Below are positions 1-64,000 of a stretch of 64,000 nucleotides of DNA, one piece after another; position 1 is the stretch's first letter, and each line of letters opens with the position of its first letter. Origin of the DNA: a bacterium (lineage in GTDB: Bacteria > Bacillota > Clostridia > Lachnospirales > Lachnospiraceae); assembly GCA_023666335.1 (NCBI GenBank), contig JAMPCE010000002.1, forward strand, positions 1-64,000, given 5' to 3'. The notes beneath the pieces are model-generated. The model had not been told where the DNA came from and did no database searches. It was given only the letters and a program-made list of their open reading frames with translations. Made by a program: the position numbers and the translations under genes.

Positions 1-1676
1 ATATCAAAGTCGCTGTCCTTATACATCAACTTTTGAAGCCGCCTGCTGTTTTGCAGCATCCGGCACAACACCAGAATGACAAAGGATGCCGCCAGAAACA
101 GGATCGCGATGATCGCCGCGCTGTGCTGCCTTACAAACGCATCCACGCTCACCTTGGAATAGAAATTATCCTGTAACATATAGTCGCTCACCATCTTATC
201 GGTGATCTCCAGCAGTTCCTTATTCAGGATTCCCAAAAGAAGGGAGTCTTCATCGTCCGGCACCGCCATGCGGATGTTTCGCACCTCGCTTAAGACCGTG
301 TGGATCTCCAGCCCGCCAAGGTTTAAGTTGGAACCCAGCAGATACTCCGCCAGATAACCGTCGCAGAGCGCAGCCTCCGCCTCTTTCGTGCGCACCGTCT
401 CCAGACACGCCTCAGGGCTTTCCAGGATCAGCAGTTTCGTCTGCTCTCCCGCAAAGAGGGAATCGCTTCCGTCTCCGTAGAGATCCTCCGGCGTCACAGC
501 CAATGTCTTAAGCTCCTCCGTCCTGCTGCCCCGCTTCATCACGACGACGCGCGGCACTCTGGCATAAACCTTTGTCAGCGCGCCGCCCCTCTGCCTGATA
601 TTGCCGACCGCCTCGCCGCAGTAGCCGATCACATCAATGCTTCCTTCCGCAAGGGCATCTTTCGCCGCCTCCATATTTTCCATCCTGACATATTGGAAAG
701 AAAGCCCCGTACTCACAGCCACTTCCTCTAAGATCTGCACAACCAGACCGCCGGGTCCGCCATCTTCGTCCTCATAGAAAAAGGGATAGCAGCCGTCAAA
801 CCAGCCGACCGCCAGCGTCTTTTTTTCTTCGATATACCGTTTCTCCTCGCTGGTCAGAAGGATCGTATGATCCAGGCGGCTGTCATAATACTTTACCATC
901 AGTTCGTTTTCCAGTTCCGGACGGTTCATCTTGAGGTCCGCGACGCCCTGATTTAACTCCCGCAGCAGTTCCTCATTCCCGGGATAGGTGATATAGTAAA
1001 AAGGCATGGGCGCAAAGCGTCCGATCACCCGCTGTCCCTCTCTGATCTCCGTCAGGGAATGCACCAGCGCGTCGATCTCTCCCGCCGCAAGCGCCTCCTG
1101 CAGATCCGCCGTGTTCCCGTACTCTCTAAGCCGCGGACTCTCGATCCCGTGCCCGCTCAGGTATTCCAGAAACTCCTGTTTTCTGACATAAGTACCCACA
1201 CAGCCGTAAGTCAGATCCCGCATGGCGTCAAAATCCTCGTACGCCAGACTGCTTTCCCCGGGTACGGCGATAGCCCCGAACGTATAGCCGCTCGCCAGGT
1301 CGGCATAGCGGTAACTTTCCGCGCGTTCCACAGAATACTGCGCGCTTCCCACCAGATCCGCCTCTTTGTCCGCAAGCATTTGCAGCGCTTCATCCCAGCT
1401 TTCACAGGGGACATACTCCACTTTCCAGTTTACATAATCTCCGAGATTTTCCAGATACTCCACATCCATACCGGAAAGGCTTCCGTCCGCAAGCGTCTCG
1501 TGATAGCCGCCCATCGGGAAAAAAGCCACGCGCACCTCGCGCTTTCCGGCGCCGTACACCACGTCTGCGCTCCCCTGTCGGAAAGGAAACAAAAACAACA
1601 GCGCCAGAGCAAGCGCAGCCGCTGCAGCCCGCGCCGTCTTTTTTCTTTTGTCTCCCCAAAATCCCTGATCTCCCAT
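1..1676 (-). CDS. Membrane sensor with two tandem solute-binding domains (3' end cut by window edge)
   Basis: Probable signalling protein that senses small solutes outside the cell; only the N-terminal ~558 residues are present. The frame opens at an ATG at 1676 with GAGGTG eight bases upstream. Residues ~12-35 form a signal or anchor segment. Two family-3 extracellular solute-binding domains follow (about 45-265 and 280-505), then a transmembrane helix at about 520-536 and the first cytoplasmic residues (KLMYKDSDFDI). Proteins with this layout usually end in a GGDEF, EAL or histidine kinase module; the output domain is not visible here, so I do not name it. It lies 18 bp downstream of the hydrolase gene and is probably co-transcribed with it. 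Confidence 0.8.
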   Translation of the reverse strand, partial: MGDQGFWGDKRKKTARAAAAALALALLFLFPFRQGSADVVYGAGKREVRVAFFPMGGYHETLADGSLSGMDVEYLENLGDYVNWKVEYVPCESWDEALQMLADKEADLVGSAQYSVERAESYRYADLASGYTFGAIAVPGESSLAYEDFDAMRDLTYGCVGTYVRKQEFLEYLSGHGIESPRLREYGNTADLQEALAAGEIDALVHSLTEIREGQRVIGRFAPMPFYYITYPGNEELLRELNQGVADLKMNRPELENELMVKYYDSRLDHTILLTSEEKRYIEEKKTLAVGWFDGCYPFFYEDEDGGPGGLVVQILEEVAVSTGLSFQYVRMENMEAAKDALAEGSIDVIGYCGEAVGNIRQRGGALTKVYARVPRVVVMKRGSRTEELKTLAVTPEDLYGDGSDSLFAGEQTKLLILESPEACLETVRTKEAEAALCDGYLAEYLLGSNLNLGGLEIHTVLSEVRNIRMAVPDDEDSLLLGILNKELLEITDKMVSDYMLQDNFYSKVSVDAFVRQHSAAIIAILFLAASFVILVLCRMLQNSRRLQKLMYKDSDFD

Positions 1677-1694
1677 AAAAGAGCACCTCGCTTC

Positions 1695-2666
1695 CTACAG
1701 ATACCGCGTCAAAAATTCCCCGATCTTCCCGTAATATGCTTCCGGGTCTTTGTCCTGTGTCTGCGCGTGGCCCGCGCCCTCCACGATGAACAGTTCCTTT
1801 TCGCAGGAAGCCGCCTCATACAATTCGCAGGACATCGCCGCGTCGATCATCCTGTCCTCCTCCCCGTGGATAAAGAGGGTGGGGACATTACTGTTTTGCA
1901 CCGCCCGCAGAGGAGACGCGTCCCGCAGGTCATAGCCGCCCCGCAGCTTTAACATCACGCAGGCGGAATCCACAAAGAGCGCCGCCGGCAGATGAAACCA
2001 CTCCGTGATCTTATCTGCGAACATCTCATAAGCCTCCGTGTAAGCGCTGTCGGCGACCACCGCCGCAATATGCGGCGTTCTTTCCGGCGAGCCTGCCAGA
2101 ATGAGCGCCGTCGCAGCCCCCATAGACTGGCCGTGAAGTATGATCTTTGCCTCCGGAGACTCCCGCAGAATCTGTTCGATCCAAAGCTGACAGTCATAAT
2201 GATCTGTCCAGCCCATACCGATGAAATCCCCCTCGCTCTCGCCCTGACAGCGCAGATCGGGCGCCAGCACCGCATAGCCCTGTGCCTGATACCAGCAGGC
2301 AAACTGATACATTTCCTCTTTCCATCCGGTATAACCGTGCAGAAGAAGCACCCATGTCTCGCTCGTCCTCTCGGGAAACACCTCTGCTGCAAGACGGTAT
2401 CCATCAGGTGTTTCTGCGTATATTTTTTCTCGTTTTACCGTTTTAAGCCATTTCGCCGTCTCGGAGAGAAGTCTGCTCTGATTATCCTGTAACTGCACGG
2501 TCTGCACCTGTTCGCTGTAGCACTTTTTCGTGATCTCCTCGAACGCGGTCAGTCTGTCCATAAAAGAGGGAACCAGGCAGGCGCTCACCAGAAAATACAC
2601 AAACACCGTATAGACTGTCAAAAGCGCCGCAAGTACCGCCGACGCGATCCGTATTTTCTTTCGCAT
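1695..2666 (-). CDS. Alpha/beta hydrolase, membrane-anchored
   Basis: Serine hydrolase of the alpha/beta fold, 323 residues. An N-terminal hydrophobic anchor (about 8-32) suggests the enzyme faces outward. The oxyanion region reads LLLHGYTGW (107-115), the nucleophile elbow is GQSMG with Ser181, and the likely triad partners are Asp271 (HGEEDRM) and His300 (GAGHAQ). These place it with YqkD/BAAT-like hydrolases of Firmicutes, whose substrates are mostly unknown; an esterase or thioesterase is possible. A GGGGGAAAGGG sequence precedes the ATG. The gene follows the phosphopantetheinyl transferase by 15 bp and precedes the solute sensor, suggesting one transcript. Confidence 0.85.
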   Translation of the reverse strand: MRKKIRIASAVLAALLTVYTVFVYFLVSACLVPSFMDRLTAFEEITKKCYSEQVQTVQLQDNQSRLLSETAKWLKTVKREKIYAETPDGYRLAAEVFPERTSETWVLLLHGYTGWKEEMYQFACWYQAQGYAVLAPDLRCQGESEGDFIGMGWTDHYDCQLWIEQILRESPEAKIILHGQSMGAATALILAGSPERTPHIAAVVADSAYTEAYEMFADKITEWFHLPAALFVDSACVMLKLRGGYDLRDASPLRAVQNSNVPTLFIHGEEDRMIDAAMSCELYEAASCEKELFIVEGAGHAQTQDKDPEAYYGKIGEFLTRYL

Positions 2667-2681
2667 CCCTTTCCCCCGTTC

Positions 2682-3356
2682 TCAATACAGTTCCACCGGT
2701 ATCATACTGTATGCCATATCTTCCTTTCCCTGACAGCAGACCGCCGTACAATACCCCTCGATCTCCCGGTATTCCCGCATGGCATAATAGTTTCCGTCAA
2801 AACTGTGCCGCACTCTGACCCGTCCCGACGCCCCGTCCACATGGATCGCAAAATCACTGAGCGGAAGCGACATCCCTCTTCCGGTCACTTTGATAAAACT
2901 CTCTTTCATCGTCCAGAGGCGGAACATCCTGCGGTTTTTTTCCGCTTCCTCTTCGGTGTCGTAAAGCCAATCCCGTTCCTCTTCGGCAAAAAAACGGTCC
3001 GCCACCCTGATCCTGCCGTCCTTTACCAGCTCGATATCGTTTCCGAGCGGCTTATCGCCGATGCTGCAGATCGCGTAATCGCCGGAGTGGGACAGGGAAA
3101 AGTGAAGCTCCGGATGATACTTCATAGCAGGTTTTCCCCACTCGCCGATCTCATACTCCATGCTTTTTTCCTGTAATCCGAAGATCCCCAGCGCATGGTT
3201 TAACAACAGCCCTGCCGCAAGACTCCTGTTCTTATCTTTTTCATGCCGCAGAAGCGCGATCTTCTGCTGTCTGTAAGGGGAAAGCAGCTTGCATTTTTCC
3301 TGAAACAGCGCCCGGTTATCCAGACACCTTACATCCGCGTAGCAAGTGTAGATCAT
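2682..3356 (-). CDS. Sfp-type 4'-phosphopantetheinyl transferase
   Basis: Transfers the 4'-phosphopantetheine arm of CoA to a serine of carrier proteins. The 224-residue length fits the Sfp/Gsp class. Metal-binding Asp107 and Glu109 sit in GNDIE, and the WTMKESFIK motif supplies Glu152 and Lys156. The start at 3356 is chosen because GGGAAGGA lies just upstream; a longer frame would overlap the helicase gene. Sfp-type enzymes usually modify polyketide, peptide synthase or siderophore carriers, but no such gene is in this window, so its target is unknown. It sits 17 bp after the helicase stop. Confidence 0.88.
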   Translation of the reverse strand: MIYTCYADVRCLDNRALFQEKCKLLSPYRQQKIALLRHEKDKNRSLAAGLLLNHALGIFGLQEKSMEYEIGEWGKPAMKYHPELHFSLSHSGDYAICSIGDKPLGNDIELVKDGRIRVADRFFAEEERDWLYDTEEEAEKNRRMFRLWTMKESFIKVTGRGMSLPLSDFAIHVDGASGRVRVRHSFDGNYYAMREYREIEGYCTAVCCQGKEDMAYSMIPVELY

Positions 3357-3373
3357 AGCGGTTTCCTTCCCTT

Positions 3374-5362
3374 TCAGTCTCTTTCCATCTTCCGATAGCA
3401 GCGGTCGCAGATCGGATAGGCGGCGTTCCACGACAGGGGTCTTCCACAGATGCGGCATTTTTTCTCAAACTGCCCCTTGTCTTCCTTTAGGAGCTCCCCG
3501 ATCTCATGCTGCGCCCACTCCCTGTTTGCCGCCACCTCTTCCTTGTCGATCACCCATGCCATCCGCGCGGAAAACTGGGTGTAAAGGTCAAGCTGCTTGT
3601 AGTAGGATTCCAGCCCCTCCAGCGAGAAATCCCTCGGCAGCATGGGACAGTTCTGCTGCTTTTCCGGCTTTTCGCAGTAGTGCAGCCAGAGTCTTAACAC
3701 CTCTCTGTCTTTCACATCGAAAGGACAGGTGATCAGAGCAAGCACCAGCTTCCTGTCCTCCATATAATCAATCTTTCTGCGGTAATCCCGCAGATAGCGG
3801 TACTTATCCACACTCTCTTTCATGGAGATCTTGTCGTACAGGGGCGGGTCTTCCGTCTTTTCCCACGCCTCGATGATCTCATCCAGCTCAAGGTCGATAT
3901 CTAAGAGCACTTCGGGAAAACCTACCCTCGCTTTCCTGATCGGATAAAACGGCTCGGAGAGCTTCTTGCCGACATACTCCATCTCCATCGCCGACTGCAC
4001 ATATCCGGTATCGTAAAAACCAAAACGTCCCGCGCGCCCTGCGATCTGCCGGATCTCCTCCGCCAAAAGCCTCCGCTTGCCCACGCCGTCAAACTTCGTG
4101 GTATTCATAAAGACCACCCGGCGGATGGGCAGATTGATGCCCATGCCGATCGCGTCCGTCGCCACCACGACCTGACTCACCCCCTCCGTGAAAAGGCGCA
4201 CCTGTTCCTGCCTCGTCTGCGGCGGAAGGTTCCCGTAGATCACGCTGGCGCGGATGCCGCGTCCTTCGAGGGCTGCCGCGATCGCCAGCACGTTTTTCTT
4301 GGAAAAGGCAATCAGGGCGTCGCCCGTTTCCACATCTCTGGTCATATCGTATCGTTCGGGAAGAAACACAAGTTCCGTGTTCCTCTCGTGGTGGACGATC
4401 TCATACTCGTCGCCGCAGCGCTTTAACATCTTGATCAGAATGTCCTCCGCCGTGCCGGAAGCGCAGATGTGAATTTCCTCCGCGCGGATGCCGAGGATCG
4501 CCCTCGTCCAATAACTGCCCCTGTTCTCGTCAGCCATCATCTGTGCCTCGTCGATCACGGCGATATCATAGACTTCGCGGATATCCAGAATCTCCACGGT
4601 GGACGCCTGCACAAAATGCCCCGGCGTGTAGATCGTCTCCTCCCCGGTGATCATATTGCAGGGAATGCCCGCCGCCATCATGCGGTCGTAGACTTCCAAA
4701 GCCAGAAGACGTAAGGGTCCTAAATAGATCCCGTGGTATGCCTGTTTTAAGCGCTGCAACGCCTCGTAGGTCTTGCCGCTGTTGGTCGGACCGATGTGGA
4801 GGATGAAACGCCGCTTCATACCCCTTGCCTCCGGATACTGCTTCTCCGGCTCCGCCTCCATCAGTTCCTCGATGCGCCGCCCCACCAGATACTGCATATA
4901 ATCCTCTTTGTAGATCTCATAGAGGGATTTTTCGCGCAGAAGCAAGGCTGTCTTCTCCATCGCCGCAACGTCTTCCGGCACGGCTCCCGCCGCCATCCGC
5001 TTTAGAAAAGAGACGTCGAGTTTGGCAAGCATCCGCACGATGTGGCGGTACCGCTTCATCCATCTGGTATCCCGAAGCACCACCGTGTAGCCGATCTGCG
5101 CCGTTTTTTTGTGCAGTTCCCGCATGTCGGCAAGCACCGTATGGTTCTCCTGCTTCTTTTTGCGGGCAATGCGCCGCTCCAACTGCCCGAGCTGCCGCTC
5201 CGTGCTCCTCGTGAATTTTCGGTTCTCCTCCCGCTCGAATTGAAAAAACGCCTGCTCAAACGGCCGCCAGAGCTGCTCCGAAAACTTTTCCGGCATCTGA
5301 TTTTTCTGTTCTTCCAGCTTTTTCTCTTCCACTTCCGTATTCCTTCTGTCTTTTGCAGTCAT
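3374..5362 (-). CDS. Suv3-like DEAD/DEAH-type helicase with C-terminal zinc ribbon
   Basis: ATP-dependent nucleic-acid helicase, 662 residues. The Walker A motif is GPTNSGKT, the Walker B variant is VIDEAQMM, and motif VI is QIAGRAGR. The C-terminus carries a four-cysteine zinc ribbon (CRICG...CDRC). The N-terminal ~170 residues are charged and probably coiled. The pattern matches the mitochondrial-Suv3-like RNA helicases found widely in Clostridia, so a role in RNA turnover is likely but inferred. I place the start at 5362, the first ATG after an AT-rich promoter-like leader; an in-frame ATG at 5479 would read through that leader. A GTTTACATAA word lies in the leader at 5384-5393. Confidence 0.85.
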   Translation of the reverse strand: MTAKDRRNTEVEEKKLEEQKNQMPEKFSEQLWRPFEQAFFQFEREENRKFTRSTERQLGQLERRIARKKKQENHTVLADMRELHKKTAQIGYTVVLRDTRWMKRYRHIVRMLAKLDVSFLKRMAAGAVPEDVAAMEKTALLLREKSLYEIYKEDYMQYLVGRRIEELMEAEPEKQYPEARGMKRRFILHIGPTNSGKTYEALQRLKQAYHGIYLGPLRLLALEVYDRMMAAGIPCNMITGEETIYTPGHFVQASTVEILDIREVYDIAVIDEAQMMADENRGSYWTRAILGIRAEEIHICASGTAEDILIKMLKRCGDEYEIVHHERNTELVFLPERYDMTRDVETGDALIAFSKKNVLAIAAALEGRGIRASVIYGNLPPQTRQEQVRLFTEGVSQVVVATDAIGMGINLPIRRVVFMNTTKFDGVGKRRLLAEEIRQIAGRAGRFGFYDTGYVQSAMEMEYVGKKLSEPFYPIRKARVGFPEVLLDIDLELDEIIEAWEKTEDPPLYDKISMKESVDKYRYLRDYRRKIDYMEDRKLVLALITCPFDVKDREVLRLWLHYCEKPEKQQNCPMLPRDFSLEGLESYYKQLDLYTQFSARMAWVIDKEEVAANREWAQHEIGELLKEDKGQFEKKCRICGRPLSWNAAYPICDRCYRKMERD

Positions 5363-5594
5363 TCCGCCTTTTTGTTTTGTGTGGTTTACATAACAAAATA
5401 TTATGTTTCCTTTTCCGACACAAAAAAACCAATATACCTTTTTATTATAAGCATACCACATTTCCATGCCATAACGCAAACGTCAGACCCTGTCAAAATC
5501 TTGCTTTTCTTTCCATCTTGTTTTACAATGAATGATATCGGACAGCATGTTTGCCGCCGATCTGCCTGTTATCGCGACAAGAAGGAGTATTCCC
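5363..5594. promoter_or_regulatory. Divergent promoter region between helicase and HD-GYP genes
   Basis: AT-rich 232-bp gap between divergently transcribed genes, so it must carry both promoters. Toward the helicase the sequence contains runs such as TATATTGG and CATAATATTTTG. I could not fix one pair of -35/-10 hexamers with confidence. A GTTTACATAA word occurs at 5384-5393. The plus-strand gene is preceded by GAAGGAG about eight bases before its ATG. No small gene or RNA was recognised. Confidence 0.45.
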
Positions 5595-6662
5595 ATGAAA
5601 AATATCATTCTGGTGGTAGACGACGATAAGACGAATCTGGCGCTTGCCCAGAAGATCCTGGGGACCCAGTACCGCATCGCCGCCTCCCCTTCCGGCGCCG
5701 CCGCCTTAAAATATCTGGAAAGCAACCGCCCCGACCTGATCCTCCTCGACATCAATATGCCGGAGATGGACGGCTTCGAGGTGATGGAGTGCCTGCGTTC
5801 CAACATTGCGACCGAGCTGATCCCCGTGATCTTTCTGACGGCGGACAACCTGGCGGAGACCGAGATCAAATGTTTCCAGATGGGAGCGATGGACTTTGTG
5901 ACGAAACCCTTTGTGCCGGATATCCTGTTGAGCCGCGTCAGCAAGACCATCGAACTTGACCAGTACCGCCACAATCTGGAAACGATGGTGAACACGCAGG
6001 CGCAGAAGATCACGGAGGACGCCATGCGCCTTGGCCGCATTCAGGATTCCGTCATCGTCGGGATGGCGAATCTGATCGAGAGCCGCGACGGCAGCACCGG
6101 AAAGCACGTCAAAAACACGCAGACCTATGTGCGCATGATCGCAAACGAACTGCTTTCGCGCGGACTTTTCCCGGAGGAACTGAACGCTTCCTACATAGAA
6201 GATCTCTGCAAGGCCGCGCCCCTGCACGATGTGGGAAAGATCAAGGTTCCCGACGCCATCCTGCAAAAGCCCGGCAAGCTGACCCCGGAAGAATTTGAAA
6301 CCATGAAACTGCACACCACGCACAGCCGCAAGATCATCCAGACCATCATCGGCGATATCGAGGACGAGCATTATGTGCGGCTGGTGGGGGACATTGCCCT
6401 CTACCACCACGAACGCTGGGACGGCACGGGGTATCCTGCGGGGCTTACGGGAAACAATATCCCGCTCTCCGCCCGCATCATGTCCGTGGCGGACGTGTTT
6501 GACGCCCTCTACGAGGAGCGCTGTTACAAGCCGCCCATCCGCCCCATCGAGCGGATCATGCAGATCATGTCGGAAGGGCGGGGGACGCAGTTCGATCCGG
6601 TCATCATTGATGTGTTTGTGGATATGCTGCCGCAGCTAAAAGAACTGCTGCATATAACCTGA
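5595..6662 (+). CDS. Response regulator with HD-GYP output (cyclic di-GMP phosphodiesterase)
   Basis: Cytoplasmic regulator that probably hydrolyses cyclic di-GMP when phosphorylated. Residues 1-120 are a receiver domain (VVDDD acidic pocket, LILLDIN phospho-acceptor Asp, TKPF lysine). Residues ~165-340 are an HD-GYP domain with HDVGKIKVPD and HHERWDGTGYP, both needed for metal binding and activity. The start at 5595 follows GAAGGAG; the 355-residue length is normal for this architecture. It precedes two hybrid kinases on the same strand and is the natural candidate for their phospho-target. Its stop codon overlaps a TGACA-N4-TGTCA word. Confidence 0.92.
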   Translation: MKNIILVVDDDKTNLALAQKILGTQYRIAASPSGAAALKYLESNRPDLILLDINMPEMDGFEVMECLRSNIATELIPVIFLTADNLAETEIKCFQMGAMDFVTKPFVPDILLSRVSKTIELDQYRHNLETMVNTQAQKITEDAMRLGRIQDSVIVGMANLIESRDGSTGKHVKNTQTYVRMIANELLSRGLFPEELNASYIEDLCKAAPLHDVGKIKVPDAILQKPGKLTPEEFETMKLHTTHSRKIIQTIIGDIEDEHYVRLVGDIALYHHERWDGTGYPAGLTGNNIPLSARIMSVADVFDALYEERCYKPPIRPIERIMQIMSEGRGTQFDPVIIDVFVDMLPQLKELLHIT

Positions 6663-6672
6663 CATAAATGTC

Positions 6673-6827
6673 ATAATTGTACAAATAATATAACCAACGC
6701 AGACGCGCTTTCGCTCCATTCCGGACGCAGCGGTACTAAATTCGGGAGTTGCACAGCAACTCCGAACCTCATTAAGTACCGACGTCCTCCAAGGGTCTGC
6801 TTATGGTTATATTATTTGTACAATTAT
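6673..6827. repeat. Long nested palindromic element, copy A
   Basis: A 155-bp imperfect palindrome filling the gap between the HD-GYP and hybrid kinase genes. The outer arms (ATTGTACAAATAATATAACC and its complement) pair perfectly. An intermediate helix pairs GGTACTAA with TTAAGTACC, and a central hairpin is GGAGTTGC-ACA-GCAACTCC. Related copies lie at 22243, 33572, 55942 and 57302. Arm sequences differ between copies but stay complementary, so the fold is what is kept. One strand carries a short open frame (MERKRVC...) in most copies that I regard as a by-product. Confidence 0.85.
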
Positions 6828-6891
6828 TACAGTATTTTGACTCATTCTGATATCATGAATCACATAAATTAAGAAAAGGAGCGTCAACGTC

Positions 6892-9783
6892 TTGGATAAT
6901 ACGCAAGTGAAAACGGAACTCGCCAACAGAAAACTGGAGCGGGTCGTACTGGAGTTTCTCTGTCTGTACGCCATCGCCATGTTCATCGCGGGCATTCTCT
7001 CCGACTGGAGCATCTACATCCGGGAACTTCTGTTTCTGCCCCCGCTCGCGGGGTGGTTCGTCTTTTGGCGCGAATACTGGGACCATCCCCGCAGAGCGCG
7101 CTTCATCGGCATTATGTGCTGGGCGGAGTTTCTTCTCTACGCCCTGTGTACGGAGAGTTTTTCTTCCATGCTCATCACGATGGCGGGCGTCATCGTTCTC
7201 CTAAGTATTTTTAATCTGACGTCCATCCTGTATCCGGGGATCGTCATCCCCGTTTTTCTGTTCCTCTACCACGGTTTGATTACAAAGACGGTCGCGATCG
7301 CTTCCGTCCACGACATTCTCAGGCTGATCGTCCAGTTTATCTCGCTCTACACGATCTTATCGGTGATCTGGATCATTCAGAAAAACCGGCGGGCGGCGAA
7401 CGAACTGTTGTTCGACAATATTCGGGAACTGGAGATCGCCGAGCGCAGCAAGGACGACTTTCTGGTCAATATCTCCCACGAGATCCGCACCCCCATCAAC
7501 GCGGTGTGCGGCATGAGCGAAGCCATCTTACAGGAGGATCTGCCGCTGGAGGTGCGCCGCGACGTGGTGGATATCCAGACCGCAGGGAGAAACCTCCTTG
7601 CGACAGTCAGCAACATCCTGGACTTTTCGGAACTGGAGAGCGGCAAGCTGGAACTTGCGGAGGAGAGTTACAACATCACCTCCACCATCACTGATATCAT
7701 CAATATGGCGATGACGATGGACAACGGCAAGCATCTGGAACTGATCGTGGACTGCGACGCCGACCTGCCGAGCAACCTTTTGGGGGACGAGCAGAAACTG
7801 CGCCGCATCATCATCAATCTTCTCGAAAATGCCATCAAATTTACCAAAGAGGGCGGCATCATCCTGCGCATCAAGAGCCGCCGCGAGGAATACGGCATCA
7901 ACCTGTCCGTGAGCGTCAAAGACTCCGGCATCGGCATCGAGCGCGCCGATCTGGAAAAGATCTTTACGAGTTTCAGCCAGATCGACTCAAAGCGCAACCG
8001 CGAAGAGGGCGGCGTGGGGCTGGGGCTTGCCATCACGCAGGCGCTGGTGCGCCGTATGGGCGGTTTCATCACCGTGAACAGCACGCCCGGGACCGGCAGC
8101 GAATTTCAGTTTACCATCCCGCAGAAAGTGCTGGACGAGACGCCCATCGTCTCCATCCGCGACAAAAAAAATCTCTACGCGTCCTGCTACATCAATCTGG
8201 ACAAATACGACTATACCGTGGTGCGCGAGGGCTATGAGAACTGCATCCGCCACATTTCCACGCAGTTCGGTTTCCCGTTCCGCATCTGCAGGAACCTCCC
8301 CGAATTAAAACGGCGCATGGAGCGCGAAAATTACTCCCACATCTTCATCGGCTGGGAGGAATACTGCGAGGACAGACCGTTCTTTGAAAAACTGAGCACG
8401 GAGCGGACAGTGGTGCTCCTCCTAAACTACGATCAGGAACTTCTGGTGCAGGGACAGATGATGCGCATCTACAAACCTTTCACCGTGCTCTCCATCGCCG
8501 CAGTCTTCAACGGACAGAAGATCCTGCTCGGCGAAGATTCGCACATTAGTTTACATAACAAATTTATCGCCCCGCAGGCCCGCGTTCTGGTGGTGGACGA
8601 TAACGCCATGAACCTGAAAGTCATGGCAAGACTCCTTCTGCCCTACCAGATCAAGGTCACGATGGCGAGCAGCGGCAGGGAAGCGCTGGAAAAGCTGGAC
8701 GCGCCGGAATTCGACTGCGTCTTCTTAGACCACATGATGCCGGAAATGGACGGTGTGGAGACCCTGCACAAGATCCGGCAGAAACCCGGTCTTTACTACC
8801 ACTCCCTCCCCGTCATCGCCTTTACCGCCAACGCCATCGGCGGCGCAAGGGAAATGTTTATGGCGGAGGGCTTTAACGACTTTATCGCAAAGCCGATCGA
8901 ATTAAGCGTCCTGGACCGCATCCTGCGCCGCTACATCCCGACGCATATGCAGATCGTGGTGGAGGACGAAGAAGAACAGACGCTTTCCGGACAGGTCAAA
9001 GCCGCTGCGCCCGAAACGGCAGGCTCCGCTCCACAGACACCGCACGCGCCGCAGACGCCGGGCAGCGCCGAAACAGCCGCCCGTCCCACACGCGATGAGA
9101 GCGCAAGCGGCAGGCTGCGCCTTGAAAAAGCCGGAATCAATCTGGAACACGCCTACGCCTACTGCGGCGACGAGGAAGGCTTTCGGGAGATCGTTGCCAT
9201 CTTCCACGCGGAGGGCAAAAAGCGCAGCGAGAATCTTGCGCATTACTTTGCCGAACAGGATTGGAAAAACTATGTGATCTGCGTGCACGCGCTGAAAGGG
9301 AACGCCAAGGGCATCGGCGCGGACGACCTCTCCGCCGCCGCAAAGGAACTGGAATTTGCCGGAAAAGAAAACCGGATCGACGATATCTTACGAAACCACG
9401 AAGCCATGATGGAACAACACGAAGCGCTGCTTGACGCGCTCGACAAAAATCCTTTCGTCTATCCGGATCAGGGCGACGGGAATGCGGCCTCCGCCCTGGC
9501 GGAAGCGGAAACAGACGGACCTGCGGATGCAGACGACGTGACAACCGACAGCGGCGCGCAGGGGGCTGCCGACAGCAAAGAATCTCTGGAAACGCTCCTG
9601 TCTGAGATTGCCGAAAAACTGTCGGCTTTTGAGAGCGATGGTCTCTCCCCTCTCCTTGACAGGCTTGCCCTTGTCCATACGGAGCAGGGATCCCTGCACG
9701 ATACCGCGGAAGAGATCCGCACGCTTGCCGCCGATTTTGATTTTCTCGGTGCGTCCGAGGTTCTGGAAAGGATGGAGAGATAA
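6892..9783 (+). CDS. Hybrid sensor histidine kinase: 6 TM - HisKA - HATPase - REC - Hpt
   Basis: Membrane phosphorelay kinase of 963 residues. Six hydrophobic helices fill residues ~15-160. The H-box NISHEIRTP places the phospho-accepting His at 196; the N-box (LLENAIKFT), DSGIGIE and GVGLGLA follow. A degenerate receiver-like stretch sits near 430-550. A full receiver domain has its Asp at 613 (FLDHMMPEMDG), and a C-terminal Hpt domain has its His at 799 (HALKGNA). The start is a TTG preceded by AAAGGAG; no good ATG lies nearby. The linker after the receiver is rich in Ala, Pro and Thr. The next gene begins three bases later, so the two kinases are probably made together and may share a relay with the upstream HD-GYP regulator. 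Confidence 0.9.
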   Translation: MDNTQVKTELANRKLERVVLEFLCLYAIAMFIAGILSDWSIYIRELLFLPPLAGWFVFWREYWDHPRRARFIGIMCWAEFLLYALCTESFSSMLITMAGVIVLLSIFNLTSILYPGIVIPVFLFLYHGLITKTVAIASVHDILRLIVQFISLYTILSVIWIIQKNRRAANELLFDNIRELEIAERSKDDFLVNISHEIRTPINAVCGMSEAILQEDLPLEVRRDVVDIQTAGRNLLATVSNILDFSELESGKLELAEESYNITSTITDIINMAMTMDNGKHLELIVDCDADLPSNLLGDEQKLRRIIINLLENAIKFTKEGGIILRIKSRREEYGINLSVSVKDSGIGIERADLEKIFTSFSQIDSKRNREEGGVGLGLAITQALVRRMGGFITVNSTPGTGSEFQFTIPQKVLDETPIVSIRDKKNLYASCYINLDKYDYTVVREGYENCIRHISTQFGFPFRICRNLPELKRRMERENYSHIFIGWEEYCEDRPFFEKLSTERTVVLLLNYDQELLVQGQMMRIYKPFTVLSIAAVFNGQKILLGEDSHISLHNKFIAPQARVLVVDDNAMNLKVMARLLLPYQIKVTMASSGREALEKLDAPEFDCVFLDHMMPEMDGVETLHKIRQKPGLYYHSLPVIAFTANAIGGAREMFMAEGFNDFIAKPIELSVLDRILRRYIPTHMQIVVEDEEEQTLSGQVKAAAPETAGSAPQTPHAPQTPGSAETAARPTRDESASGRLRLEKAGINLEHAYAYCGDEEGFREIVAIFHAEGKKRSENLAHYFAEQDWKNYVICVHALKGNAKGIGADDLSAAAKELEFAGKENRIDDILRNHEAMMEQHEALLDALDKNPFVYPDQGDGNAASALAEAETDGPADADDVTTDSGAQGAADSKESLETLLSEIAEKLSAFESDGLSPLLDRLALVHTEQGSLHDTAEEIRTLAADFDFLGASEVLERMER

Positions 9784-9786
9784 CTT

Positions 9787-12480
9787 ATGCGCAAAAAAAT
9801 ACAACACTTTTTTCATGCCATGTTTCCCGGGCAGTTGGAATTTAGAGAACTGATCAACCGCATCGTGATGCTCATGGTGTTCGCCTGCTCCGTGATCGGC
9901 GTTGTACTCATCCTGTTAGGCGCCGACCACCGGGTGATCTACGGCCTGTTGTCCATCAGTGTGGTCTCCGGGATATCCATTTATCTCACTGTCGTAAAAC
10001 ACAACAGCAAAGGGGCCTCCTGGCTTCTTCTGATCGGCATAAACGGATTCCTTTTCCCGTATCTCTTTCTCACCGGAGGCGGCACGCAGAGCGGCATGCC
10101 CGTCTGGTTCGTGCTGGGACTGGTCTATGTATTCCTGCTGTTTGAGGGCAGAAGTTTTATCCCCGCCATGATACTTTCTGTCCTCGCCTTTCTGGGGGCT
10201 TATCTGCTCGGTTACTACTACCCGGAGATCGTGCCGGATTCCACGCGCTTCTACAGCTTTTCGGACTCCTATATCGCTTTGGTCTGCGTCAGCGCCTTTA
10301 TCGGCATTGTCTTAAAACTGCAATCCGGGACCTACGAGCGGGAGCGCGAACTTGCGGAGAAACAGCGGCAGGAAGTGGAGCAGATCGCCCGCTCCAAAGA
10401 TACCTTTTTTGCCAATATGAGCCATGAGATCCGCACGCCCATCAACACCATCATCGGCTTGAATGAAATGATCCTGCGGGAGGATATCTCGGACGAGATC
10501 GCGGAGAATGCCATCAACATCCAGAATGCCAGCAAGATGCTGCTCACCACCATAAACGATATCCTTGACCTCTCAAAACTGGAGTCCGGCAAAATGGACA
10601 TCGTGCCCGTCCAGTATGAGATCGGTACCATGTTCAGCGATCTGGTGAATCTGGTCTGGATCCGCGCGCACCAGAAAGACCTGGAATTCAAAGTGGACAT
10701 CGACCCTGAGATCCCCTCCATGCTCTACGGCGACGAGGTGCGGATCAAACAGGTCGTGACCAACTTATTGACCAATGCAGTCAAATATACGCAGACAGGT
10801 TCTGTCACCCTGACCGCAAAAGGCGAACGCGTCGCCGCAGACCAGATCCTTTTACGCATCTCCGTGGAAGACACCGGCATGGGCATCCGCAAGGAGAGTC
10901 TGGACGACCTGTTCAGTTCTTTCAAGCGGGTGGACGAGACGCAGAACCGCAACATCGAGGGAACGGGGCTGGGCTTGAGCATTTCCCAGCAGCTCATGGA
11001 AATGATGGGCGGAAAGATCACCGTGGACAGCGTCTATCACAAAGGCTCCGTCTTTACGATCGAATTGAAGCAGCGCATCATCAACGTGCGCCCCATCGGC
11101 GTCATCAACTTTGCCGCCCAGAAACAGATGAACCAGCGCGCCCGCTACAGGCAGACCTTTATCGCTCCGGACGCCCGCATTCTGGTGGTGGACGACAATT
11201 CCATGAACCTGATGGTGGCGGTGAAACTCCTGCGGGATACCAAAGTCCGGGTGGACACGGCGGAGAGCGGAAAAGAAGCCTTAAAAAAGACGGCGGAAAA
11301 CGCTTACCATCTCATCCTCATGGATCATATGATGCCGGAGATGGATGGGGAAGCCACGCTTCACGCCCTCCGCACCCAGACAAAGGGGTACTGTCAGAAA
11401 ACGCCCGTGATCGCCCTGACCGCAAACGTGATGTCCGACGCCGAGCAGGTCTATCGGAATATGGGCTTCGACGGCTATCTGGCAAAACCCATCAGCACTC
11501 CGCTGCTGGAGGCAAGTCTGTTACAGTATCTGCCGCATGAACTGATCGAATATCTGGCAAAGGAGGAGCCGGAGGAAGAGACCGCATATGAGGGTCCCAA
11601 TCAGGTGGTTGGCGTAAGAAAGCGCAAAGTCGCCATCACGGCGGACTGCATCTGCGATCTGCCAAAAGACCTCTTAGAACGGTTCAAGATCCGCCTGATG
11701 TACTGCTATGTCCATACCGGAGAAGGACGCTTCTGCGACCTCTTTGAGATCTCCGCGGACAGCCTCTTAAACTATTTACAGACAGAGGGGAACGAATCGC
11801 ACTCCTCCACGGCAGAACCGTCCGAATATGAATATTTCTTCGCGGAGACGCTGACGGAAGCCGAGCATGTTCTCCACATCACGGCAACGTCGGATTTAAG
11901 CGGCGCTTTTCCCAATGCCAGTCAAGCGGCGGGCAGTTTCGGCAACGTGACGATCTTCGACTCCGGTCATATCAGCAGCGGGCACGGCCTCATGGTTCTC
12001 TATGCGGCTGTTCTTGCCGAAGAAGGAAAGACCGTTTCCGAGATCTGCGAGGCGCTGGAAAGCTACAAAGAACGCGTCTTCTCGAACTTTCTGGTACCGA
12101 GCACGGATACGCTGCACCGCTGCGGAAAGGTTTCCGGCGCCGTGCACAAGCTCTGCGCCGCATTAAACCTCCACCCGGTTTTAGCCATGTCCAAAAACAG
12201 GCTGAAACTCTGGCGGATCGAGACAGGAAATATGCACCGGGCGACCAGACAGTATGTGAAAAAACTGCTCGGCCACAGCGAGCACATCGATACCCGCATC
12301 CTCTTCCTCACCTATGCGGGATGCAATGTGGCGCAGATCGACGAGATCCTTTCCGTGGTCGAGCGGTATGTCAAGTTTGACAAGATCATCTTACAGCCTG
12401 CTTCCGCCACCGTGTCGAGCAACTGCGGCATCGGGACATTCGGGCTGATGTTTGTCAGGAAAGAGAAGCAGGAGTCTTAA
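9787..12480 (+). CDS. Hybrid histidine kinase fused to a DegV fatty-acid-binding domain
   Basis: A 897-residue membrane kinase with an unusual C-terminus. About six transmembrane helices occupy residues ~20-180. HisKA His213 lies in NMSHEIRTP; HATPase motifs LLTNAVKYT, DTGMGI and GTGLGLS follow. A receiver domain has Asp513 (LMDHMMPEMDG). Residues ~613-897 match the DegV/EDD fold: an ITADCICDLP start, a Ser/Thr-rich fatty-acid pocket (HITATSDLSGAFPNA), FDSGHISSGHG and a lipid-binding C-lobe. DegV proteins (FakB in staphylococci) carry fatty acids, so I infer that lipid binding tunes this kinase. The start is the ATG three bases after the upstream kinase. A TTGAC-N7-GTCAA word lies at 10768. 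Confidence 0.88.
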   Translation: MRKKIQHFFHAMFPGQLEFRELINRIVMLMVFACSVIGVVLILLGADHRVIYGLLSISVVSGISIYLTVVKHNSKGASWLLLIGINGFLFPYLFLTGGGTQSGMPVWFVLGLVYVFLLFEGRSFIPAMILSVLAFLGAYLLGYYYPEIVPDSTRFYSFSDSYIALVCVSAFIGIVLKLQSGTYERERELAEKQRQEVEQIARSKDTFFANMSHEIRTPINTIIGLNEMILREDISDEIAENAINIQNASKMLLTTINDILDLSKLESGKMDIVPVQYEIGTMFSDLVNLVWIRAHQKDLEFKVDIDPEIPSMLYGDEVRIKQVVTNLLTNAVKYTQTGSVTLTAKGERVAADQILLRISVEDTGMGIRKESLDDLFSSFKRVDETQNRNIEGTGLGLSISQQLMEMMGGKITVDSVYHKGSVFTIELKQRIINVRPIGVINFAAQKQMNQRARYRQTFIAPDARILVVDDNSMNLMVAVKLLRDTKVRVDTAESGKEALKKTAENAYHLILMDHMMPEMDGEATLHALRTQTKGYCQKTPVIALTANVMSDAEQVYRNMGFDGYLAKPISTPLLEASLLQYLPHELIEYLAKEEPEEETAYEGPNQVVGVRKRKVAITADCICDLPKDLLERFKIRLMYCYVHTGEGRFCDLFEISADSLLNYLQTEGNESHSSTAEPSEYEYFFAETLTEAEHVLHITATSDLSGAFPNASQAAGSFGNVTIFDSGHISSGHGLMVLYAAVLAEEGKTVSEICEALESYKERVFSNFLVPSTDTLHRCGKVSGAVHKLCAALNLHPVLAMSKNRLKLWRIETGNMHRATRQYVKKLLGHSEHIDTRILFLTYAGCNVAQIDEILSVVERYVKFDKIILQPASATVSSNCGIGTFGLMFVRKEKQES

Positions 12481-12493
12481 GACTCCTGCTTCT
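12464..12493. terminator. Perfect 30-bp palindrome shared by two convergent gene ends
   Basis: The convergent kinase genes overlap by the four bases TTAA, each using it for its TAA stop. Thirteen bases on each side are exact complements (AGAAGCAGGAGTC on the left), making a 30-bp palindrome. Both proteins therefore end in Lys-Gln-Glu-Ser. In RNA the palindrome forms a long hairpin in either direction and probably serves as a bidirectional terminator or barrier, although a clear U-tract is missing. Confidence 0.7.
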
Positions 12494-15041
12494 TTGGCGT
12501 CTCCGGGAAAGAAACCGTCACAGTAAACAGATCCGCGTCCGTCTCCACCTGAAAACTCCCGCCGCAGGCTTCCGTGAAACTTTTCGCGATCGAAAGCCCG
12601 AGACCGCTTCCGCCGTCCGTCCTGCTCTCATCTCCCCGCACGAAACGCTCCGTAAAATCTTTGTTTTCTGTAAGCTCCACACTGGAGGTATTCTTGATCT
12701 GCACGACTGCCCGCTCTGATTCTGACACGAGTGTCATATAAATCCGCGATCCCTCCAGAGAATACTGCAATGCGTTCTGGATCAGATTCTGGAACACCCG
12801 GTAGAGACGCTGCCCGTCCGCCTGCACATTAACGCTTTCCTGCGGAATCGAAGCCCGCATAACGAGCGTACCCGCCTCGATCTGCGCCTGCATATCCGCC
12901 AGCGTCTGCCGCAGGAGTTTCCCCAGATCCAGTGTCTCAATCTGCATCGGAAGCTGTCCGGAAGTCGCCTTGCTCACTTCAAACACATCCTGCACGATGC
13001 TCTTTAAGCGCTCCGACTTCTCTCCTAAGATCTGAATATATTCTTTCACGTCCTGCGGAAGGTCTTCCTCCTGCCGCAGCAGTTCCACATAGCTGATGAT
13101 GGACGTCAGCGGCGTCTTGATATCATGGGAGACGTTCGTCACCAGATTGACTTTCATGCGCTCGCTCTTCACCTGCTCGGTCAGCGCCGTCTCCAAGCCC
13201 GTTCTGATTTTATTCAGGTTTTCCGCAGCTTCCCGCAGGTCGGAATCCTCCGGCAGTTTCCACTCTCCCGTAAGCTCCCCGTCTTTCACCGCCGCGATGC
13301 GGTCGGAAAGCGCGCCGATATCCTCCGCCAGCCGCCTGGTCTTTTTCAGCCGCAGCGCATCCACACCGACAAAGATCATAAAAACAGCCAGCGTCAGGAA
13401 AGCGGTCATGATCACATAAACCGGGAATTTCAAAAGGTCTTCCAAAGCCTCATTTCCCTGCCATGCCCAGAAATTCACGCGGATATATGCCTCAAACAGC
13501 AGATACAACAAAAGCAGCGCCGCGATAAATACAAGGAGCACGCCGCCCTCCAAAAGCAGGCGGTTTCTGTCCCTTCTCACCAGACGTTTCTGGATCGGGT
13601 ACTTCAGATCCCGCAGCTTGCGCCTGTCCGCCATTTCCCTGACCTGTGCCGCTGCGTTTGCGCGTCCGTCCGTAAACGCCCAGAAAAGCAGCCAGAACCA
13701 GATTGCCGTACAGACGCCCGCCGTGTGCAGATAGCTTTGCAGATAATAGGCGTCGCCACCACCGTCCTGCAAATACCAGGACGCCTGCCCGATGGCGTCC
13801 CCACCCGGCACGACGCTAAACACGAGAAGGATCACAAACAAAACGGTCTTTACCGGCAGCGGAATCTTCCGCAGAAAGCCGACGATTCCTCCAAACGCTT
13901 CTTTCAGGCTCTTATGCAGCAGGAGCGCCAAAAAGAGCAGGACTACGCCTATCCCCATCAGCTCGCAGGCACGCGTAAATTTCGCACTCCACGCCCGAAA
14001 GGCATCGCACAGATAATAGAGCTCTCCGCCGTACTGCGTGACGCCGTCGCCCTCATAATTGCCCGTCAGATAAAGCTGCGGTTCTTTCGCCGCCGCCAAA
14101 AAGATGACCGCTTCCTTTGCGGAACCTCCCAGCGTAAAGTTTGCGTAGCCCGGCACCCGCCAGTCGTTTTCCGCGCGGTAAACGCCGTCCCCGTAGACGT
14201 CCTGCTCCCAGCCGTCCTTTGTGATCTGCACCTTGCCGTCTCCGGCTCTGTTGTACCAGAGGGTAAAATTATAGATGTCCTCCGGCAGCGCTTTCGCAAA
14301 GTCTCCTCCGTCCCACGGTTTGCCCGTCTCTTCCGCCAGCCCGTCGATATTGGTATAGAGAAGCTCGCCCTCATACACGACCGCATAGCGCAGGTTCTTA
14401 TCCTGATCCAGATCGTACAGATAAGCCTCCAGAATCTTCTCGCGGTCGAGATTGCCGTCCTCGTCGCGGTAATCTTCCAGGTTTACATAACTTTCATAGC
14501 TGCCGTTCATCTGCACGTCGGCAAAATTGGTCCCGTAACGCTCGATCAGATATTCGTTCCACGCCGCTTCGCTTGCGGAAATCCCTCTCGTCAGCAGAAA
14601 CTGTTCATAATCGCTGTAGTCGGACTCCTCAAAATAGATCTCCGCCGCCGCGTTCCCTGTGGTTTCCGCGACGTCCGCCACCACTGTCGTTTCCGCGGTT
14701 CCCGCATGCAGGCTTCTGTCAAGCCATCCCACAAGACCGCCGTCATAGCCGTACAGCGTCACATTAGTATTCGCTGCGCCCGTGTACCACCCGCTGCCGC
14801 CCGTTGCCACACCCAAAAGGTCGTTCAGGCGTTCCTCCATGATATTGCGAAACTCCGCGCTTTTCTGATAGTCCGACGCCTGCGGCAGATCGGGCAGATC
14901 AGCCAGATCTGCCAAAAGCGATTCCCGCAGCAGATAGCCTGCCGCCGCCGCGGACGGGAGATTTGTGAAAATCAATGTCATCCCTGCCGCAAAAGCTAAA
15001 AAACTCACCACTTTTTTACTTTTTTTCCATTTTGTATCCAA
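12477..15041 (-). CDS. Sensor histidine kinase with large extracellular domain and multiple TM helices
   Basis: Membrane kinase of 854 residues that partners with the OmpR-type regulator encoded just upstream. An N-terminal anchor (~10-35) leads to a ~320-residue extracellular domain I do not recognise. Five hydrophobic segments follow between ~365 and ~580, then a HAMP-like linker, HisKA (VTNVSHDIKTPL) and HATPase (SGLGLSIAKSF). The N-box is LIQNALQYS. The start overlaps the regulator's 3' end by 26 bp, suggesting translational coupling. The stop is shared with the convergent kinase. The gene carries a GTTTACATAA word at 14481 and a TGACA-N4-TGTCA word at 12723. Confidence 0.88.
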   Translation of the reverse strand: MDTKWKKSKKVVSFLAFAAGMTLIFTNLPSAAAAGYLLRESLLADLADLPDLPQASDYQKSAEFRNIMEERLNDLLGVATGGSGWYTGAANTNVTLYGYDGGLVGWLDRSLHAGTAETTVVADVAETTGNAAAEIYFEESDYSDYEQFLLTRGISASEAAWNEYLIERYGTNFADVQMNGSYESYVNLEDYRDEDGNLDREKILEAYLYDLDQDKNLRYAVVYEGELLYTNIDGLAEETGKPWDGGDFAKALPEDIYNFTLWYNRAGDGKVQITKDGWEQDVYGDGVYRAENDWRVPGYANFTLGGSAKEAVIFLAAAKEPQLYLTGNYEGDGVTQYGGELYYLCDAFRAWSAKFTRACELMGIGVVLLFLALLLHKSLKEAFGGIVGFLRKIPLPVKTVLFVILLVFSVVPGGDAIGQASWYLQDGGGDAYYLQSYLHTAGVCTAIWFWLLFWAFTDGRANAAAQVREMADRRKLRDLKYPIQKRLVRRDRNRLLLEGGVLLVFIAALLLLYLLFEAYIRVNFWAWQGNEALEDLLKFPVYVIMTAFLTLAVFMIFVGVDALRLKKTRRLAEDIGALSDRIAAVKDGELTGEWKLPEDSDLREAAENLNKIRTGLETALTEQVKSERMKVNLVTNVSHDIKTPLTSIISYVELLRQEEDLPQDVKEYIQILGEKSERLKSIVQDVFEVSKATSGQLPMQIETLDLGKLLRQTLADMQAQIEAGTLVMRASIPQESVNVQADGQRLYRVFQNLIQNALQYSLEGSRIYMTLVSESERAVVQIKNTSSVELTENKDFTERFVRGDESRTDGGSGLGLSIAKSFTEACGGSFQVETDADLFTVTVSFPETPKKQES

Positions 15042-15714
15042 TGCCCCACACCACCTTTATGTATTCCGGCTCTTTCGGATTCAGTTCGATCTTTTCGCGG
15101 ATGTGGCGGATGTGCACCATGACCGTATTTTCCGGCGCAAAGGAAGGCTCCTCCCAGACTCTCTCATAGATTTCCTCCGCCGGAAAGATGCGCCCTCTGT
15201 TCTTCATCAACAGTTCTACGATCTTTGTCTCCGTGGCGGTCAGCCTCACCGGCTCCCCGTCCGCATAGAGCGTGCGCTCCTGTAAGCGGTAACAGAGTCT
15301 GCCGTTTTCGATCTCGTCCTCCTCATGCGACGTATGAATTCCGCCAAGACATGTGTACCTGCGCAGCTGGCTTTTCACCCGGGCTGCCAGCTCCTGCGGG
15401 TTAAAGGGCTTCGCCACATAGTCGTCCGCCCCCATCGAGAGCCCTAAGATCTTATCCGTATCCTCTGTTTTTGCGCTGAGGACGATGATCGGCAGATTCT
15501 TCCGTTCCCTAATCTTCATCATCGCGGAAAGACCGTCTAACTTCGGCATCATCACATCCATGATGATGAGCTGCACCTCCGTCTCCGCAAGGATTTGCAG
15601 GGCTTCCATGCCGTCGTACGCCTTTAAGACCCGATATCCTTCCTTTTCCAGAAGAAGCGCGATCGCCCGCACGATCTGCCTGTCATCGTCCACCACCAGC
15701 ACACATTCGTTCAT
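15016..15714 (-). CDS. OmpR/PhoB-family response regulator
   Basis: DNA-binding response regulator, about 232 residues. The receiver domain shows VVDDD, the phospho-acceptor Asp in LIIMDVMMP, and the AKPF lysine motif. A winged-helix output domain follows (LTATETKIVELLMKN ... VMVHIRHIREKIE). I place the start at 15714 (MNECVLV) because GGGAG lies ten bases upstream; the ATG at 15723 is only one base from it. The gene is the first of a two-gene operon with the kinase. The target genes are not evident. Confidence 0.9.
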   Translation of the reverse strand: MNECVLVVDDDRQIVRAIALLLEKEGYRVLKAYDGMEALQILAETEVQLIIMDVMMPKLDGLSAMMKIRERKNLPIIVLSAKTEDTDKILGLSMGADDYVAKPFNPQELAARVKSQLRRYTCLGGIHTSHEEDEIENGRLCYRLQERTLYADGEPVRLTATETKIVELLMKNRGRIFPAEEIYERVWEEPSFAPENTVMVHIRHIREKIELNPKEPEYIKVVWGIGYKMEKK

Positions 15715-15800
15715 CCCGAACATACTCCCTTCTCCGTAAGCCTGACCCCAGCATATAGCCGGAACCTTATAAAAAAGTCGTGGGATCTCTTAAAAAAATC

Positions 15801-18563
15801 TTAACCTTTATAGTACTCCCGCATCTCCCTCTGCGCCGCCTGCACTTCCTCATACAGTTCCCTCGCGGAGACGCGGATCGCCCCTGCGCCCAAAATGATG
15901 ATCTGCTCCAGCCCATCGGAAGTCGCCACCCGCACATGATTGTTTTTTCCGCTCATCCTGCGCGTCACTTTCTCAATATACTGGTCGGCTGTCTCCGCTT
16001 CTTTCGTGTAGACCACGTCGATATTGTGGTAATGCTCCACGCTTCCGGGGTTTCCCTTTACCCGGTAAGCGTCAAACACCAGAATCACGTTTATTTTGCG
16101 AAATCCCTGAAAGTTACTTAAAAGATCCATCAGTCTGCCGCGCGCCGCGTTCAGGTCGCTCTTTGCCAGCTCGCTTAATTCCTCCCAGGCAAAAATGATA
16201 TTGTAGCCGTCCACCAAAAGGTACTCCGCACGCTTCTCCTGCCCGCCGCGGTATTCCACTTCGACGGCGGGCGGCGTCTTTGCGCGGATCGTTCTCGCCC
16301 AGCCCTGCTTTTTTGACTCCTTTGTTCCGTAAGTCCGCGCAAAGATCTCTTCCACTTCATCTTGACCAATAAAGTCAATCGTAGATCTGCCGCCAGCCGC
16401 TCGTTTTGCGTAACGCTGCGCAAAACTGCCGGTTTCGTCGTCCTTGTCTGCTGCGTCTCCGCCGCCTGCGCTGTCTGCTTTGTCCGAGTTGCGTTGACCA
16501 TTTTGGTCATTTAAGCCGTAGATACTGCCGTCAGCCAGCTTCCATCCGGTCTTCAAAGCAGGTTCTAAGTGCATATAGTCTTCCACCCGATCCCACTCTA
16601 CCACAAAGCCCGCGCCGTGCGCGCAGAACACGGAGCCGCAGGGATTTTCCGTATCATGTTCCGCTTCATAACCGATCCGGTCAATGACCTCCTCCGCGTT
16701 ATGGCAGGGTTCATACCCCTTTAATGTGGTAAAGAGCCGTCCTTTCCCCGCTGTGTAAGCAAGCATCCTGCTCTGGTAGCCGCCAAATTCCGAGACCGGC
16801 ACCGTGCCCGTAAGCACCGCCTCCTCACCCACGGTCTCGGGCGCCTCAAAATGACCGCACATCGCCTGTATATCCGTCATGGCACGCCCCACCAAAGAGG
16901 CGGGCAGTTCCATGCGGAACGCGTAGATTGGCTCCAGCAGCACACTCTTTGCGCGGCACAGCCCCTGCCGGACGGCACGGTAGGTCGCCTGTCTGAAATC
17001 GCCGCCCTCCGTGTGCTTCACATGCGCTTTCCCCGCCGCCAGCGTGATCTGCATATCCGTGATCGGCGATCCCGTCAGTACGCCGGGGTGCGCCTTTTCC
17101 GCCAAATGCGTAAGGATCAGCCGCTGCCAGTTCCGGTCCAGATCGTCCTCGCTGCAGCAACTTTTGAAAACAAGACCGCTTCCCCGCTCGCCCGGTTCCA
17201 AGATCAGATGCACTTCCGCATAATGCCGGAGAGGCTCAAAATGCCCGACGCCCTCCGCCACGTCCGCGATCGTCTCCTGATAGAGAACGCTCCCTTCGTC
17301 GAACGTCACCTCCATGCCGAACCGCTCCAGGATCAGTTTCCTTAAGATCTCGATCTGCACCTCGCCCATGAGACGCACATGGAGTTCGCCGCTCTGCTCC
17401 TGCCTGACTGGATGAAGCAGCGGCTCCTCCTCTTCTAGTTTACATAACTTTATATAGAGGTCGTGAATGTCCAATCCCTCCGGCGGATTGACCCGATAAG
17501 TCATAACGGGTTCCAGAAGCGGCAGGATCGTCTCCTCCTCCGCCCCAAGCCCCTGCCCGCAGAAAGTATGTTCCGGACCCAGAAGCGCGCAGATGCTGCC
17601 TGCCGCCACCTCCTGCACAGCCTCGTAGCGTTCGCCTGAATATTGTCTGATCTGGTCAATTTTTTCTGCGTCTGTCGTTTGAATCGTCTGCTTCACTTTC
17701 AGGCTGCCGCCTGTCACTTTGATATGCGTCAGGCGGTTCCCCTGCGCGTCCCTGCTGATCTTAAAGACCCGCGCGCCAAACGTTTCTCCGTGATCGGGCG
17801 TCGGCGCATACACAAAAAGGGCGTCGAGCAATGCCGCCACGCCGTCCCCTTTCAAGGCGGATCCGAAAAAGCACGGAAAAAGCCTGCGCTGCGCGATCAG
17901 TTCCGCGATCTCCTCGTCCCTGATCAGATCCGATGCCGCTCTCCGCTCTTCCATCCGCTCCAGATACTTCTCCAAAAGCGACTCGTCGCACATTGCGATG
18001 TTTTCATAAAACGCGCCGTCACGTTCTCCTCCCGCGCCGATCTCGTCTGCATCCGCCTGATCCGTGCGCGCAAACGACACGCAGCGGCTGTCCAGCTCCT
18101 TCTGCACGCCCGCAAGCAGCTTATCTTTGTCTGTTCCCGGCTGATCCATCTTATTGATAAAAAGAAAGACCGGCACCCGATAACGCTCCAGAAGCCGCCA
18201 CAGCGTCAATGTGTGGCTCTGCACCCCGTCCGCGCCGTTCACGATCAGCAACGCGCAGTCAAGGACCTGCAATGTCCGCTCCATCTCCGCCGAAAAATCC
18301 ACATGCCCCGGCGTATCTAAGAGCGTCGCTTCCGCGCCTTTCCACGAAAAGCGTGCCTGCTTGGAAAAGATGGTGATGCCGCGTTCCCGCTCCTGCGCGT
18401 CCGTATCCAGAAACGTATCCCCGTGATCCACGCGCCCCGCGCTCCTGATCTCGCCCGCAGTATACAGAATCTGCTCCGCCAGCGTCGTTTTTCCCGCATC
18501 CACATGCGCCAACAGACCGATGCAGACCTGCTTTTTCCTTTTTCTTTCTTCGTGCCCGCCCAT
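15801..18563 (-). CDS. TetM/EF-G-like translational GTPase fused to a C-terminal NYN (YacP/Rae1-like) domain
   Basis: Ribosome-associated GTPase of 920 residues. The G domain carries AHVDAGKT (19-26), DTPGHVDF (83-90) and NKMD (137-140), followed by EF-G-type domains like those of Tet(M)/Tet(O) ribosomal protection proteins. After a charged, low-complexity linker (~655-775) comes a NYN/PIN-like nuclease domain (780-920) with acidic residues in VDGYN (Asp785), VFDAYR (~Asp831) and ATSDG (~Asp883). This domain resembles YacP/Rae1, which cuts mRNA in the ribosomal A site. I infer a ribosome-rescue or mRNA-cleaving factor rather than plain tetracycline resistance. The start follows GGAAGGAG. The linker coding region holds two TTGAC-type palindromes (16362, 16494). 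Confidence 0.85.
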   Translation of the reverse strand: MGGHEERKRKKQVCIGLLAHVDAGKTTLAEQILYTAGEIRSAGRVDHGDTFLDTDAQERERGITIFSKQARFSWKGAEATLLDTPGHVDFSAEMERTLQVLDCALLIVNGADGVQSHTLTLWRLLERYRVPVFLFINKMDQPGTDKDKLLAGVQKELDSRCVSFARTDQADADEIGAGGERDGAFYENIAMCDESLLEKYLERMEERRAASDLIRDEEIAELIAQRRLFPCFFGSALKGDGVAALLDALFVYAPTPDHGETFGARVFKISRDAQGNRLTHIKVTGGSLKVKQTIQTTDAEKIDQIRQYSGERYEAVQEVAAGSICALLGPEHTFCGQGLGAEEETILPLLEPVMTYRVNPPEGLDIHDLYIKLCKLEEEEPLLHPVRQEQSGELHVRLMGEVQIEILRKLILERFGMEVTFDEGSVLYQETIADVAEGVGHFEPLRHYAEVHLILEPGERGSGLVFKSCCSEDDLDRNWQRLILTHLAEKAHPGVLTGSPITDMQITLAAGKAHVKHTEGGDFRQATYRAVRQGLCRAKSVLLEPIYAFRMELPASLVGRAMTDIQAMCGHFEAPETVGEEAVLTGTVPVSEFGGYQSRMLAYTAGKGRLFTTLKGYEPCHNAEEVIDRIGYEAEHDTENPCGSVFCAHGAGFVVEWDRVEDYMHLEPALKTGWKLADGSIYGLNDQNGQRNSDKADSAGGGDAADKDDETGSFAQRYAKRAAGGRSTIDFIGQDEVEEIFARTYGTKESKKQGWARTIRAKTPPAVEVEYRGGQEKRAEYLLVDGYNIIFAWEELSELAKSDLNAARGRLMDLLSNFQGFRKINVILVFDAYRVKGNPGSVEHYHNIDVVYTKEAETADQYIEKVTRRMSGKNNHVRVATSDGLEQIIILGAGAIRVSARELYEEVQAAQREMREYYKG

Positions 18564-18577
18564 GCAAATGCTCCTTC

Positions 18578-19171
18578 CTACGCTTGTGAGAGGGACACGA
18601 AATGCGCGTAATGCTGCGGCTTAAACATCTTTCGATAAAGAGTATCCAATGCTTCCAAAGACGCCGTTTTCCCGTGTCCGCCAAACGGTCTGTACAACAC
18701 ACTGTAATCAACGCCGAACAGCACAGAGCGAAACGGCGTCAATGCACAGCCGCAGGACTCATAAAAAGCGATCCGCCGCTCTCTGGTCAGGCGCTGCTTT
18801 TCGTTTTTCGCCGCCGCGATCCGCTCGGATTCAATATACAATCCCTCTATATCGGGCAGCCCGCTTGCAAAATAAGCGTCAAACAGCGGAAAGGCAAGAT
18901 GCCCCAGCCCCTCGCCGCGCCTGTCGGAGAGGATCGCAAAATAATCGAGCAACGCGCACCCTGCCTCCTCGCAGAGAATAAAGACCGCGTAGCCTGTAAG
19001 CCCCGCTTCTCCGTAAAGACCGAGCGTAAAGCCGTAACCGGCTTCCCTGCTTTTTAAGATATGGCTTAAGGGCTTCAATTCCGCGGGCGGGAAATCCTTT
19101 TTCATGTAAGTATGATAAATCTGCGTGATCTCCTGCTCGTCCAATCTTTCTACCCGATACTGCACCATCAT
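18578..19171 (-). CDS. GNAT-family N-acetyltransferase
   Basis: Predicted acetyltransferase of 197 residues with the GNAT fold. Motif A is weak (LSDRRGEGLGHLAFPLF), while the C-terminal FYESCGC segment is typical. The substrate is unknown. The ATG overlaps the DUF512 stop by four bases (ATGA), so translation is probably coupled. The next gene downstream on this strand is the GTPase-NYN fusion, 14 bp away, so the three genes look like one operon. Confidence 0.78.
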   Translation of the reverse strand: MMVQYRVERLDEQEITQIYHTYMKKDFPPAELKPLSHILKSREAGYGFTLGLYGEAGLTGYAVFILCEEAGCALLDYFAILSDRRGEGLGHLAFPLFDAYFASGLPDIEGLYIESERIAAAKNEKQRLTRERRIAFYESCGCALTPFRSVLFGVDYSVLYRPFGGHGKTASLEALDTLYRKMFKPQHYAHFVSLSQA

Positions 19172-20580
19172 TCATACCCCTGCACATACACAAACGACTC
19201 CCCGTCGTTCTCCCTGCCCATGCGGTAATTCGGATCCAGCACCGCCCGCACAAAAGCCTGCCCGCCCGTATCCGCCACCGTCACCGATATCCCCAGCGCC
19301 TGCTCCACCTGCGTTACCGTAACGTCGTCCAGAAAAACCTCTTCTTTGCTGCGCAGCATATTGGCGGGAATGATGAGCGTCTCCCCCAGATCTTCACCTG
19401 CCTGCTGCCGCTCCCTTAACTGCGCGATCAGGTCCTGCCCCGTCACGAGACCCGCCACCGTGATCGTCTCTCCAAAAAAATCGTTGCGGATTGCATTGAC
19501 TAATATAGTCAATCTCGGGTACGCCTGCCGCATCTGCTCCGCCGCCGCCTCGATCGTCGGAAACGCCAGCCTGCCCGTAGCGATACTGAGCGTCCTTTTC
19601 AACTTCTCCTTTTCTTTCGGGTAAGTCTGCGCCTGCACCGCATCCGCGAGCGCCTGCGCAAATTCTTCCCGGAACAGCCGCATCATGCCGACGCCGTTTT
19701 CGAGCTGGATGTAGCCGTCATAGCGTTCTTCCTCCGGAAAGTCCCGCTCCGCCAGCAGATACCATTCGTCGCTGGCATGGACAAAATGTAGACCGAATCG
19801 GTCAAAACAGATTTTCTGGTATTCCTCGATCAGATCAATGACCGCCACCGCCTCCTCTTTCGTAAACAGCGCGAGCGGATAGAGTCTTTCCCGATACTTA
19901 CTTAAGCCCGCCGGCACCACCGACACGCTCCGCATAAAGGGAAGATACTTCATCAGATCCTCGATGCTCCTTTTCAGTTCCTCCCCGTCATTGACGCCCT
20001 TACAGCAGACGATCTGCCCGTTCATCTCCACATGCCCCTCGTAAAAGCGGTCCAGATACTTGAGCTTCTCCCCCGCGAAGCGATTGTGGAGCATCTTACA
20101 GCGAAGTTCCGGATTCGTGGTCTGCACCGAGATATTGATGGGCGCAAGCTGCATCTCAATGATACGCTCCACATCGTGATCGACCATATTGGTCAATGTA
20201 ATATAATTTCCCTGCAAAAAAGAAAGCCGGGAATCGTCATCCTTAAAATACAGGGTTTCCCGCATTCCCGGCGGCATCTGATCGATAAAGCAGAAGATAC
20301 ATTTGTTGCTGCAAGAGCGGTATTCGCTCATGAGACCGTTTTCAAACTCCACACCCAGATCCTCGTCGTAGTCCTTGTCGATCTCTAAGACCCACTCCTC
20401 GCCATCCGATTTTTGCACCAGCACTTCCACATACTCGTCTTTCATCAGATAGCGGTAGTCAAACACATCCTCTATTTCGTTGTCATTTATGGCAAGAAGG
20501 ATATCGCCCGCCTCGATCCCCATCTCCTCCGCAATGGAACCGGGCATGACCGCCTTCACCACATGCTCTGTCCTGTTCAA
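19168..20580 (-). CDS. DUF512 protein: PDZ domain plus radical-SAM-like domain
   Basis: Putative Fe-S enzyme of 470 residues. The N-terminal ~70 residues are a PDZ domain (GSIAEEMGIEAGDILLAIND). A radical-SAM-type cysteine cluster follows in CSNKCIFCF (Cys90, Cys94, Cys97), then the DUF512 region. The family is conserved in Clostridia and has no established reaction. It is probably cytoplasmic; no signal peptide is seen. It is first in a coupled run with the GNAT gene. A perfect TTGAC-N7-GTCAA palindrome lies 21 bp upstream of its start, and further copies lie inside the gene at 19496, 19789 and 20180. Confidence 0.87.
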   Translation of the reverse strand: MNRTEHVVKAVMPGSIAEEMGIEAGDILLAINDNEIEDVFDYRYLMKDEYVEVLVQKSDGEEWVLEIDKDYDEDLGVEFENGLMSEYRSCSNKCIFCFIDQMPPGMRETLYFKDDDSRLSFLQGNYITLTNMVDHDVERIIEMQLAPINISVQTTNPELRCKMLHNRFAGEKLKYLDRFYEGHVEMNGQIVCCKGVNDGEELKRSIEDLMKYLPFMRSVSVVPAGLSKYRERLYPLALFTKEEAVAVIDLIEEYQKICFDRFGLHFVHASDEWYLLAERDFPEEERYDGYIQLENGVGMMRLFREEFAQALADAVQAQTYPKEKEKLKRTLSIATGRLAFPTIEAAAEQMRQAYPRLTILVNAIRNDFFGETITVAGLVTGQDLIAQLRERQQAGEDLGETLIIPANMLRSKEEVFLDDVTVTQVEQALGISVTVADTGGQAFVRAVLDPNYRMGRENDGESFVYVQGYE

Positions 20581-20600
20581 ATCCGTACCCTTTCTTATAT

Positions 20601-20617
20601 TTGACCTATTCGGTCAA
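20601..20617. promoter_or_regulatory. TTGAC-N7-GTCAA palindrome upstream of the DUF512 gene (representative site)
   Basis: TTGACCTATTCGGTCAA, one of eight exact matches to TTGAC-Y-N5-R-GTCAA. The others start at 10768, 16362, 19496, 35122, 35400, 46730 and 58760. Eleven more differ by one arm base (16494, 17643, 19789, 20180, 32964, 34525, 44400, 45682, 47006, 59287, 59844). This is the copy nearest a gene start, though it also overlaps the 3' end of the small upstream gene. It looks like a protein-binding site, but the binder is unknown. Confidence 0.6.
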
Positions 20618-20782
20618 AATCGTGTATTGCAGCATCTCGTACAAAAGTTTCGTCCCCTCTGCGATCTCCGGCGGAAGCAGCGCTCTTGCCACGAGTTTGT
20701 ACCCCTCTTCCGGCGCGTCGATGCGCTCCAGATTCGCGTAATCTCCCTCAATGCTCGCTACACGGTATTGAAATGTATTCAT
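20606..20782 (-). CDS. Small conserved-looking protein, 58 residues, function unknown
   Basis: Short acidic protein beginning MNTFQYRVASIEGDYANLE. The IEGDYA stretch resembles DUF3006-type small proteins, but I am not certain of the family. The start at 20782 is preceded by GGAGGAG nine bases upstream, better than an ATG 60 bases earlier. It is 25 bp from the DUF512 gene and on the same strand, so it is probably the first gene of that operon. No transmembrane segment is visible. Confidence 0.6.
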   Translation of the reverse strand: MNTFQYRVASIEGDYANLERIDAPEEGYKLVARALLPPEIAEGTKLLYEMLQYTILTE

Positions 20783-20850
20783 ATTCACAGTCTCCTCCAT
20801 CATCAGCTCTATTGTATCATAAATGCTCCGCAATTCCCACACAAACCGTT

Positions 20851-21435
20851 TTAAAACACGCCCGTCACAAAAATCTCGATCCCAATGAGGCTTAAGATCA
20901 CGCCTCCCAGAATGGACGCCTTATCCGCAAACCGCGTGCCGAAGTTCTTGCCGATGGCAAGACCCGCCATACAGATCACAAATGTCACGGTCGAGATGAT
21001 GAGCGCACAGACAAGCGCCATCACAAAACCGTATTCCGCAATGGTAAATCCGACGGACAACGCGTCGATCGAGGTCGCGATGCCCTGTATCAACAAAGCA
21101 GTCATGCCCACGCTCTGCTTCTGCGCTTCCTCCTCATCTTTTTTGAGTCCTTCCCGCAGCATATTTCCGCCAATAAACAGCAAAAGGATCAGGGCGATCC
21201 ACGGAATGAATCTGCGAAACGCCATGAAATATTGAATCAATGTGTGGACACAGATCCAGCCGATCATCGGCATCGCCGCCTGAAAAAAGGCAAATACGCC
21301 CGCGATGCCGCACATCCGTTTTCTCTCCATGTACGGCTCGTTCAATCCGTTCGCCAGCGATACGGAAAAAGCGTCCATCGCCAGTCCGACCCCGAGCATC
21401 GCGCTGTTCACAAAAAACAATAGATTCCATTCCAT
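20851..21435 (-). CDS. mntP: Manganese efflux pump MntP
   Basis: Membrane exporter of Mn(II), 194 residues with about six helices. The two homologous halves carry the family's acidic motifs, GLAMDAFSVSLANG and ATSIDALSVGF, whose aspartates are expected to coordinate the ion. Length and topology match MntP (DUF204). The start follows GAAGGAG by eleven bases. The long leader contains a yybP-ykoY manganese riboswitch and a terminator, which fits induction by excess manganese. Confidence 0.93.
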   Translation of the reverse strand: MEWNLLFFVNSAMLGVGLAMDAFSVSLANGLNEPYMERKRMCGIAGVFAFFQAAMPMIGWICVHTLIQYFMAFRRFIPWIALILLLFIGGNMLREGLKKDEEEAQKQSVGMTALLIQGIATSIDALSVGFTIAEYGFVMALVCALIISTVTFVICMAGLAIGKNFGTRFADKASILGGVILSLIGIEIFVTGVF

Positions 21436-21477
21436 TTTTCAACATTCTCCTTCGTATATGACTCTGCTGATGCGCAC

Positions 21478-21512
21478 AAAAAACCGGATACAGTTTCAAA
21501 AACTATACCCGG
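21478..21512 (-). terminator. Riboswitch-controlled intrinsic terminator before mntP
   Basis: On the minus strand CCGGGTATAGTTT pairs with AAACTGTATCCGG (one mismatch or wobble) and is followed by TTTTTT. Its 5' arm (GTATAGTTTTT) is also exactly complementary to AAAAACTATAC located about 30 bases upstream, giving an alternative antiterminator pairing. Confidence 0.85.
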
Positions 21513-21556
21513 CATTCCCTCAAAATTTGCAGACTGCATGTATAGTTTTTCTATAC

Positions 21557-21637
21557 ATGAGTCTCGCAATTTAAAACAAGCCAGACCAGACGGTCAGTAT
21601 GTTGACTTGCTACGATATACGCTTGCTACTCCCTCAT
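21557..21637 (-). ncRNA. yybP-ykoY manganese riboswitch aptamer
   Basis: The minus strand shows the family's two conserved loops: GGGAGTAGC near the 5' side and TGCGAGAC near the 3' side. They are closed by an exact P1 helix (ATGAG with CTCAT) and separated by GTCAACATACTGACCGTC and a further hairpin. These loops form the Mn(II) site in known members. The downstream gene is mntP, the classic target. A hairpin, CATGTATAG with CTATACATG (21537-21559), overlaps the 3' side of P1 and is probably the switching helix. Confidence 0.92.
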
Positions 21638-21655
21638 GGCTATTCGGTTAAACAT

Positions 21656-21684
21656 ATAGTATGACAATCTGCGGCATTTGTCAA
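21656..21684 (-). promoter_or_regulatory. Vegetative promoter for the riboswitch-mntP transcript
   Basis: Reading the minus strand, TTGACA (21684-21679) is followed after 17 bases by TACTAT (21661-21656). Transcription would begin just upstream of the aptamer, as expected for a riboswitch leader. It lies between the end of spoVAC and the aptamer, so mntP is transcribed separately from the spoVA operon. Confidence 0.7.
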
Positions 21685-21705
21685 ACATTTTTCCGCCCGG
21701 CATTC

Positions 21706-22176
21706 CTATAAGATTCCAAGCGCCCTCCCCGCCCAATACAATACCCCCAGCGCCCAGCTGGTAAAAATGCCGTACAGGATCACCGGTCCGGCGATGGTAA
21801 AGATCTTGCAGCCGATCCCGAACACCTGCCCCTCTTTCTGATATTCGATGGCTGCCGAAGCCACCGAATTGGCAAAGCCCGTGATCGGCACGAGCGCTCC
21901 CGCGCCGCCCCACTCCACACATTTGTGATAGACGCCGAATCCGGTCAGCAGAACGCTTGCAAGCACCAGCAGCATCGAGCACCACGACCCCGCCGTCTCC
22001 TTGTCGATCCCCAGCTTCTGCGTCGCGCAGTTTAAGATCGCCTGCCCGATCAGACAGATCAGACCGCCCGTCAAAAACGCTTTGACCATGCGGGCGCCCA
22101 TACTGTACTTCGGCGTTTCCCGCTCCACCCGCTGCTTGTATGCCTGCTCCTTTTCCTTCTGTGTCATCTCTTTCAT
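21706..22176 (-). CDS. spoVAC: Stage V sporulation protein AC
   Basis: Inner-membrane component of the SpoVA channel, which moves dipicolinic acid into the forespore and out during germination; SpoVAC itself is known to act as a mechanosensitive channel in Bacillus. The protein is 156 residues with about four helices and the family signature around VPITGFANSVASAAIEYQKEG. The start follows GAAGGGAG. It is third in the order AA-AB-AC, separated from AB by the ~260-bp gap that contains palindromic element B. No spoVAD or spoVAE follows; the next gene is mntP. Confidence 0.93.
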   Translation of the reverse strand: MKEMTQKEKEQAYKQRVERETPKYSMGARMVKAFLTGGLICLIGQAILNCATQKLGIDKETAGSWCSMLLVLASVLLTGFGVYHKCVEWGGAGALVPITGFANSVASAAIEYQKEGQVFGIGCKIFTIAGPVILYGIFTSWALGVLYWAGRALGIL

Positions 22177-22242
22177 GTTCCGTTCTCCCTTCTCTCATTT
22201 CTTCCCACTTTCGTAGATTGTGAAACTCGTTTCAATGTTTCT

Positions 22243-22398
22243 ATGATTGTGCAGATCACATAATCATAAACAGACCCTTGGAGAGCGTCAGCGCTTAACG
22301 AGGTATGGGGTTGCGCAGCAACTCCCGAGTTTAGCGCCTGTTACGCTCGGAATGGAGCGAAAGCGCGTCTGCGTTGGTTATGCGATTTGCACAATCAT
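22243..22398. repeat. Long nested palindromic element, copy B (between spoVAB and spoVAC)
   Basis: A 156-bp element related to copies A, C, D and E. Here the outer arms read ATGATTGTGCAGAT and ATTTGCACAATCAT, complementary to each other but different from copy A. The central hairpin is GGGTTGC-GCA-GCAACTCC. A second, outer inverted repeat (TTGTGAAAC at 22219 and GTTTCACAA at 22414) surrounds it, as in copy C. It interrupts the spoVA operon without breaking a gene. Confidence 0.85.
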
Positions 22399-22435
22399 GA
22401 CACCCGCAAACAAGTTTCACAATAATCTGCTCTTC

Positions 22436-22933
22436 TCATCCGCCATACAAAAACACTTTCTGCGTAAAATAGATCAGACTCCCGCAGAGTTTTCCAAGCG
22501 CCACCGAAAGGATCGCAGCGCCCAGCCCGTGCCGGAACCCGATCCTCCTCGCAAAGACAGGGATCGTATTCAACATCTCCGCGATCGCGAGAGCAAGACA
22601 CCCTACGAAAATACCCGCAAACAGCCCGAACACGATGAGGATCACGGTGCCGATCAGATTCCATATGCCATCCGTCGCCGCTCCGAAAAGCGCCCTGTCT
22701 TTCACAAAAGCGCCTATCTGCCCCCAATCGCCGAAAATGCTGAAATAACTTCCTGTCAGCGTGCCGAAGACGACCATTTCTTCCAGCACAAAAACCTTTT
22801 TTGCCACATGCGTCTTTCCGGCAAAGCGCGGGACCAGCCCCACGGAGATCAGCACCGTGAATACCCCTGCCGACACGATCAGCCCCGCACTTACGCCGAT
22901 GACCGCCAGCAGCGCCTGTCTAAGAAACGTCAA
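22436..22933 (-). CDS. spoVAB: Stage V sporulation protein AB
   Basis: Small integral membrane protein of the SpoVA complex with about four or five helices. Family strings include LLAVIGVSAGLIVSAGVF, LEEMVVFGTLTGSYF and AEMLNTIPVFARR. I choose a TTG start at 22933 (first residues MTFLRQAL), with GGGAGGG eight bases upstream inside the end of spoVAA; the ATG at 22963 would add an arginine-rich tail unlike the family. The overlap with spoVAA is 14 bp, consistent with coupled translation. Confidence 0.88.
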   Translation of the reverse strand: MTFLRQALLAVIGVSAGLIVSAGVFTVLISVGLVPRFAGKTHVAKKVFVLEEMVVFGTLTGSYFSIFGDWGQIGAFVKDRALFGAATDGIWNLIGTVILIVFGLFAGIFVGCLALAIAEMLNTIPVFARRIGFRHGLGAAILSVALGKLCGSLIYFTQKVFLYGG

Positions 22934-23555
22934 TGGTCTTTCCCTCCCTGTCCGCCGTCTCAATGAGCGCCTGATTCACATCCTTTTCATAGACCCGCAT
23001 CTCCACCTCAATGGGCGTGGGATCCTTGGTGATCCGCCTGCCGCCGATGTGGTTAAAGAAAACCGTGATGCCCACCGCAAGTCCCACCGAGTAGGACAGT
23101 TCCAAAATGCCATACCCGTCGCTTTTAAGACCCGTCACCATCTGATAAAGTTTGGAAAAGACGTCGTTGATCCCGATATCATTGTGAAACGCCATGATGG
23201 TGAAAGCCGTTCCAAAAAAGCTGACCAGCGACACAAACGCGAGCTTGCACCACTGCGCCGCTCCTTTATGTCTGTCCACGTCGATCCATTCCACCAGCAC
23301 ATCCGTCTCCCCCAGACTTTCCACGCTCACGCCCGGGCACGCCTTTTCGATTTCCTCAATGACCTTGAGCACACTGATGACCTGTCTCTTTCCCGCCCCC
23401 TCGCGAAAGGTCCACAGCTTAAGCGACCTGGCTTTCGCCTGCACATGCGGGTCAGAACAAGTCAGCTTCCCGATGTCTTTCACACAGACTTCCGGCGTCT
23501 GCACTTCCACATTCTGTTCCGCTTTCAGATATATCGTTGCGCTACTGGTTGACAT
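22920..23555 (-). CDS. spoVAA: Stage V sporulation protein AA
   Basis: First gene of the spoVA operon, 211 residues. The N-terminal soluble part (IYLKAEQNVEVQTPEV ... LCSD-like cysteine region) is followed by two membrane helices near the C-terminus (LAFVSLVSFFGTAFTIMAF and a second around ELSYSVGLAVGITVFF), matching SpoVAA. The start at 23555 is preceded by GGGAG five bases away; an ATG 27 bases further upstream has no ribosome binding site. A SigG-like promoter lies just upstream. Confidence 0.9.
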   Translation of the reverse strand: MSTSSATIYLKAEQNVEVQTPEVCVKDIGKLTCSDPHVQAKARSLKLWTFREGAGKRQVISVLKVIEEIEKACPGVSVESLGETDVLVEWIDVDRHKGAAQWCKLAFVSLVSFFGTAFTIMAFHNDIGINDVFSKLYQMVTGLKSDGYGILELSYSVGLAVGITVFFNHIGGRRITKDPTPIEVEMRVYEKDVNQALIETADREGKTIDVS

Positions 23556-23593
23556 AACTTCTCCCGTCTGTTTTTTATCCATTCATTAATCCG

Positions 23594-23623
23594 TATTATG
23601 CAGAAATTATCCTGTTTTTATAC
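23594..23623 (-). promoter_or_regulatory. Forespore SigG-type promoter of the spoVA operon
   Basis: On the minus strand GTATA (23623-23619) is followed by an 18-base spacer and CATAATA (23600-23594). This matches the known SigG pattern (G-Y/M-ATA, 18 bases, CATNNTA) and sits about 40 bases before the spoVAA start. spoVA operons are SigG-dependent in Bacillus and Clostridium, which supports the call. Confidence 0.75.
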
Positions 23624-23629
23624 GCGACG

Positions 23630-23668
23630 TCTTTCTTATCGTTGGTTATGCTGCTTGCGTAATCATCT
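23630..23668. repeat. Possible decayed remnant of the palindromic element family
   Basis: The stretch CGTTGGTTATGCTGCTTGCG resembles the right arm of the long palindromes (CGTTGGTTATGC...), but the matching left arm and centre are absent or unrecognisable. It lies directly upstream of the spoVA SigG promoter. Confidence 0.4.
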
Positions 23669-23762
23669 TCTAATAGCTTTTATAAATGAGTATGGAATTT
23701 GTATGTGCACCTGTGTTAAGATGTATACATACACAGCCACACACAGAAAAGGAGCAGACATC

Positions 23763-24248
23763 ATGCAGATACTTTTTATCCTGATAATCGGCATCTACAT
23801 TTACAGCGTCGTACGAAAGGCGCGCGAAAAAGTCGATGCCAAAGACAGCAGCAGGCAGACGCCCCCGCTTCCTCCCGTCGTTACCTCCGCGCCGCCCCGC
23901 CAAAACACGCCGCCTGTGAACCGCAAGCCCATGCCGCAGAAAGCGCCTCAAAAAACACTGCAAAAATCGGCGATCGAGGAAGCAAAGGAAGACGGCAATT
24001 CCACGACCGCCTATCTGATGGAAAAGGCGGAGGCAGACGCCAAAGAACACGCCAGAGAAAAATACGAAGAACAGAAACGCCTGCACGAGACGCGCGGCGG
24101 TCTTCCCGTAGCGGAACGGCACTTTGAGGGCGATCCGTTCCCACAGGGAAAACAATGTGTCAAATGCGGGTACTGCGGCGCGGAAAATCTGCTGCCGATG
24201 ACGCCCCGCACGCGGTATAGCTGCTATTTCTGTCGGGAAGCGCTGTAA
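23763..24248 (+). CDS. Membrane-anchored protein with C-terminal zinc ribbon, unknown function
   Basis: A 161-residue protein with one N-terminal helix (MQILFILIIGIYIYSVV), a proline- and lysine-rich middle (about 25-65), a charged, probably helical stretch, and a C-terminal four-cysteine zinc ribbon (CVKCGYCGAEN ... CYFC). The start follows AAAAGGAG. I do not recognise the family. It is divergent from the spoVA operon, and its end overlaps the GNAT pseudogene on the other strand by about 25 bp. Confidence 0.75.
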   Translation: MQILFILIIGIYIYSVVRKAREKVDAKDSSRQTPPLPPVVTSAPPRQNTPPVNRKPMPQKAPQKTLQKSAIEEAKEDGNSTTAYLMEKAEADAKEHAREKYEEQKRLHETRGGLPVAERHFEGDPFPQGKQCVKCGYCGAENLLPMTPRTRYSCYFCREAL

Positions 24249-24464
24249 GGCGCTTCCGATCTGTCACAATCTTTTTCCAACAGCACCAGCCGAATATGCG
24301 GAATACCGTTAAAATCACAGGGGACAATACCGACCTCCGCGAAGCCCTGCCCTGCATAAAACCGACGCGACGACGCACAGTTTCTTCTGCTGTTCCTGTT
24401 CATGCGTGCGCGCATAGATTTCCGCCACCCTGTCTATATCTGACTGTATCGCTTTTCGTATCAT
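24224..24464 (-). pseudogene. GNAT acetyltransferase remnant (internal deletion and frame change)
   Basis: An ATG at 24464 begins MIRKAIQSDIDRVAEIYA, a typical GNAT N-terminus, and stops after ~50 residues. In a different frame the sequence continues FYAGQGFAEVGIVPCDF and PHIRLVLLEKD, a typical GNAT C-terminus. About 80-90 residues carrying the acetyl-CoA motif are missing between them. Neither half would be functional. It marks the left edge of the AT-rich accessory island. Confidence 0.8.
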
Positions 24465-24484
24465 ACTACGTTTCTCCATTGTTT

Positions 24485-24928
24485 TTAATCCAGCAGATGT
24501 CCCGCCTCATACGAGCACTTTAAATAATCCGGATTCTGATAGTAAATATCTGATCGAAAATCCGATATTTTGTCGCTGATAAAAGAGGAAAATATTTTCA
24601 TCAATTCATCAATTTCTTCCCCCGGTTTGGCACAGGCATCAATCAAAATGCTATATAAACCGCCAATATCCAGAAAGCTGGGAATCGTATATTGGCACTC
24701 TGTAATCGTATCAAACTCCCCTGTCGGAATATGATATTGCTCTATGACCTCATCGCTCACTTGTTCAAAAGAAAGACAATGATTTACTTTGGCATCATAT
24801 AATTGTTTTCTAATCCCGCTCTTTCCCAACGCCTCCGTAATAACACCACGTTTATTTTTCGTTTGACGCGCTATATATTCAATAAGAGAACATACATAAA
24901 ACAGATCATTCTTCTCTCTTTCTGTCAT
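24485..24928 (-). CDS. DUF3791-like protein, partner of the DUF3990 gene
   Basis: A 147-residue soluble protein. Its N-terminal half (EREKNDLFYVCSLIEYIARQ, then KSGIRKQLYDAK) resembles DUF3791, a small domain nearly always encoded beside DUF3990. The C-terminal half (about 75-147) I do not recognise. The start at 24928 follows GAGGAGCGAGG and overlaps the end of the DUF3990 gene by 23 bp. The pairing suggests an antitoxin or accessory role, which is inferred from gene order only. Confidence 0.6.
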   Translation of the reverse strand: MTEREKNDLFYVCSLIEYIARQTKNKRGVITEALGKSGIRKQLYDAKVNHCLSFEQVSDEVIEQYHIPTGEFDTITECQYTIPSFLDIGGLYSILIDACAKPGEEIDELMKIFSSFISDKISDFRSDIYYQNPDYLKCSYEAGHLLD

Positions 24929-25379
24929 AAACGACCTCGCTCCTCTCAAATGTCAGGCAATTCAATGCCAATTCCGTGTGAAAACTCACCTGATGCGTCG
25001 GATACTTAAATTCAGCCAATACCCAAAACTGCTTTCGATTGATTCTTCCAGTCAGAAAATCATTGACATAATTCCATACAGTATCATTTGCCATCGGTCC
25101 CTCTACAATATCATACGAATGCGTTTCCCCGCTTCTGCACTTTGCGATGAAATCCAGCCATTCATCCGTCATAGAATCAAATTTTAAGACAGATAATCGT
25201 CCGTCCGGTTCATAAGAATAATAATTGATAACCGGTTCCCCTTCGCCACGATTCGCCCATCGTACTGCCTGTTCAAAATTTCCGGTACAGTAAAATCCCC
25301 ATGAAAAATCTTTTGTGTATTTTGTTTTTCGTATTTTCGGAAACTCTACAATCTCTTTACTTGCATGGTAAAGAATCAT
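24906..25379 (-). CDS. DUF3990 protein (ADP-ribosyltransferase-like fold)
   Basis: A 157-residue protein beginning MILYHASKEIVEFPKIRKTKYTKDF trimmed here to the first motif: YHAS at residues 4-7, then DFSWGFYCTGNFEQAVRWA. These match DUF3990, which is grouped with the ADP-ribosyltransferase fold; the YHAS and GFYCT blocks would correspond to the NAD-binding core. A toxin or modifying enzyme is plausible but not shown. The start follows GGGAGGAAAGC. Base composition is AT-rich relative to the backbone. Confidence 0.65.
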   Translation of the reverse strand: MILYHASKEIVEFPKIRKTKYTKDFSWGFYCTGNFEQAVRWANRGEGEPVINYYSYEPDGRLSVLKFDSMTDEWLDFIAKCRSGETHSYDIVEGPMANDTVWNYVNDFLTGRINRKQFWVLAEFKYPTHQVSFHTELALNCLTFERSEVVYDRKREE

Positions 25380-25448
25380 TTGCTTTCCTCCCTGTTTCTA
25401 CTCTCTTTTTCAGTATAACAGCCTGCCCGTCTTGTCTGCAAATATTTT

Positions 25449-25904
25449 TCAAACACATATTCTGTTTTTATAATCCCAAAAACACAAAAATACGGCTGAC
25501 TTTATCCTTATCATCGTAGGTGAATCCAAGTCCATTCCAACCCGAATGCCTTTTTTCCCAAACAGATAGGAACTGTCCGTCGTTTGCGCATATGCAAAAC
25601 CTAAAGCCTCTACAACTGTCCCATTTTCTGCATCATAATCATATAGCACTTTTATATCGCCGCAATCAACAAGCCACAGCGGAAATCCACTTTCTGTATA
25701 CACAATCTTTTCTTCGTATTCTCCGCTTCGTTCCCTTGTAAGAGCCTCATATCTGTATATATAATCAATACTTTCAAAAATTTCATTTGAAATATAATTT
25801 TTGTGAAAATGCTCTCTTATGGAAAAACCAAAAAAAACTGCCACGAAAACAATAATCAGGCAAATACATATCTTCATCATTTTTTTCATTTTCTTGTCGT
25901 ACAT
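25449..25904 (-). CDS. Hypothetical membrane-anchored protein
   Basis: A 151-residue protein with a single N-terminal helix (ICICLIIVFVAVFFGFSI) after a lysine-rich start, then an extracytoplasmic region with many Tyr, Glu and Asp residues. No family recognised. The start is uncertain: several ATGs lie within the first nine codons, and GAGAGG abuts the first of them. It resembles the next gene in layout but not in sequence. It is in the AT-rich island. Confidence 0.5.
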   Translation of the reverse strand: MYDKKMKKMMKICICLIIVFVAVFFGFSIREHFHKNYISNEIFESIDYIYRYEALTRERSGEYEEKIVYTESGFPLWLVDCGDIKVLYDYDAENGTVVEALGFAYAQTTDSSYLFGKKGIRVGMDLDSPTMIRIKSAVFLCFWDYKNRICV

Positions 25905-25978
25905 CCTCTCTTATCCGCCACGCATTTCTTAATTTATTTCAAAGAAGGTTCCATCCTGCCAAGTGACCCAAGGCATTT

Positions 25979-26443
25979 TCAGTATCCTTTCATATCTCTC
26001 TCCGTCATATATCCCCGCGGATAAAAAAACTGCGGCAGCAATCTGTTTCTTACGACCGGATAAACGGGATACCACTCCTTTATGGCATAACAGTCCAATA
26101 TTTCTTCAAATGCCGCATGTTCCTTTTTACCTCTATATTCCGCAACACATAAAAACGTATTGTAGTTTTCCGCCGGTGTCACAGCTTCCGGCAGCTTTTC
26201 TCCCTCCAGTATCACGTCTACACCTTCCTCGCCCGGAACATAACCCTCTGCATCACCGATCATGCTCCATCCTGTCCCCGTATAATGAACTTCTCTGACC
26301 AATATATATTCCGGATAATCGCTAAAGTTTTTTTCTTCTACGGCATACTTAACAGGATGCACCCACGATATTACTATACTGCTCATAACAGCCAATATCA
26401 CACACACCATAGGTATCATGATAATCAATTTTTTCATACGCAT
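25979..26443 (-). CDS. Hypothetical membrane-anchored protein
   Basis: A 154-residue protein with one N-terminal helix (LIIMIPMVCVILAVMSSIVI) and an extracytoplasmic domain of about 125 residues. No known motif is seen. GGAGGAG lies eleven bases before the ATG. It lies between the other small membrane protein and the Fic gene, all on the same strand, with gaps that could hold separate promoters. Confidence 0.55.
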   Translation of the reverse strand: MRMKKLIIMIPMVCVILAVMSSIVISWVHPVKYAVEEKNFSDYPEYILVREVHYTGTGWSMIGDAEGYVPGEEGVDVILEGEKLPEAVTPAENYNTFLCVAEYRGKKEHAAFEEILDCYAIKEWYPVYPVVRNRLLPQFFYPRGYMTERDMKGY

Positions 26444-26477
26444 TGCAAGTCACGCTCCTCCGCTGACACTCCATATA

Positions 26478-27521
26478 TTAACTTTTGACATACCTTGCCG
26501 TCCGTGCCGAACCAAGCCTTTTTATCGCGCCGCTTTTCACCATGCCGCCGAGAACAGCCTCCACGGTCGTCGGGCTGACATCCGGAAGAATCCTGCATAT
26601 TTCGGCTTTGGAAATCGGGATCAGACTGTTTAATACCGCTGCCTCAACACGCGCTTTCTTCGTTATCCTGTTTCCGTGAACGATGGCGAAACGCTTGTCC
26701 AATTCCTTATAACACAGATAAAGTGTTGATAAGAAGTTTTCCATAAACGGAAAATAACTGTTTTCATTAGATTCCCAGCCTGTTGAGGATTGACGGAGCG
26801 ATTCATAATAATAAGCCTTATGATTGTTGATCTGCTCCTCAAAGGAAACATATTTTCCGGCGTCAAACCCGTTTTTGTATAAGAGCAGCAAGGAAAGCAG
26901 ACGCGACATTCTGCCGTTTCCGTCACGAAACGGATGGATGCAGAGAAAATCTAAAATGACACACGGAATCAAAAGCAGTTGATTGATATTTGCGTCGCTG
27001 CGCGCTTCCATATAAGCAAGTTCCATCTGTTCCATCGCTTTTGGCGTTTCCGCCGCGGAAGTCGGTCGAAAACGCACCCGCCTGTTTCCGTCTGCACCAA
27101 TTTCCAGAATCACGTTATCGTCGGTTTTATATCGACCGCCGTACTCATACCCCGCAAACGTCATCATCGCACGCAGGCTTAAAATATCGCTCTCGCGAAA
27201 ATCAAGATGTTCATAACCCAAGTGGATTTCATTTAACGCATCCCGATATCCGGCAATCTCCGCTTCATCATGATTTAACGGCGCGCTGTTTTGGTTGACG
27301 ATCGCCGCGATCCGCTCGTCGCTTGTAACGATCCCTTCGATCGCATTAGAACTCTTGATCGACTGCACTTTCGCAACCGCTTCCAACTCCGTAAAAATCT
27401 GAATATATTCTTCTTTCCGCACACCCGCCATCGTTTTTAATGCCGCAATATTTGCGGTAAAATTCACCAAATTCGCAGGCAGTAAGCCATTCCTTAAAAA
27501 AGTATAATCAAATTTTCTCAT
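26478..27521 (-). CDS. Fic-family protein (AMP-transferase type) with C-terminal winged helix
   Basis: Probable protein AMPylator or related nucleotidyltransferase, 347 residues. The catalytic loop HPFRDGNGRMSR begins at His196. An N-terminal inhibitory helix SSNAIEG (57-63) carries the Glu62 that normally blocks ATP in class II Fic proteins, so the enzyme is self-inhibited. Residues ~285-345 form a winged helix (ISKAEICRILPDVSPTTVEAVL), suggesting DNA binding. Repeated TATGCAGA/TCTGCATA sites just upstream are candidates for autoregulation. GAAAGGACAGGGG precedes the ATG. Confidence 0.88.
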   Translation of the reverse strand: MRKFDYTFLRNGLLPANLVNFTANIAALKTMAGVRKEEYIQIFTELEAVAKVQSIKSSNAIEGIVTSDERIAAIVNQNSAPLNHDEAEIAGYRDALNEIHLGYEHLDFRESDILSLRAMMTFAGYEYGGRYKTDDNVILEIGADGNRRVRFRPTSAAETPKAMEQMELAYMEARSDANINQLLLIPCVILDFLCIHPFRDGNGRMSRLLSLLLLYKNGFDAGKYVSFEEQINNHKAYYYESLRQSSTGWESNENSYFPFMENFLSTLYLCYKELDKRFAIVHGNRITKKARVEAAVLNSLIPISKAEICRILPDVSPTTVEAVLGGMVKSGAIKRLGSARTARYVKS

Positions 27522-27534
27522 ATCCCCTGTCCTT

Positions 27535-27614
27535 TCTGCACATAATTACACCATATTATATGCAGAAAATCAAGCAATATCTGCATATAATTTATCAAAA
27601 AATATGCAGATATG
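27535..27614. promoter_or_regulatory. Clustered TCTGCATA-type sites upstream of the fic gene
   Basis: Four related half-sites occur within 80 bp: TCTGCACATA (27536), ATATGCAGAA (27558), ATATCTGCATAT (27578) and ATATGCAGATAT (27602). They alternate in orientation and overlap the AT-rich promoter, which includes TATAAT-like sequence. Because the Fic protein ends in a winged helix, autoregulation is a reasonable inference. Confidence 0.5.
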
Positions 27615-27643
27615 TTTTCCCGCCGCGCTCCCCGGCTCCTGCC

Positions 27644-28414
27644 CTATCCTTTGTTCAGCTTCTCCACCACTTCCGTCGGCTTGACGGTCATCTGTGCCCA
27701 CGCCGGCACAAACCCGCTCTTAATCGCATTCCGCGCTGAGCGGATATTCGACCAGGCGCAGCAGTAAAACGGAACTTTCCCTCTTTGCAGGATCTCTTCC
27801 GCAAGACCGCTTGTGAGTGCAGCGGCGATTCCTTCTCTCCGGTATTCCGGCAGTACGTCCACGCCAATCTGCCACATGGTGTCGCAGTCAGCCGAGCAGC
27901 CTGCCAGTCCAACCAGTTTTTCTCCATCGTAAGCCCCGACTCCCAGAACGTCCAGTTCTTTTCTGTCTTCGCACAGGGCATTCCCCCACTGCGGAAGATA
28001 CAGCGTTTCAAAATCCTCCTGCCGCATCAGTTTTCTCTCATACTTGCAGGGCAGCGCATGAAGCTTGTCCATGTCCGGCAGAAAATATTCCGCCATAAAA
28101 CAGACCTTTTGTCCCATCGCAGCGAAACGCTCATTCAGCCAGTGCATATTGGGCGTTTCAAAGCAATGGTAAAATTCGAATTTCGTTATGTATTCCTCTG
28201 CCAGCTTGCGGTACTCTTCTTTGACAGAAACCACAACATTACTGCCGTAAGACACCAGATCGCATGCGACCGGCTCCTTGTAATACTTCCTTGCCCGCTC
28301 CCCGATCTCGGCGCGTACGACTACCGGTTCGGTTTTCTCAAAATCCTCCGGGCGGCAGTTGATGTCGAGCGCCGACTGCGTCATGGCGGTTTTCCATATT
28401 TCCTGATTTGTCAT
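27644..28414 (-). CDS. GNAT-family N-acetyltransferase
   Basis: A 256-residue protein whose C-terminal half carries the GNAT acetyl-CoA motif (VDVLPEYRREGIAAALTSGL) and a typical end (SARNAIKSGFVPAW). The N-terminal ~120 residues are less conserved and may bind the substrate. Its ATG overlaps the stop of the 59-residue gene (ATGA), so it is the last of three coupled genes with the XRE-ankyrin protein. The substrate is unknown. Confidence 0.8.
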   Translation of the reverse strand: MTNQEIWKTAMTQSALDINCRPEDFEKTEPVVVRAEIGERARKYYKEPVACDLVSYGSNVVVSVKEEYRKLAEEYITKFEFYHCFETPNMHWLNERFAAMGQKVCFMAEYFLPDMDKLHALPCKYERKLMRQEDFETLYLPQWGNALCEDRKELDVLGVGAYDGEKLVGLAGCSADCDTMWQIGVDVLPEYRREGIAAALTSGLAEEILQRGKVPFYCCAWSNIRSARNAIKSGFVPAWAQMTVKPTEVVEKLNKG

Positions 28415-28590
28415 TGCTCGTCACCCTCGTCCGACCAGCCGGAAATAAAATGTAAATCTCCAGAATCCATATCCATTGCCATATTGTCACCCATTCGCAT
28501 TAAAAAACCGCCGTCAGAATCTATTGCCATATGATCTGAAACAGTGTGTGCGAAATCACCGTCATCGTAGTCAAAGAAAGGAATCCTCAT
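28411..28590 (-). CDS. Small acidic protein of 59 residues, translationally coupled
   Basis: An open frame from an ATG at 28590 to a TGA at 28411. GGAGGAG lies five bases upstream. Both ends show four-base ATGA overlaps, with the XRE-ankyrin stop before it and the GNAT start after it, so it is very likely translated. The protein is acidic and contains two similar blocks: HMAIDSDGGFLM (residues 20-31) and NMAMDMDSGDLHF (36-48). I do not recognise the family. A beta-hairpin or metal-binding role could be imagined, but the sequence alone does not show it. Confidence 0.7.
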   Translation of the reverse strand: MRIPFFDYDDGDFAHTVSDHMAIDSDGGFLMRMGDNMAMDMDSGDLHFISGWSDEGDEQ

Positions 28591-29822
28591 ACTATCTCCT
28601 CCTCTGTAATATGTTTTATTCCATCGTACAAATCATTCAGTCTTTTGACAAGGCAGTTTATTTGACTATCTGCTGATTTCTTTTTTACTCTGGCTATATT
28701 GGTAATAATTCCGGTAACGGCAAGCGTATCTCGAAAATGCACAATATTTCCATTCTCTTGAAAATCAAATTCCATTTTCCAATTATCGCCATAATAGCAG
28801 CCATTACTAAGAGACGTCTTTATCAATATTTTCAATTTTTCTCTTGTACTCTCACTATGCACAATAGATTTTTCCAATGCCCTTTTCAAAAAAGGACTGT
28901 CGTTTTCAATCAGCATATCCAACAGTTGAGAAATATACGGAAACACAAATATATGTTTCCTGCTGCTGCCGTCCTTATATCGTACATTATCCCTTATTTC
29001 AAACGGATCTGTGAAATATTCCAGCACCTTATCACTCGACCCTGCAATATGGCTTACCATGTTTTTGTCATAATGCACGTCAAAATCCGGACAGGCGCCT
29101 GATAAATAATGTGCTTTATAATATAATTCAGGAATTTCCCTAGCCCGCAATTTTTTCAGCATGGACAGGTCATTGTAATCTGCCGCAAATGAAATGATAT
29201 GCAGTCTCAGTTGATCCTCCGTTGCAAGTTTACACTGTAAATCGTTCATATCGGGGGTGAATATAAAAACACCCCGTTCTCGTTCCTCGAATTTCACGCG
29301 CTGAATGCTCGTTCCCGCACCAAATGTCATAATATAATCTTTATCTTTCCGGCTGTCAAACCATATGTAGTTTTTATTTACCAAAAATTTCAGAAAATCA
29401 TAATTGCCAAACATGATTGCATATTCCAATGCGGTTTTTCCATATTCGTCGGGATTCAGAATAGGTTTGTCCTTCTTCTCAATATAAGCAGTCCATTCAG
29501 CCTCATTATGCGATTGCGCAACAGTGTAATTTGTCATCCTGCCACTTCTCGGTTCTCCACACTTTCCGGCACTCAATATCTGTTCAAGTGAAACATGTAA
29601 CAATTCAGAAAAGATCGGCAGATCATCAATCTGAATTGCTTTTGTACCTTTTTTTATTTGTGACATACGGTTTGCCATGTTTTGTACAGCTTCTTTTGTC
29701 GGCCTATTTCCATCACGTTTTTGCAGATATTCGCTGCAAAACTGTCGGGTGGACTTAAATTCCCGTTCAATTAATCCCGAAAGATACTTTCCTATTTTCT
29801 GATTATCAATTTGATAAGACAT
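28587..29822 (-). CDS. XRE-type HTH protein with ankyrin-like repeat
   Basis: A 411-residue protein. Residues ~10-85 resemble a Cro/C1 helix-turn-helix (MANRMSQIKKGTKAIQIDDLP ... LLHVSLEQIL), so it probably binds DNA. An ankyrin-like stretch follows (NPDEYGKTALEYAIMFGNYD). The C-terminal ~280 residues are unassigned. I place the start at 29822, with GGGAGGAGGG six bases upstream; an ATG 18 bases earlier lacks this spacing. The stop overlaps the start of the 59-residue gene. Together with the downstream GNAT it forms a compact, self-contained operon in the accessory island. Confidence 0.75.
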   Translation of the reverse strand: MSYQIDNQKIGKYLSGLIEREFKSTRQFCSEYLQKRDGNRPTKEAVQNMANRMSQIKKGTKAIQIDDLPIFSELLHVSLEQILSAGKCGEPRSGRMTNYTVAQSHNEAEWTAYIEKKDKPILNPDEYGKTALEYAIMFGNYDFLKFLVNKNYIWFDSRKDKDYIMTFGAGTSIQRVKFEERERGVFIFTPDMNDLQCKLATEDQLRLHIISFAADYNDLSMLKKLRAREIPELYYKAHYLSGACPDFDVHYDKNMVSHIAGSSDKVLEYFTDPFEIRDNVRYKDGSSRKHIFVFPYISQLLDMLIENDSPFLKRALEKSIVHSESTREKLKILIKTSLSNGCYYGDNWKMEFDFQENGNIVHFRDTLAVTGIITNIARVKKKSADSQINCLVKRLNDLYDGIKHITEEEIV

Positions 29823-30082
29823 TTTTATCCCTCCTCCCAAAAATATAATATCGCATTTTGTTATTGGAGTACATCATGTCTTTGCATACACACAAAATAT
29901 ATACTTTTTATTTTTCACAAACAGCATATGCTTTTTGCATATATAACAACCAAGCACCAATGGCACTATTTCATGTTGCGGTGAATGTATATTCCTTTGT
30001 CTCTTTATACAAAACGGGAATCGCATTCCCTTTTTGTATTATATTATATGCGCAGATGTAAAAAAGCAAATTATTTATTGTA
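29823..30082. other. AT-rich divergent intergenic region with a hairpin
   Basis: About 260 bp without a convincing gene. A 67-codon plus-strand frame here lacks a ribosome binding site and is AT-driven. A hairpin at 30010-30035 pairs AAAACGGGAAT with ATTCCCTTTTT and resembles an intrinsic terminator, although no gene needs it; it may be a relic of a lost gene. Confidence 0.45.
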
Positions 30083-30139
30083 TTGACATTCCTAAACTAC
30101 TGTGATAGTATATGGTTACAAACTACTGCGATAGTTTAT
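30083..30139 (+). promoter_or_regulatory. Promoter with two BlaI-type operators
   Basis: TTGACA (30083-30088), a 17-base spacer and TAGTAT (30106-30111) form a strong promoter. Two near-identical 20-base sites, AAACTACTGTGATAGTATAT (30094) and AAACTACTGCGATAGTTTAT (30120), start 26 bases apart and each contains the dyad ACTA-N6-TAGT. The first covers the -10 region. Bla/Mec-type repressors bind such dyads, so the BlaI-like gene is probably autoregulated. Confidence 0.82.
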
Positions 30140-30156
30140 CGAAAGGATGTGATGAT

Positions 30157-30531
30157 ATGGCAGTCAAACTCTTTGATTCCGAATTGAAAGTCATGAGCGT
30201 TTTGTGGAAAGAGGGGGATATGACCGCAAAACAGATTTCTGACATTCTCAAAACGGAGATCGGATGGAACATGAACACGACCTATACGGTCATCAAAAAG
30301 TGCATCGCAAAGGGCGCCATCAAACGCAGCGAACCGAACTTCCTCTGCCATGCGCTGATCACCCGTCAGGAAGCGCAGGAAGCTGAGACAGACGAATTGA
30401 TCGGCAAGCTGTTTGACGGCTCCGCCGACAAGCTGTTCGCTTCCCTGCTTGACCGAAAGAAGCTGACCAAGGAGCAGATCGCGGAACTGTGGCGGATCGT
30501 CGGCGAGACGGACGGGGAGGCGGATGTATGA
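30157..30531 (+). CDS. BlaI/MecI/CopY-family transcriptional repressor
   Basis: A 124-residue winged-helix repressor. The DNA-binding half reads FDSELKVMSVLWKEGDMTAKQ and WNMNTTYTVIKKCIAKGAI, typical of Penicillinase-repressor proteins; the C-terminal part forms the dimer and contains the site normally cleaved by the partner protease. The start follows AAAGGATGTG. Its stop overlaps the start of the M56 gene, so repressor and sensor are coupled. Two operators lie in its promoter. Confidence 0.92.
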   Translation: MAVKLFDSELKVMSVLWKEGDMTAKQISDILKTEIGWNMNTTYTVIKKCIAKGAIKRSEPNFLCHALITRQEAQEAETDELIGKLFDGSADKLFASLLDRKKLTKEQIAELWRIVGETDGEADV

Positions 30532-32807
30532 ACCTCCTACAGATGAGCGTTTCCGGGGCTGTGATGATTTTTGTCATCCTTGTCATCCGCGCCCTGGCGA
30601 TCAACCGGCTTCCGAAGAGAACTTTTTCGGCATTGTGGGGCGTCACGCTGGTGCGGCTGTTAGTCCCTTACACGCTGCCCTCCGTATTCAGCGTATATTC
30701 GCTGTCCGGCAGATTTTTCCCGCCGTCAGAGACGGCTCCGTTTGAGAATGGGATTTCCGGCATCCAAACGACCGTCTTCCCTGTGGCGGACGTTGGTGTC
30801 ATGTCTTCCGCTCCTGCGGCTGCTGCCGATTCCCCCGCCGCTTCGCCGTATGTGCTGCTTTGGCTGATCGGCACATTGGTCTGCACTTTATATTTTGCAG
30901 CAGCTTACCTGAAATGCCGCCTTGAGTTTCGGGAATCTCTGCCCGTGGACAGCGATTTTGCACAAGACTTATTAAAAAACCGCAGGCTTTGCCGCAAAAT
31001 CCGGCTCAGGCAGTCGGACAGGATTTCGGCTCCGCTGACTTACGGTGTGTTCCGCCCGGTGATCCTCCTGCCAAAGCGCACCGACTGGAAAGACGAGACA
31101 GCCCTGACGTATGTGCTGGCGCATGAGTATATCCATATCCGCCGCTTCGATGCAGTCACGAAGTTTATGCTTGCCGCCGCGCTCTGCATCCACTGGTTCA
31201 ACCCTGCGGTGTGGATCATGTATGTTCTTGCCAACCGCGATCTGGAACTTAGCTGCGATGAAGCTGTGATCCGCCTGTTTGGCGGGCACATAAAATCCGC
31301 CTACGCCAGAGCGCTGATCCGCATGGAGGAAACCCGGAGCGGCCTGCGGCCTCTCTGTAACAATTTCAGCAGACACTCGATCAAAGAAAGGATCACAGCG
31401 ATTATGAAAATGAAAAAAACAACATGGTTTGCGGCGCTTGCCGCTCTCACACTGATCATCGGCGTAACAGCCGCCTTTGCCACGACCGGGCAGACTGCGG
31501 CTGCGCAGGCGCCTGACGAGGACGGCATCTCTGCCCACGAAACCACTTTGGAAAGCTTTTCGGGTATGGATACGGAAAATGCAAAACTGATTGCTGCCTC
31601 TAAGTGGTTTCCAGCCTATGAAACATATGGTCTGTGCTACGATGCGCAGCAGGCTGCTCTTTCCTATGACGGTCAGCTGGTCAACTTCTTTCACGATGAA
31701 ACAGCGCCCGGCGTCTACACGCATGTGACTTTCAGCCGGGGAACGGTCGGGATCAAGGTATTGCGGAATGCCGACTGGGAAATCACCGGGCTGGACACCT
31801 GTGCTGCACCAACAAATGCAGCTGTCGCAGAGGAAGACTCCCTTGCGCAGACTGCCGTGACCGACGCTGCGGCGGCTTCTCTCGCGGAGGATGTGCCAGA
31901 ACCGACACAGGGGGAACTGCTTGCCGAATACGGAAACTTCGGCATCTCCTTTGACGCCTCCGGCAAAATGCTGTATCAGGGCAAAACTGTCTGCTGGTTC
32001 GCGGATTTTGTGGAACTTGAGGAGGGCGCGCTCGCGACCCGCTATGTCTATCAGAATGATGAGGGGACGGAGTATCTCCATACGGTCCGTGACCGGATCG
32101 ACAACGGCGACGGCAGCTATGACCCATTTGGTCCTTTGACGGCGATCGTGCCCTGGGAAGCCGCAAAACGGGACGATTTTTGTTTTCTTGTTCCAGAGCA
32201 GTCAGGCAACGAGACCACAGAAGCCATCGGCAATTCTGATGCAGGCGGCGAGACCTTTGCGGAACGCTTTGCCAAATATAAAGACTTCGGCATCACCTAT
32301 GTGGAAGCCGAGGGCGCAAGCGGGCGCGGAAATGTCTATCTGAACGGGCAGGCGGTCAGCCATTTTGCGGATGTGGCTCCAAACGGCGACGCGTTTTCGT
32401 TTACATCCGCCGAGCCGGATGGGATCCGTGTGCATACGGATTACGACGAGCGCGGAAACCTGATCGGGGTGCAGGAAATGCTGCCGGAAGCCATTATCGC
32501 AGAGGAGAAAGCCCTGCAATATGCGCAGGAGGAAAGCCTTGCCGCGTCTGAGCAGACGATAGAGCAGCTGGCTCCCTATCTCGCACTTGGACTGGACTAC
32601 CAATATGACTTGGATAACGTGTATGAATCCAGCCTGACCATGACCTGGCAGGGCAAACCCGTACACAGTCTGTTTGACGCAAAGCGGGAACTGTTTATTG
32701 CCAACAGTCTGGGAGATGGCGGCTTGGGCAAGGATGCCGTCGATCTGGAGGCTGTCTATGACAGCGGCGGAAACCTGACAGGCTTAAAAGCTACCGCCGA
32801 CAGATAA
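30528..32807 (+). CDS. BlaR1/MecR1-like M56 metalloprotease with novel repeat-type sensor region
   Basis: A 759-residue membrane protease. The N-terminal ~290 residues have several helices and the zinc motif HEYIH (199-203), followed by ELSCDEAV. A fourth or fifth helix (TWFAALAALTLIIGVTAAF) leads outside. Instead of a penicillin-binding sensor there are four imperfect repeats of 75-100 residues, each with a FGI/YGL-type start, a Q-G-K/L-V-x-x-F core and a D-x-x-G-N-L/I-x-G end (from about residues 350, 470, 590 and 690). The ligand is therefore not obviously a beta-lactam. Signal would be relayed by cleaving the BlaI-type repressor. Confidence 0.85.
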   Translation: MNLLQMSVSGAVMIFVILVIRALAINRLPKRTFSALWGVTLVRLLVPYTLPSVFSVYSLSGRFFPPSETAPFENGISGIQTTVFPVADVGVMSSAPAAAADSPAASPYVLLWLIGTLVCTLYFAAAYLKCRLEFRESLPVDSDFAQDLLKNRRLCRKIRLRQSDRISAPLTYGVFRPVILLPKRTDWKDETALTYVLAHEYIHIRRFDAVTKFMLAAALCIHWFNPAVWIMYVLANRDLELSCDEAVIRLFGGHIKSAYARALIRMEETRSGLRPLCNNFSRHSIKERITAIMKMKKTTWFAALAALTLIIGVTAAFATTGQTAAAQAPDEDGISAHETTLESFSGMDTENAKLIAASKWFPAYETYGLCYDAQQAALSYDGQLVNFFHDETAPGVYTHVTFSRGTVGIKVLRNADWEITGLDTCAAPTNAAVAEEDSLAQTAVTDAAAASLAEDVPEPTQGELLAEYGNFGISFDASGKMLYQGKTVCWFADFVELEEGALATRYVYQNDEGTEYLHTVRDRIDNGDGSYDPFGPLTAIVPWEAAKRDDFCFLVPEQSGNETTEAIGNSDAGGETFAERFAKYKDFGITYVEAEGASGRGNVYLNGQAVSHFADVAPNGDAFSFTSAEPDGIRVHTDYDERGNLIGVQEMLPEAIIAEEKALQYAQEESLAASEQTIEQLAPYLALGLDYQYDLDNVYESSLTMTWQGKPVHSLFDAKRELFIANSLGDGGLGKDAVDLEAVYDSGGNLTGLKATADR

Positions 32808-32843
32808 GTAAGGAAGACAATACGGGAAAAATATGGTATCATA

Positions 32844-32876
32844 GTCGCAGGATCAGCATCCTGCGACGATTTTTTC
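32844..32876 (+). terminator. Intrinsic terminator after the M56 gene
   Basis: GTCGCAGGAT pairs exactly with ATCCTGCGAC around a CAGC loop and is followed by GATTTTTT. The stem begins like the two hairpins upstream of tRNA-Trp (GTCGCAGA...). The next gene starts only 15 bases later, so readthrough or a promoter upstream of the hairpin may serve it. Confidence 0.8.
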
Positions 32877-32890
32877 GGAAAGAGGACACA

Positions 32891-33529
32891 ATGAGCTATT
32901 TTCAATACGGCGAACAGGAAATAAACTACCTGCGTTCCAAGGACAAGCGCCTTGCAGCAGTAATTGACCGAATCGGTCATATTGACCGGACCTGCATGGA
33001 CGACCTGTTTGAAGCGGTCGTCCACTCCATTCTCGGTCAGCAGATTTCCACAAAGGCGCACATATCCCTTTGGAACAGGATAAAGGACGATCTGGGCACG
33101 CTTACCGCGCAAAAGCTCCTTTCGCTTGGCAGAGAAAAGCTGCAATCCTACGGGACGACCTGGCGGAAAGTCGATTATATTCTGGAATTTGCAGAGAAAA
33201 CGGATTCCGGCGCCTTTGACTTAGACGCCGTACCCGATATGACCGACGAGGAAGCGATCGCCGCCCTGTCCTCCTTAAAAGGCGTCGGCGTCTGGACGGC
33301 GGAAATGATTCTGCTCTTCTGCCTGCAGAGACCGGACGTTTTCAGTTTCGGCGATCTGGCGATCCAGCGCGGCATCCGCATGGTCTACCGCCATAAGGAA
33401 CTTCCGCGGGAACGCTTTGAAAAATACCGCAGACGCTTTTCCCCGTATTGCAGCGTCGCAAGCCTCTATCTCTGGGCGGTGGCAGGCGGCGCGATCCCTG
33501 AGCTGACCGACCCAAAGGACAGCCGTTGA
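32891..33529 (+). CDS. DNA-3-methyladenine glycosylase II (AlkA-type, HhH-GPD)
   Basis: Base-excision repair enzyme of 212 residues that removes alkylated bases. The helix-hairpin-helix reads LKGVGVWTAEMIL (129-141) and the catalytic Asp is 155 in FSFGDLAIQRG. The earlier HSILGQQIS block (45-53) is also typical. It lacks the extra N-terminal domain of E. coli AlkA, as is usual in Firmicutes. GGAAAGAGG precedes the ATG. A TTGAC-type palindrome with one mismatch lies at 32964, inside the gene. Confidence 0.9.
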   Translation: MSYFQYGEQEINYLRSKDKRLAAVIDRIGHIDRTCMDDLFEAVVHSILGQQISTKAHISLWNRIKDDLGTLTAQKLLSLGREKLQSYGTTWRKVDYILEFAEKTDSGAFDLDAVPDMTDEEAIAALSSLKGVGVWTAEMILLFCLQRPDVFSFGDLAIQRGIRMVYRHKELPRERFEKYRRRFSPYCSVASLYLWAVAGGAIPELTDPKDSR

Positions 33530-33571
33530 CCATATCATAGATAATTGTGAAACGCAACATAGTGTGTCAAG

Positions 33572-33722
33572 AATTGTACAATAGTATAACCATAAGCAGA
33601 CCCTTGAAGAGCGTCAGCGCTTAACGAGGTATGGAGTTACATAGTAACTCCCGAGTTTAGCGTCTGTTACGCTCGAAATGGAGCGCAAGCGAGTCTGCGC
33701 TGGTTATGCTATTTGTACAATT
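33572..33722. repeat. Long nested palindromic element, copy C
   Basis: A 151-bp element between the glycosylase and beta-galactosidase genes. Outer arms AATTGTACAATAG and CTATTTGTACAATT pair; the central hairpin is GGAGTTAC-ATA-GTAACTCC, where A and T replace the G and C of copy A on both sides. An additional outer inverted repeat (TTGTGAAACGCA at 33545, TGCGTTTCACAA at 33737) encloses it, as in copy B. Confidence 0.85.
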
Positions 33723-33785
33723 TCAGCAACCATGAATGCGTTTCACAAACACCTATTAGCCATATCACGCTGGAAGGAGACCTCT

Positions 33786-35942
33786 ATGAACAGAAAACCT
33801 GACAAACTTCTCTTTGGCGCAGCCTACTATGACGAATATCTGCCGACAGACCGGATCGAGACCGATCTGGAAATGATGAAACGGGCGGGCATGAATGTGA
33901 TCCGCATCGCGGAATCCACCTGGAGCACCTGGGAGCCGCAGGATGGCGTCTTTGACTTCACGCATCTGCACAGGATGCTCTCCTGCTCGAAGAAGCACGG
34001 CATTCAGGTGATCGTGGGTACGCCCACCTATGCGGTCCCTACCTGGCTTGTCCGCAAGTACCCCGATATCCTCACCGAGACCCACGACGGGCAGGAACGG
34101 TACGGGCGCAGGCAGAATATGGATATCGCTCATCCCATGTACTTAAAGCACGCGGAGCGGATCATCCGCCGGCTGATGGAAGAAGTCCGAGACTACGACC
34201 ATGTGATCGGCTTCCAGCTTGACAATGAGACGAAAGCCTACGACACCTGTTCCGCTTACGCGCAGAAAAAATTTATTGCCTATGTGCGGGAACTTTTTCA
34301 CGACGATCTGCAAAGCCTGAACGAGGCATGGGGACTGGATTACTGGAGCAACCGCATAAACGCCTGGGAGGATTTTCCGGATGTGCGCGGCACCATCAAC
34401 GGCAGTCTGGGCGCGGAATACCAGAAATTCCAGCGGAAACTCGTCACGGATTTTCTCGCCTGGCAGAGCGCCATCGTGCAGGAATACGCGAGACCGGATC
34501 AGTTCATCACGCAGAATTTCGATTATGACTGGCGCGGTCAATCTTTCGGTTTGCAACCGGATGTTGACCAATGGGAGGCTGCCCGCAGCCTGACGGTGGC
34601 GGGCTGTGATATCTACCACCCCTCCGCGCAGGATCTGACGGGAAAGGAAATCTCGTTCGGCGGCGCGATCGCCCGCTCCCTGAAAAAGGACAACTATCTG
34701 GTCTTGGAAACGGAAGCGCAGGGTCTCCACAACTGGCTTTCCTATCCCGGACAGCTCCGCCTCCAGGCATTCAGCCACCTGGCAAACGGCGCAAACTGCG
34801 TGGAATACTGGCACTGGCACTCCATCCACAACGCCATTGAATCCTACTGGAAAGGCGTCTTGAGCCACAACTTAAAAGAAAACGCCACCTATCGGGAAGC
34901 CTGCCGCATCGGCGCAGACTTTGCCGCATACGGTACTCATCTGGTCAATTTGCGGAAACACTGTCAGACCGCCATCCTCCTGGACAACGAATCCCTGACC
35001 GCCCTCAAGTGGTTTCCCACAGGCGGCGAGGGGCTTGGCTATAATGAGATCTTCCGTCATCTCTACGACGCGCTCTATGAGATGAATGTCGAATGCGACA
35101 TTCTCTCTGCGGAAAGCGATGTTGACTTATTTAGTCAATACAAATTTCTCATCACACCCGCCCTCTACAGTGTTTCCGACACGCTTGTCACAGCACTGAA
35201 ACGCTATGTCAGTTCCGGCGGCGTCCTGCTCTCCACTTTCCGCACAGCGGTCGCGGACAGGATGTTAAAAATCTATCACGACGATCTGCCCCACGGTCTG
35301 ACCGACGTATTCGGCATGACCTACGACCAGTTCACAAACCCTGTCCGAGTCGGCTTGCGGGCGGGTGCAGAAACGAAATCGACTGACACCGCGACGGATT
35401 TGACCGATTCAGTCAATTCTTCTGTCGCGGAAACACAGCGCCATTGTGTGCATCACTGGATGGAACTGCTCCTCCCCGATACTGCCGAGACGCTTGCCTT
35501 TTACGATCATCCCCACTGGGGTGACTGCGCCGCTGTCACGGGCAACCGCTTCGGCAAAGGGTACGCGGCTTATCTTGGCTGCTATGCGGATACGGACGAA
35601 CTGAAAAAACTCCTCTCCTTTCTCTGCGAGAAAGCGGAGATTGTCATGGAAGAAGCCGTCTATCCCCTCGTCGTCAAACGGGGGACAAACGGCTTGCAAA
35701 AAGAGATCGCATATTATTTCAATTATTCCGAAGAAGAGCAGACGGTAATCTACCACGGACCGGACGCCCGCCTGCTCCTTGCCGGGCATGAGACGCGGAC
35801 GCAGGACAGTGTTTCCGCGTCTTCCGAAAACACAGCCGCTCTCCCGGAAAATGCTTCCGTCGGGGACGCTCCCGCCGTTATAAAAGACGGCAGCCGCCTC
35901 ACCCTGACCTGCTGGGACTTTCTGATCTTGGAAGAATTCTAG
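33786..35942 (+). CDS. GH42 beta-galactosidase
   Basis: Intracellular glycoside hydrolase of 718 residues that releases beta-linked galactose. The TIM-barrel start is FGAAYYDEYLP; the acid/base Glu148 lies in GFQLDNE, and the nucleophile is Glu308 or Glu310 in VLETEAQ. Trimerisation and C-terminal beta domains follow. No signal peptide is seen. The start follows AAGGAG. A longer frame would begin in palindrome C and is not used. Perfect TTGAC-N7-GTCAA words lie at 35122 and 35400, the second in a low-complexity insert (TKSTDTATDLTDSVNSS) that is unusual for the family. Confidence 0.92.
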   Translation: MNRKPDKLLFGAAYYDEYLPTDRIETDLEMMKRAGMNVIRIAESTWSTWEPQDGVFDFTHLHRMLSCSKKHGIQVIVGTPTYAVPTWLVRKYPDILTETHDGQERYGRRQNMDIAHPMYLKHAERIIRRLMEEVRDYDHVIGFQLDNETKAYDTCSAYAQKKFIAYVRELFHDDLQSLNEAWGLDYWSNRINAWEDFPDVRGTINGSLGAEYQKFQRKLVTDFLAWQSAIVQEYARPDQFITQNFDYDWRGQSFGLQPDVDQWEAARSLTVAGCDIYHPSAQDLTGKEISFGGAIARSLKKDNYLVLETEAQGLHNWLSYPGQLRLQAFSHLANGANCVEYWHWHSIHNAIESYWKGVLSHNLKENATYREACRIGADFAAYGTHLVNLRKHCQTAILLDNESLTALKWFPTGGEGLGYNEIFRHLYDALYEMNVECDILSAESDVDLFSQYKFLITPALYSVSDTLVTALKRYVSSGGVLLSTFRTAVADRMLKIYHDDLPHGLTDVFGMTYDQFTNPVRVGLRAGAETKSTDTATDLTDSVNSSVAETQRHCVHHWMELLLPDTAETLAFYDHPHWGDCAAVTGNRFGKGYAAYLGCYADTDELKKLLSFLCEKAEIVMEEAVYPLVVKRGTNGLQKEIAYYFNYSEEEQTVIYHGPDARLLLAGHETRTQDSVSASSENTAALPENASVGDAPAVIKDGSRLTLTCWDFLILEEF

Positions 35943-35972
35943 GGCTTCGATTCTTCTCCACTTAAGCCCTTG

Positions 35973-36174
35973 CTACTCTTTCCAGTATTCTAACGTTTCT
36001 ATGCTGGTAGTGACAATCCCGAACAGTGTTCTTGCAAAATCTTCCCTCTCATCATACATCTCCATAACATATACTTTCTCGCCATCTATATAATAGAGAA
36101 AATAGTTCAATCAACTTAACTTTCAATGCCGCCAATTTTTCCTGAACGATCGGAGAATAAATGATTTCATACAT
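35973..36174 (-). pseudogene. RelE/ParE-type toxin remnant
   Basis: An ATG at 36174 begins MYEIIYSPIVQEKLAALK, a RelE-like start, and stops early. A second frame continues with IDGEKVYVMEMYDERED and RTLFGIVTTSIETLEYWKE, a typical RelE C-terminus, ending at 35973. The central ~35 residues are missing and the frame shifts, so the toxin is dead. It follows an intact antitoxin gene with the usual few-base spacing. Confidence 0.82.
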
Positions 36175-36175
36175 G

Positions 36176-36394
36176 CTACACACCCAGATTCTTTCTTAGC
36201 TGTCCCGAATGGATGCCGCCTTCTTCCATCATTCGTTTTTCGGATTCCATCAAATTCGATCTGATTTTCTGCCATGCAGCATCTTTCTTCTTTCGCTTTG
36301 AATACTCCATTACATTATCAACATACATCTCCACCATCTGATACTCATCAGTTGATAACGTATCTATTTTTTGGGTAAGTTCTGCTGTGATCAT
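36176..36394 (-). CDS. Antitoxin-like protein of a broken toxin-antitoxin pair
   Basis: A 72-residue charged, helical protein starting MITAELTQKIDTLSTDEYQMV, with the Lys-rich middle and acidic end typical of RelB/ParD-like antitoxins. The start follows GGAAGGAG; an ATG 36 bases earlier lacks one. The toxin that should follow is a frameshifted remnant. An intact antitoxin can persist because losing the toxin removes the cost. Confidence 0.68.
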   Translation of the reverse strand: MITAELTQKIDTLSTDEYQMVEMYVDNVMEYSKRKKKDAAWQKIRSNLMESEKRMMEEGGIHSGQLRKNLGV

Positions 36395-36534
36395 AACACT
36401 TTCTCCTTCCAATAAGACCATATGCCACATTGCTTATATGATATCAAAGAATATGTTTTTTATCTTTGCTTTTATAATATTACCACATAACCGCCTATTT
36501 TTCTATATAAGTATCAAAAAGAGGATTATGTCTA

Positions 36535-38883
36535 TTACAATTCATTGATCGTCGCCGTGACTGCCATATTGCAAATCCGCTTTGCCGGCGCATAAACCGC
36601 AGCCACGCAGGAAACGAAAACCAGCAGAAACACGATTCCGACCGCCGCAAACGGCACTTTCCACACGCCGCCGAAATGGGCGATCAGCAGTTTCACATAA
36701 ATGAGATAATGGAGCAATAATCCGGTTATGATCCCGACCGTCGTGCCGCAAAGGGCATACATCGCAGATTCCCCGGCTATCATTTTTGTGACCTGCCGGC
36801 ACTCCATCCCGACCGCCCGCATTGCGCCGTACTGCCTGATCCTTGCGGACACGCCCATAGAAACGCTGTTCATGATATTCAGCACGGTAATAAAGGCGAT
36901 GATCGTAAGAAACCCGTATGCCGCGATGCGAAACACCCAATAACTGCTGTGCATTTCAAGGTCTTCCTCTCTGTGGTCCGTAAACAGATGACTGCCTGCC
37001 AGACTGCGTATTTGGGCTGCCGTCTCTTCCGGCGCGCCTTTGTCCAGGATCACATTGATCATCAGGTATCCCTGCTCTCCCATGATGCGCAGAAAGGTTT
37101 CCTCGGAGCAGACGACGACGGCGGAACCGCTGATACTCCCGATTCCCTCCGACGCCACGCAGGCGATCTCCACTTCATGAGTGCCAATCTCGATCTGATC
37201 TCCCACATCAAGTCGGCTGACATCGCTGAAAATCGTCATTGCGTAATCGGAATTTCCGTAAATTTTCGACAATTTCCCGCTTGCGACGGACTTTTTCGTA
37301 TTTTCCAGCATAAAGGCGTCGTAGGACATGAAATCAATTACCGTTTCATTCCCGTTTACCTTGACGGGAAGCGCGACCTTGTACATCGTGCCAAAAGCGT
37401 TTTTCACCCCCGGTATCTCGGAAAGCAGGGCGGCAAGATCCCTGTCGATGGAGTTCGTATTTTCCTTACTCGCGATCGTCAGATCCGGCGCAAAATTACT
37501 TTCGGACGGAAGAAGCTTGCGCACGATATCAAAGCAGGCTGAAAAAGCCAAAAACAGCATAATGGTCAGGGCAAACGAACCTGTCATGAGAAGCAGATTT
37601 TTCTTAGCCGCCGTCGCATGGTGGATTCCCAGCGCCGTTTCCACTTTGAAAAAGCGGGTGTTGGCGGCACGGCGAATTGTTTTTATCGGTTCCGCGTTAC
37701 CGGACACCGCCGCGATCGGAGATACTTTCGCCGCCTGCTTTGCGGGGGAATGCGCCGCGATCCATACGGTGATCATCCCAACCGCGACGCCGCAGGCGAT
37801 CCCGCTTGCGCTTACCCCAAAAAGCGGCATATCCGCAAACTCGCCTTTGACAAGGAAACGCAGGATCGCGCACAGGATCCAGCAGACTGTCATGCCGAGC
37901 AGGCACCCCGCGGGAATGGCGGTTTTGCACCAGTTCAGCGCTTCGAGTCTCACAAAGCGCACGATCTGCTCTTTGCTTGCGCCGATACACCGCATCATGC
38001 CGAAGAAACTCGTCCGCTGCGCTACCATGCTGTTCATACAGCTTGAGATCATAAAAATTCCGGAGATTAAAATCAATACAAAGCAGACCGCCGCCAGCGG
38101 ATAAAGGTTCTTCATGGTTTCATTGCTGCTTACACCGATCAATCCCAAAACCGCGGTATTCTCTTCTATATTTTGCTCCGTAAGCCCATAGGTCTTTTTG
38201 ATATCGCTGATGCTTTCCCGCAGTCTGTTTTCTTTGGCAAACCGAATATAATAGCGGGGCGCTGCCGCCGCTTCCTCCCATGTGCAGACAGCCTGAAACG
38301 CCGACAGATTTAAGTAGGCGCAGCTTCCGTCTATCATTGCGTTATATTCGCTGTCATCTTCATAAAAGGCGGACACCGTAAAAGCAAACTCTCCTGACGG
38401 CGTGTGCAAAGTAACCGTATCGCCCAGATCGACGCCAAAAAGTTCTTCCGCATCTGCACTGAGGGCGATCTCCCGCTCGTTTTTCGGATAGGAACCCCTT
38501 ACCTGATAACGCATGATATCGGTAAGATAAGTTTCCTCCACACCATATAACTTTACGTTTTTGCCATTGATATCGCACTCCCATATGACATCCGTGTCAT
38601 AATTTGCAGCATCTGTCCCCGCCGCCCTGTACTCCGCAGAAAAAGCGATATCGGTGCGCCGCCTGATCAGATTCGCCTGATCGCTTGGTACATCCTGTAG
38701 CACGATGTGGTAATCGCCGTGTTTCTTTGTCATGGTTATTTTCTCCGCCCTGATCCACATCTCCGTCATGGAAAAGACCGATGTGACCAGAAATACCGCA
38801 AGGATAATGCAGATGCGCGTCATGCGGCTCTGGCGTTTGTGCACTTTCGCCGAAATCGGCACAAGGCTTAAATAGCTTTTCAT
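36535..38883 (-). CDS. ABC transporter permease with two FtsX domains
   Basis: Membrane protein of 782 residues with an N-terminal helix, a large extracellular domain, three helices (~270-375), a second extracellular domain and three final helices (~670-775), i.e. two FtsX/MacB-type units. Such permeases take part in antimicrobial peptide defence or lipoprotein-type mechanotransmission. Its start overlaps the ATPase stop (ATGA). With the adjacent sensor kinase and regulator it forms a self-contained module. A TGACA-N4-TGTCA word lies at 38586. Confidence 0.9.
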
Positions 38884-39563
38884 TCTCTACACCTCCCCAA
38901 ATCCGTCAGCACGCCGTCCGATACACTCAAAACCCTGTCCGCCGTCTGTGCGATGCTGCGGTTGTGGGTGATCATGATGATCGTCTGCTCATATTTTTTG
39001 GAGGCTTCCTTCAAAAGCGCAATGACTTCGCTGCTGTTTACTGTGTCGAGATTTCCCGTCGGCTCGTCCGCAAGGATCAATGACGGCCGCGTAAACAGCG
39101 CGCGCCCGATCGCCACTCGCTGCTGCTGCCCGCCGGACAGTTGGTTTGGCAGGTGGTCACGCCGCTCTTTCAGATTCAGCACCGCGAGCAGTTCTTCCAG
39201 ATACTGCCGATCGGGCTTCTGATAATCTAAGAGCATCGGAAAGATGATATTCTGCTCTACGGTCAGTTCGGGAATCAGGTTAAAAGCCTGAAAGATAAAC
39301 CCGATGTTCCTGCGCCGAAAGACCGTCAGTTTCCGATCGTTCATGGAAAAAATGTCCTTGCCGCCGATCGTGACTTTCCCGGACGAGGGCAGATCCAGCG
39401 CGCCGATCATATTAAGGAGCGTACTTTTCCCCGATCCGGATTCCCCGACGATAGCGACATACTCTCCCTTGGGAACGGAAAAGCTGACGTTTTTCAATGC
39501 CTGTACCGCCGTTTCCCCGCTCCCGTAAGTTTTGCAGATGTTGTTGACTTCAAGTAGATCCAT
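38880..39563 (-). CDS. ABC transporter ATP-binding protein (MacB/LolD type)
   Basis: ATPase of 227 residues that powers the downstream permease. Walker A is GESGSGKST, the Q-loop FQAFNL, the signature [15 protein letters not shown] and Walker [10 protein letters not shown]. The start at 39563 (MDLLEVNNI) follows GAGGTG seven bases upstream; the longer frame from 39599 is unlikely. A long palindromic operator lies about 110 bp upstream of the start. Confidence 0.93.
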
Positions 39564-39670
39564 TGCATAAACACCTCTTTCTGTTTGATGATTGATCACA
39601 GGAAACGGCGTCAGTCATTTCCTATGCGGATATGTCCCTATCATAGCGAAAGAATCCTACGCCAATATGA

Positions 39671-39700
39671 CAATTACCCTACAATTTTGTAGGGTAATTG
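39671..39700. promoter_or_regulatory. Palindromic operator upstream of the ABC transporter genes
   Basis: Fourteen-base perfect arms, CAATTACCCTACAA and TTGTAGGGTAATTG, separated by TT. The core CTACA-N4-TGTAG is close to the TNACA-N4-TGTAA site bound by BceR-type regulators. It lies between the kinase stop and the ATPase start and has no following U-tract, so an operator for the neighbouring response regulator is likelier than a terminator. Confidence 0.75.
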
Positions 39701-39716
39701 CTTTTTGCCGTATTTT

Positions 39717-40751
39717 TCAATTTTGTTCCGTCAGAAAATTCAGCGTGAAAGAGGCGCCGCCGCCCCATGTGCTGTCCGCTTCGATCGTCCCGTTATGGGC
39801 TTCTACGACCGCTTTGGCAAGCGGCAGGCCGAGGCCGACGCCCTGCGTGTCTTTTGAATAGCGGCTCCGGTAAAACCGCTTGAAGATATGGTAGAGATCC
39901 TCCGGATGAATCCCGCTGCCGTCATCACTTACAACAATTTGAATAATTTGGGCGGATTCCCGCCACGCTATGCGGATGCAGCCGCCTTTCTCCGTGTGGT
40001 CCAGGGCGTTCTTCACCAGATTGCCGACCGCTTCGATCATCCAGTCGCGGTCGCATAAAAGCGCGGTCTCTTCGCTTCCCGACAGACAGATCTCTTTCCC
40101 TTCCCGATCCGCCCGAAAGGAGAATTGCTCTTTGACATCTTCCATGATCTTGGACACCTTTTCCAAAGATTTTTCCAGCACGATCGTGCCCGCATCCAGT
40201 TTGGTGATCTTTAAAAGATTCTGCACCAGCCCCTCGATCCGATCGAGTTCCTGCTCGGAAAGTCCGGCAAATTCCTGAATCTGCGGCATTTCTTCTGCCT
40301 CGTCCTGTATCAGCCCGATATAGATATTCAGGGCGGCAAGCGGCGTCTTTAACTGATGCGAGATATCGGATATGGTATTTTGCAAAAATTTTTTTGCGCT
40401 CTTTTCGTTCTCCGCATGGGCGTTTAAGATCGCAGCCAGAGAATTTACCTCATGGAACAATCTGTATAATTCTCCCTCGTCATTGCAGTCGATCGCAGCC
40501 TCCCGATTGCCTGCCGTATATTCCGTGATCTGCGACACGGCGGTTTCCATGATCCGGTGCTGTTTTCTGAAATAGCGAAACAAGAGCGCCAGTACCGCAG
40601 CGCTCATCAGCCAAAAGCAAAATATTATGTAAACCTCTTTGTGCTTTACGCCAAAGACTGCCGGCAGCATGGCGATCCCCGTATACCCCAAAACGCACAG
40701 CAGGATCCCCGCAAAAAGCCGTTTGATGTTCCGATTGGCAAATACTCTCAT
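39717..40751 (-). CDS. Intramembrane-sensing type histidine kinase (BceS-like layout)
   Basis: A sensor kinase of about 344 residues with two N-terminal helices (near 10-30 and 38-58) joined by a loop of only about ten residues, so there is no real extracellular sensor. HisKA His lies in ISDISHQLKTPL; the N-box is LVKNALDHT and the G-box GVGLGLPLAK. Kinases of this layout take their signal from a partner ABC transporter. I place the start at 40751, after GAGGTG; an ATG at 40763 overlapping the regulator stop is the alternative. A GTTTACATAA word lies at 40625. Confidence 0.87.
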   Translation of the reverse strand: MRVFANRNIKRLFAGILLCVLGYTGIAMLPAVFGVKHKEVYIIFCFWLMSAAVLALLFRYFRKQHRIMETAVSQITEYTAGNREAAIDCNDEGELYRLFHEVNSLAAILNAHAENEKSAKKFLQNTISDISHQLKTPLAALNIYIGLIQDEAEEMPQIQEFAGLSEQELDRIEGLVQNLLKITKLDAGTIVLEKSLEKVSKIMEDVKEQFSFRADREGKEICLSGSEETALLCDRDWMIEAVGNLVKNALDHTEKGGCIRIAWRESAQIIQIVVSDDGSGIHPEDLYHIFKRFYRSRYSKDTQGVGLGLPLAKAVVEAHNGTIEADSTWGGGASFTLNFLTEQN

Positions 40752-40759
40752 CCCGCACC

Positions 40760-41446
40760 TCATTCCGCCGTGTTCCACTTATATCCCATCCCGCGGACCG
40801 TAACGATCCGCTTCGGCTCCCCGGGGTCGTCCTCGATCTTTGTGCGCAGCCTGCGGATATACACGGTAAGGGAATTGTTATCAATGTAATTTTCGTCGCA
40901 ATCCCACAATCTGCTCAAAATCTGTTCCTGCGAAAGGATCCGGTCGGGATTTTCCATAAAAAAGCATAACAGTTTATATTCGCTTGCCGTCAATTCGATC
41001 GGCTCTCCCCTTTTTATCACTTCCCCCTGTAAACGCCGGACGCGGATGCCGCCCGAATGTAATTCCGCCGCCTCCGCATTGAAATTTTCACTCCGGCGCA
41101 GCAGGGCGTTGATCCGCGAAAGGAACACCGCCAGCTTAAACGGCTTCGTGATATAATCGTCGCCCCCGATGTCGAGACCCATAATGATATCCGTCTCTTC
41201 ATCCGCAGCGGTCAAAAACAAAATCGGCACTTTCGAGGTCCGCCGTATCTTTTTGCAGAAATCAAAGCCGGAACCGTCGGGGAGCGCCACATCCAGAATG
41301 ACCAGATCATATTGCCCATCTGCCCATAATGCGTCCGCCTCCCGTGTGGTACGGGCTATCACGATCTCATATCCCTGCTTCTTCAGGGCAAAGGAAAGCC
41401 CGCCGATCAGGCTCAGATCATCTTCCAGTAAAAATAAGCGTTTCAT
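40760..41446 (-). CDS. OmpR-family response regulator (BceR-like)
   Basis: A 228-residue regulator. The receiver domain shows LLEDD, the phospho-acceptor Asp in LVILDVALPDG and the TKPF motif; the winged helix ends with DNNSLTVYIRRLRTKIE. The start is the ATG at 41446 (MKRLFLLEDD), since the upstream extension has no receiver homology. It is the first gene of a regulator-kinase-(operator)-ATPase-permease order and is expected to bind the palindrome at 39671. Confidence 0.92.
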   Translation of the reverse strand: MKRLFLLEDDLSLIGGLSFALKKQGYEIVIARTTREADALWADGQYDLVILDVALPDGSGFDFCKKIRRTSKVPILFLTAADEETDIIMGLDIGGDDYITKPFKLAVFLSRINALLRRSENFNAEAAELHSGGIRVRRLQGEVIKRGEPIELTASEYKLLCFFMENPDRILSQEQILSRLWDCDENYIDNNSLTVYIRRLRTKIEDDPGEPKRIVTVRGMGYKWNTAE

Positions 41447-41487
41447 CTGCTCTTCCCGTTTTTCCTTTTCCTCATAATGCACATCAC

Positions 41488-41964
41488 TCAAAACAGCCCC
41501 AGAAATTTTTTCCGAAAACTGTCGTTTAATTCCGCAAACGAGGCATAATCGATCTGCCCGCCGTCGCCAAAGCGCGCCCGCCACTCGTCCCGCACCGCAT
41601 CCGCAAGAGCCTCCGCACACACGCTTTCCGTCAAAAGAATCGCCGGAAAGACGTAATAGATCATAAACAGGTTGAGATCCATCTGCGTCCTGCCGCTTAT
41701 CTTTCCGCGCCCCGCAAAGCGCGCCTCCACGGCATCGACAAAAGCTTTCGCAGATTGTGCTGCGGCTTCATCCCGTCTCTGAACCTGCTCTTTCGTTTCA
41801 GCTTCGCTCTGTTCCTTTGCCCGCTCGACATACCCCGTCATCTCCGCAAGAAGCTGCGCGTTTTTTTCGCAAAAATAAGTCATCCGCTCCTCGTAAACCT
41901 TTTTTCGGATGCGGTTTAACATCGCCTCCATATCGTCAAACATACTTCCCGCCTGTTCCAGCAT
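41488..41964 (-). CDS. Conserved-looking hypothetical protein, helical
   Basis: A 158-residue soluble protein, mostly charged helix in the first 90 residues (a probable coiled coil around 15-75), followed by a more hydrophobic part (MDLNLFMIYYVFPAILLTES). No family recognised. AAAGGA lies about seven bases before the ATG. The gene is divergent from tRNA-Trp and 41 bp upstream of the response regulator, so it could be the first gene of that operon. Confidence 0.6.
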   Translation of the reverse strand: MLEQAGSMFDDMEAMLNRIRKKVYEERMTYFCEKNAQLLAEMTGYVERAKEQSEAETKEQVQRRDEAAAQSAKAFVDAVEARFAGRGKISGRTQMDLNLFMIYYVFPAILLTESVCAEALADAVRDEWRARFGDGGQIDYASFAELNDSFRKKFLGLF

Positions 41965-42011
41965 ATCTGTTCCGTCCTTTCATTCTTCTACTAATTTCTT
42001 AAATTTGTAGG

Positions 42012-42040
42012 TTGCACCAATTCTCCGCCTATGATATAAT
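42012..42040 (+). promoter_or_regulatory. Promoter for the tRNA-Trp leader
   Basis: TTGCAC (42012-42017), a 17-base spacer and TATAAT (42035-42040). The sequence just after it begins the first of several hairpins that precede the tRNA. Confidence 0.7.
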
Positions 42041-42041
42041 T

Positions 42042-42150
42042 GTCGCAGACTCGGCAGTCTGCGACGCAAGAATTACTCCGTAATTCTTGTTGACATTGCC
42101 AAAGATTCCAGCTTCTGAGACTATAATATCATTGTCGCAGATTCGGCAAT
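42042..42150 (+). other. Hairpin-rich leader between promoter and tRNA-Trp
   Basis: Three stem-loops: GTCGCAGACT with AGTCTGCGAC (42042-42065), CAAGAATTAC with GTAATTCTTG (42067-42089) and GCAGATT with AATCTGC (42136-42153). The first and third look like a tandem duplication, each preceded by a TATAAT-like hexamer. The third stem is imperfect at its base. Similar stems occur after the M56 gene. They may aid tRNA processing or mark a second promoter. Confidence 0.6.
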
Positions 42151-42163
42151 CTGCCGTAACTTT

Positions 42164-42234
42164 AGGGGCATAGTTCAAAGGTAGAACAGTGGTCTCCAAA
42201 ACCATCGATGTGGGTTCGATTCCTACTGCCCCTG
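42164..42234 (+). tRNA. tRNA-Trp (anticodon CCA)
   Basis: Acceptor arms AGGGGCA and TGCCCCT pair with discriminator G. The D arm is GTTC...GAAC, the anticodon loop CTCCAAA presents CCA, and the T arm GTGGG-TTCGATT-CCTAC is standard. The 3' CCA is not encoded. A GC-rich terminator-like hairpin follows at 42243. Confidence 0.95.
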
Positions 42235-42242
42235 TTATCATG

Positions 42243-42270
42243 ACCCGTGAGCGCCGCTCGCGGGTTCTTA
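42243..42270 (+). terminator. Probable terminator after tRNA-Trp
   Basis: ACCCGTGAGC pairs with GCTCGCGGGT (one wobble) around GCC and is followed by TCTTACT. The T-run is weak, but the position right after the tRNA supports termination. Confidence 0.6.
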
Positions 42271-42311
42271 CTATATGAGAGCCTACCGCACCGCTCCGGA
42301 AAGAGGATTCC

Positions 42312-42815
42312 ATGAAAAAAACTTTTGCCGTATTGCTTATGTCGCTTACCGCTTCATTCCTGTTGTGCGCTTGCAGCGAGGAGACGCAGCCGCTCCTTTC
42401 TTCCGCCGACTACGAGCTGGACGCGGAAACATCCCAGACGATCCGCGGCGTAAAGATCGGCGATGACGCGGAGGCTTTTCTTGCCGCCTACCGCGGCTAC
42501 TACATCCTCTCCTCGATCGGCGGCGGCGATTACCGCTTGCTCGACGCGGAGGACATTCCTTTCGACGCTTCCCTGACGACGCTCCTGCCCTCGTTTTTCG
42601 TGGACGGCGCGGCGCTTGACGTCGGCAGTTTCTGCGAAGAAAACGGCATTACGCCGGACGGTCTGCTCGACTATCTCACCGATGAGAACTACTTAAACGC
42701 GCACACCGTCGTCTACCGCTATCTGGTCTTTACCTGGAAAGACGGCGCGATCACGGATATCAGCTCCGAATCTATGGACTACAACCGCGACGCCTCGTTT
42801 TATGAGGCAAACTGA
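42312..42815 (+). CDS. Predicted lipoprotein, function unknown
   Basis: A 167-residue exported protein. The signal peptide MKKTFAVLLMSLTASFLLCA ends in a lipobox (LCAC), so the cysteine at 20 is probably lipidated. The mature part is acidic, with an early TIRGVKIGDDAEAFLAAY segment that resembles small Clostridia lipoproteins of unknown role. AAAGAGG precedes the ATG. Its 3' end overlaps the convergent ABC gene by 16 bp. Confidence 0.75.
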   Translation: MKKTFAVLLMSLTASFLLCACSEETQPLLSSADYELDAETSQTIRGVKIGDDAEAFLAAYRGYYILSSIGGGDYRLLDAEDIPFDASLTTLLPSFFVDGAALDVGSFCEENGITPDGLLDYLTDENYLNAHTVVYRYLVFTWKDGAITDISSESMDYNRDASFYEAN

Positions 42816-44569
42816 CTCTCGTACAGTTTCGCATAGAACCCTCTCTTTGCAAGTAACGTCTCATGATCTCCCTGCTCGATGATATTGCCGTCCCGCATCA
42901 CGAGGATCACATCCGCCTCGCGTATGGTGGAAAGGCGGTGCGCCACAATAAAGCTGGTCCTGCCCTGCATCATGGTCGCAAACGCTTTCTGGATCCGCAT
43001 CTCCGTCCTGGTATCAATGGAAGAAGTCGCCTCGTCCAGAATCAGCATCGGCGGCAGGCAGAGCATCACTCTGGTAATGCACAGAAGCTGCTTCTGTCCC
43101 TGGGAAAGGCTTCCGCCGTCCTCACCGATCACCGTGTCATACCCCTTGGAAAGCCGCTTGATAAAGCTGTGCGCATGGGAGGCTTTGGCGGCGGCAATCA
43201 CTTCCTCGTCCGTGGCGTCCGGCTTTCCCATCACGATATTGTCTCGGATCGTTCCGGCTTTCAGCCATGTCTCCTGCAATACCATGCCGTAGTTTTCCCG
43301 CAGGCTCTTGCGCGTCACTTCCCTGATATCCGCCCCGTCCACACAGATCTTTCCGGCATCCACGTCGTAAAACCGCATCAGCAGATTGATCACCGTGGTC
43401 TTTCCGCAGCCCGTCGGTCCCACGATCGCCACCCGCTGTCCGGGTTTGACGGCAAGGTTAAAGTCCGTGATCAGTTTCCTGTCCGGCACATAGGAGAAAT
43501 CCACATGGGAAAGTTCCACCCGCCCCGTTACATCATGCAGCCGGGCAGCGTTTTCCGGCTCCGGCGGCTGCGGCGTCTCCTCGATCAGCTCAAAGATCCG
43601 CGCGGCGCAGGCAAGCGCGTTCTGCAGTTCCGTCACCACGCCCGAAATTTCATTAAAAGGTTTGGTATACTGATTCGCATAGGTAAGAAAGCAGGAAAGC
43701 TGTCCCACGCTGATACCGCCGCGGATCGCATAGAGTGCGCCGACCACCGCCACGCCCGCGTACACCAGATTGTTGACAAAGCGGGTCGCCGGATTGGTCA
43801 GCGAAGAGTAAAAGATCGCCCGCAGGGAACACGCCCCCAGCCGCTCGTTGATCTCGTCGAACTGCACAAGCGCCTCGTCTTCATGGGAGAAAGCCTGCAC
43901 CACTTTCTGGTTCCCCACCATCTCCTCGATCAGCGCCGTCTGCTCGCCCCGCGTCTCCGACTGGAGCTTGAACATGGTGTAAGTGCGCTTCGCGATAAAG
44001 CCCGCCACGAAAAATGACAGTGGTGTCACCACAACAACGACACCCGTGACGGTCACATTGACACGCAGCATAAAGCCCAGCGTCCCCAGAATGGTGATAA
44101 CGCCCGTAAAGAACTGCGTAAAGCCCATCAGCAGACCGTCCGCAAACTGGTCCACATCCGCGATCACACGGCTGACCACCTCGCCGTAGGAATGCCCGTC
44201 GATATATTTGAGCGGCAGAATCTCCAGTTTTCGAAACGCCTCGTCCCGAATATCCTGCACGATGCGGTAGGTCATCCTGTTATTGCACACATTCATGATC
44301 CACTGTGCAAGGGCGGTTGCCGCCACGATGACCGCCATCTGCTTTAAGATGCCGAAGATCGCCGGAAAATCCACTTCCCCCGGTCCGATCACCCTGTCAA
44401 TGACTCTACCGGTCAATATCGGAAAATACAGGGTGAGCGCCACCGTCACCGTCGCCATCACAATAGACGCCGCCAGTTCAAACCAATATTTCCTGATATA
44501 GCGCAGAACCTTTTTGAAAGTCTCTTTCTGTCCCGCTCGCTTTCCCATCTCATGCACCTCATTTGCCAT
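42800..44569 (-). CDS. ABC exporter, half-transporter subunit 2
   Basis: A 589-residue half-transporter: six transmembrane helices (~25-310) and an ATPase with Walker A GPTGCGKT, signature LSQGQKQLLCI and Walker B LILDEATS. It pairs with the upstream gene to form a heterodimeric multidrug- or peptide-type exporter. The start at 44569 (MANEVHEMG) is 5 bp after the partner's stop; a longer frame reaching back into the partner gene lacks homology. It contains a TGACA-N4-TGTCA word at 44015 and a one-mismatch TTGAC word at 44400. Confidence 0.9.
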   Translation of the reverse strand: MANEVHEMGKRAGQKETFKKVLRYIRKYWFELAASIVMATVTVALTLYFPILTGRVIDRVIGPGEVDFPAIFGILKQMAVIVAATALAQWIMNVCNNRMTYRIVQDIRDEAFRKLEILPLKYIDGHSYGEVVSRVIADVDQFADGLLMGFTQFFTGVITILGTLGFMLRVNVTVTGVVVVVTPLSFFVAGFIAKRTYTMFKLQSETRGEQTALIEEMVGNQKVVQAFSHEDEALVQFDEINERLGACSLRAIFYSSLTNPATRFVNNLVYAGVAVVGALYAIRGGISVGQLSCFLTYANQYTKPFNEISGVVTELQNALACAARIFELIEETPQPPEPENAARLHDVTGRVELSHVDFSYVPDRKLITDFNLAVKPGQRVAIVGPTGCGKTTVINLLMRFYDVDAGKICVDGADIREVTRKSLRENYGMVLQETWLKAGTIRDNIVMGKPDATDEEVIAAAKASHAHSFIKRLSKGYDTVIGEDGGSLSQGQKQLLCITRVMLCLPPMLILDEATSSIDTRTEMRIQKAFATMMQGRTSFIVAHRLSTIREADVILVMRDGNIIEQGDHETLLAKRGFYAKLYESQFAS

Positions 44570-44573
44570 ACTC

Positions 44574-46409
44574 TCACGCTTCTTTCGGGAACTGCGAATA
44601 GTATATCTCCTGATACACCTCGCACCCTTGCAGCAATTCCTCATGCGTTCCGACGCCCGCCATCTCCCCATCCTCCAGCACGATGATCTGATCCGCATGA
44701 CGGATGGAAGAAGCCCGCTGTGACACGATAAAGACCGTGGTTTCTCCGGGCAGTTCCCGGATCGCCGCCCGCAGCGCCGCCTCCGTCGCATAATCAAGAG
44801 CGGAAGCGCTGTCGTCCAGAATCAATATCTCGGGATTTCCCACCAGCGCCCGCGCAATCGTAAGGCGCTGTCTCTGCCCGCCGGAGAGATTGCGCCCCTC
44901 CTGCGCTACGGGCGCGTCAAGACCGCCCTCTTTCGCCTCCACAAACGCTTTCGCCTGCGCTTTTGTCAGCGCTTCCCACAATTCCCCGTCCGTGGCGTCT
45001 TTCCTGCCCCACAGGAGATTTTCGCGGATCGTCCCCCGGAAAAGGACCGCCCGCTGCAGCACGACGCCCACCTTTTCCCGCAGTTCTTCCATGCCGTAGG
45101 TCTTCACGTCCCTGCCGTCTATACGCACCGATCCTTTCGTCGCATCGTAAAAACGGGGGATCAGATTGACCAGCGAAGACTTGCCGGAACCGGTCCCGCC
45201 GATCACGCCCACGGTCTGCCCTTTCTCCACGCGGATATGGATATCCGAGAGGGATTCGGCTCCCGCCCCCGCATAGAGCAGATGCACATGCTCGAACTCC
45301 ACAGCCGCAGGCATCTCATGCTGCTCCGCTGCCGACACCGTGCTCTCGCCCGCAGACATCCCTTTCCGCTCCGCTGCGACCGCTTTTCCGTCCTGCCCTG
45401 CCGTCCCGTCTGCTGACACCCCTTTCACACCTGACGCTGAAACAGCGTTCTCCCCCCACTGCATGGAAGATTCCACCTCAAAAATGCTCTCGATGCGGTT
45501 TCCACAGGCAAGCGCCTTGGTGATGAGGATGATGAGATTCGCGAGTTTTACCAGCTCCACGAGAATCTGGGACATATAGTTGACCAGCGCCACCACCTGC
45601 CCCTGGGAAATGCTCGCCTCGTCCACGCGGACAGCTCCCGTATAGAGCAGGACGATGGTTGCTGCATTGACGATAACGTAAGTGACCGGATTAGTCAATG
45701 CAGACAGTTTGCCCGCAAAAAGCTGCATCGTCGTCAATGCACCGTTTTTTTGCTCAAACTGTTCGATCTCTTCCGCTTCCTTATGAAAAGCGCGGATCAC
45801 CCGCGCGCCCGTGAGATTTTCTCTTGTTGTAAGAAGCACCGCATCAAGCCCCGCCTGCACTTTTTTGTACAGAGGCATGGTGATCATCATAATCCCGAAG
45901 ACCACCACGGCGAGGAGCGGTATCGTCACCACAAAAATGAGCGCCGCCTTCACGTCGATGAGAAACGCCATGATCATCGCACCGAACACGATGAAAGGCG
46001 AACGCAGAAACAGGCGCAGCACCATATTCACGCCGTTCTGCACCTGGTTTACATCGGAGGTCATCCGCGTGATCAGCGTGGACGTCCCCAGCGTGTCGAT
46101 CTCCGTAAAGGAAAGCGTCTGGATATGGTCGAAGAGCGCATGCTTTAATTTGGTGGAAAAACCCACCGCCGCCTTTGCCGCAAAATACTGCGCCGTGATG
46201 GAACAGACAAGACCGATCAGCCCCAGCGCCGCCAGAAGCGCGCCCGAGCGGAGCACGACGCCGCTGTCCGCCAGCCGGATGCCCCGGTCAATGATATCCG
46301 CCATCACAAACGGCACGAACAGTTCAAACGTGGCTTCCAGCATCTTAAAGAGCGGCGCCAGAACCGTCTCCTTTTTATAATCTTTCAGATATACCAGCAG
46401 TTTTTTCAT
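44574..46409 (-). CDS. ABC exporter, half-transporter subunit 1, with low-complexity insert
   Basis: A 611-residue half-transporter with six helices (~15-300) and an ATPase (Walker A GGTGSGKS, signature LSGGQRQRLTIARAL, Walker B ILILDDSAS). The Walker B ends in Asp rather than the catalytic Glu found in its partner, so this site is probably the degenerate one of a heterodimeric exporter. Between the membrane and ATPase domains is an unusual Ala/Gly/Ser-rich insert of ~50 residues (about 325-375: AVSASGVKGVSADGTAG and on). Substrate unknown. Confidence 0.9.
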   Translation of the reverse strand: MKKLLVYLKDYKKETVLAPLFKMLEATFELFVPFVMADIIDRGIRLADSGVVLRSGALLAALGLIGLVCSITAQYFAAKAAVGFSTKLKHALFDHIQTLSFTEIDTLGTSTLITRMTSDVNQVQNGVNMVLRLFLRSPFIVFGAMIMAFLIDVKAALIFVVTIPLLAVVVFGIMMITMPLYKKVQAGLDAVLLTTRENLTGARVIRAFHKEAEEIEQFEQKNGALTTMQLFAGKLSALTNPVTYVIVNAATIVLLYTGAVRVDEASISQGQVVALVNYMSQILVELVKLANLIILITKALACGNRIESIFEVESSMQWGENAVSASGVKGVSADGTAGQDGKAVAAERKGMSAGESTVSAAEQHEMPAAVEFEHVHLLYAGAGAESLSDIHIRVEKGQTVGVIGGTGSGKSSLVNLIPRFYDATKGSVRIDGRDVKTYGMEELREKVGVVLQRAVLFRGTIRENLLWGRKDATDGELWEALTKAQAKAFVEAKEGGLDAPVAQEGRNLSGGQRQRLTIARALVGNPEILILDDSASALDYATEAALRAAIRELPGETTVFIVSQRASSIRHADQIIVLEDGEMAGVGTHEELLQGCEVYQEIYYSQFPKEA

Positions 46410-46440
46410 CGTATCCGTTCCTATCCGTTATTACCGAAGA

Positions 46441-47526
46441 TCATTGCAGATATTCGCTTGTCTGCTCTTTGATCTCGCCGCTGATGCGCCGCACTTCGCT
46501 CGACGGCGCATAATCTTCCGCGGGGTAAAGTATCTGGTGAAGCTGCAAGACGTTCTCTTCCAGATCCATCGGGATCACGCAGCTTCCCTTGCTCCCCACA
46601 TTGGCGCCGGCTCTGCCGCCCGCAAACGGGAAGCCGTCGCTTGCCGTCACGCGGTATCCCGCAACGCTCCCCAGCACGCTCAGGATCTCGTTGGCGTCCA
46701 GAGAGGTCTCCACCTGGGGCAGGACGGCATTGACCAAATTAGTCAATTCACGGATGGAAGCGCTGCGCGCCTTATCCATCATAGCCGCGAGCACCTGCCT
46801 CTGCCGCTCCGCCCGCCGGAAATCATCACCCTTTGTGTAGCGGATCCGGCAGTATGCCGTAGCCTGCATCCCGTTTAAGGTCTGCCTGCCGCTCTTGTCC
46901 ACGGGGATATAATCGACGTTCAGTTCCTCCGCCATACAGAGCTGGTAATTATTCAAATGCGAGATCTCCGCATCCGTCACCTCGATCTCCACGCCGCCCA
47001 GCGCATTGACCGCATCGATCAATCCGGAAAAGCCGATGGTCACATAGTCCGTGATCGCCAGATCGAGATTGCGGTTCAACATATTGATCGCCTGCTCGGG
47101 ACCGCCCCGGGCATAAGCCGTGTTGCATTTATTGTAACTATCGTTTCCCAGATTCAGATAAGTATCCCGAAACACGGAGATCAGTTTGATCTCCTGCGTG
47201 TCCTGATCGATGCTGGCGATCATGATGGTGTCGCTCCTCGTGCCTTTCCCCAGCTCGCCGTCTCTGGCGTCCACGCCGAAAAGCGCGATGTTGCGGCAGC
47301 CTTTTTTCTCTTCCTTTTTCTCGGCTTTCGGTTTCTTGTTTTCCGTCGGTTCCTGCTTTACGATCTCTTCATTGACATGAATCTGCTCCCGGTCAATCGT
47401 TTTATGATTGACTTCTCTGGTCATTACAATGACTGCATACATCATGCCGATGGAGAGGAGCAATACGACAATCTCCACGATCAGAAGCGGAATGCCTCCC
47501 CGGAAGCCTCGCTTTCTCTTATCCAT
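46441..47526 (-). CDS. LytR-CpsA-Psr (LCP) family cell wall glycopolymer transferase
   Basis: Membrane enzyme of 361 residues that transfers lipid-linked glycopolymers to peptidoglycan. A helix at ~14-36 is followed by a charged KPKAEKKEEKKG linker and the LCP domain (about 75-300), with GTRSDTIMIASID, the arginine in SVFRDTYLNLG and the late CRIRYTKGDDFRRAERQ block. The start at 47526 follows AAAGGAG. A perfect TTGAC-N7-GTCAA word lies at 46730 and a one-mismatch word at 47006. Confidence 0.92.
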   Translation of the reverse strand: MDKRKRGFRGGIPLLIVEIVVLLLSIGMMYAVIVMTREVNHKTIDREQIHVNEEIVKQEPTENKKPKAEKKEEKKGCRNIALFGVDARDGELGKGTRSDTIMIASIDQDTQEIKLISVFRDTYLNLGNDSYNKCNTAYARGGPEQAINMLNRNLDLAITDYVTIGFSGLIDAVNALGGVEIEVTDAEISHLNNYQLCMAEELNVDYIPVDKSGRQTLNGMQATAYCRIRYTKGDDFRRAERQRQVLAAMMDKARSASIRELTNLVNAVLPQVETSLDANEILSVLGSVAGYRVTASDGFPFAGGRAGANVGSKGSCVIPMDLEENVLQLHQILYPAEDYAPSSEVRRISGEIKEQTSEYLQ

Positions 47527-47601
47527 ACTGACTCCTTTGTCAGACTTTACTTTCTTTTGCGCAGATCGGTAAATCCCCCTCATCGTACCATAGAAAGCCC
47601 T

Positions 47602-48972
47602 CTAAATCAAGTCGATGGCTTCGCGCACCGTTTTTACGCCGATCAGTCTGATCCCCGTTTTCTCCCGAATCTGCCCCACGTTGCTCTCCGGCAGAACGCA
47701 GGTGGTAAACCCGAGTTTCACCGCCTCCGCCACCCGCTGCGAAGCCTGTGAAACGCCCCGCACTTCGCCGCTTAGACCGATCTCCCCGAAAACAAGGGTC
47801 TTGTCATCGACCGCCCTGTTCTTAAAGCTGGAAGCCGCCGCCATCACCACACCCAGATCGATCGCCGGCTCCGCGATCCGCATACCGCCCGCCAGATTCA
47901 CATAAGCGTCGCAGTCCGCCATTTGCAGGTTCAGCCGCTTTTCCAGCACCGCCATCAAAAGGTTTAAGCGGTTGAAGTCCATCCCCGTCGCCTGTCTTCT
48001 GGGAATCCCGAAATTACTGTGGCAGACCAGCGCCTGAATCTCCAAAAGGATGGGTCTTGTTCCCTCCATGCTGCAAGAGACCACGGAACCGCTCGCCCCC
48101 TCGGGCTTGCCGCTCAACATAAACTCGGAGGCGTTCTTTACCTCCGCCAGTCCCTCCTCGCGCATCTCAAAGACGCCGATCTCATTCGTGGAACCGAAGC
48201 GGTTCTTTACCCCGCGCAGGATACGGTAGGAAGCGTGCCTGTCACCCTCGAAATACAGCACGGTGTCCACCATATGTTCCAGCACCCGCGGTCCCGCCAC
48301 CGTCCCCTCCTTTGTCACATGCCCCACGATAAAGATGGATATGCCGAGCCCTTTCGCCAGCTGCAGCAGCACGTTTGTGGACTCCCGTACCTGGGAAACG
48401 CTGCCGGGCGCGGACGATATCTCCTCGTGGTACATGGTCTGGATGGAGTCGATCACCGCCACCATCGGTCTCTGCTTTTTTAAGCTCTGCTCCACCGTCT
48501 CCAGATTGGTCTCGCACAAAAGGAGGAGATCGTCCGAAAAGTCTCCGATCCGATTGGCGCGGAGCTTGATCTGCTGTAAGGATTCCTCCCCCGAAATATA
48601 GAGGACTTTCTTTCCGTCCGCCGCCAGATAGCGGCACACCTGCAAGAGCAGGGTCGATTTTCCGATGCCCGGATCGCCGCCCACAAGCGTGAGCGACCCC
48701 GGCACCAGCCCGCCGCCCAGCACCCGATCAAGCTCTGCGATGTGCGTGGTCATGCGCTCGCTTTCACTTAAGTCCACCGCTGCCAGATTCACAGGCTCCG
48801 CCCCGCGCAGGCCGGGCAGCGCATCGGCGCCCCGTCTGCTGCCGCTCTTTGCCGGAGCCGGTTCTTCCACCATCGTATTCCACTCTTTGCAGCCGGGACA
48901 CTGTCCCAGCCACTTCGCGGACTCGTGACCGCAGTTTTGGCAGTAAAATATCGTCGCTTTTCCCTTTGCCAT
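47602..48972 (-). CDS. radA: DNA repair protein RadA
   Basis: A 456-residue recombination factor that helps extend RecA-made joints. The N-terminal zinc finger is CQNCG...CPGC, Walker A is GGDPGIGKST, the diagnostic KNRFGSTNE motif is present, and the C-terminal Lon-like domain is complete. Length equals the family norm. The start at 48972 (MAKGKATIF) follows GGAGGG. In many Firmicutes radA is close to clpC, as here. Confidence 0.95.
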   Translation of the reverse strand: MAKGKATIFYCQNCGHESAKWLGQCPGCKEWNTMVEEPAPAKSGSRRGADALPGLRGAEPVNLAAVDLSESERMTTHIAELDRVLGGGLVPGSLTLVGGDPGIGKSTLLLQVCRYLAADGKKVLYISGEESLQQIKLRANRIGDFSDDLLLLCETNLETVEQSLKKQRPMVAVIDSIQTMYHEEISSAPGSVSQVRESTNVLLQLAKGLGISIFIVGHVTKEGTVAGPRVLEHMVDTVLYFEGDRHASYRILRGVKNRFGSTNEIGVFEMREEGLAEVKNASEFMLSGKPEGASGSVVSCSMEGTRPILLEIQALVCHSNFGIPRRQATGMDFNRLNLLMAVLEKRLNLQMADCDAYVNLAGGMRIAEPAIDLGVVMAAASSFKNRAVDDKTLVFGEIGLSGEVRGVSQASQRVAEAVKLGFTTCVLPESNVGQIREKTGIRLIGVKTVREAIDLI

Positions 48973-49034
48973 CCTTCCCTCCGTGTCGAAACGCCGCACC
49001 ATTTCATCAAGGCGCTTCCGCAGCACATACGAAA

Positions 49035-49078
49035 GGACCTCTCAACCGAATGTGACACACATGTCAGTTGAAAGGTCC
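49035..49078 (-). terminator. Terminator-like hairpin upstream of radA
   Basis: GGACCTTTCAACTGACA pairs with a slightly imperfect complement ending GGTTGAGAGGTCC, followed on the minus strand by TTTCG. Its loop region contains a TGACA-N4-TGTCA word. It would end the transcript of the small gene upstream. Confidence 0.65.
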
Positions 49079-49095
49079 ATTGTCCCACAGACCGT

Positions 49096-49506
49096 CTACT
49101 TCACGATCCTGACCTCCGCCTTGCCTGTACTTGACAGTTCCACGCTGATACTCAGCTTGCCGCTCAGGTTCGTCTTCATCTCCCCGACGCTTACGCCGTT
49201 GACATACACCGTATACGCGGTATCCTCCAAAAGCCCCACGGTGATCTGCGCGTCCTCATCGCCCTCCACCGTAAAGGTAAGCCCCTCTTCCGTCTCGCAA
49301 AAAGCGTTGACGCTGGTGCCCGGCTCCGACTCGTAGGCAAACATCCCGTTCTTTTCCAGCTTTGTCAGCTCCTTGAACGTCTTCACCTTATACAGGTTGC
49401 CGCCGTGCTCATAATCCTCCTTTTTTGCCTTGGCAGCCAGCGTATGATTGCCAAAACTGATCGTCCCGTCACTTTCCGCGCGCAATAACTCTTCTACTAC
49501 AGCCAT
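49096..49506 (-). CDS. Small conserved Lachnospiraceae-type protein (sometimes labelled endosialidase)
   Basis: A 136-residue, probably beta-rich protein starting MAVVEELLRAESDGTISFGN. Near-identical small proteins are common in Lachnospiraceae and have been labelled endosialidase, but no catalytic motif of that enzyme is visible and the name is doubtful. The C-terminal half (ITVGLLEDTAYTVYVNG) looks like an Ig-like or carbohydrate-binding fold. No signal peptide. The start follows AGGAGG. Confidence 0.65.
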   Translation of the reverse strand: MAVVEELLRAESDGTISFGNHTLAAKAKKEDYEHGGNLYKVKTFKELTKLEKNGMFAYESEPGTSVNAFCETEEGLTFTVEGDEDAQITVGLLEDTAYTVYVNGVSVGEMKTNLSGKLSISVELSSTGKAEVRIVK

Positions 49507-49566
49507 CGCTCTTTCCTCCTAAGTCTTTTTGTTCTTACAGATCCTTTCCCTGTTATGGTCTGTTTT

Positions 49567-52020
49567 TCAAACCTTTGCGGCTTTCACCGTAAAGGTTATC
49601 TTCTTATTCTTCATACCCACAGCCACCCAGTCGCCGCTCTTGACACGCCCGGCAAGGATCTCCTCCGCGAGCGCATCCTCGATCTCCGACTGGATCGCGC
49701 GTTTCATGGGTCTTGCCCCCATCTTCACGTCCATGTGCTTTTCGATCAGATACTCTTTCACCGGCGAACCGATGGTCAGCTCGATATTCATCTGCTCTTT
49801 GCAGCGCTTTGCCAGATTCTTTGCAAGCAGCGTGACGATCGCTTTCATATCGTCCCGATTTAACGGGTGGAAGACCATGATCTCGTCGATCCTGTTGATG
49901 AACTCCGGCTTAAAGAGGCGTTTTACCTCCTCCATCACCTTGTCCCTCATCTTGTCATAGCTCTGCTTTTCCGTCTCCGCCGCGCCAAAGCCCAGATTCT
50001 TCGGGTCGATGATGCGCTGTGCTCCGGCGTTCGAAGTCATGATGAGGATCGTGTTCTTAAAGCTCACTTTCCGCCCTTTCGAGTCGGTGATATGCCCGTC
50101 GTCCAATACCTGCAACAGGACGTTGAACACATCCGGATGCGCTTTTTCGATCTCGTCAAAGAGCACCACGGAATACGGATTTCTCCGAATCTTCTCGGAA
50201 AGCTGACCGCCCTCCTCAAAGCCGACATAGCCCGGCGGCGAACCGATCATCTTCGACACGGAATGCCCCTCCATATACTCCGACATATCCACGCGGATCA
50301 GCGCATTTTCCGAACCGAACATGGCTTCCGCCAAAGCTTTCGACAATTCCGTCTTCCCCACACCCGTAGGTCCCAGAAACAGGAATGACCCAATCGGTCG
50401 ATTTGGATCCTGCAATCCCACTCTGCCGCGCCGCATAGCCTTCGCCACTGCCACCACAGCCTCCTCCTGACCGATCACCCGCTTATGCAGGATGGATTCC
50501 AGCTTTAAGAGCCGTTCGCTTTCTTTCTCCGCCAGTTTCTTGACAGGGATCTTCGTCCAGAGAGCGACGACCTCCGCGATCTCGTTTTCTCCCACCACAT
50601 AAGCGCGGTTTAGCTCTTCCTGCTCCATGCGCTTCACCAGACGCTCATACTTTTTGATATAACTCTCCTGCTGTTTCTTTAATTCCGCCGCCTGCGTGAA
50701 CGCCTCCATACGGATCGACCGCTCGATCTGCAGGTCGATCTTATCGATCGCCTCCGAGAGTTCCTGTAACTTATCGGGCTGTTTCGTCACATGCAGCCGC
50801 ACCGCCGCCGAGGCTTCGTCGATCAGGTCGATCGCCTTGTCCGGCAGATTTCTGTCGTTGATATAGCGCGCCGAGAGAGCCACCGCCGCGCTGATCGCCT
50901 CGGGCGTAATTGTGACTCTGTGGTGCTCCTCATACTTATGCGCAATGCCGCGCAGGATGTTTTCCGTCTCCGCGATCGTCGGTTCCTCCACCGTCACCGG
51001 ATGGAATCTGCGCTCCAATGCGGCGTCCCGCTCCACATATTTGCGGTACTCGACTATAGTGGTCGCGCCGATCAGCTGGATCTCCCCCCTTGCAAGAGAG
51101 GGTTTCAGGATATTGGAAGCGTCGATCGCTCCCTCCGCGCCGCCCGCGCCGATGATGGTGTGCATCTCGTCCAAAAACAGGATGATATTGCCGTCGTCGA
51201 TCACTTCTTTGATGACCTTTTTGATCCGCTCCTCAAACTCGCCGCGGTATTTGCTGCCCGCTACCATACCGGAGAGATCCAGCGTCAAAAGCCTTTTATT
51301 CTGCACCGTGAAAGGTACGTCCCCCGTCACGATCCTCGCGGCAAGCCCCTCTACAACAGCCGTCTTGCCGACGCCCGGCTCGCCCACCAGACAGGGATTG
51401 TTCTTGGTGCGGCGGGAAAGGATCTGCACCACTCTCGTGATCTCCTCCTCCCTGCCGATCACCGGATCGAGTTTTCCTTCTCTGGCAAGCGCCGTCAGAT
51501 CTCTGCTGTAATGGTCTAAGGTCGAAGTGTTTCCCTTTTTCTTATTCTGCTTTCTGCCGAGATCTTCTTTGTAAAGACCGCCGTCCTCGCCCATAGCCAC
51601 CAGCACGTCCACATAGAGTTTCTGCACGGAGATGCCCATCGTATTGAGGAGCCTTACCGCTACGTTTTCCCCCTCTTTTAAGAGGGCAAGCAGGATGTGT
51701 TCCGTCCCTGTCCTCTCGCTGCGGAATCGGTCCGCCTGCCTGTGCGCCTCTTCCAGGATCGCCTGCGCCCTGGGGGAATACCCGTCCCGCTCCGCGATCA
51801 GCACCGAGGTCTCCGGCACGAGCAGATCCTTGATCAGTTCCTTTAACTGCACAACATCCACGCCGTTATTCTGCAGAACCGTGGCTGCAACGCCCGTATT
51901 CTCCCGCAGAAGACCGAGCAAAATATGCTCGCTCCCCACATAGCTCTGCCGCAGGCTTCTTGCCGCCCGCTCCGCAAGAGCAAGCGCCGCCCTCGCCTTA
52001 TCCGTAAATTGTGGCTGCAT
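49567..52020 (-). CDS. clpC: ATP-dependent chaperone ClpC (Clp/HSP100 class I)
   Basis: An 817-residue protein-unfolding ATPase that feeds ClpP. Two N-terminal Clp repeats (1-145) are followed by AAA domain 1 (GEPGVGKT), a UVR-type middle domain (~415-460) and AAA domain 2 ([18 protein letters not shown]). No ctsR, mcsA or mcsB lies beside it, and I saw no CtsR-type heptad repeat upstream. The leader contains TATAAT about 30 bases before the start, which follows GAAAGGAATGAAGGA. Confidence 0.95.
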
Positions 52021-52091
52021 CAGTCCTTCATTCCTTTCCGATCGTTTCCTCTATTATAAAGCATACACTTCTTTTTCGGAAATAAACCGAT

Positions 52092-53450
52092 TTATTTTAA
52101 ATCCTTATCGTCCATATTCAAAAACTCAAATTCAAATTCATCGTCGTCGAGCAGGAAATTTTTCGCCTTGCGTCTGGCTGCGGGTCTCACCGCCTCCGCC
52201 GAAGCGTCTTCCTCATAGCGCACTTCACGTTCCCGGCGGCTGCCCTCCTGTCTGTCAGCCCGTCTGCGGGGTGTATCCTCCTCAGCGGTCCGCCGTCTTG
52301 CGGCTCTCTCACCGTCCCCGTCCGCTCTGCGCGCGGCGCTCCGATCCTTTTCCGCGCCCTCTCTGCGCGCGCTCCTGCGTTCGTCCCGCTCCGCGGTTCC
52401 ACGCTGTGCGGGCTTGCGCACCGCTTCTTCCTCGTCATCCTCCTCATAGTAGGTATCGCGGAGTTTGAAAGCCAGAACGATCACAGCGACCGCAAGCAGA
52501 GCAAGCAGCACCGAGAGCACCACGATCACAATACGCTGTTTGACGATAGCTCCCGTCTCTTTCTCATCATCCACCGACTGCGCGGAAGACATGGCGTCCA
52601 AAAGCGGCTGGAGCTTTTCTTTCTGTCCCCTGATATTGTCATAGAGATACCAGGTCGCCACGCCCTCGGAATCCGTCTCGATCTTCAACTCATAATCGTT
52701 TCGCACCGTCGGTTCCGCAGGCGCTTCCGGCTCCTCCACAGGCGTCTCCTCAGGCGGCTCCTCCACCGGAAGAAGTTCCCCCAGATCCAGCAGATCGGAA
52801 CGGATAAATCCGGTTCTCTCCGATCCGTTTCCGCCGATGTAAGTGACAAAGTACCAGGTCTTGCTGTCGCTTCCCTCGGATTTTCCGCTCACGACCACCT
52901 GCGTTTCCGGCGCAAGGGAATCCAGATGCGGATTGGAAGTGGAAGGATCCGGTCTGACCTTGGTCTGCGTCTTTGTCGTGGCATATTGGGAATCCATGCT
53001 CTCCTGCGCCGCCACCGTTGCGCCGCCCTCAGAGACCGTCGGCTGGGAGGATGTATCCTGCCCTGCCTCTCCTCCTTCCTCCGAGGACTGCTCCGCATCG
53101 TTATCTGCTGCCACAGAGACGGTGGGAATGGTCTCATCCCCCTTTTTCTCGATCATGTCAGCGCGCACATAACCCAGCGTATTCGCGTCGATATACACCT
53201 GATACCAGGTAATGCCGTCGGACTCCACCTGCCCTCTGATCGAGATCTCTTTCCCGGCAGTAGAGCTGCCGATCACCTCGCTCCCCTGTACGGGTTCTTT
53301 CCTGATATTGACGGAATTGGGAATGACCGTGCCCGTCGGCTCCGCCCGGCTCACGATCGGGTCCCCCCACAATAAGAGCGCTGCCGCTGCCAAAAGGGCG
53401 ATCCGCCGTCTTCCCCCTACGCATCCCCACACATTCTTTCGTATCTTCAT
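52092..53450 (-). CDS. Secreted/membrane SH3-domain protein with Arg/Ala-rich cytoplasmic tail
   Basis: A 452-residue protein. An N-terminal signal or anchor (~15-38) leads to two bacterial SH3 domains (about 45-105 and 165-225), which usually bind peptidoglycan peptides. A proline/glutamate-rich stretch (~235-260), a helix at ~312-335 (IVVLSVLLALLAVAVIVLAF) and a highly charged tail (~340-425) rich in Arg, Ala and Glu follow, ending in an acidic tip. It probably links the wall to the cytoplasm. The start at 53450 follows GGAGG. Confidence 0.78.
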   Translation of the reverse strand: MKIRKNVWGCVGGRRRIALLAAAALLLWGDPIVSRAEPTGTVIPNSVNIRKEPVQGSEVIGSSTAGKEISIRGQVESDGITWYQVYIDANTLGYVRADMIEKKGDETIPTVSVAADNDAEQSSEEGGEAGQDTSSQPTVSEGGATVAAQESMDSQYATTKTQTKVRPDPSTSNPHLDSLAPETQVVVSGKSEGSDSKTWYFVTYIGGNGSERTGFIRSDLLDLGELLPVEEPPEETPVEEPEAPAEPTVRNDYELKIETDSEGVATWYLYDNIRGQKEKLQPLLDAMSSAQSVDDEKETGAIVKQRIVIVVLSVLLALLAVAVIVLAFKLRDTYYEEDDEEEAVRKPAQRGTAERDERRSARREGAEKDRSAARRADGDGERAARRRTAEEDTPRRRADRQEGSRREREVRYEEDASAEAVRPAARRKAKNFLLDDDEFEFEFLNMDDKDLK

Positions 53451-53472
53451 GTTTTCCTCCATGTCAGACTGT

Positions 53473-53961
53473 CTACTGTTCTCTGGTGAAGCGCTTGCTG
53501 CCGTCTTCTCCTTTTCTCCGTTCGGTACTGTAACCGAAAGTATCGTCGTGATGCCTTGCTTTCCGCGCCATCTCCTCCAGATCCCTGTGATGCGCCACCT
53601 CGCATTTGGAACAGAATCTGCCCCAGCGAATCGCGCTTCCGCAGATCTCGCAGCGCAGGAAAAAGGTGGAATTGGGTGCGATCTCCAGCCTCGCCTCCTT
53701 TAACATATCCCTGATCGCTTTCTGACTCACTCCGGTAGCTCTGGAAGCTTCCGCCGCGTTGGCGCCCATATGTTTTTCAACATAGTTGCGCACTTTCCCA
53801 TAATCGTCGTAATCCAGCGCGCCGCACTTCTCGCACTGGTACTCGCCCACGCCCCGAAAGATCATCACGCCGCCGCATTCGTTGCAATAGGTGGGTCGGT
53901 TGTAAGTGTTGATCGCCGTCAACTCTTTCTTGAGCATCTCGATCCGTTCTTCCCTGCTCAC
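53473..53961 (-). CDS. Zinc-ribbon/HTH protein resembling flagellar-operon protein YvyF
   Basis: A 162-residue protein. A first zinc ribbon (CNECGG...CEKCG, ~26-47), a helix-turn-helix-like part (ANAAEASRATGVSQKAIRDML, ~67-87) and a second ribbon (CEICGS...CSKCE, ~103-119) follow in order. The first two units resemble the YvyF/TIGR03826 family. No flagellar genes are in the window, so a general regulatory role is as likely. GGAGAGGGGAG lies upstream of the ATG. Confidence 0.65.
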   Translation of the reverse strand: MSREERIEMLKKELTAINTYNRPTYCNECGGVMIFRGVGEYQCEKCGALDYDDYGKVRNYVEKHMGANAAEASRATGVSQKAIRDMLKEARLEIAPNSTFFLRCEICGSAIRWGRFCSKCEVAHHRDLEEMARKARHHDDTFGYSTERRKGEDGSKRFTREQ

Positions 53962-54013
53962 AGAATCACTCCCCTCTCCTTACATCTTTTTTGATAAAGT
54001 CTCCCCGCAGACC

Positions 54014-55285
54014 TTACGCCTCGTCGATCGCTTTTCCGATATCGCGCCGCATATACTGATGGTCAAAATGCACCCATTCCGTGGCTTTGTAGGCATTGGC
54101 TCTCGCTTCTTGCAGCGTCTTTCCCTTTGCCGTTATCCCCAATACCCTGCCGCCATTTGTGACAATAGTGTCATTTTTTAGTGCTGTCCCCGCATGGAAA
54201 CAGTAATAGCCGTCTTTCTGATCAAAGTTTTGAAGCCCCTCGATGGCAAATCCCTTTTCGTAAGATACAGGATACCCCTCCGAAGCCAGGATCACGCAGA
54301 CCGCCGCATTATCCTCGAAAACAAGTTCCACCTGATCCAGCCTGCCGTCGATGCACGCTTCCACGACCTCGATCATGTCGTTTTTCATGCGCGGGAGCAC
54401 CACCTGCGCCTCGGGATCCCCAAAGCGTGCATTGTATTCCAGGACCTTTGGTCCGTCCTCCGTCAACATCAGCCCGAAAAAGATCACGCCCTTAAAAGGT
54501 CTGCCCTCCGCCGCCATAGCGTCCACCGTCGCCTGATAAATATATTTCCGGCAGAACGCGTCCACTTCCTCCGTGTAAAAAGGGCTGGGCGAAAAGGTTC
54601 CCATACCGCCGGTATTAAGCCCCTGATCGCCGTCCAGCGCCCGCTTATGATCCTGCGCGGAAGACATGATCCTGATCGTCTTTCCGTCCACGAACGAAAG
54701 GACGGAGACTTCCCTGCCCGTCATAAATTCCTCGATCACCATGCGGCTGCCCGCCTCGCCGAACTTTTTGTCCTGCATAATGGTGCGCACGCCCTCTTTC
54801 GCCTCCGCAAGCGTATTGCAGATCAGCACGCCCTTGCCGAGCGCCAGCCCGTCCGCTTTCAGGACGACAGGCATCTTTGCGGTCTCCAGATACGCAAGCG
54901 CTTTCTGCGGATCGTCAAAGTTTTCATAAGCCGCCGTGGGAATGTTGTACTTTTTCATCAGATCCTTGGAAAAAGCCTTGCTGCCCTCCAGGATCGCCGC
55001 ATTTTTCCGCGGTCCGAACACCCGAAGCCCCGCCGCTTCCATCACATCCACAAGACCGCCCACCAGCGGATCGTCCATGCCGACGATCGTCAGGTCGATC
55101 TCCTTTTCCCTGGCAAAAGCGGTCAGTTTCTCAAACTCCATCGCGCCGATCGGCACACACTCCGCGATCTGCCCGATCCCCGCGTTGCCCGGCGCACAGT
55201 AGATCTTTTCCGCCCGCGGGCTATTCGCCACAGCCGCCGCGATCGCGTGTTCCCTGCCGCCGCTTCCTACAATCAGAATCTTCAT
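54014..55285 (-). CDS. purD: Phosphoribosylamine-glycine ligase
   Basis: Second step of purine synthesis: joins glycine to phosphoribosylamine using ATP. The 423-residue ATP-grasp enzyme starts KILIVGSGGREHAIA; the ATP-grasp core includes GLALGKGVLI, and LEYNARFGDPE is the metal-binding block. The start at 55285 follows GGAGG by eleven bases; a TTG 18 bases earlier is less likely. It is last in the purE-purM-purN-purD order. A TGACA-N4-TGTCA word lies at 54160. Confidence 0.95.
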   Translation of the reverse strand: MKILIVGSGGREHAIAAAVANSPRAEKIYCAPGNAGIGQIAECVPIGAMEFEKLTAFAREKEIDLTIVGMDDPLVGGLVDVMEAAGLRVFGPRKNAAILEGSKAFSKDLMKKYNIPTAAYENFDDPQKALAYLETAKMPVVLKADGLALGKGVLICNTLAEAKEGVRTIMQDKKFGEAGSRMVIEEFMTGREVSVLSFVDGKTIRIMSSAQDHKRALDGDQGLNTGGMGTFSPSPFYTEEVDAFCRKYIYQATVDAMAAEGRPFKGVIFFGLMLTEDGPKVLEYNARFGDPEAQVVLPRMKNDMIEVVEACIDGRLDQVELVFEDNAAVCVILASEGYPVSYEKGFAIEGLQNFDQKDGYYCFHAGTALKNDTIVTNGGRVLGITAKGKTLQEARANAYKATEWVHFDHQYMRRDIGKAIDEA

Positions 55286-55324
55286 ATGACTGCTATCCTC
55301 CAACTTCTTCTCACATAGTCAGGT

Positions 55325-55918
55325 TCATGCCTGCCCTGCCGCGATCCGATTGATGCAGGCGGGTAAAAGCACCCACTCCGCCTCCTCCATCACGCGCTTC
55401 TGCAAGGTCTCCGGCGTATCGTCGTCACGCACCTCCACCGCCTTCTGCATGAGGATAGGTCCCGTATCCATTCCCTCATCCACAAAATGCACCGTCGCGC
55501 CCGTCACCTTCACACCCCGCGCAAGCGCGGCTTCGTGTACCTTGATGCCGTAATAGCCTGTCCCACAGAAAGCCGGAATCAGGGACGGGTGAATGTTGAT
55601 GATGCGGTTCGGGTAACGCCTGATCAGTTCCGCCGGAATCTTTACAAGGAATCCCGCCAGCACGATCAGATCGGGTTTTGCTTCTTCCACGCTGCAAATC
55701 AGGGCTTCCTCAAACGCTTCCCTGCTCTCATACGCTTTCGGGGAGACGCAGATCCCCTCGATGCCTGCGTCTTTCGCCCGCGTGAGCGCGTAGGCGCCGG
55801 GGTTGTTGCTGATGACCCGCACCAGCTCCGTATGTAGGACCGTTCCCCGATCGATGCCGTCTATGATCGCCTGTAAGTTTGTGCCGCCGCCGGATACGCA
55901 GACTACGACTCTAAGCAT
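55325..55918 (-). CDS. purN: Phosphoribosylglycinamide formyltransferase
   Basis: Third step of purine synthesis: formylates GAR using 10-formyl-tetrahydrofolate. Of 197 residues; VCVSGGGTNLQAIIDG is the phosphate-binding start, the catalytic segment is INIHPSLIPAF (Asn and His) and VHFVDEGMDTGPIL carries the Asp. It starts 40 bp upstream of purD and is preceded by palindrome D. Confidence 0.94.
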   Translation of the reverse strand: MLRVVVCVSGGGTNLQAIIDGIDRGTVLHTELVRVISNNPGAYALTRAKDAGIEGICVSPKAYESREAFEEALICSVEEAKPDLIVLAGFLVKIPAELIRRYPNRIINIHPSLIPAFCGTGYYGIKVHEAALARGVKVTGATVHFVDEGMDTGPILMQKAVEVRDDDTPETLQKRVMEEAEWVLLPACINRIAAGQA

Positions 55919-55941
55919 TATTGCTCCTCCGTGTTATTGAC

Positions 55942-56091
55942 ATTGTACAAATACCATAACCAACGCAGACTCGCTTTCGCTCCGCTCCGAGCGTAACAGT
56001 GCTAAACTCGTGGAGTTGCCTTGCAACTCCAAACCTCGTTAAGCGCTGACGCTCTACAAGGGTCTGCTTATGGTTATGCTATTTGTACAAT
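55942..56091. repeat. Long nested palindromic element, copy D (inside the pur operon)
   Basis: A 150-bp element between purM and purN. Outer arms ATTGTACAAATACCATAACC and GGTTATGCTATTTGTACAAT pair with two mismatches. The intermediate helix is AGTGCTAA with TTAAGCGCT, and the central hairpin is GGAGTTGC-CTT-GCAACTCC. The remaining ~130 bp of the gap (56092-56221) is AT-rich and shows no gene. Confidence 0.85.
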
Positions 56092-56221
56092 ATTTACTAT
56101 ACTGAAATGAATGTTGCAATCACCTAATGATTATTCATGAAATCATATAATAAATACTGCTATATACACGCAGGATAGCGTCACGTCCATAAAAGACTCC
56201 CGCAGCAGTAGATTGTATGCG

Positions 56222-57247
56222 TTACGCAAATACCACTTCATGTCCGCCGGAAACGGCTTCCCCTACGATCCACGCGCGCTCCCCCGCCGACTGCAAAGCC
56301 GCGACGGTCTTATCCGCGTCTGCGCTCTCTACGGCGAGCACCATGCCGAGTCCCATGTTATAGGTATTGTACATCATTTTTTCTTCAAGGTTCCCTGTCT
56401 TTTGCAGGAGTGCAAAGATGGGCGGAATCTCGTAGCTTCCTTTTTTGATCTTTGCGGAAATTCCCTCCGGCAGCATCCGGGGGATGTTCTCATAGAAGCC
56501 GCCGCCTGTGATATGGCTGCACCCCTTGACGGTAACGCCCGCATTCTTTACTTCCCGCAGCGCTTTTACATAGATGCGGGTCGGAGTCAGTAACGTCTCG
56601 CCGAGCGTCGCGCCCAGTTCGTCATAATAGACAGCAAGCGTCTCCTTTTTAACGTCGAACACCTTTCTGATCAGGGAAAAGCCGTTGCTGTGCACCCCGG
56701 AGGACGCAATGCCGACCAGCGCGTCGCCGGGCTTCACCTCCGCTCCCGTGATCAGATCCTTTTCCTCCGCCACGCCCACCGCAAAACCGGCAAGATCGTA
56801 CTCCTCCTCCGGCATCAGACCCGGATGCTCCGCCGTCTCGCCGCCGATCAATGCCGCGCCTGCCTGTTTGCAGCCCTCTGCCACGCCTTTTACGATAGAG
56901 GCGATCTTTTCGGGAATGTTTTTCCCGCAGGCTATGTAATCCAGAAAGAACAGGGGCTCCGCGCCCGCGCACGCCACATCGTTGACGCACATAGCCACGC
57001 AGTCGATGCCCACCGTGTCATGCTTGTCCAACAGATAAGCAAGCTGAATTTTCGTTCCCACGCCGTCCGTGCCGGAGAGAAGCACCGGCTTTTCCATATT
57101 TTTGATTTTTTCCAACGAAAACGCGCCGGAAAATCCGCCAAGCCCGCCCAATACTTCGGACCGCTCCGTTCCTTTCACATACTGCTTCATCAATTCCACC
57201 GAGCGGTAGCCCGCCTCGATGTCTACGCCTGCCGCCTTGTAGTCCAT
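56222..57247 (-). CDS. purM: Phosphoribosylformylglycinamidine cyclo-ligase
   Basis: Fifth step of purine synthesis: closes the imidazole ring to make AIR, using ATP. A 341-residue AIRS-fold enzyme with DYKAAGVDIEAGYRSVE at the start, LSGTDGVGTKIQLA, GGETAEHPG and HITGGGFYENIPRML. The start at 57247 is the second of two adjacent ATGs, six bases from AGGAG. It is flanked on both sides by palindromic elements (D and E), an unusual arrangement within an operon. Confidence 0.95.
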   Translation of the reverse strand: MDYKAAGVDIEAGYRSVELMKQYVKGTERSEVLGGLGGFSGAFSLEKIKNMEKPVLLSGTDGVGTKIQLAYLLDKHDTVGIDCVAMCVNDVACAGAEPLFFLDYIACGKNIPEKIASIVKGVAEGCKQAGAALIGGETAEHPGLMPEEEYDLAGFAVGVAEEKDLITGAEVKPGDALVGIASSGVHSNGFSLIRKVFDVKKETLAVYYDELGATLGETLLTPTRIYVKALREVKNAGVTVKGCSHITGGGFYENIPRMLPEGISAKIKKGSYEIPPIFALLQKTGNLEEKMMYNTYNMGLGMVLAVESADADKTVAALQSAGERAWIVGEAVSGGHEVVFA

Positions 57248-57301
57248 CATACTCTCCTTTTTCTTTATCCATATAAAACATTCCATTTTAAAACCTGCAT
57301 T

Positions 57302-57436
57302 AATCGCGAAATAGGATAACCATAAGCAGACCCTTGGAAAACGTTGGTACTTAGTGAGGTTTTCCACGAACTTAGTACCACTACGTTTGAAATGGAGCGC
57401 AAGCGAGTCTGCGTTGGTTATGCTATTTTCACGATT
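57302..57436. repeat. Long nested palindromic element, copy E (inside the pur operon)
   Basis: A 135-bp, shorter member between purE and purM. Outer arms AATCGCGAAATAGGATAACC and GGTTATGCTATTTTCACGATT-like sequence pair despite differing from all other copies. The intermediate helix pairs GGTACTTA with TTAGTACC (one mismatch), like copy A. The GGAGTTGC-type central hairpin is absent. Confidence 0.8.
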
Positions 57437-57440
57437 TTAG

Positions 57441-57950
57441 TCACGCTTTCAGATATGTTTTATACCCAACCTCTTTCAGTTTCGCATCTTTCTCCTGCAC
57501 GCTCTCTTTCAAGCTTTTGGTGTACTCTTTCAGCCTCGCAAGCAGCGCCGCATCCGAAACCGCCAGGATCTTCGCCGCCAGGATCCCCGCATTTAGCCCG
57601 CCGTTTATCGCCACGGTTGCCACCGGAATACCCGAGGGCATCTGCACGATAGAATAGAGGGAATCCACGCCGCCCAGATCGGAGGTCTTCATGGGAACGC
57701 CGATCACCGGCAGCGGAAAGATCGCCGCGCACATGCCCGGCAGATGCGCCGCCTTGCCCGCGCCCGCGATGATCACTTTTAAGCCTTTTTCCTCCGCACC
57801 CTTTGCATATTCGTAAAACACGTCCGGCTCCCGGTGCGCGGAGATGATCGTCATCTCATAGGAGACGCCGAGTTCCTCCAAAAAATCCGCCGCCTTTGCC
57901 ATCACGGGCAGATCCGAATCACTCCCCATCACGATGCCTACCTGTGCCAT
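57441..57950 (-). CDS. purE: N5-carboxyaminoimidazole ribonucleotide mutase
   Basis: Sixth step of purine synthesis: makes CAIR. A 169-residue class I PurE with GIVMGSDSDLP, SAHREPD (catalytic His) and GAGKAAHLPGM. GGGAAACGGGAG precedes the ATG. It is first in the visible pur operon, with a promoter upstream; no purK is adjacent. Confidence 0.95.
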   Translation of the reverse strand: MAQVGIVMGSDSDLPVMAKAADFLEELGVSYEMTIISAHREPDVFYEYAKGAEEKGLKVIIAGAGKAAHLPGMCAAIFPLPVIGVPMKTSDLGGVDSLYSIVQMPSGIPVATVAINGGLNAGILAAKILAVSDAALLARLKEYTKSLKESVQEKDAKLKEVGYKTYLKA

Positions 57951-58017
57951 TCTCCCGTTTCCCGCCTTTCTTTCATAACCACAATATCTTGTGGATAAAC
58001 AAAGTTTCTTAGGTTAT

Positions 58018-58046
58018 AGTATACTAGATTTTCCGCGACTGCGCAA
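58018..58046 (-). promoter_or_regulatory. Promoter of the purE-M-N-D operon
   Basis: On the minus strand TTGCGC (58046-58041) is followed after 17 bases by TATACT (58023-58018), just past the end of the aminopeptidase gene. The leader contains the dyad CCACAAGATATTGTGG (57979-57994). No purine riboswitch was recognised. Confidence 0.6.
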
Positions 58047-58053
58047 CCATTTC

Positions 58054-60138
58054 TTACTCCGCAAGCGCCCGATTCAGTTCCTCGCAGCCCGACAGCACAA
58101 ATTGACCGTTTTGGATAATCACATGCTTCTCACCCGAATCGGTCAACACCGAAAGCTCCCCCAGCTCGTCATAAGGGATCGTAATGTCCGTGTGACACTG
58201 GAAATATGCCTTACTGACATCCGTGTCACGTAAAACTGACACCTCGTTCTCCTTTGCCACGATCTCCTTACCGTCAGGATTAAAGCTGTGCAGCTCCTCC
58301 TCGTGGGAGTAACAGGTATCTCCCAGCGCAAAATGCGGTCCGGTCTTTTCCGCGATCAGGATCGGCAGTTTCTCCTCGATTCCGTATTTTCTCGCCACCC
58401 GATACGCCGTCGTATTGGTGCCGATCGCGAACTCTCCAAGAGGAAGCCTGTCGTGATGGAAGAGCACGTTATCCTTGATATAGCTGCGGTTTTCCTCCTC
58501 TGTCGGGAAATTTTTACAGCTGTATTCTTCCACAAAACCGTCCCGAAAGCGAAGCCGCAGATCCCTGTATTCCAGCCCGTTCAAAAACACCCGCGTCACA
58601 TGCAGAACGCCCTCCGTGCCCGCAAGACGCGGCGAAGTAAAGACTTCCCCCACCGGGATGTTGACGTCCGCCACACAGTTTTCAAAATTTGTCTGGGATT
58701 CCGGCTTCTCGAGGCGGTGAAGCTGCACTTTCATATCCGTTTCGTTTCCGTTCGCGCCATTGACCAATACAGTCAATCCCGTATCCAGCACATCGATAAT
58801 CTTTTGCTGAATCTCCCGATAGAGCATATAATCCAATGTGTTGATGCGCACCACATCGTCAAAGATCTCCTCATAGCGATCTCCAATCTCCGGCACTGGA
58901 AAGGCAATGATCGTAAAACTGCGCTCCTCGCCTTTGATATACGCATTCTGGATATCGGCTGTCTTTCCGGCTGTGAAAACCGAAAGCTTCTGCTGCTTTT
59001 CGCTGAAACGGCATACCGCCTCCTTATTTTCCGGCACAAACGGCTCCTCCCCGAAGCTCTCCACCACCGCCGGACCGCCGAAGAGAGCCGCCGATTCCCT
59101 GTGCCGCTCAAAAACGTTCCGCACCGCCTCGACCTTTCTTTCCGCCAGCGCCCCGTCCAGAAAAAGCGCCATATCCTCCTTGTGGTCATAGTCGTACTGT
59201 TTGTTCGGATTCGCGCCGCAGTACCCGTTTTTGTTCACGCTCCTGCCCTGAAAGATACTCGCGCCTGCCCGACAGAACGTCGATTGTAGACCGATTCGGT
59301 CAAAGTTTTGCACCGCCTGCCTGATCACACGCTCGAAACCCAGAAAATACCGGATCTGCACCGTTTCCTTGATGGAGAGATCCTTATTGGTCGCTTCAAA
59401 GCCGATCCGATACCCCTCCGTGTAAGTATCCGCCATCAGCTTGATTTTTTCCGGCGCTGTCTCATTTAAGTGCGCCGCCGTTTTCAGCTCATTCTCGGTG
59501 ATATATTCCCCGAAATAATAGAGATAACGCAGATCCGACAGGTCGCTCTCCATGATGATCCGGCGGGCATGATCCCGTTCCGCATAAAGCATCGCAGTCA
59601 GTTTCTCCTCAAACTCCGTCTCATAATAATCGCTCACGAACCAGTAAAGAATCTGCCGCAGCGCTTCCGCATCCGGCGCCGCTTCTTTCCCCACGTCTTC
59701 CGTCTCCTGCGCCGCGCAGACAAACGCCTGATATACCTCCAGCAGCAGCTCCGCCCGAATCAGCATTGCCGCGCGGTTTCCCTCGTAAGCCGCCGGAATC
59801 ATTGCCCGCAGTTCCGTGTAGAGAAAAGACAGCATTTGACCAATTGACTCACCCAGTCGATCTACTGCATAGGACGGATTCCCGTAGCTTTCTTTGTAAT
59901 GTTCCGGCAGGATATCCTCATAAAGCGCACGATTATGCGCTTTTAACTCCTCCATCTCCATTCCCGCAAGCGCGCCGCTCTCCACCAATTCATAAGTCTG
60001 ATCCATCAGCAGCACAAAGTCCGCCATCCGCATAAAATAATCCCGATAAGCCTCCCCGCAGATTGACTCATCCGGTATTTCTTTGATCCGCGCCAGAGCA
60101 AGGTCGTAGCGCTCCATGATGATTTCTTCCTGTTTCAT
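58054..60138 (-). CDS. Aminopeptidase of the M29 type with a long N-terminal domain
   Basis: A 694-residue metallo-aminopeptidase. The C-terminal half carries M29 signatures: GEVFTSPRLAGTEGVLH, LGEFAIGTN and HFALGDTCY, which supply the metal ligands. M29 enzymes are usually ~400 residues; here ~300 extra N-terminal residues, mostly helical, precede the catalytic part. No signal peptide. The start is uncertain: an ATG at 60138 lies three bases from GAGGG and one at 60117 is possible. It contains TTGAC-type words at 58760 (exact), 59287 and 59844, and a TGACA word at 58215. Confidence 0.82.
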   Translation of the reverse strand: MKQEEIIMERYDLALARIKEIPDESICGEAYRDYFMRMADFVLLMDQTYELVESGALAGMEMEELKAHNRALYEDILPEHYKESYGNPSYAVDRLGESIGQMLSFLYTELRAMIPAAYEGNRAAMLIRAELLLEVYQAFVCAAQETEDVGKEAAPDAEALRQILYWFVSDYYETEFEEKLTAMLYAERDHARRIIMESDLSDLRYLYYFGEYITENELKTAAHLNETAPEKIKLMADTYTEGYRIGFEATNKDLSIKETVQIRYFLGFERVIRQAVQNFDRIGLQSTFCRAGASIFQGRSVNKNGYCGANPNKQYDYDHKEDMALFLDGALAERKVEAVRNVFERHRESAALFGGPAVVESFGEEPFVPENKEAVCRFSEKQQKLSVFTAGKTADIQNAYIKGEERSFTIIAFPVPEIGDRYEEIFDDVVRINTLDYMLYREIQQKIIDVLDTGLTVLVNGANGNETDMKVQLHRLEKPESQTNFENCVADVNIPVGEVFTSPRLAGTEGVLHVTRVFLNGLEYRDLRLRFRDGFVEEYSCKNFPTEEENRSYIKDNVLFHHDRLPLGEFAIGTNTTAYRVARKYGIEEKLPILIAEKTGPHFALGDTCYSHEEELHSFNPDGKEIVAKENEVSVLRDTDVSKAYFQCHTDITIPYDELGELSVLTDSGEKHVIIQNGQFVLSGCEELNRALAE

Positions 60139-60154
60139 ATTCCCTCTTTTCCCC

Positions 60155-60475
60155 TCAGGCGTATGCCCCCGCGTAGAGAAGCACGCTCAAGACCGCCAGC
60201 ACCAGTACATTTAATACAATGCCCAGATAACTGAAAAAATAAAACTTATCGCGGTCCGATTTTGAAAGGACTCCCAAAATGATGCCCGCAAAGGCAAAGA
60301 TCATCGTCAAAAAGGCGACCGCGCCGTACTGCAAGGGGACTTCGCCTGCGTTTCGATAGCTCTCAAGCATTATGTAAACCAATGTCGCCAGTGAAAGAAC
60401 CCCCAGAATGGTCGCCATGATCCCTTTCTTGCTGTGCTCTTTACTGGTAAACATGAAACTATTCTTTTTCCACAT
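60155..60475 (-). CDS. Small membrane protein, DUF6142-like
   Basis: A 106-residue protein with three hydrophobic helices (about 20-38, 50-68 and 80-102). The start region MFTSKEHSKKGIMATILGVL resembles DUF6142 proteins of Clostridia; function unknown. The start at 60475 follows GTGGGG; a longer frame from 60544 is less likely. A GTTTACATAA word lies inside the gene at 60370. It follows the 50-residue membrane protein on the same strand. Confidence 0.68.
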   Translation of the reverse strand: MWKKNSFMFTSKEHSKKGIMATILGVLSLATLVYIMLESYRNAGEVPLQYGAVAFLTMIFAFAGIILGVLSKSDRDKFYFFSYLGIVLNVLVLAVLSVLLYAGAYA

Positions 60476-60540
60476 AGGTTTTTCCCCACAATGAAAGAGA
60501 AGGCATTCCCGCCCGCGCCGAAAACACCCTCCCGCTTTCT

Positions 60541-60693
60541 TCAAAACAGTATCTTATTTCTCCCCGCCAGGAGTTTTGCGCCGCTGATGATCAAAAGCAC
60601 GCCTCCTGCCACACCGACCACCATAGTCAATACGCCGAGGGCGATATTCAACGCACCCGACCCGCCCATGATCTTATAAGTTCTCTCTTCCAT
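60541..60693 (-). CDS. Very small membrane protein, 50 residues
   Basis: An open frame from an ATG at 60693 with AAGGAG eleven bases upstream. The protein begins MEERTYKIMGGSGALNIALG and has one long hydrophobic stretch (about 14-45). It lies between pyrE and the DUF6142-like gene on the same strand, and looks like a genuine gene too short for routine calling. Function unknown. Confidence 0.68.
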   Translation of the reverse strand: MEERTYKIMGGSGALNIALGVLTMVVGVAGGVLLIISGAKLLAGRNKILF

Positions 60694-60752
60694 TTCCGTT
60701 ATGACTCCTTTCCGAATCTGTATCCGTTTCCCGCCAAAGCTGCGCCGAAACG

Positions 60753-61430
60753 CTACTTTGCTCCGTATGTTTCATAATAGGCGTCGATCTTTCCCTTGAT
60801 CTCATCGTCGATGTAGACCGTGCCGCCGTAAGGTTTGTTGTAAAGGCATTCGACCACTTCCTTCATCGTCACGATGGCGCCTGTCTCAAATCCGTATGTC
60901 TCCCGGATCTCATCCAGTGCACTCTGATCGCTGGAAAGCCCTTTCTCCATGCGGTTTAGGGACACCATCAGACCCTTGACCGAAACATCCGCCTGCGCCT
61001 TGATGATGGGAAAGGTCTCTTCGATGGATTTCCCCGAAGTCGTCACGTCTTCGATGATCACCACGCGGTCGCCGTCCTGTAGTTTCGAGCCGAGCAGGAT
61101 CCCCGTATCGCCATGATCTTTCACTTCTTTTCGATTAGAGCAGTAGCGGATTTCCTTTCCGTAAAGTTCACTGATCGCCATAGTCGTCGCTACAGTCAGC
61201 GGGATCCCCTTGTAGGCAGGTCCGAACAGCACGTCGAACTCCAGCCCGTACTTGTCATGGATCGCTTTTGCATAGTATTCGCCAAGTTTTCTCAACTGTG
61301 CGCCGGTCACATAAGCGCCCGCGTTCATAAAAAAGGGAGACTTGCGCCCGCTCTTTAAGGTAAAATCACCGAATTTCAGCACCTGGCTGTCCACCATGAA
61401 GCCGATAAACTCCTGCTTGTACTGTTCCAT
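60753..61430 (-). CDS. pyrE: Orotate phosphoribosyltransferase
   Basis: Fifth step of pyrimidine synthesis: attaches ribose-phosphate to orotate to make OMP. A 225-residue type I phosphoribosyltransferase with the PRPP motif VVIIEDVTTSGKS and GPAYKGIPL, FTLKSGRKSPFF at the orotate site. The start at 61430 follows GAGGAGG; a GTG six bases earlier is not needed. It is separate from the pur genes and no other pyr gene is nearby. Confidence 0.95.
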   Translation of the reverse strand: MEQYKQEFIGFMVDSQVLKFGDFTLKSGRKSPFFMNAGAYVTGAQLRKLGEYYAKAIHDKYGLEFDVLFGPAYKGIPLTVATTMAISELYGKEIRYCSNRKEVKDHGDTGILLGSKLQDGDRVVIIEDVTTSGKSIEETFPIIKAQADVSVKGLMVSLNRMEKGLSSDQSALDEIRETYGFETGAIVTMKEVVECLYNKPYGGTVYIDDEIKGKIDAYYETYGAK

Positions 61431-61578
61431 CGTCACCCTCCTCGTTTTTCAGCCTTTTGTCGTTTGCGTCCGGGACAAAAAATGCCCGCCTTTACTGTAC
61501 CACATCGCCGCGAGGTTTTCAATGTGCAATTCCCGCGCAAAAGCAAAGGGCTGTTCTCAGGCTGCTATTATCGTAAAA

Positions 61579-61608
61579 CAGGCTGCCGGCGCTTTCGCCG
61601 GCAGCCTG
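61579..61608 (-). terminator. Strong hairpin downstream of the surface protein fragment
   Basis: CAGGCTGCCGGCG pairs exactly with CGCCGGCAGCCTG around CTTT. On the minus strand it is followed by TTTTAC, so it probably terminates the 61620-61892 gene; the plus-strand side lacks a T-run. Confidence 0.7.
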
Positions 61609-61619
61609 CCGCCTTATCT

Positions 61620-61892
61620 TTATGATGCTGTTTTTTCCTTCCCGTCTCCTTCCCCGTCATCCTTCTTCCTCCTCACGAGCAGGATGATGATAATGATTGC
61701 CGCAATGATAATTGCCAGCCAGATAAAGTAACATACGCCTAAGAACGTCGGGCAGATATGGCACAGCCCGCACTTTGCGCCGCCGTCCGCCTGCAGTTCT
61801 TCCGGTATGCCGACCACGATGTCTACCGGCTCGCCGGTCTTTGTGATGGCATTCCAGTCGCCGTCACCGATCCTGATGTACATCGCAGACAT
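61620..61892 (-). CDS. C-terminal fragment of a surface protein
   Basis: A 90-residue frame that looks like the tail of a larger extracellular protein. It starts with a domain end (IRIGDGDWNAITKTGEPVD), followed by CGLCHICPTFLGVCYFIW, one membrane helix (LAIIIAAIIIIILLV) and a charged cytoplasmic tail. There is no signal peptide and no good ribosome binding site, so it is probably a remnant. Such tails are common at the ends of repeat-rich Lachnospiraceae surface proteins. Confidence 0.65.
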   Translation of the reverse strand: MSAMYIRIGDGDWNAITKTGEPVDIVVGIPEELQADGGAKCGLCHICPTFLGVCYFIWLAIIIAAIIIIILLVRRKKDDGEGDGKEKTAS

Positions 61893-61938
61893 TATCTGTG
61901 CTTAACAGATTTTATTTTGCAGGATATACTATTCAAAA

Positions 61939-62036
61939 TTACAATAACATAACCACCCCTGAACATCTCAAGTGGTTTTTTTCACTTTTTTTAATTTTTT
62001 ACTATTTTTCCGGTGGAATGAAGCGCAAAATTTTTA
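61939..62036 (+). repeat. Leader block shared with the region upstream of the Rpn gene
   Basis: Two words, TTACAATAACATAACC (61939) and CGGTGGAATGAAGCGCAAAA (62011), recur at 63384 and 63411 upstream of the Rpn-family gene. Here they are separated by a terminator-like stem (AACCAC...GTGGTTTTTTTT, 61951-61982) that is deleted in the other copy. The block precedes the promoter of the first antitoxin. Confidence 0.65.
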
Positions 62037-62039
62037 ACT

Positions 62040-62067
62040 TTGCAAAGGAAGCCTTTGCGGGTATAAT
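62040..62067 (+). promoter_or_regulatory. Promoter with internal operator for the first antitoxin gene
   Basis: TTGCAA (62040-62045), a 16-base spacer and TATAAT (62062-62067). The dyad GCAAAGG-AAG-CCTTTGC (62042-62058) lies between the hexamers, a typical place for antitoxin autoregulation. Confidence 0.65.
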
Positions 62068-62109
62068 AAGGGTACAGACGTGGAAGCTATTTCAGATGGA
62101 GGCAAAGAC

Positions 62110-62340
62110 ATGAGTACATTAGAGGCTACGGTGTCCATGATCGAACGATGTACGGAAGACGAAATGCAGGTCGTCCAGCAGGTCATCCGACAGTTTTTCT
62201 TAAACAGGGGAACACAGATTATTACGAAAAGTCAGTTTCTTGAAGAATTGGAATTGTCCAGGAAACAGCATCAGAATGACCAGTGCCAGGACGCGGCGGA
62301 AGCGTTGTCAGAATTGAGGGGGAAGTTACAAAGAGCCTGA
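62110..62340 (+). CDS. Antitoxin-like protein, toxin partner damaged
   Basis: A 76-residue charged protein (MSTLEATVSMIERCTEDEMQ) with helical character like Phd/RelB antitoxins. GGAGGC lies about six bases before the ATG. Its last residues may derive from fusion to toxin sequence, since the downstream toxin has lost its N-terminal half. A promoter with an internal dyad is just upstream. Confidence 0.62.
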   Translation: MSTLEATVSMIERCTEDEMQVVQQVIRQFFLNRGTQIITKSQFLEELELSRKQHQNDQCQDAAEALSELRGKLQRA

Positions 62341-62476
62341 TCTTGCCCGGTATGGTTATCGGAAAATCCATTTTGCATCCCATAGATACATCATGTTATA
62401 TATTGTAGGCGGTAAAGATATCCGTGTAGACAGGATCTACCATGAGCTTGAAGATTACCGGAATCTGCCGGATTGA
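62324..62476 (+). pseudogene. ParE/RelE-type toxin remnant (C-terminal half only)
   Basis: In a frame overlapping the antitoxin end, the sequence reads PDLARYGYRKIHFASHRYIM and IRVDRIYHELEDYRNLPD, then stops at 62476. This is a typical toxin C-terminus, but there is no start and no N-terminal helices. The remnant adjoins an Rpn gene remnant. Confidence 0.75.
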
Positions 62477-62486
62477 CCCCGTTTCA

Positions 62487-62673
62487 GCCTCGGAACTGAT
62501 GGAAGTATTTGTAAATGACAGTGCCTATAACAGTAAATTCCCCGTCACCTCCGGCAGTAAACGCCGGTACAAAGAAACAGAGAAAGGACAGGCTGGAAGA
62601 CCTAAAACGCGCTGCCGCTGACAGGGATTATCAGATGCAGCTTATGATCGAACTTCTTCCGGAAGAATCATAA
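62487..62673 (+). pseudogene. Rpn-family (PD-(D/E)XK nuclease type) gene remnant
   Basis: The segment reads ELMEVFVNDSAYNSKFPVTS in one frame and, after a frame change, DRDYQMQLMIELLPEES to the stop. These match the end of Rpn-family genes such as the one at 63513. About 50 residues and the correct phase are missing. Confidence 0.72.
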
Positions 62674-62761
62674 CAAGAAAAAAGAATCCGATGCACCCTT
62701 TTTCAAAGAAGCATCGGATTTTTATATGATAAATGTATCAGACAAACTATCCAGAGTTACA
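62647..62761 (+). repeat. 115-bp direct repeat, copy 1
   Basis: Identical to 63274-63388. It includes the last codons of the Rpn remnant and an intrinsic terminator. The segment between the two copies holds the second toxin-antitoxin module. Confidence 0.9.
62685..62723 (+). terminator. Intrinsic terminator within direct repeat copy 1
   Basis: AATCCGATGC pairs exactly with GCATCGGATT and is followed by a T-rich run. The same terminator occurs at 63312-63350 in copy 2. Confidence 0.85.
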
Positions 62762-62777
62762 TAAAAGAAATTCTTTC

Positions 62778-62806
62778 TTGTATCAGGAGCAGTTTTTGAG
62801 TATACT
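62778..62806 (+). promoter_or_regulatory. Promoter for the second toxin-antitoxin module
   Basis: TTGTAT (62778-62783), a 17-base spacer and TATACT (62801-62806), about 30 bases upstream of the antitoxin start. Confidence 0.65.
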
Positions 62807-62837
62807 AAAGATATCTTTATGGAAAGAGGTGGGTTGT

Positions 62838-62999
62838 ATGAGTCCAGCACAACAAGTTTTGGATTATCGGAGAGAAATAGATGAAAACCAGAAGCAGATA
62901 CGGGAAATGGTAATGGAAAGCTACCATGATATCGCAGCGGGAGAAGGTCGGGACAGCAACGAATTTTTTGAGGAACTGGAAAAAAGGTATTCTAAATGA
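62838..62999 (+). CDS. Small antitoxin-like protein, 53 residues
   Basis: A short helical protein (MSPAQQVLDYRREIDENQKQ) with the charged pattern of RelB-like antitoxins. AGAGGTGGG precedes the ATG. Its stop overlaps the ATG of the following toxin remnant, the usual arrangement. The toxin is truncated near its N-terminus. Confidence 0.62.
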   Translation: MSPAQQVLDYRREIDENQKQIREMVMESYHDIAAGEGRDSNEFFEELEKRYSK

Positions 63000-63263
63000 A
63001 AGTCTCCGGATACTGCGCTTAATATGGTAAATGGATTTAAGAAAACAATCAACAGCCTGAGCCTGTTTCCACAAAGCCACGAATTGGACGAGGATGAGGA
63101 ACTGGCAGCATATGGTATCAGAAAGACATATTATAAAAATTATAAAATCTACTTTCTGATTGATGAGAAAGAGCAGGCTGTATACATATTGAGAGTTTTT
63201 CATATGCTGGTAGACAGCAGGGAAAAGCTTTTGAGAATTTTCAGAGAAACGGGCAGACCGTAA
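62997..63263 (+). pseudogene. RelE/ParE-type toxin with N-terminal deletion
   Basis: The overlapping ATG begins MKVS and stops within a few codons. In another frame the sequence continues as PDTALNMVNGFKKTINSL, IRKTYYKNYKIYFLIDEKEQ and an almost complete C-terminus ending at 63263. About 30 residues are missing at the junction. An internal ATG at 63024 could yield a shortened protein, but the first strand and helix would be absent. Confidence 0.75.
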
Positions 63264-63273
63264 CATGACAACA

Positions 63274-63388
63274 ATCGAACTTCTTCCGGAAGAATCATAA
63301 CAAGAAAAAAGAATCCGATGCACCCTTTTTCAAAGAAGCATCGGATTTTTATATGATAAATGTATCAGACAAACTATCCAGAGTTACA
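63274..63388 (+). repeat. 115-bp direct repeat, copy 2
   Basis: Identical to 62647-62761. Here only the last codons of the Rpn end remain, preceded directly by the toxin remnant. It contains the second copy of the terminator (63312-63350). Confidence 0.9.
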
Positions 63389-63436
63389 ATAACATAACCG
63401 CCCATGAACGCGGTGGAATGAAGCGCAAAATTTTTA

Positions 63437-63464
63437 TTGAGTATCTTTGTAAAAATGATATACT
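63437..63464 (+). promoter_or_regulatory. Promoter of the Rpn-family gene
   Basis: TTGAGT (63437-63442), a 16-base spacer and TATACT (63459-63464), about 50 bases before the start codon. The preceding block (63384-63436) is shared with the leader of the first antitoxin. Confidence 0.6.
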
Positions 63465-63512
63465 ATAGATAACAGCACAAAAACCGCTGTGAATACCATT
63501 TAAGGACAAAGC

Positions 63513-64000
63513 ATGAGCAATAAAGCAAAAATACGGGAAGAAGCAAAGAAACTGAATCCCATCGACGACCTGATGTTCCGCAAGATGGCGGAAGAGAAAG
63601 CATTCTGTGAAGAAATACTGCGGGTGATCCTCTCAGACCCAGCGCTTTCCGTCCTGGAAGCCACGCCCCAATACGCAGGCACCAACCCGCAGGGACGCTC
63701 CGTCATCCTTGACGCGAAATGCCTCCTGGGGGACGGACGGCAGATGAATATCGAAGTGCAGAAATCAAATGACACCGACCACCAGCGCCGCGTCCGCTAC
63801 AATGGCGCGGTCCTGACGACAAACCTTACCGATCCCGGTGAAGATTTCAGGAATATTCCGGATGTCTGTGTGGTATTTATCTCCCGCTTTGATATTTTCC
63901 ACAGCGGTCGCTCCCTCTACCATGTGGACCGGGTCATAAGGGAAACCGGAAAAACGGTCGATAACGGTTTTACAGAAGTTTACGTCAATGCCAAAGTAAA
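63513..64000 (+). CDS. Rpn-family recombination-promoting nuclease (PD-(D/E)XK), cut by window edge
   Basis: The first 162 residues of an Rpn/YhgA-like protein. The start reads LNPIDDLMFRKMAEEK, a family hallmark, and the nuclease core is visible as SVILDAKCLLGDGRQMNIEVQ (Asp and Glu-x-Gln of the PD-(D/E)XK site) trimmed here to its key residues Asp, Glu and Gln. These genes are annotated as transposases, but Rpn proteins act as DNA nucleases that promote RecA-independent recombination. Remnants of a relative lie just upstream. The weak ribosome binding site is AAGGAC. Confidence 0.85.
   Translation, partial: MSNKAKIREEAKKLNPIDDLMFRKMAEEKAFCEEILRVILSDPALSVLEATPQYAGTNPQGRSVILDAKCLLGDGRQMNIEVQKSNDTDHQRRVRYNGAVLTTNLTDPGEDFRNIPDVCVVFISRFDIFHSGRSLYHVDRVIRETGKTVDNGFTEVYVNAKV

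Follow-up and report, generated by a model that had tools for sequence, protein, structure and literature searches.

Translational GTPases of the EF-G and Tet types enter the ribosomal A site with their domain IV, and in Tet proteins a loop of this domain, YSPVS, dislodges tetracycline. Rae1 is a ribosome-linked mRNA cutter, and the protein from Bacillus subtilis works without any such GTPase. The two activities have been seen together before, because Tet proteins of ten Clostridiales species were described as having gained a YacP-like NYN RNase domain (Atkinson 2015; PMC4342817). The architecture to which an earlier note on this DNA had drawn attention is therefore not new. A search of openly available papers found no functional study of the fusion. 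What is new is the evidence for a GTPase that probably lies outside the Tet group, for displacement of free rae1, for the co-occurrence of the separate parts, for a candidate pre-fusion genome, and for a motif in the linker.

Architecture of the fusion protein

The window is a stretch of 64,000 nucleotides from a Lachnospiraceae genome (assembly GCA_023666335.1, contig JAMPCE010000002.1, positions 1 to 64,000). From the letters alone, the earlier note had placed a ribosome-binding GTPase and a Rae1-type nuclease in a single protein at 15801-18563. These coordinates proved exact and the strand is minus, with the gene reading from an ATG at 18563 to 15801 and its start codon lying 14 bases past the stop of the upstream gene. 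Pfam and Foldseek searches bear out the pairing, in that all five EF-G domains (G, II, III, IV, and V) are present in order and are followed by NYN_YacP (Pfam). The features are as follows.

15801..18563, minus strand: complete coding sequence of the GTPase-Rae1 fusion, 920 amino acids (window open reading frame and domain search)
About 18571-18579, minus strand: ribosome-binding site AGGAAGGAG, just 5' of the fusion ATG
17802..18530, minus strand: GTPase domain, residues 12-254 (Pfam GTP_EFTU, 1.1e-52, and alignment)
17562..17777, minus strand: EF-G domain II, residues 263-334 (Pfam EF-G_D2, 2.1e-7)
17301..17513, minus strand: EF-G domain III, residues 351-421 (Pfam EFG_III, 4.2e-9)
16947..17291, minus strand: EF-G domain IV, residues 425-539 (Pfam EFG_IV, 6.5e-17)
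16992..17030, minus strand: domain IV tip loop 3, KAHVKHTEGGDFR, residues 512-524 (alignment)
16698..16943, minus strand: EF-G domain V, residues 541-622 (Pfam EFG_C, 3.9e-17)
16560..16697, minus strand: family-specific C-terminal extension, residues 623-668, including SVFCAHGAGFVVEWDRVEDYMHLE (alignment)
16236..16505, minus strand: linker, residues 687-776 (AlphaFold2, mostly pLDDT <50)
16329..16364, minus strand: helical motif EVEEIFARTYGT within the linker, residues 734-745 (homologue alignment)
15810..16220, minus strand: NYN/Rae1 nuclease domain, residues 782-918 (Pfam NYN_YacP, 4.1e-50)

In alignment, the G1-G5 motifs of the GTPase (AHVDAGKTT, RGITI, DTPGHVD, NKMD, and SALK) are all intact. 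Both the GTPase body and the nuclease are predicted with confidence in the full-length model, and the best Foldseek matches of the body are EF-G structures.

The nuclease half is a close counterpart of Rae1. Its AlphaFold2 model (pLDDT 89) superimposes on the Rae1 crystal structures 5MQ8 and 5MQ9 with TM scores of 0.84-0.87, and these are the best Foldseek matches, far ahead of others. Thus the structure prediction that the earlier note had proposed as a check does reveal a nuclease-like fold. At the sequence level, phmmer pairs the domain with Rae1 of B. subtilis (5MQ8) at an E value of 4e-28. Residues D785, D831, D860, E864, and D883 correspond to D7, D53, D81, E85, and D104 of the B. subtilis protein and are invariant in all 57 Rae1 domains compared, fused and free, which agrees with the earlier suggestion that acidic residues are suitably placed for cleavage. 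Among these, D7 and D81 are reportedly catalytic in B. subtilis, as Leroy is said to have found in 2017. The domain in the window matches PF05991 over positions 1-139 of 166, and the last 25-30 residues of Rae1 are absent. This C-terminal tail (approximately residues 142-170) is kept in many other fused members, and R166P in the tail region of B. subtilis Rae1 behaves as a loss of function (PMC6613710). The fold itself is not defined by this tail.

Between the two halves lies a linker of about 90 residues that is predicted to be disordered and that ranges from 65 to 140 residues in 94 relatives (median 95.5). Because of this linker, the nuclease is likely to be held on a tether and not locked into the A site, where the earlier note suggested that the fusion may place it. 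Within the linker, E736 is invariant in 72 aligned homologues, and a loose form of the surrounding motif is present in 88 of 98 fused proteins. Perhaps this conserved helix may serve as a docking peptide.

Several features of the surrounding DNA were recorded as well. The upstream neighbor (18578-19171, minus strand) encodes 197 amino acids that look acetyltransferase-like by eye, although no Pfam match was found, and it is kept at that place only in the nearest relatives. A conserved operon partner for the fusion was rejected, since neighbors are common to the nearest relatives only. Elsewhere in the window, at 9787-12480 on the plus strand, is a hybrid histidine kinase (HisKA, HATPase, and receiver domains) with a C-terminal DegV domain (Pfam, 4e-43), which is an unusual pairing of signaling and fatty-acid-binding families.

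Distribution, displacement of free Rae1, and a proposed function

The earlier note had called for a search for the same fusion in other genomes and had raised the prospect of an assembly error. That objection is answered by 80 named loci from independent assemblies that match the full fusion length, nearly all of them labelled Lachnospiraceae or relatives, and by well over 100 genomes in which an open frame of 850-1000 amino acids spans the two halves. The fusion is single-copy and chromosomal in most sampled Lachnospiraceae genera and in many other clostridial families. An NYN_YacP domain was found in 179 of 200 genomes of the window's own family, where the matches listed lie in frames of at least about 850 amino acids except for 17. 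Across the class, the domain is present in 192 of 293 genomes; among those listed, 86 carry the fusion (one also with a free copy), 58 have free Rae1 alone, and 5 are truncated at contig ends. Both halves are under strong purifying selection (dN/dS of approximately 0.07-0.11), and the linker is looser. Judged from these genome comparisons, the fusion is a vertically kept chromosomal factor of Clostridia, with the distribution of a core gene rather than of an acquired one.

The possibility that the gene is phage-borne or mobile was rejected, as a scan of viral contigs found no fusion. Two records named "Bacteriophage sp." do hold it, and one of these (MT835563.1) looks like a mislabelled bacterial contig because it also encodes prolyl-tRNA synthetase and DapF.

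In the genome that includes the window, the sole NYN_YacP domain is that of the fusion, and the cysS-mrnC-rlmB operon is without rae1 after rlmB. An unrelated 101-amino-acid gene (contig C78, locus L198, 3001-3306) occupies the position of rae1 and sigH in this genome. Among the free-Rae1 genomes of the family, rae1 follows rlmB in G017, G043, G022, G082, G005, and G169; it lies away from rlmB in G048 and in G405. The genomic evidence indicates that in much of Clostridia the fusion has taken the place of free-standing Rae1, and this replacement suggests that the two activities cooperate on ribosomes.

The separate parts also tend to occur together. Within the family, none of the 20 genomes without the nuclease carries a member of the GTPase clade, and 8 of 10 true free-Rae1 genomes have an unfused GTPase of this clade elsewhere in the genome, with the GTPase frame broken in one of the eight (G082). 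This association is significant (p = 7.7e-6) by a Fisher test that ignores kinship among genomes. A ninth genome with free Rae1 and an unfused GTPase, G405, comes from the class sample. Because the unfused GTPases of the free-Rae1 genomes belong to at least three lineages, the pairing is not a single inherited event. Outside the family, the counts among the genomes listed are 12, 45, 6, and 95 (p = 0.0075), drawn mostly from one family and with kinship ignored. There, 45 of the 57 free-Rae1 genomes listed are without a GTPase of this clade. Furthermore, at least six genomes of the class have the GTPase without Rae1, and therefore each part can act alone.

Regarding origin, the fused nucleases and the free Rae1 proteins of the family form one clade (100/99). 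Neither the nuclease tree (p-AU 0.519) nor the GTPase tree (p-AU 0.263) rejects monophyly of the fused sequences, and one fusion event would fit the histories of both halves. The genome G169 looks like a pre-fusion state, because its unfused GTPase branches as sister to the fused clade (100/99) and its free Rae1 falls in a clade adjoining the fused nucleases. The idea that the family's free Rae1 arose when the fusion split apart is not supported, with most of these genes located in the ancestral rlmB operon and monophyly of the fused nucleases not rejected.

We give about an even chance to the proposal that the protein acts in the ribosomal A site, its GTPase targeting stalled ribosomes and its tethered Rae1 domain cutting the mRNA, the coupling of the two being what we infer from the findings above. 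The rescue or quality-control role under GTP control suggested in the earlier note is plausible in view of the co-occurrence of the parts. The GTPase body would dock at the ribosomal factor site in the manner of EF-G, with the domain IV tip in the decoding site, where this distinctive tip might probe or clear the A site. GTP hydrolysis would then take place and the GTPase body would withdraw, after which the nuclease, kept close by its flexible tether, would enter the freed A site and cut the codon. Domain IV and Rae1 should compete for the A site, and therefore the two would act in turn rather than together. The cut would turn a paused ribosome into a substrate for tmRNA-type rescue, and decay of the mRNA would start. 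In an EF-P mutant, a defect in motility is suppressed by loss of Rae1 (PMC6613710).

A fuller version of this proposal is offered more tentatively. It holds that the fusion might be a GTP-driven rescue factor that cuts mRNA in the A site, that it might represent a previously undescribed class of translational GTPase, one that recognises stalled ribosomes and then yields the A site to the nuclease on its tether, that it might stand in for free Rae1 in much of the gut Clostridia, and that the unfused GTPase might be the partner of Rae1 in relatives.

It is also conceivable, although we consider it rather unlikely, that this is a fusion of convenience in which a GTPase, such as a specialised elongation or back-translocation factor, is joined to an ordinary Rae1 without functional coupling. 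Counting against coupled A-site action are the activity of B. subtilis Rae1 on its own, a class-wide association that is weaker than that in the family, the free-Rae1 and GTPase-only genomes counted above, and the missing Rae1 tail of the protein in the window. The existence of both GTPase-only and Rae1-only genomes and the long disordered linker would likewise be expected from two uncoupled parts. However, such parts would not readily account for their non-random co-occurrence in the family, the loss of free rae1 where the fusion is present, the retention of the fusion across many families, or the conserved motif in the linker.

Relationship of the GTPase half to tetracycline resistance proteins

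A different role was proposed in 2015, when such proteins were classed as Tet and the RNase domain was suggested to contribute to resistance (Atkinson 2015; PMC4342817). Tet proteins are indeed the nearest characterised relatives among PDB matches (Tet(O), 1e-76), and a five-domain EF-G-type body supports the Tet(M)/EF-G likeness seen in the earlier note. The features that define Tet function, namely the loop, the clade, and the score cut-off, are nevertheless lacking. On the NCBI Tet equivalog NF012153, which has a cut-off of 775 bits, the fusion scores 430 bits and other members of its GTPase clade score 379-442 bits, whereas a Tet(M) control reaches 880 bits. Fused and unfused GTPases form one clade (100/100 support) apart from Tet(M/O/S) and EF-G, in a tree whose long EF-G outgroup branches leave the exact branching order unsure.

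The domain IV tip and the C terminus are also distinct. Tet(M) has YYSPVSTPADFR in alignment where loop 3 of the fusion has KAHVKHTEGGDFR. The tip of the clade is made of GHFEPLRHYAEV and xHxKHTEGGDFR, for which the Tet counterparts are PPNPFWAS and YYSPVSTPADFR. The motif KHTxGGDF is present in 96 of 98 fused proteins, and [KV]HTxGGDF in all 19 unfused relatives; the YSPVS loop was found in none of these 117 clade members (0/98 fused, 0/19 unfused). A C-terminal extension, SVFCxHGAGFxVxWxxVxxYMH, is aligned in fused proteins and unfused relatives but not in Tet or EF-G, and it is folded with good confidence in the AlphaFold2 model.

Genome content points the same way. Several genomes carry the fusion together with a real Tet-type gene of approximately 640-660 amino acids (e.g., G173, G227, G239, G332, G408, G437, and G451), and the core-gene distribution described above is unlike that of an acquired gene. 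Thus, the GTPase is probably not a Tet protein and belongs to its own clade within the EF-G-type GTPases, tetracycline protection is probably not the main job of the fusion, and the 2015 idea of ribosomal protection, with the RNase domain contributing to antibiotic resistance, seems quite improbable to us. With a score far below the cut-off, a clade of its own, and no YSPVS, the Tet label should go. The misreading as a resistance gene that the earlier note anticipated does occur, in that an unfused clade GTPase on the Ligilactobacillus salivarius plasmid p612A (locus L171, 4983-6917) is annotated as TetM/TetW/TetO/TetS family with 379 bits against 775. NCBI names one fused example a "translation factor GTPase family protein."

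A role in rRNA/tRNA processing or in ribosome assembly, with the GTPase docking on ribosomes and the NYN domain trimming structural RNA, is very hard to credit because, although NYN domains were first proposed for rRNA/tRNA maturation (cited in PMC4342817) and free rae1 adjoins rlmB and mrnC (an rRNA maturase), the RNAs that Rae1 is known to cut are translated mRNAs (PMC10100781, PMC12320835) and the fused gene lies outside the mrnC-rlmB operon.

Implications and comparison with described systems

If the fusion does act as an A-site factor with coupled halves, then a GTPase would control A-site cleavage of the Rae1 type in one of the most abundant groups of human-gut bacteria, and the unfused GTPase would be a first candidate for a Rae1 partner. 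Likewise, some proteins classed or annotated as tetracycline resistance determinants would be housekeeping translation factors, which would affect counts of resistance genes. Should the coupling prove wrong, the uncharacterised GTPase clade nevertheless now has signatures that can be searched for and tested.

Compared with Tet(M) and Tet(O), the GTPase half is a five-domain EF-G-like protein of similar length with 28-31% identity, but it is without YSPVS, carries the SVFCxHGAGF..YMH extension, forms a separate clade, and scores under the NCBI Tet cut-off. With EF-G it shares domain order and fold at approximately 26% identity, and it differs at the domain IV tip; the window's genome carries separate EF-G genes as well. 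The nuclease half resembles B. subtilis Rae1 in fold, in all active-site acids, and in approximately 40% of its residues. However, that protein is free-standing, about 170 amino acids long, and encoded in an rlmB-rae1-sigH operon, whereas the nuclease in the window is tethered to a GTPase and is without the last 25-30 residues. Finally, the Tet-NYN fusions of Atkinson 2015 have the same combination of an EF-G/Tet-type GTPase and a YacP-like NYN domain, also in Clostridiales. The present analysis differs from that description by placing the GTPase outside Tet and by finding a spread far wider than ten species, and it adds that free rae1 has been displaced and that the two parts, where they are separate, tend to occur together.
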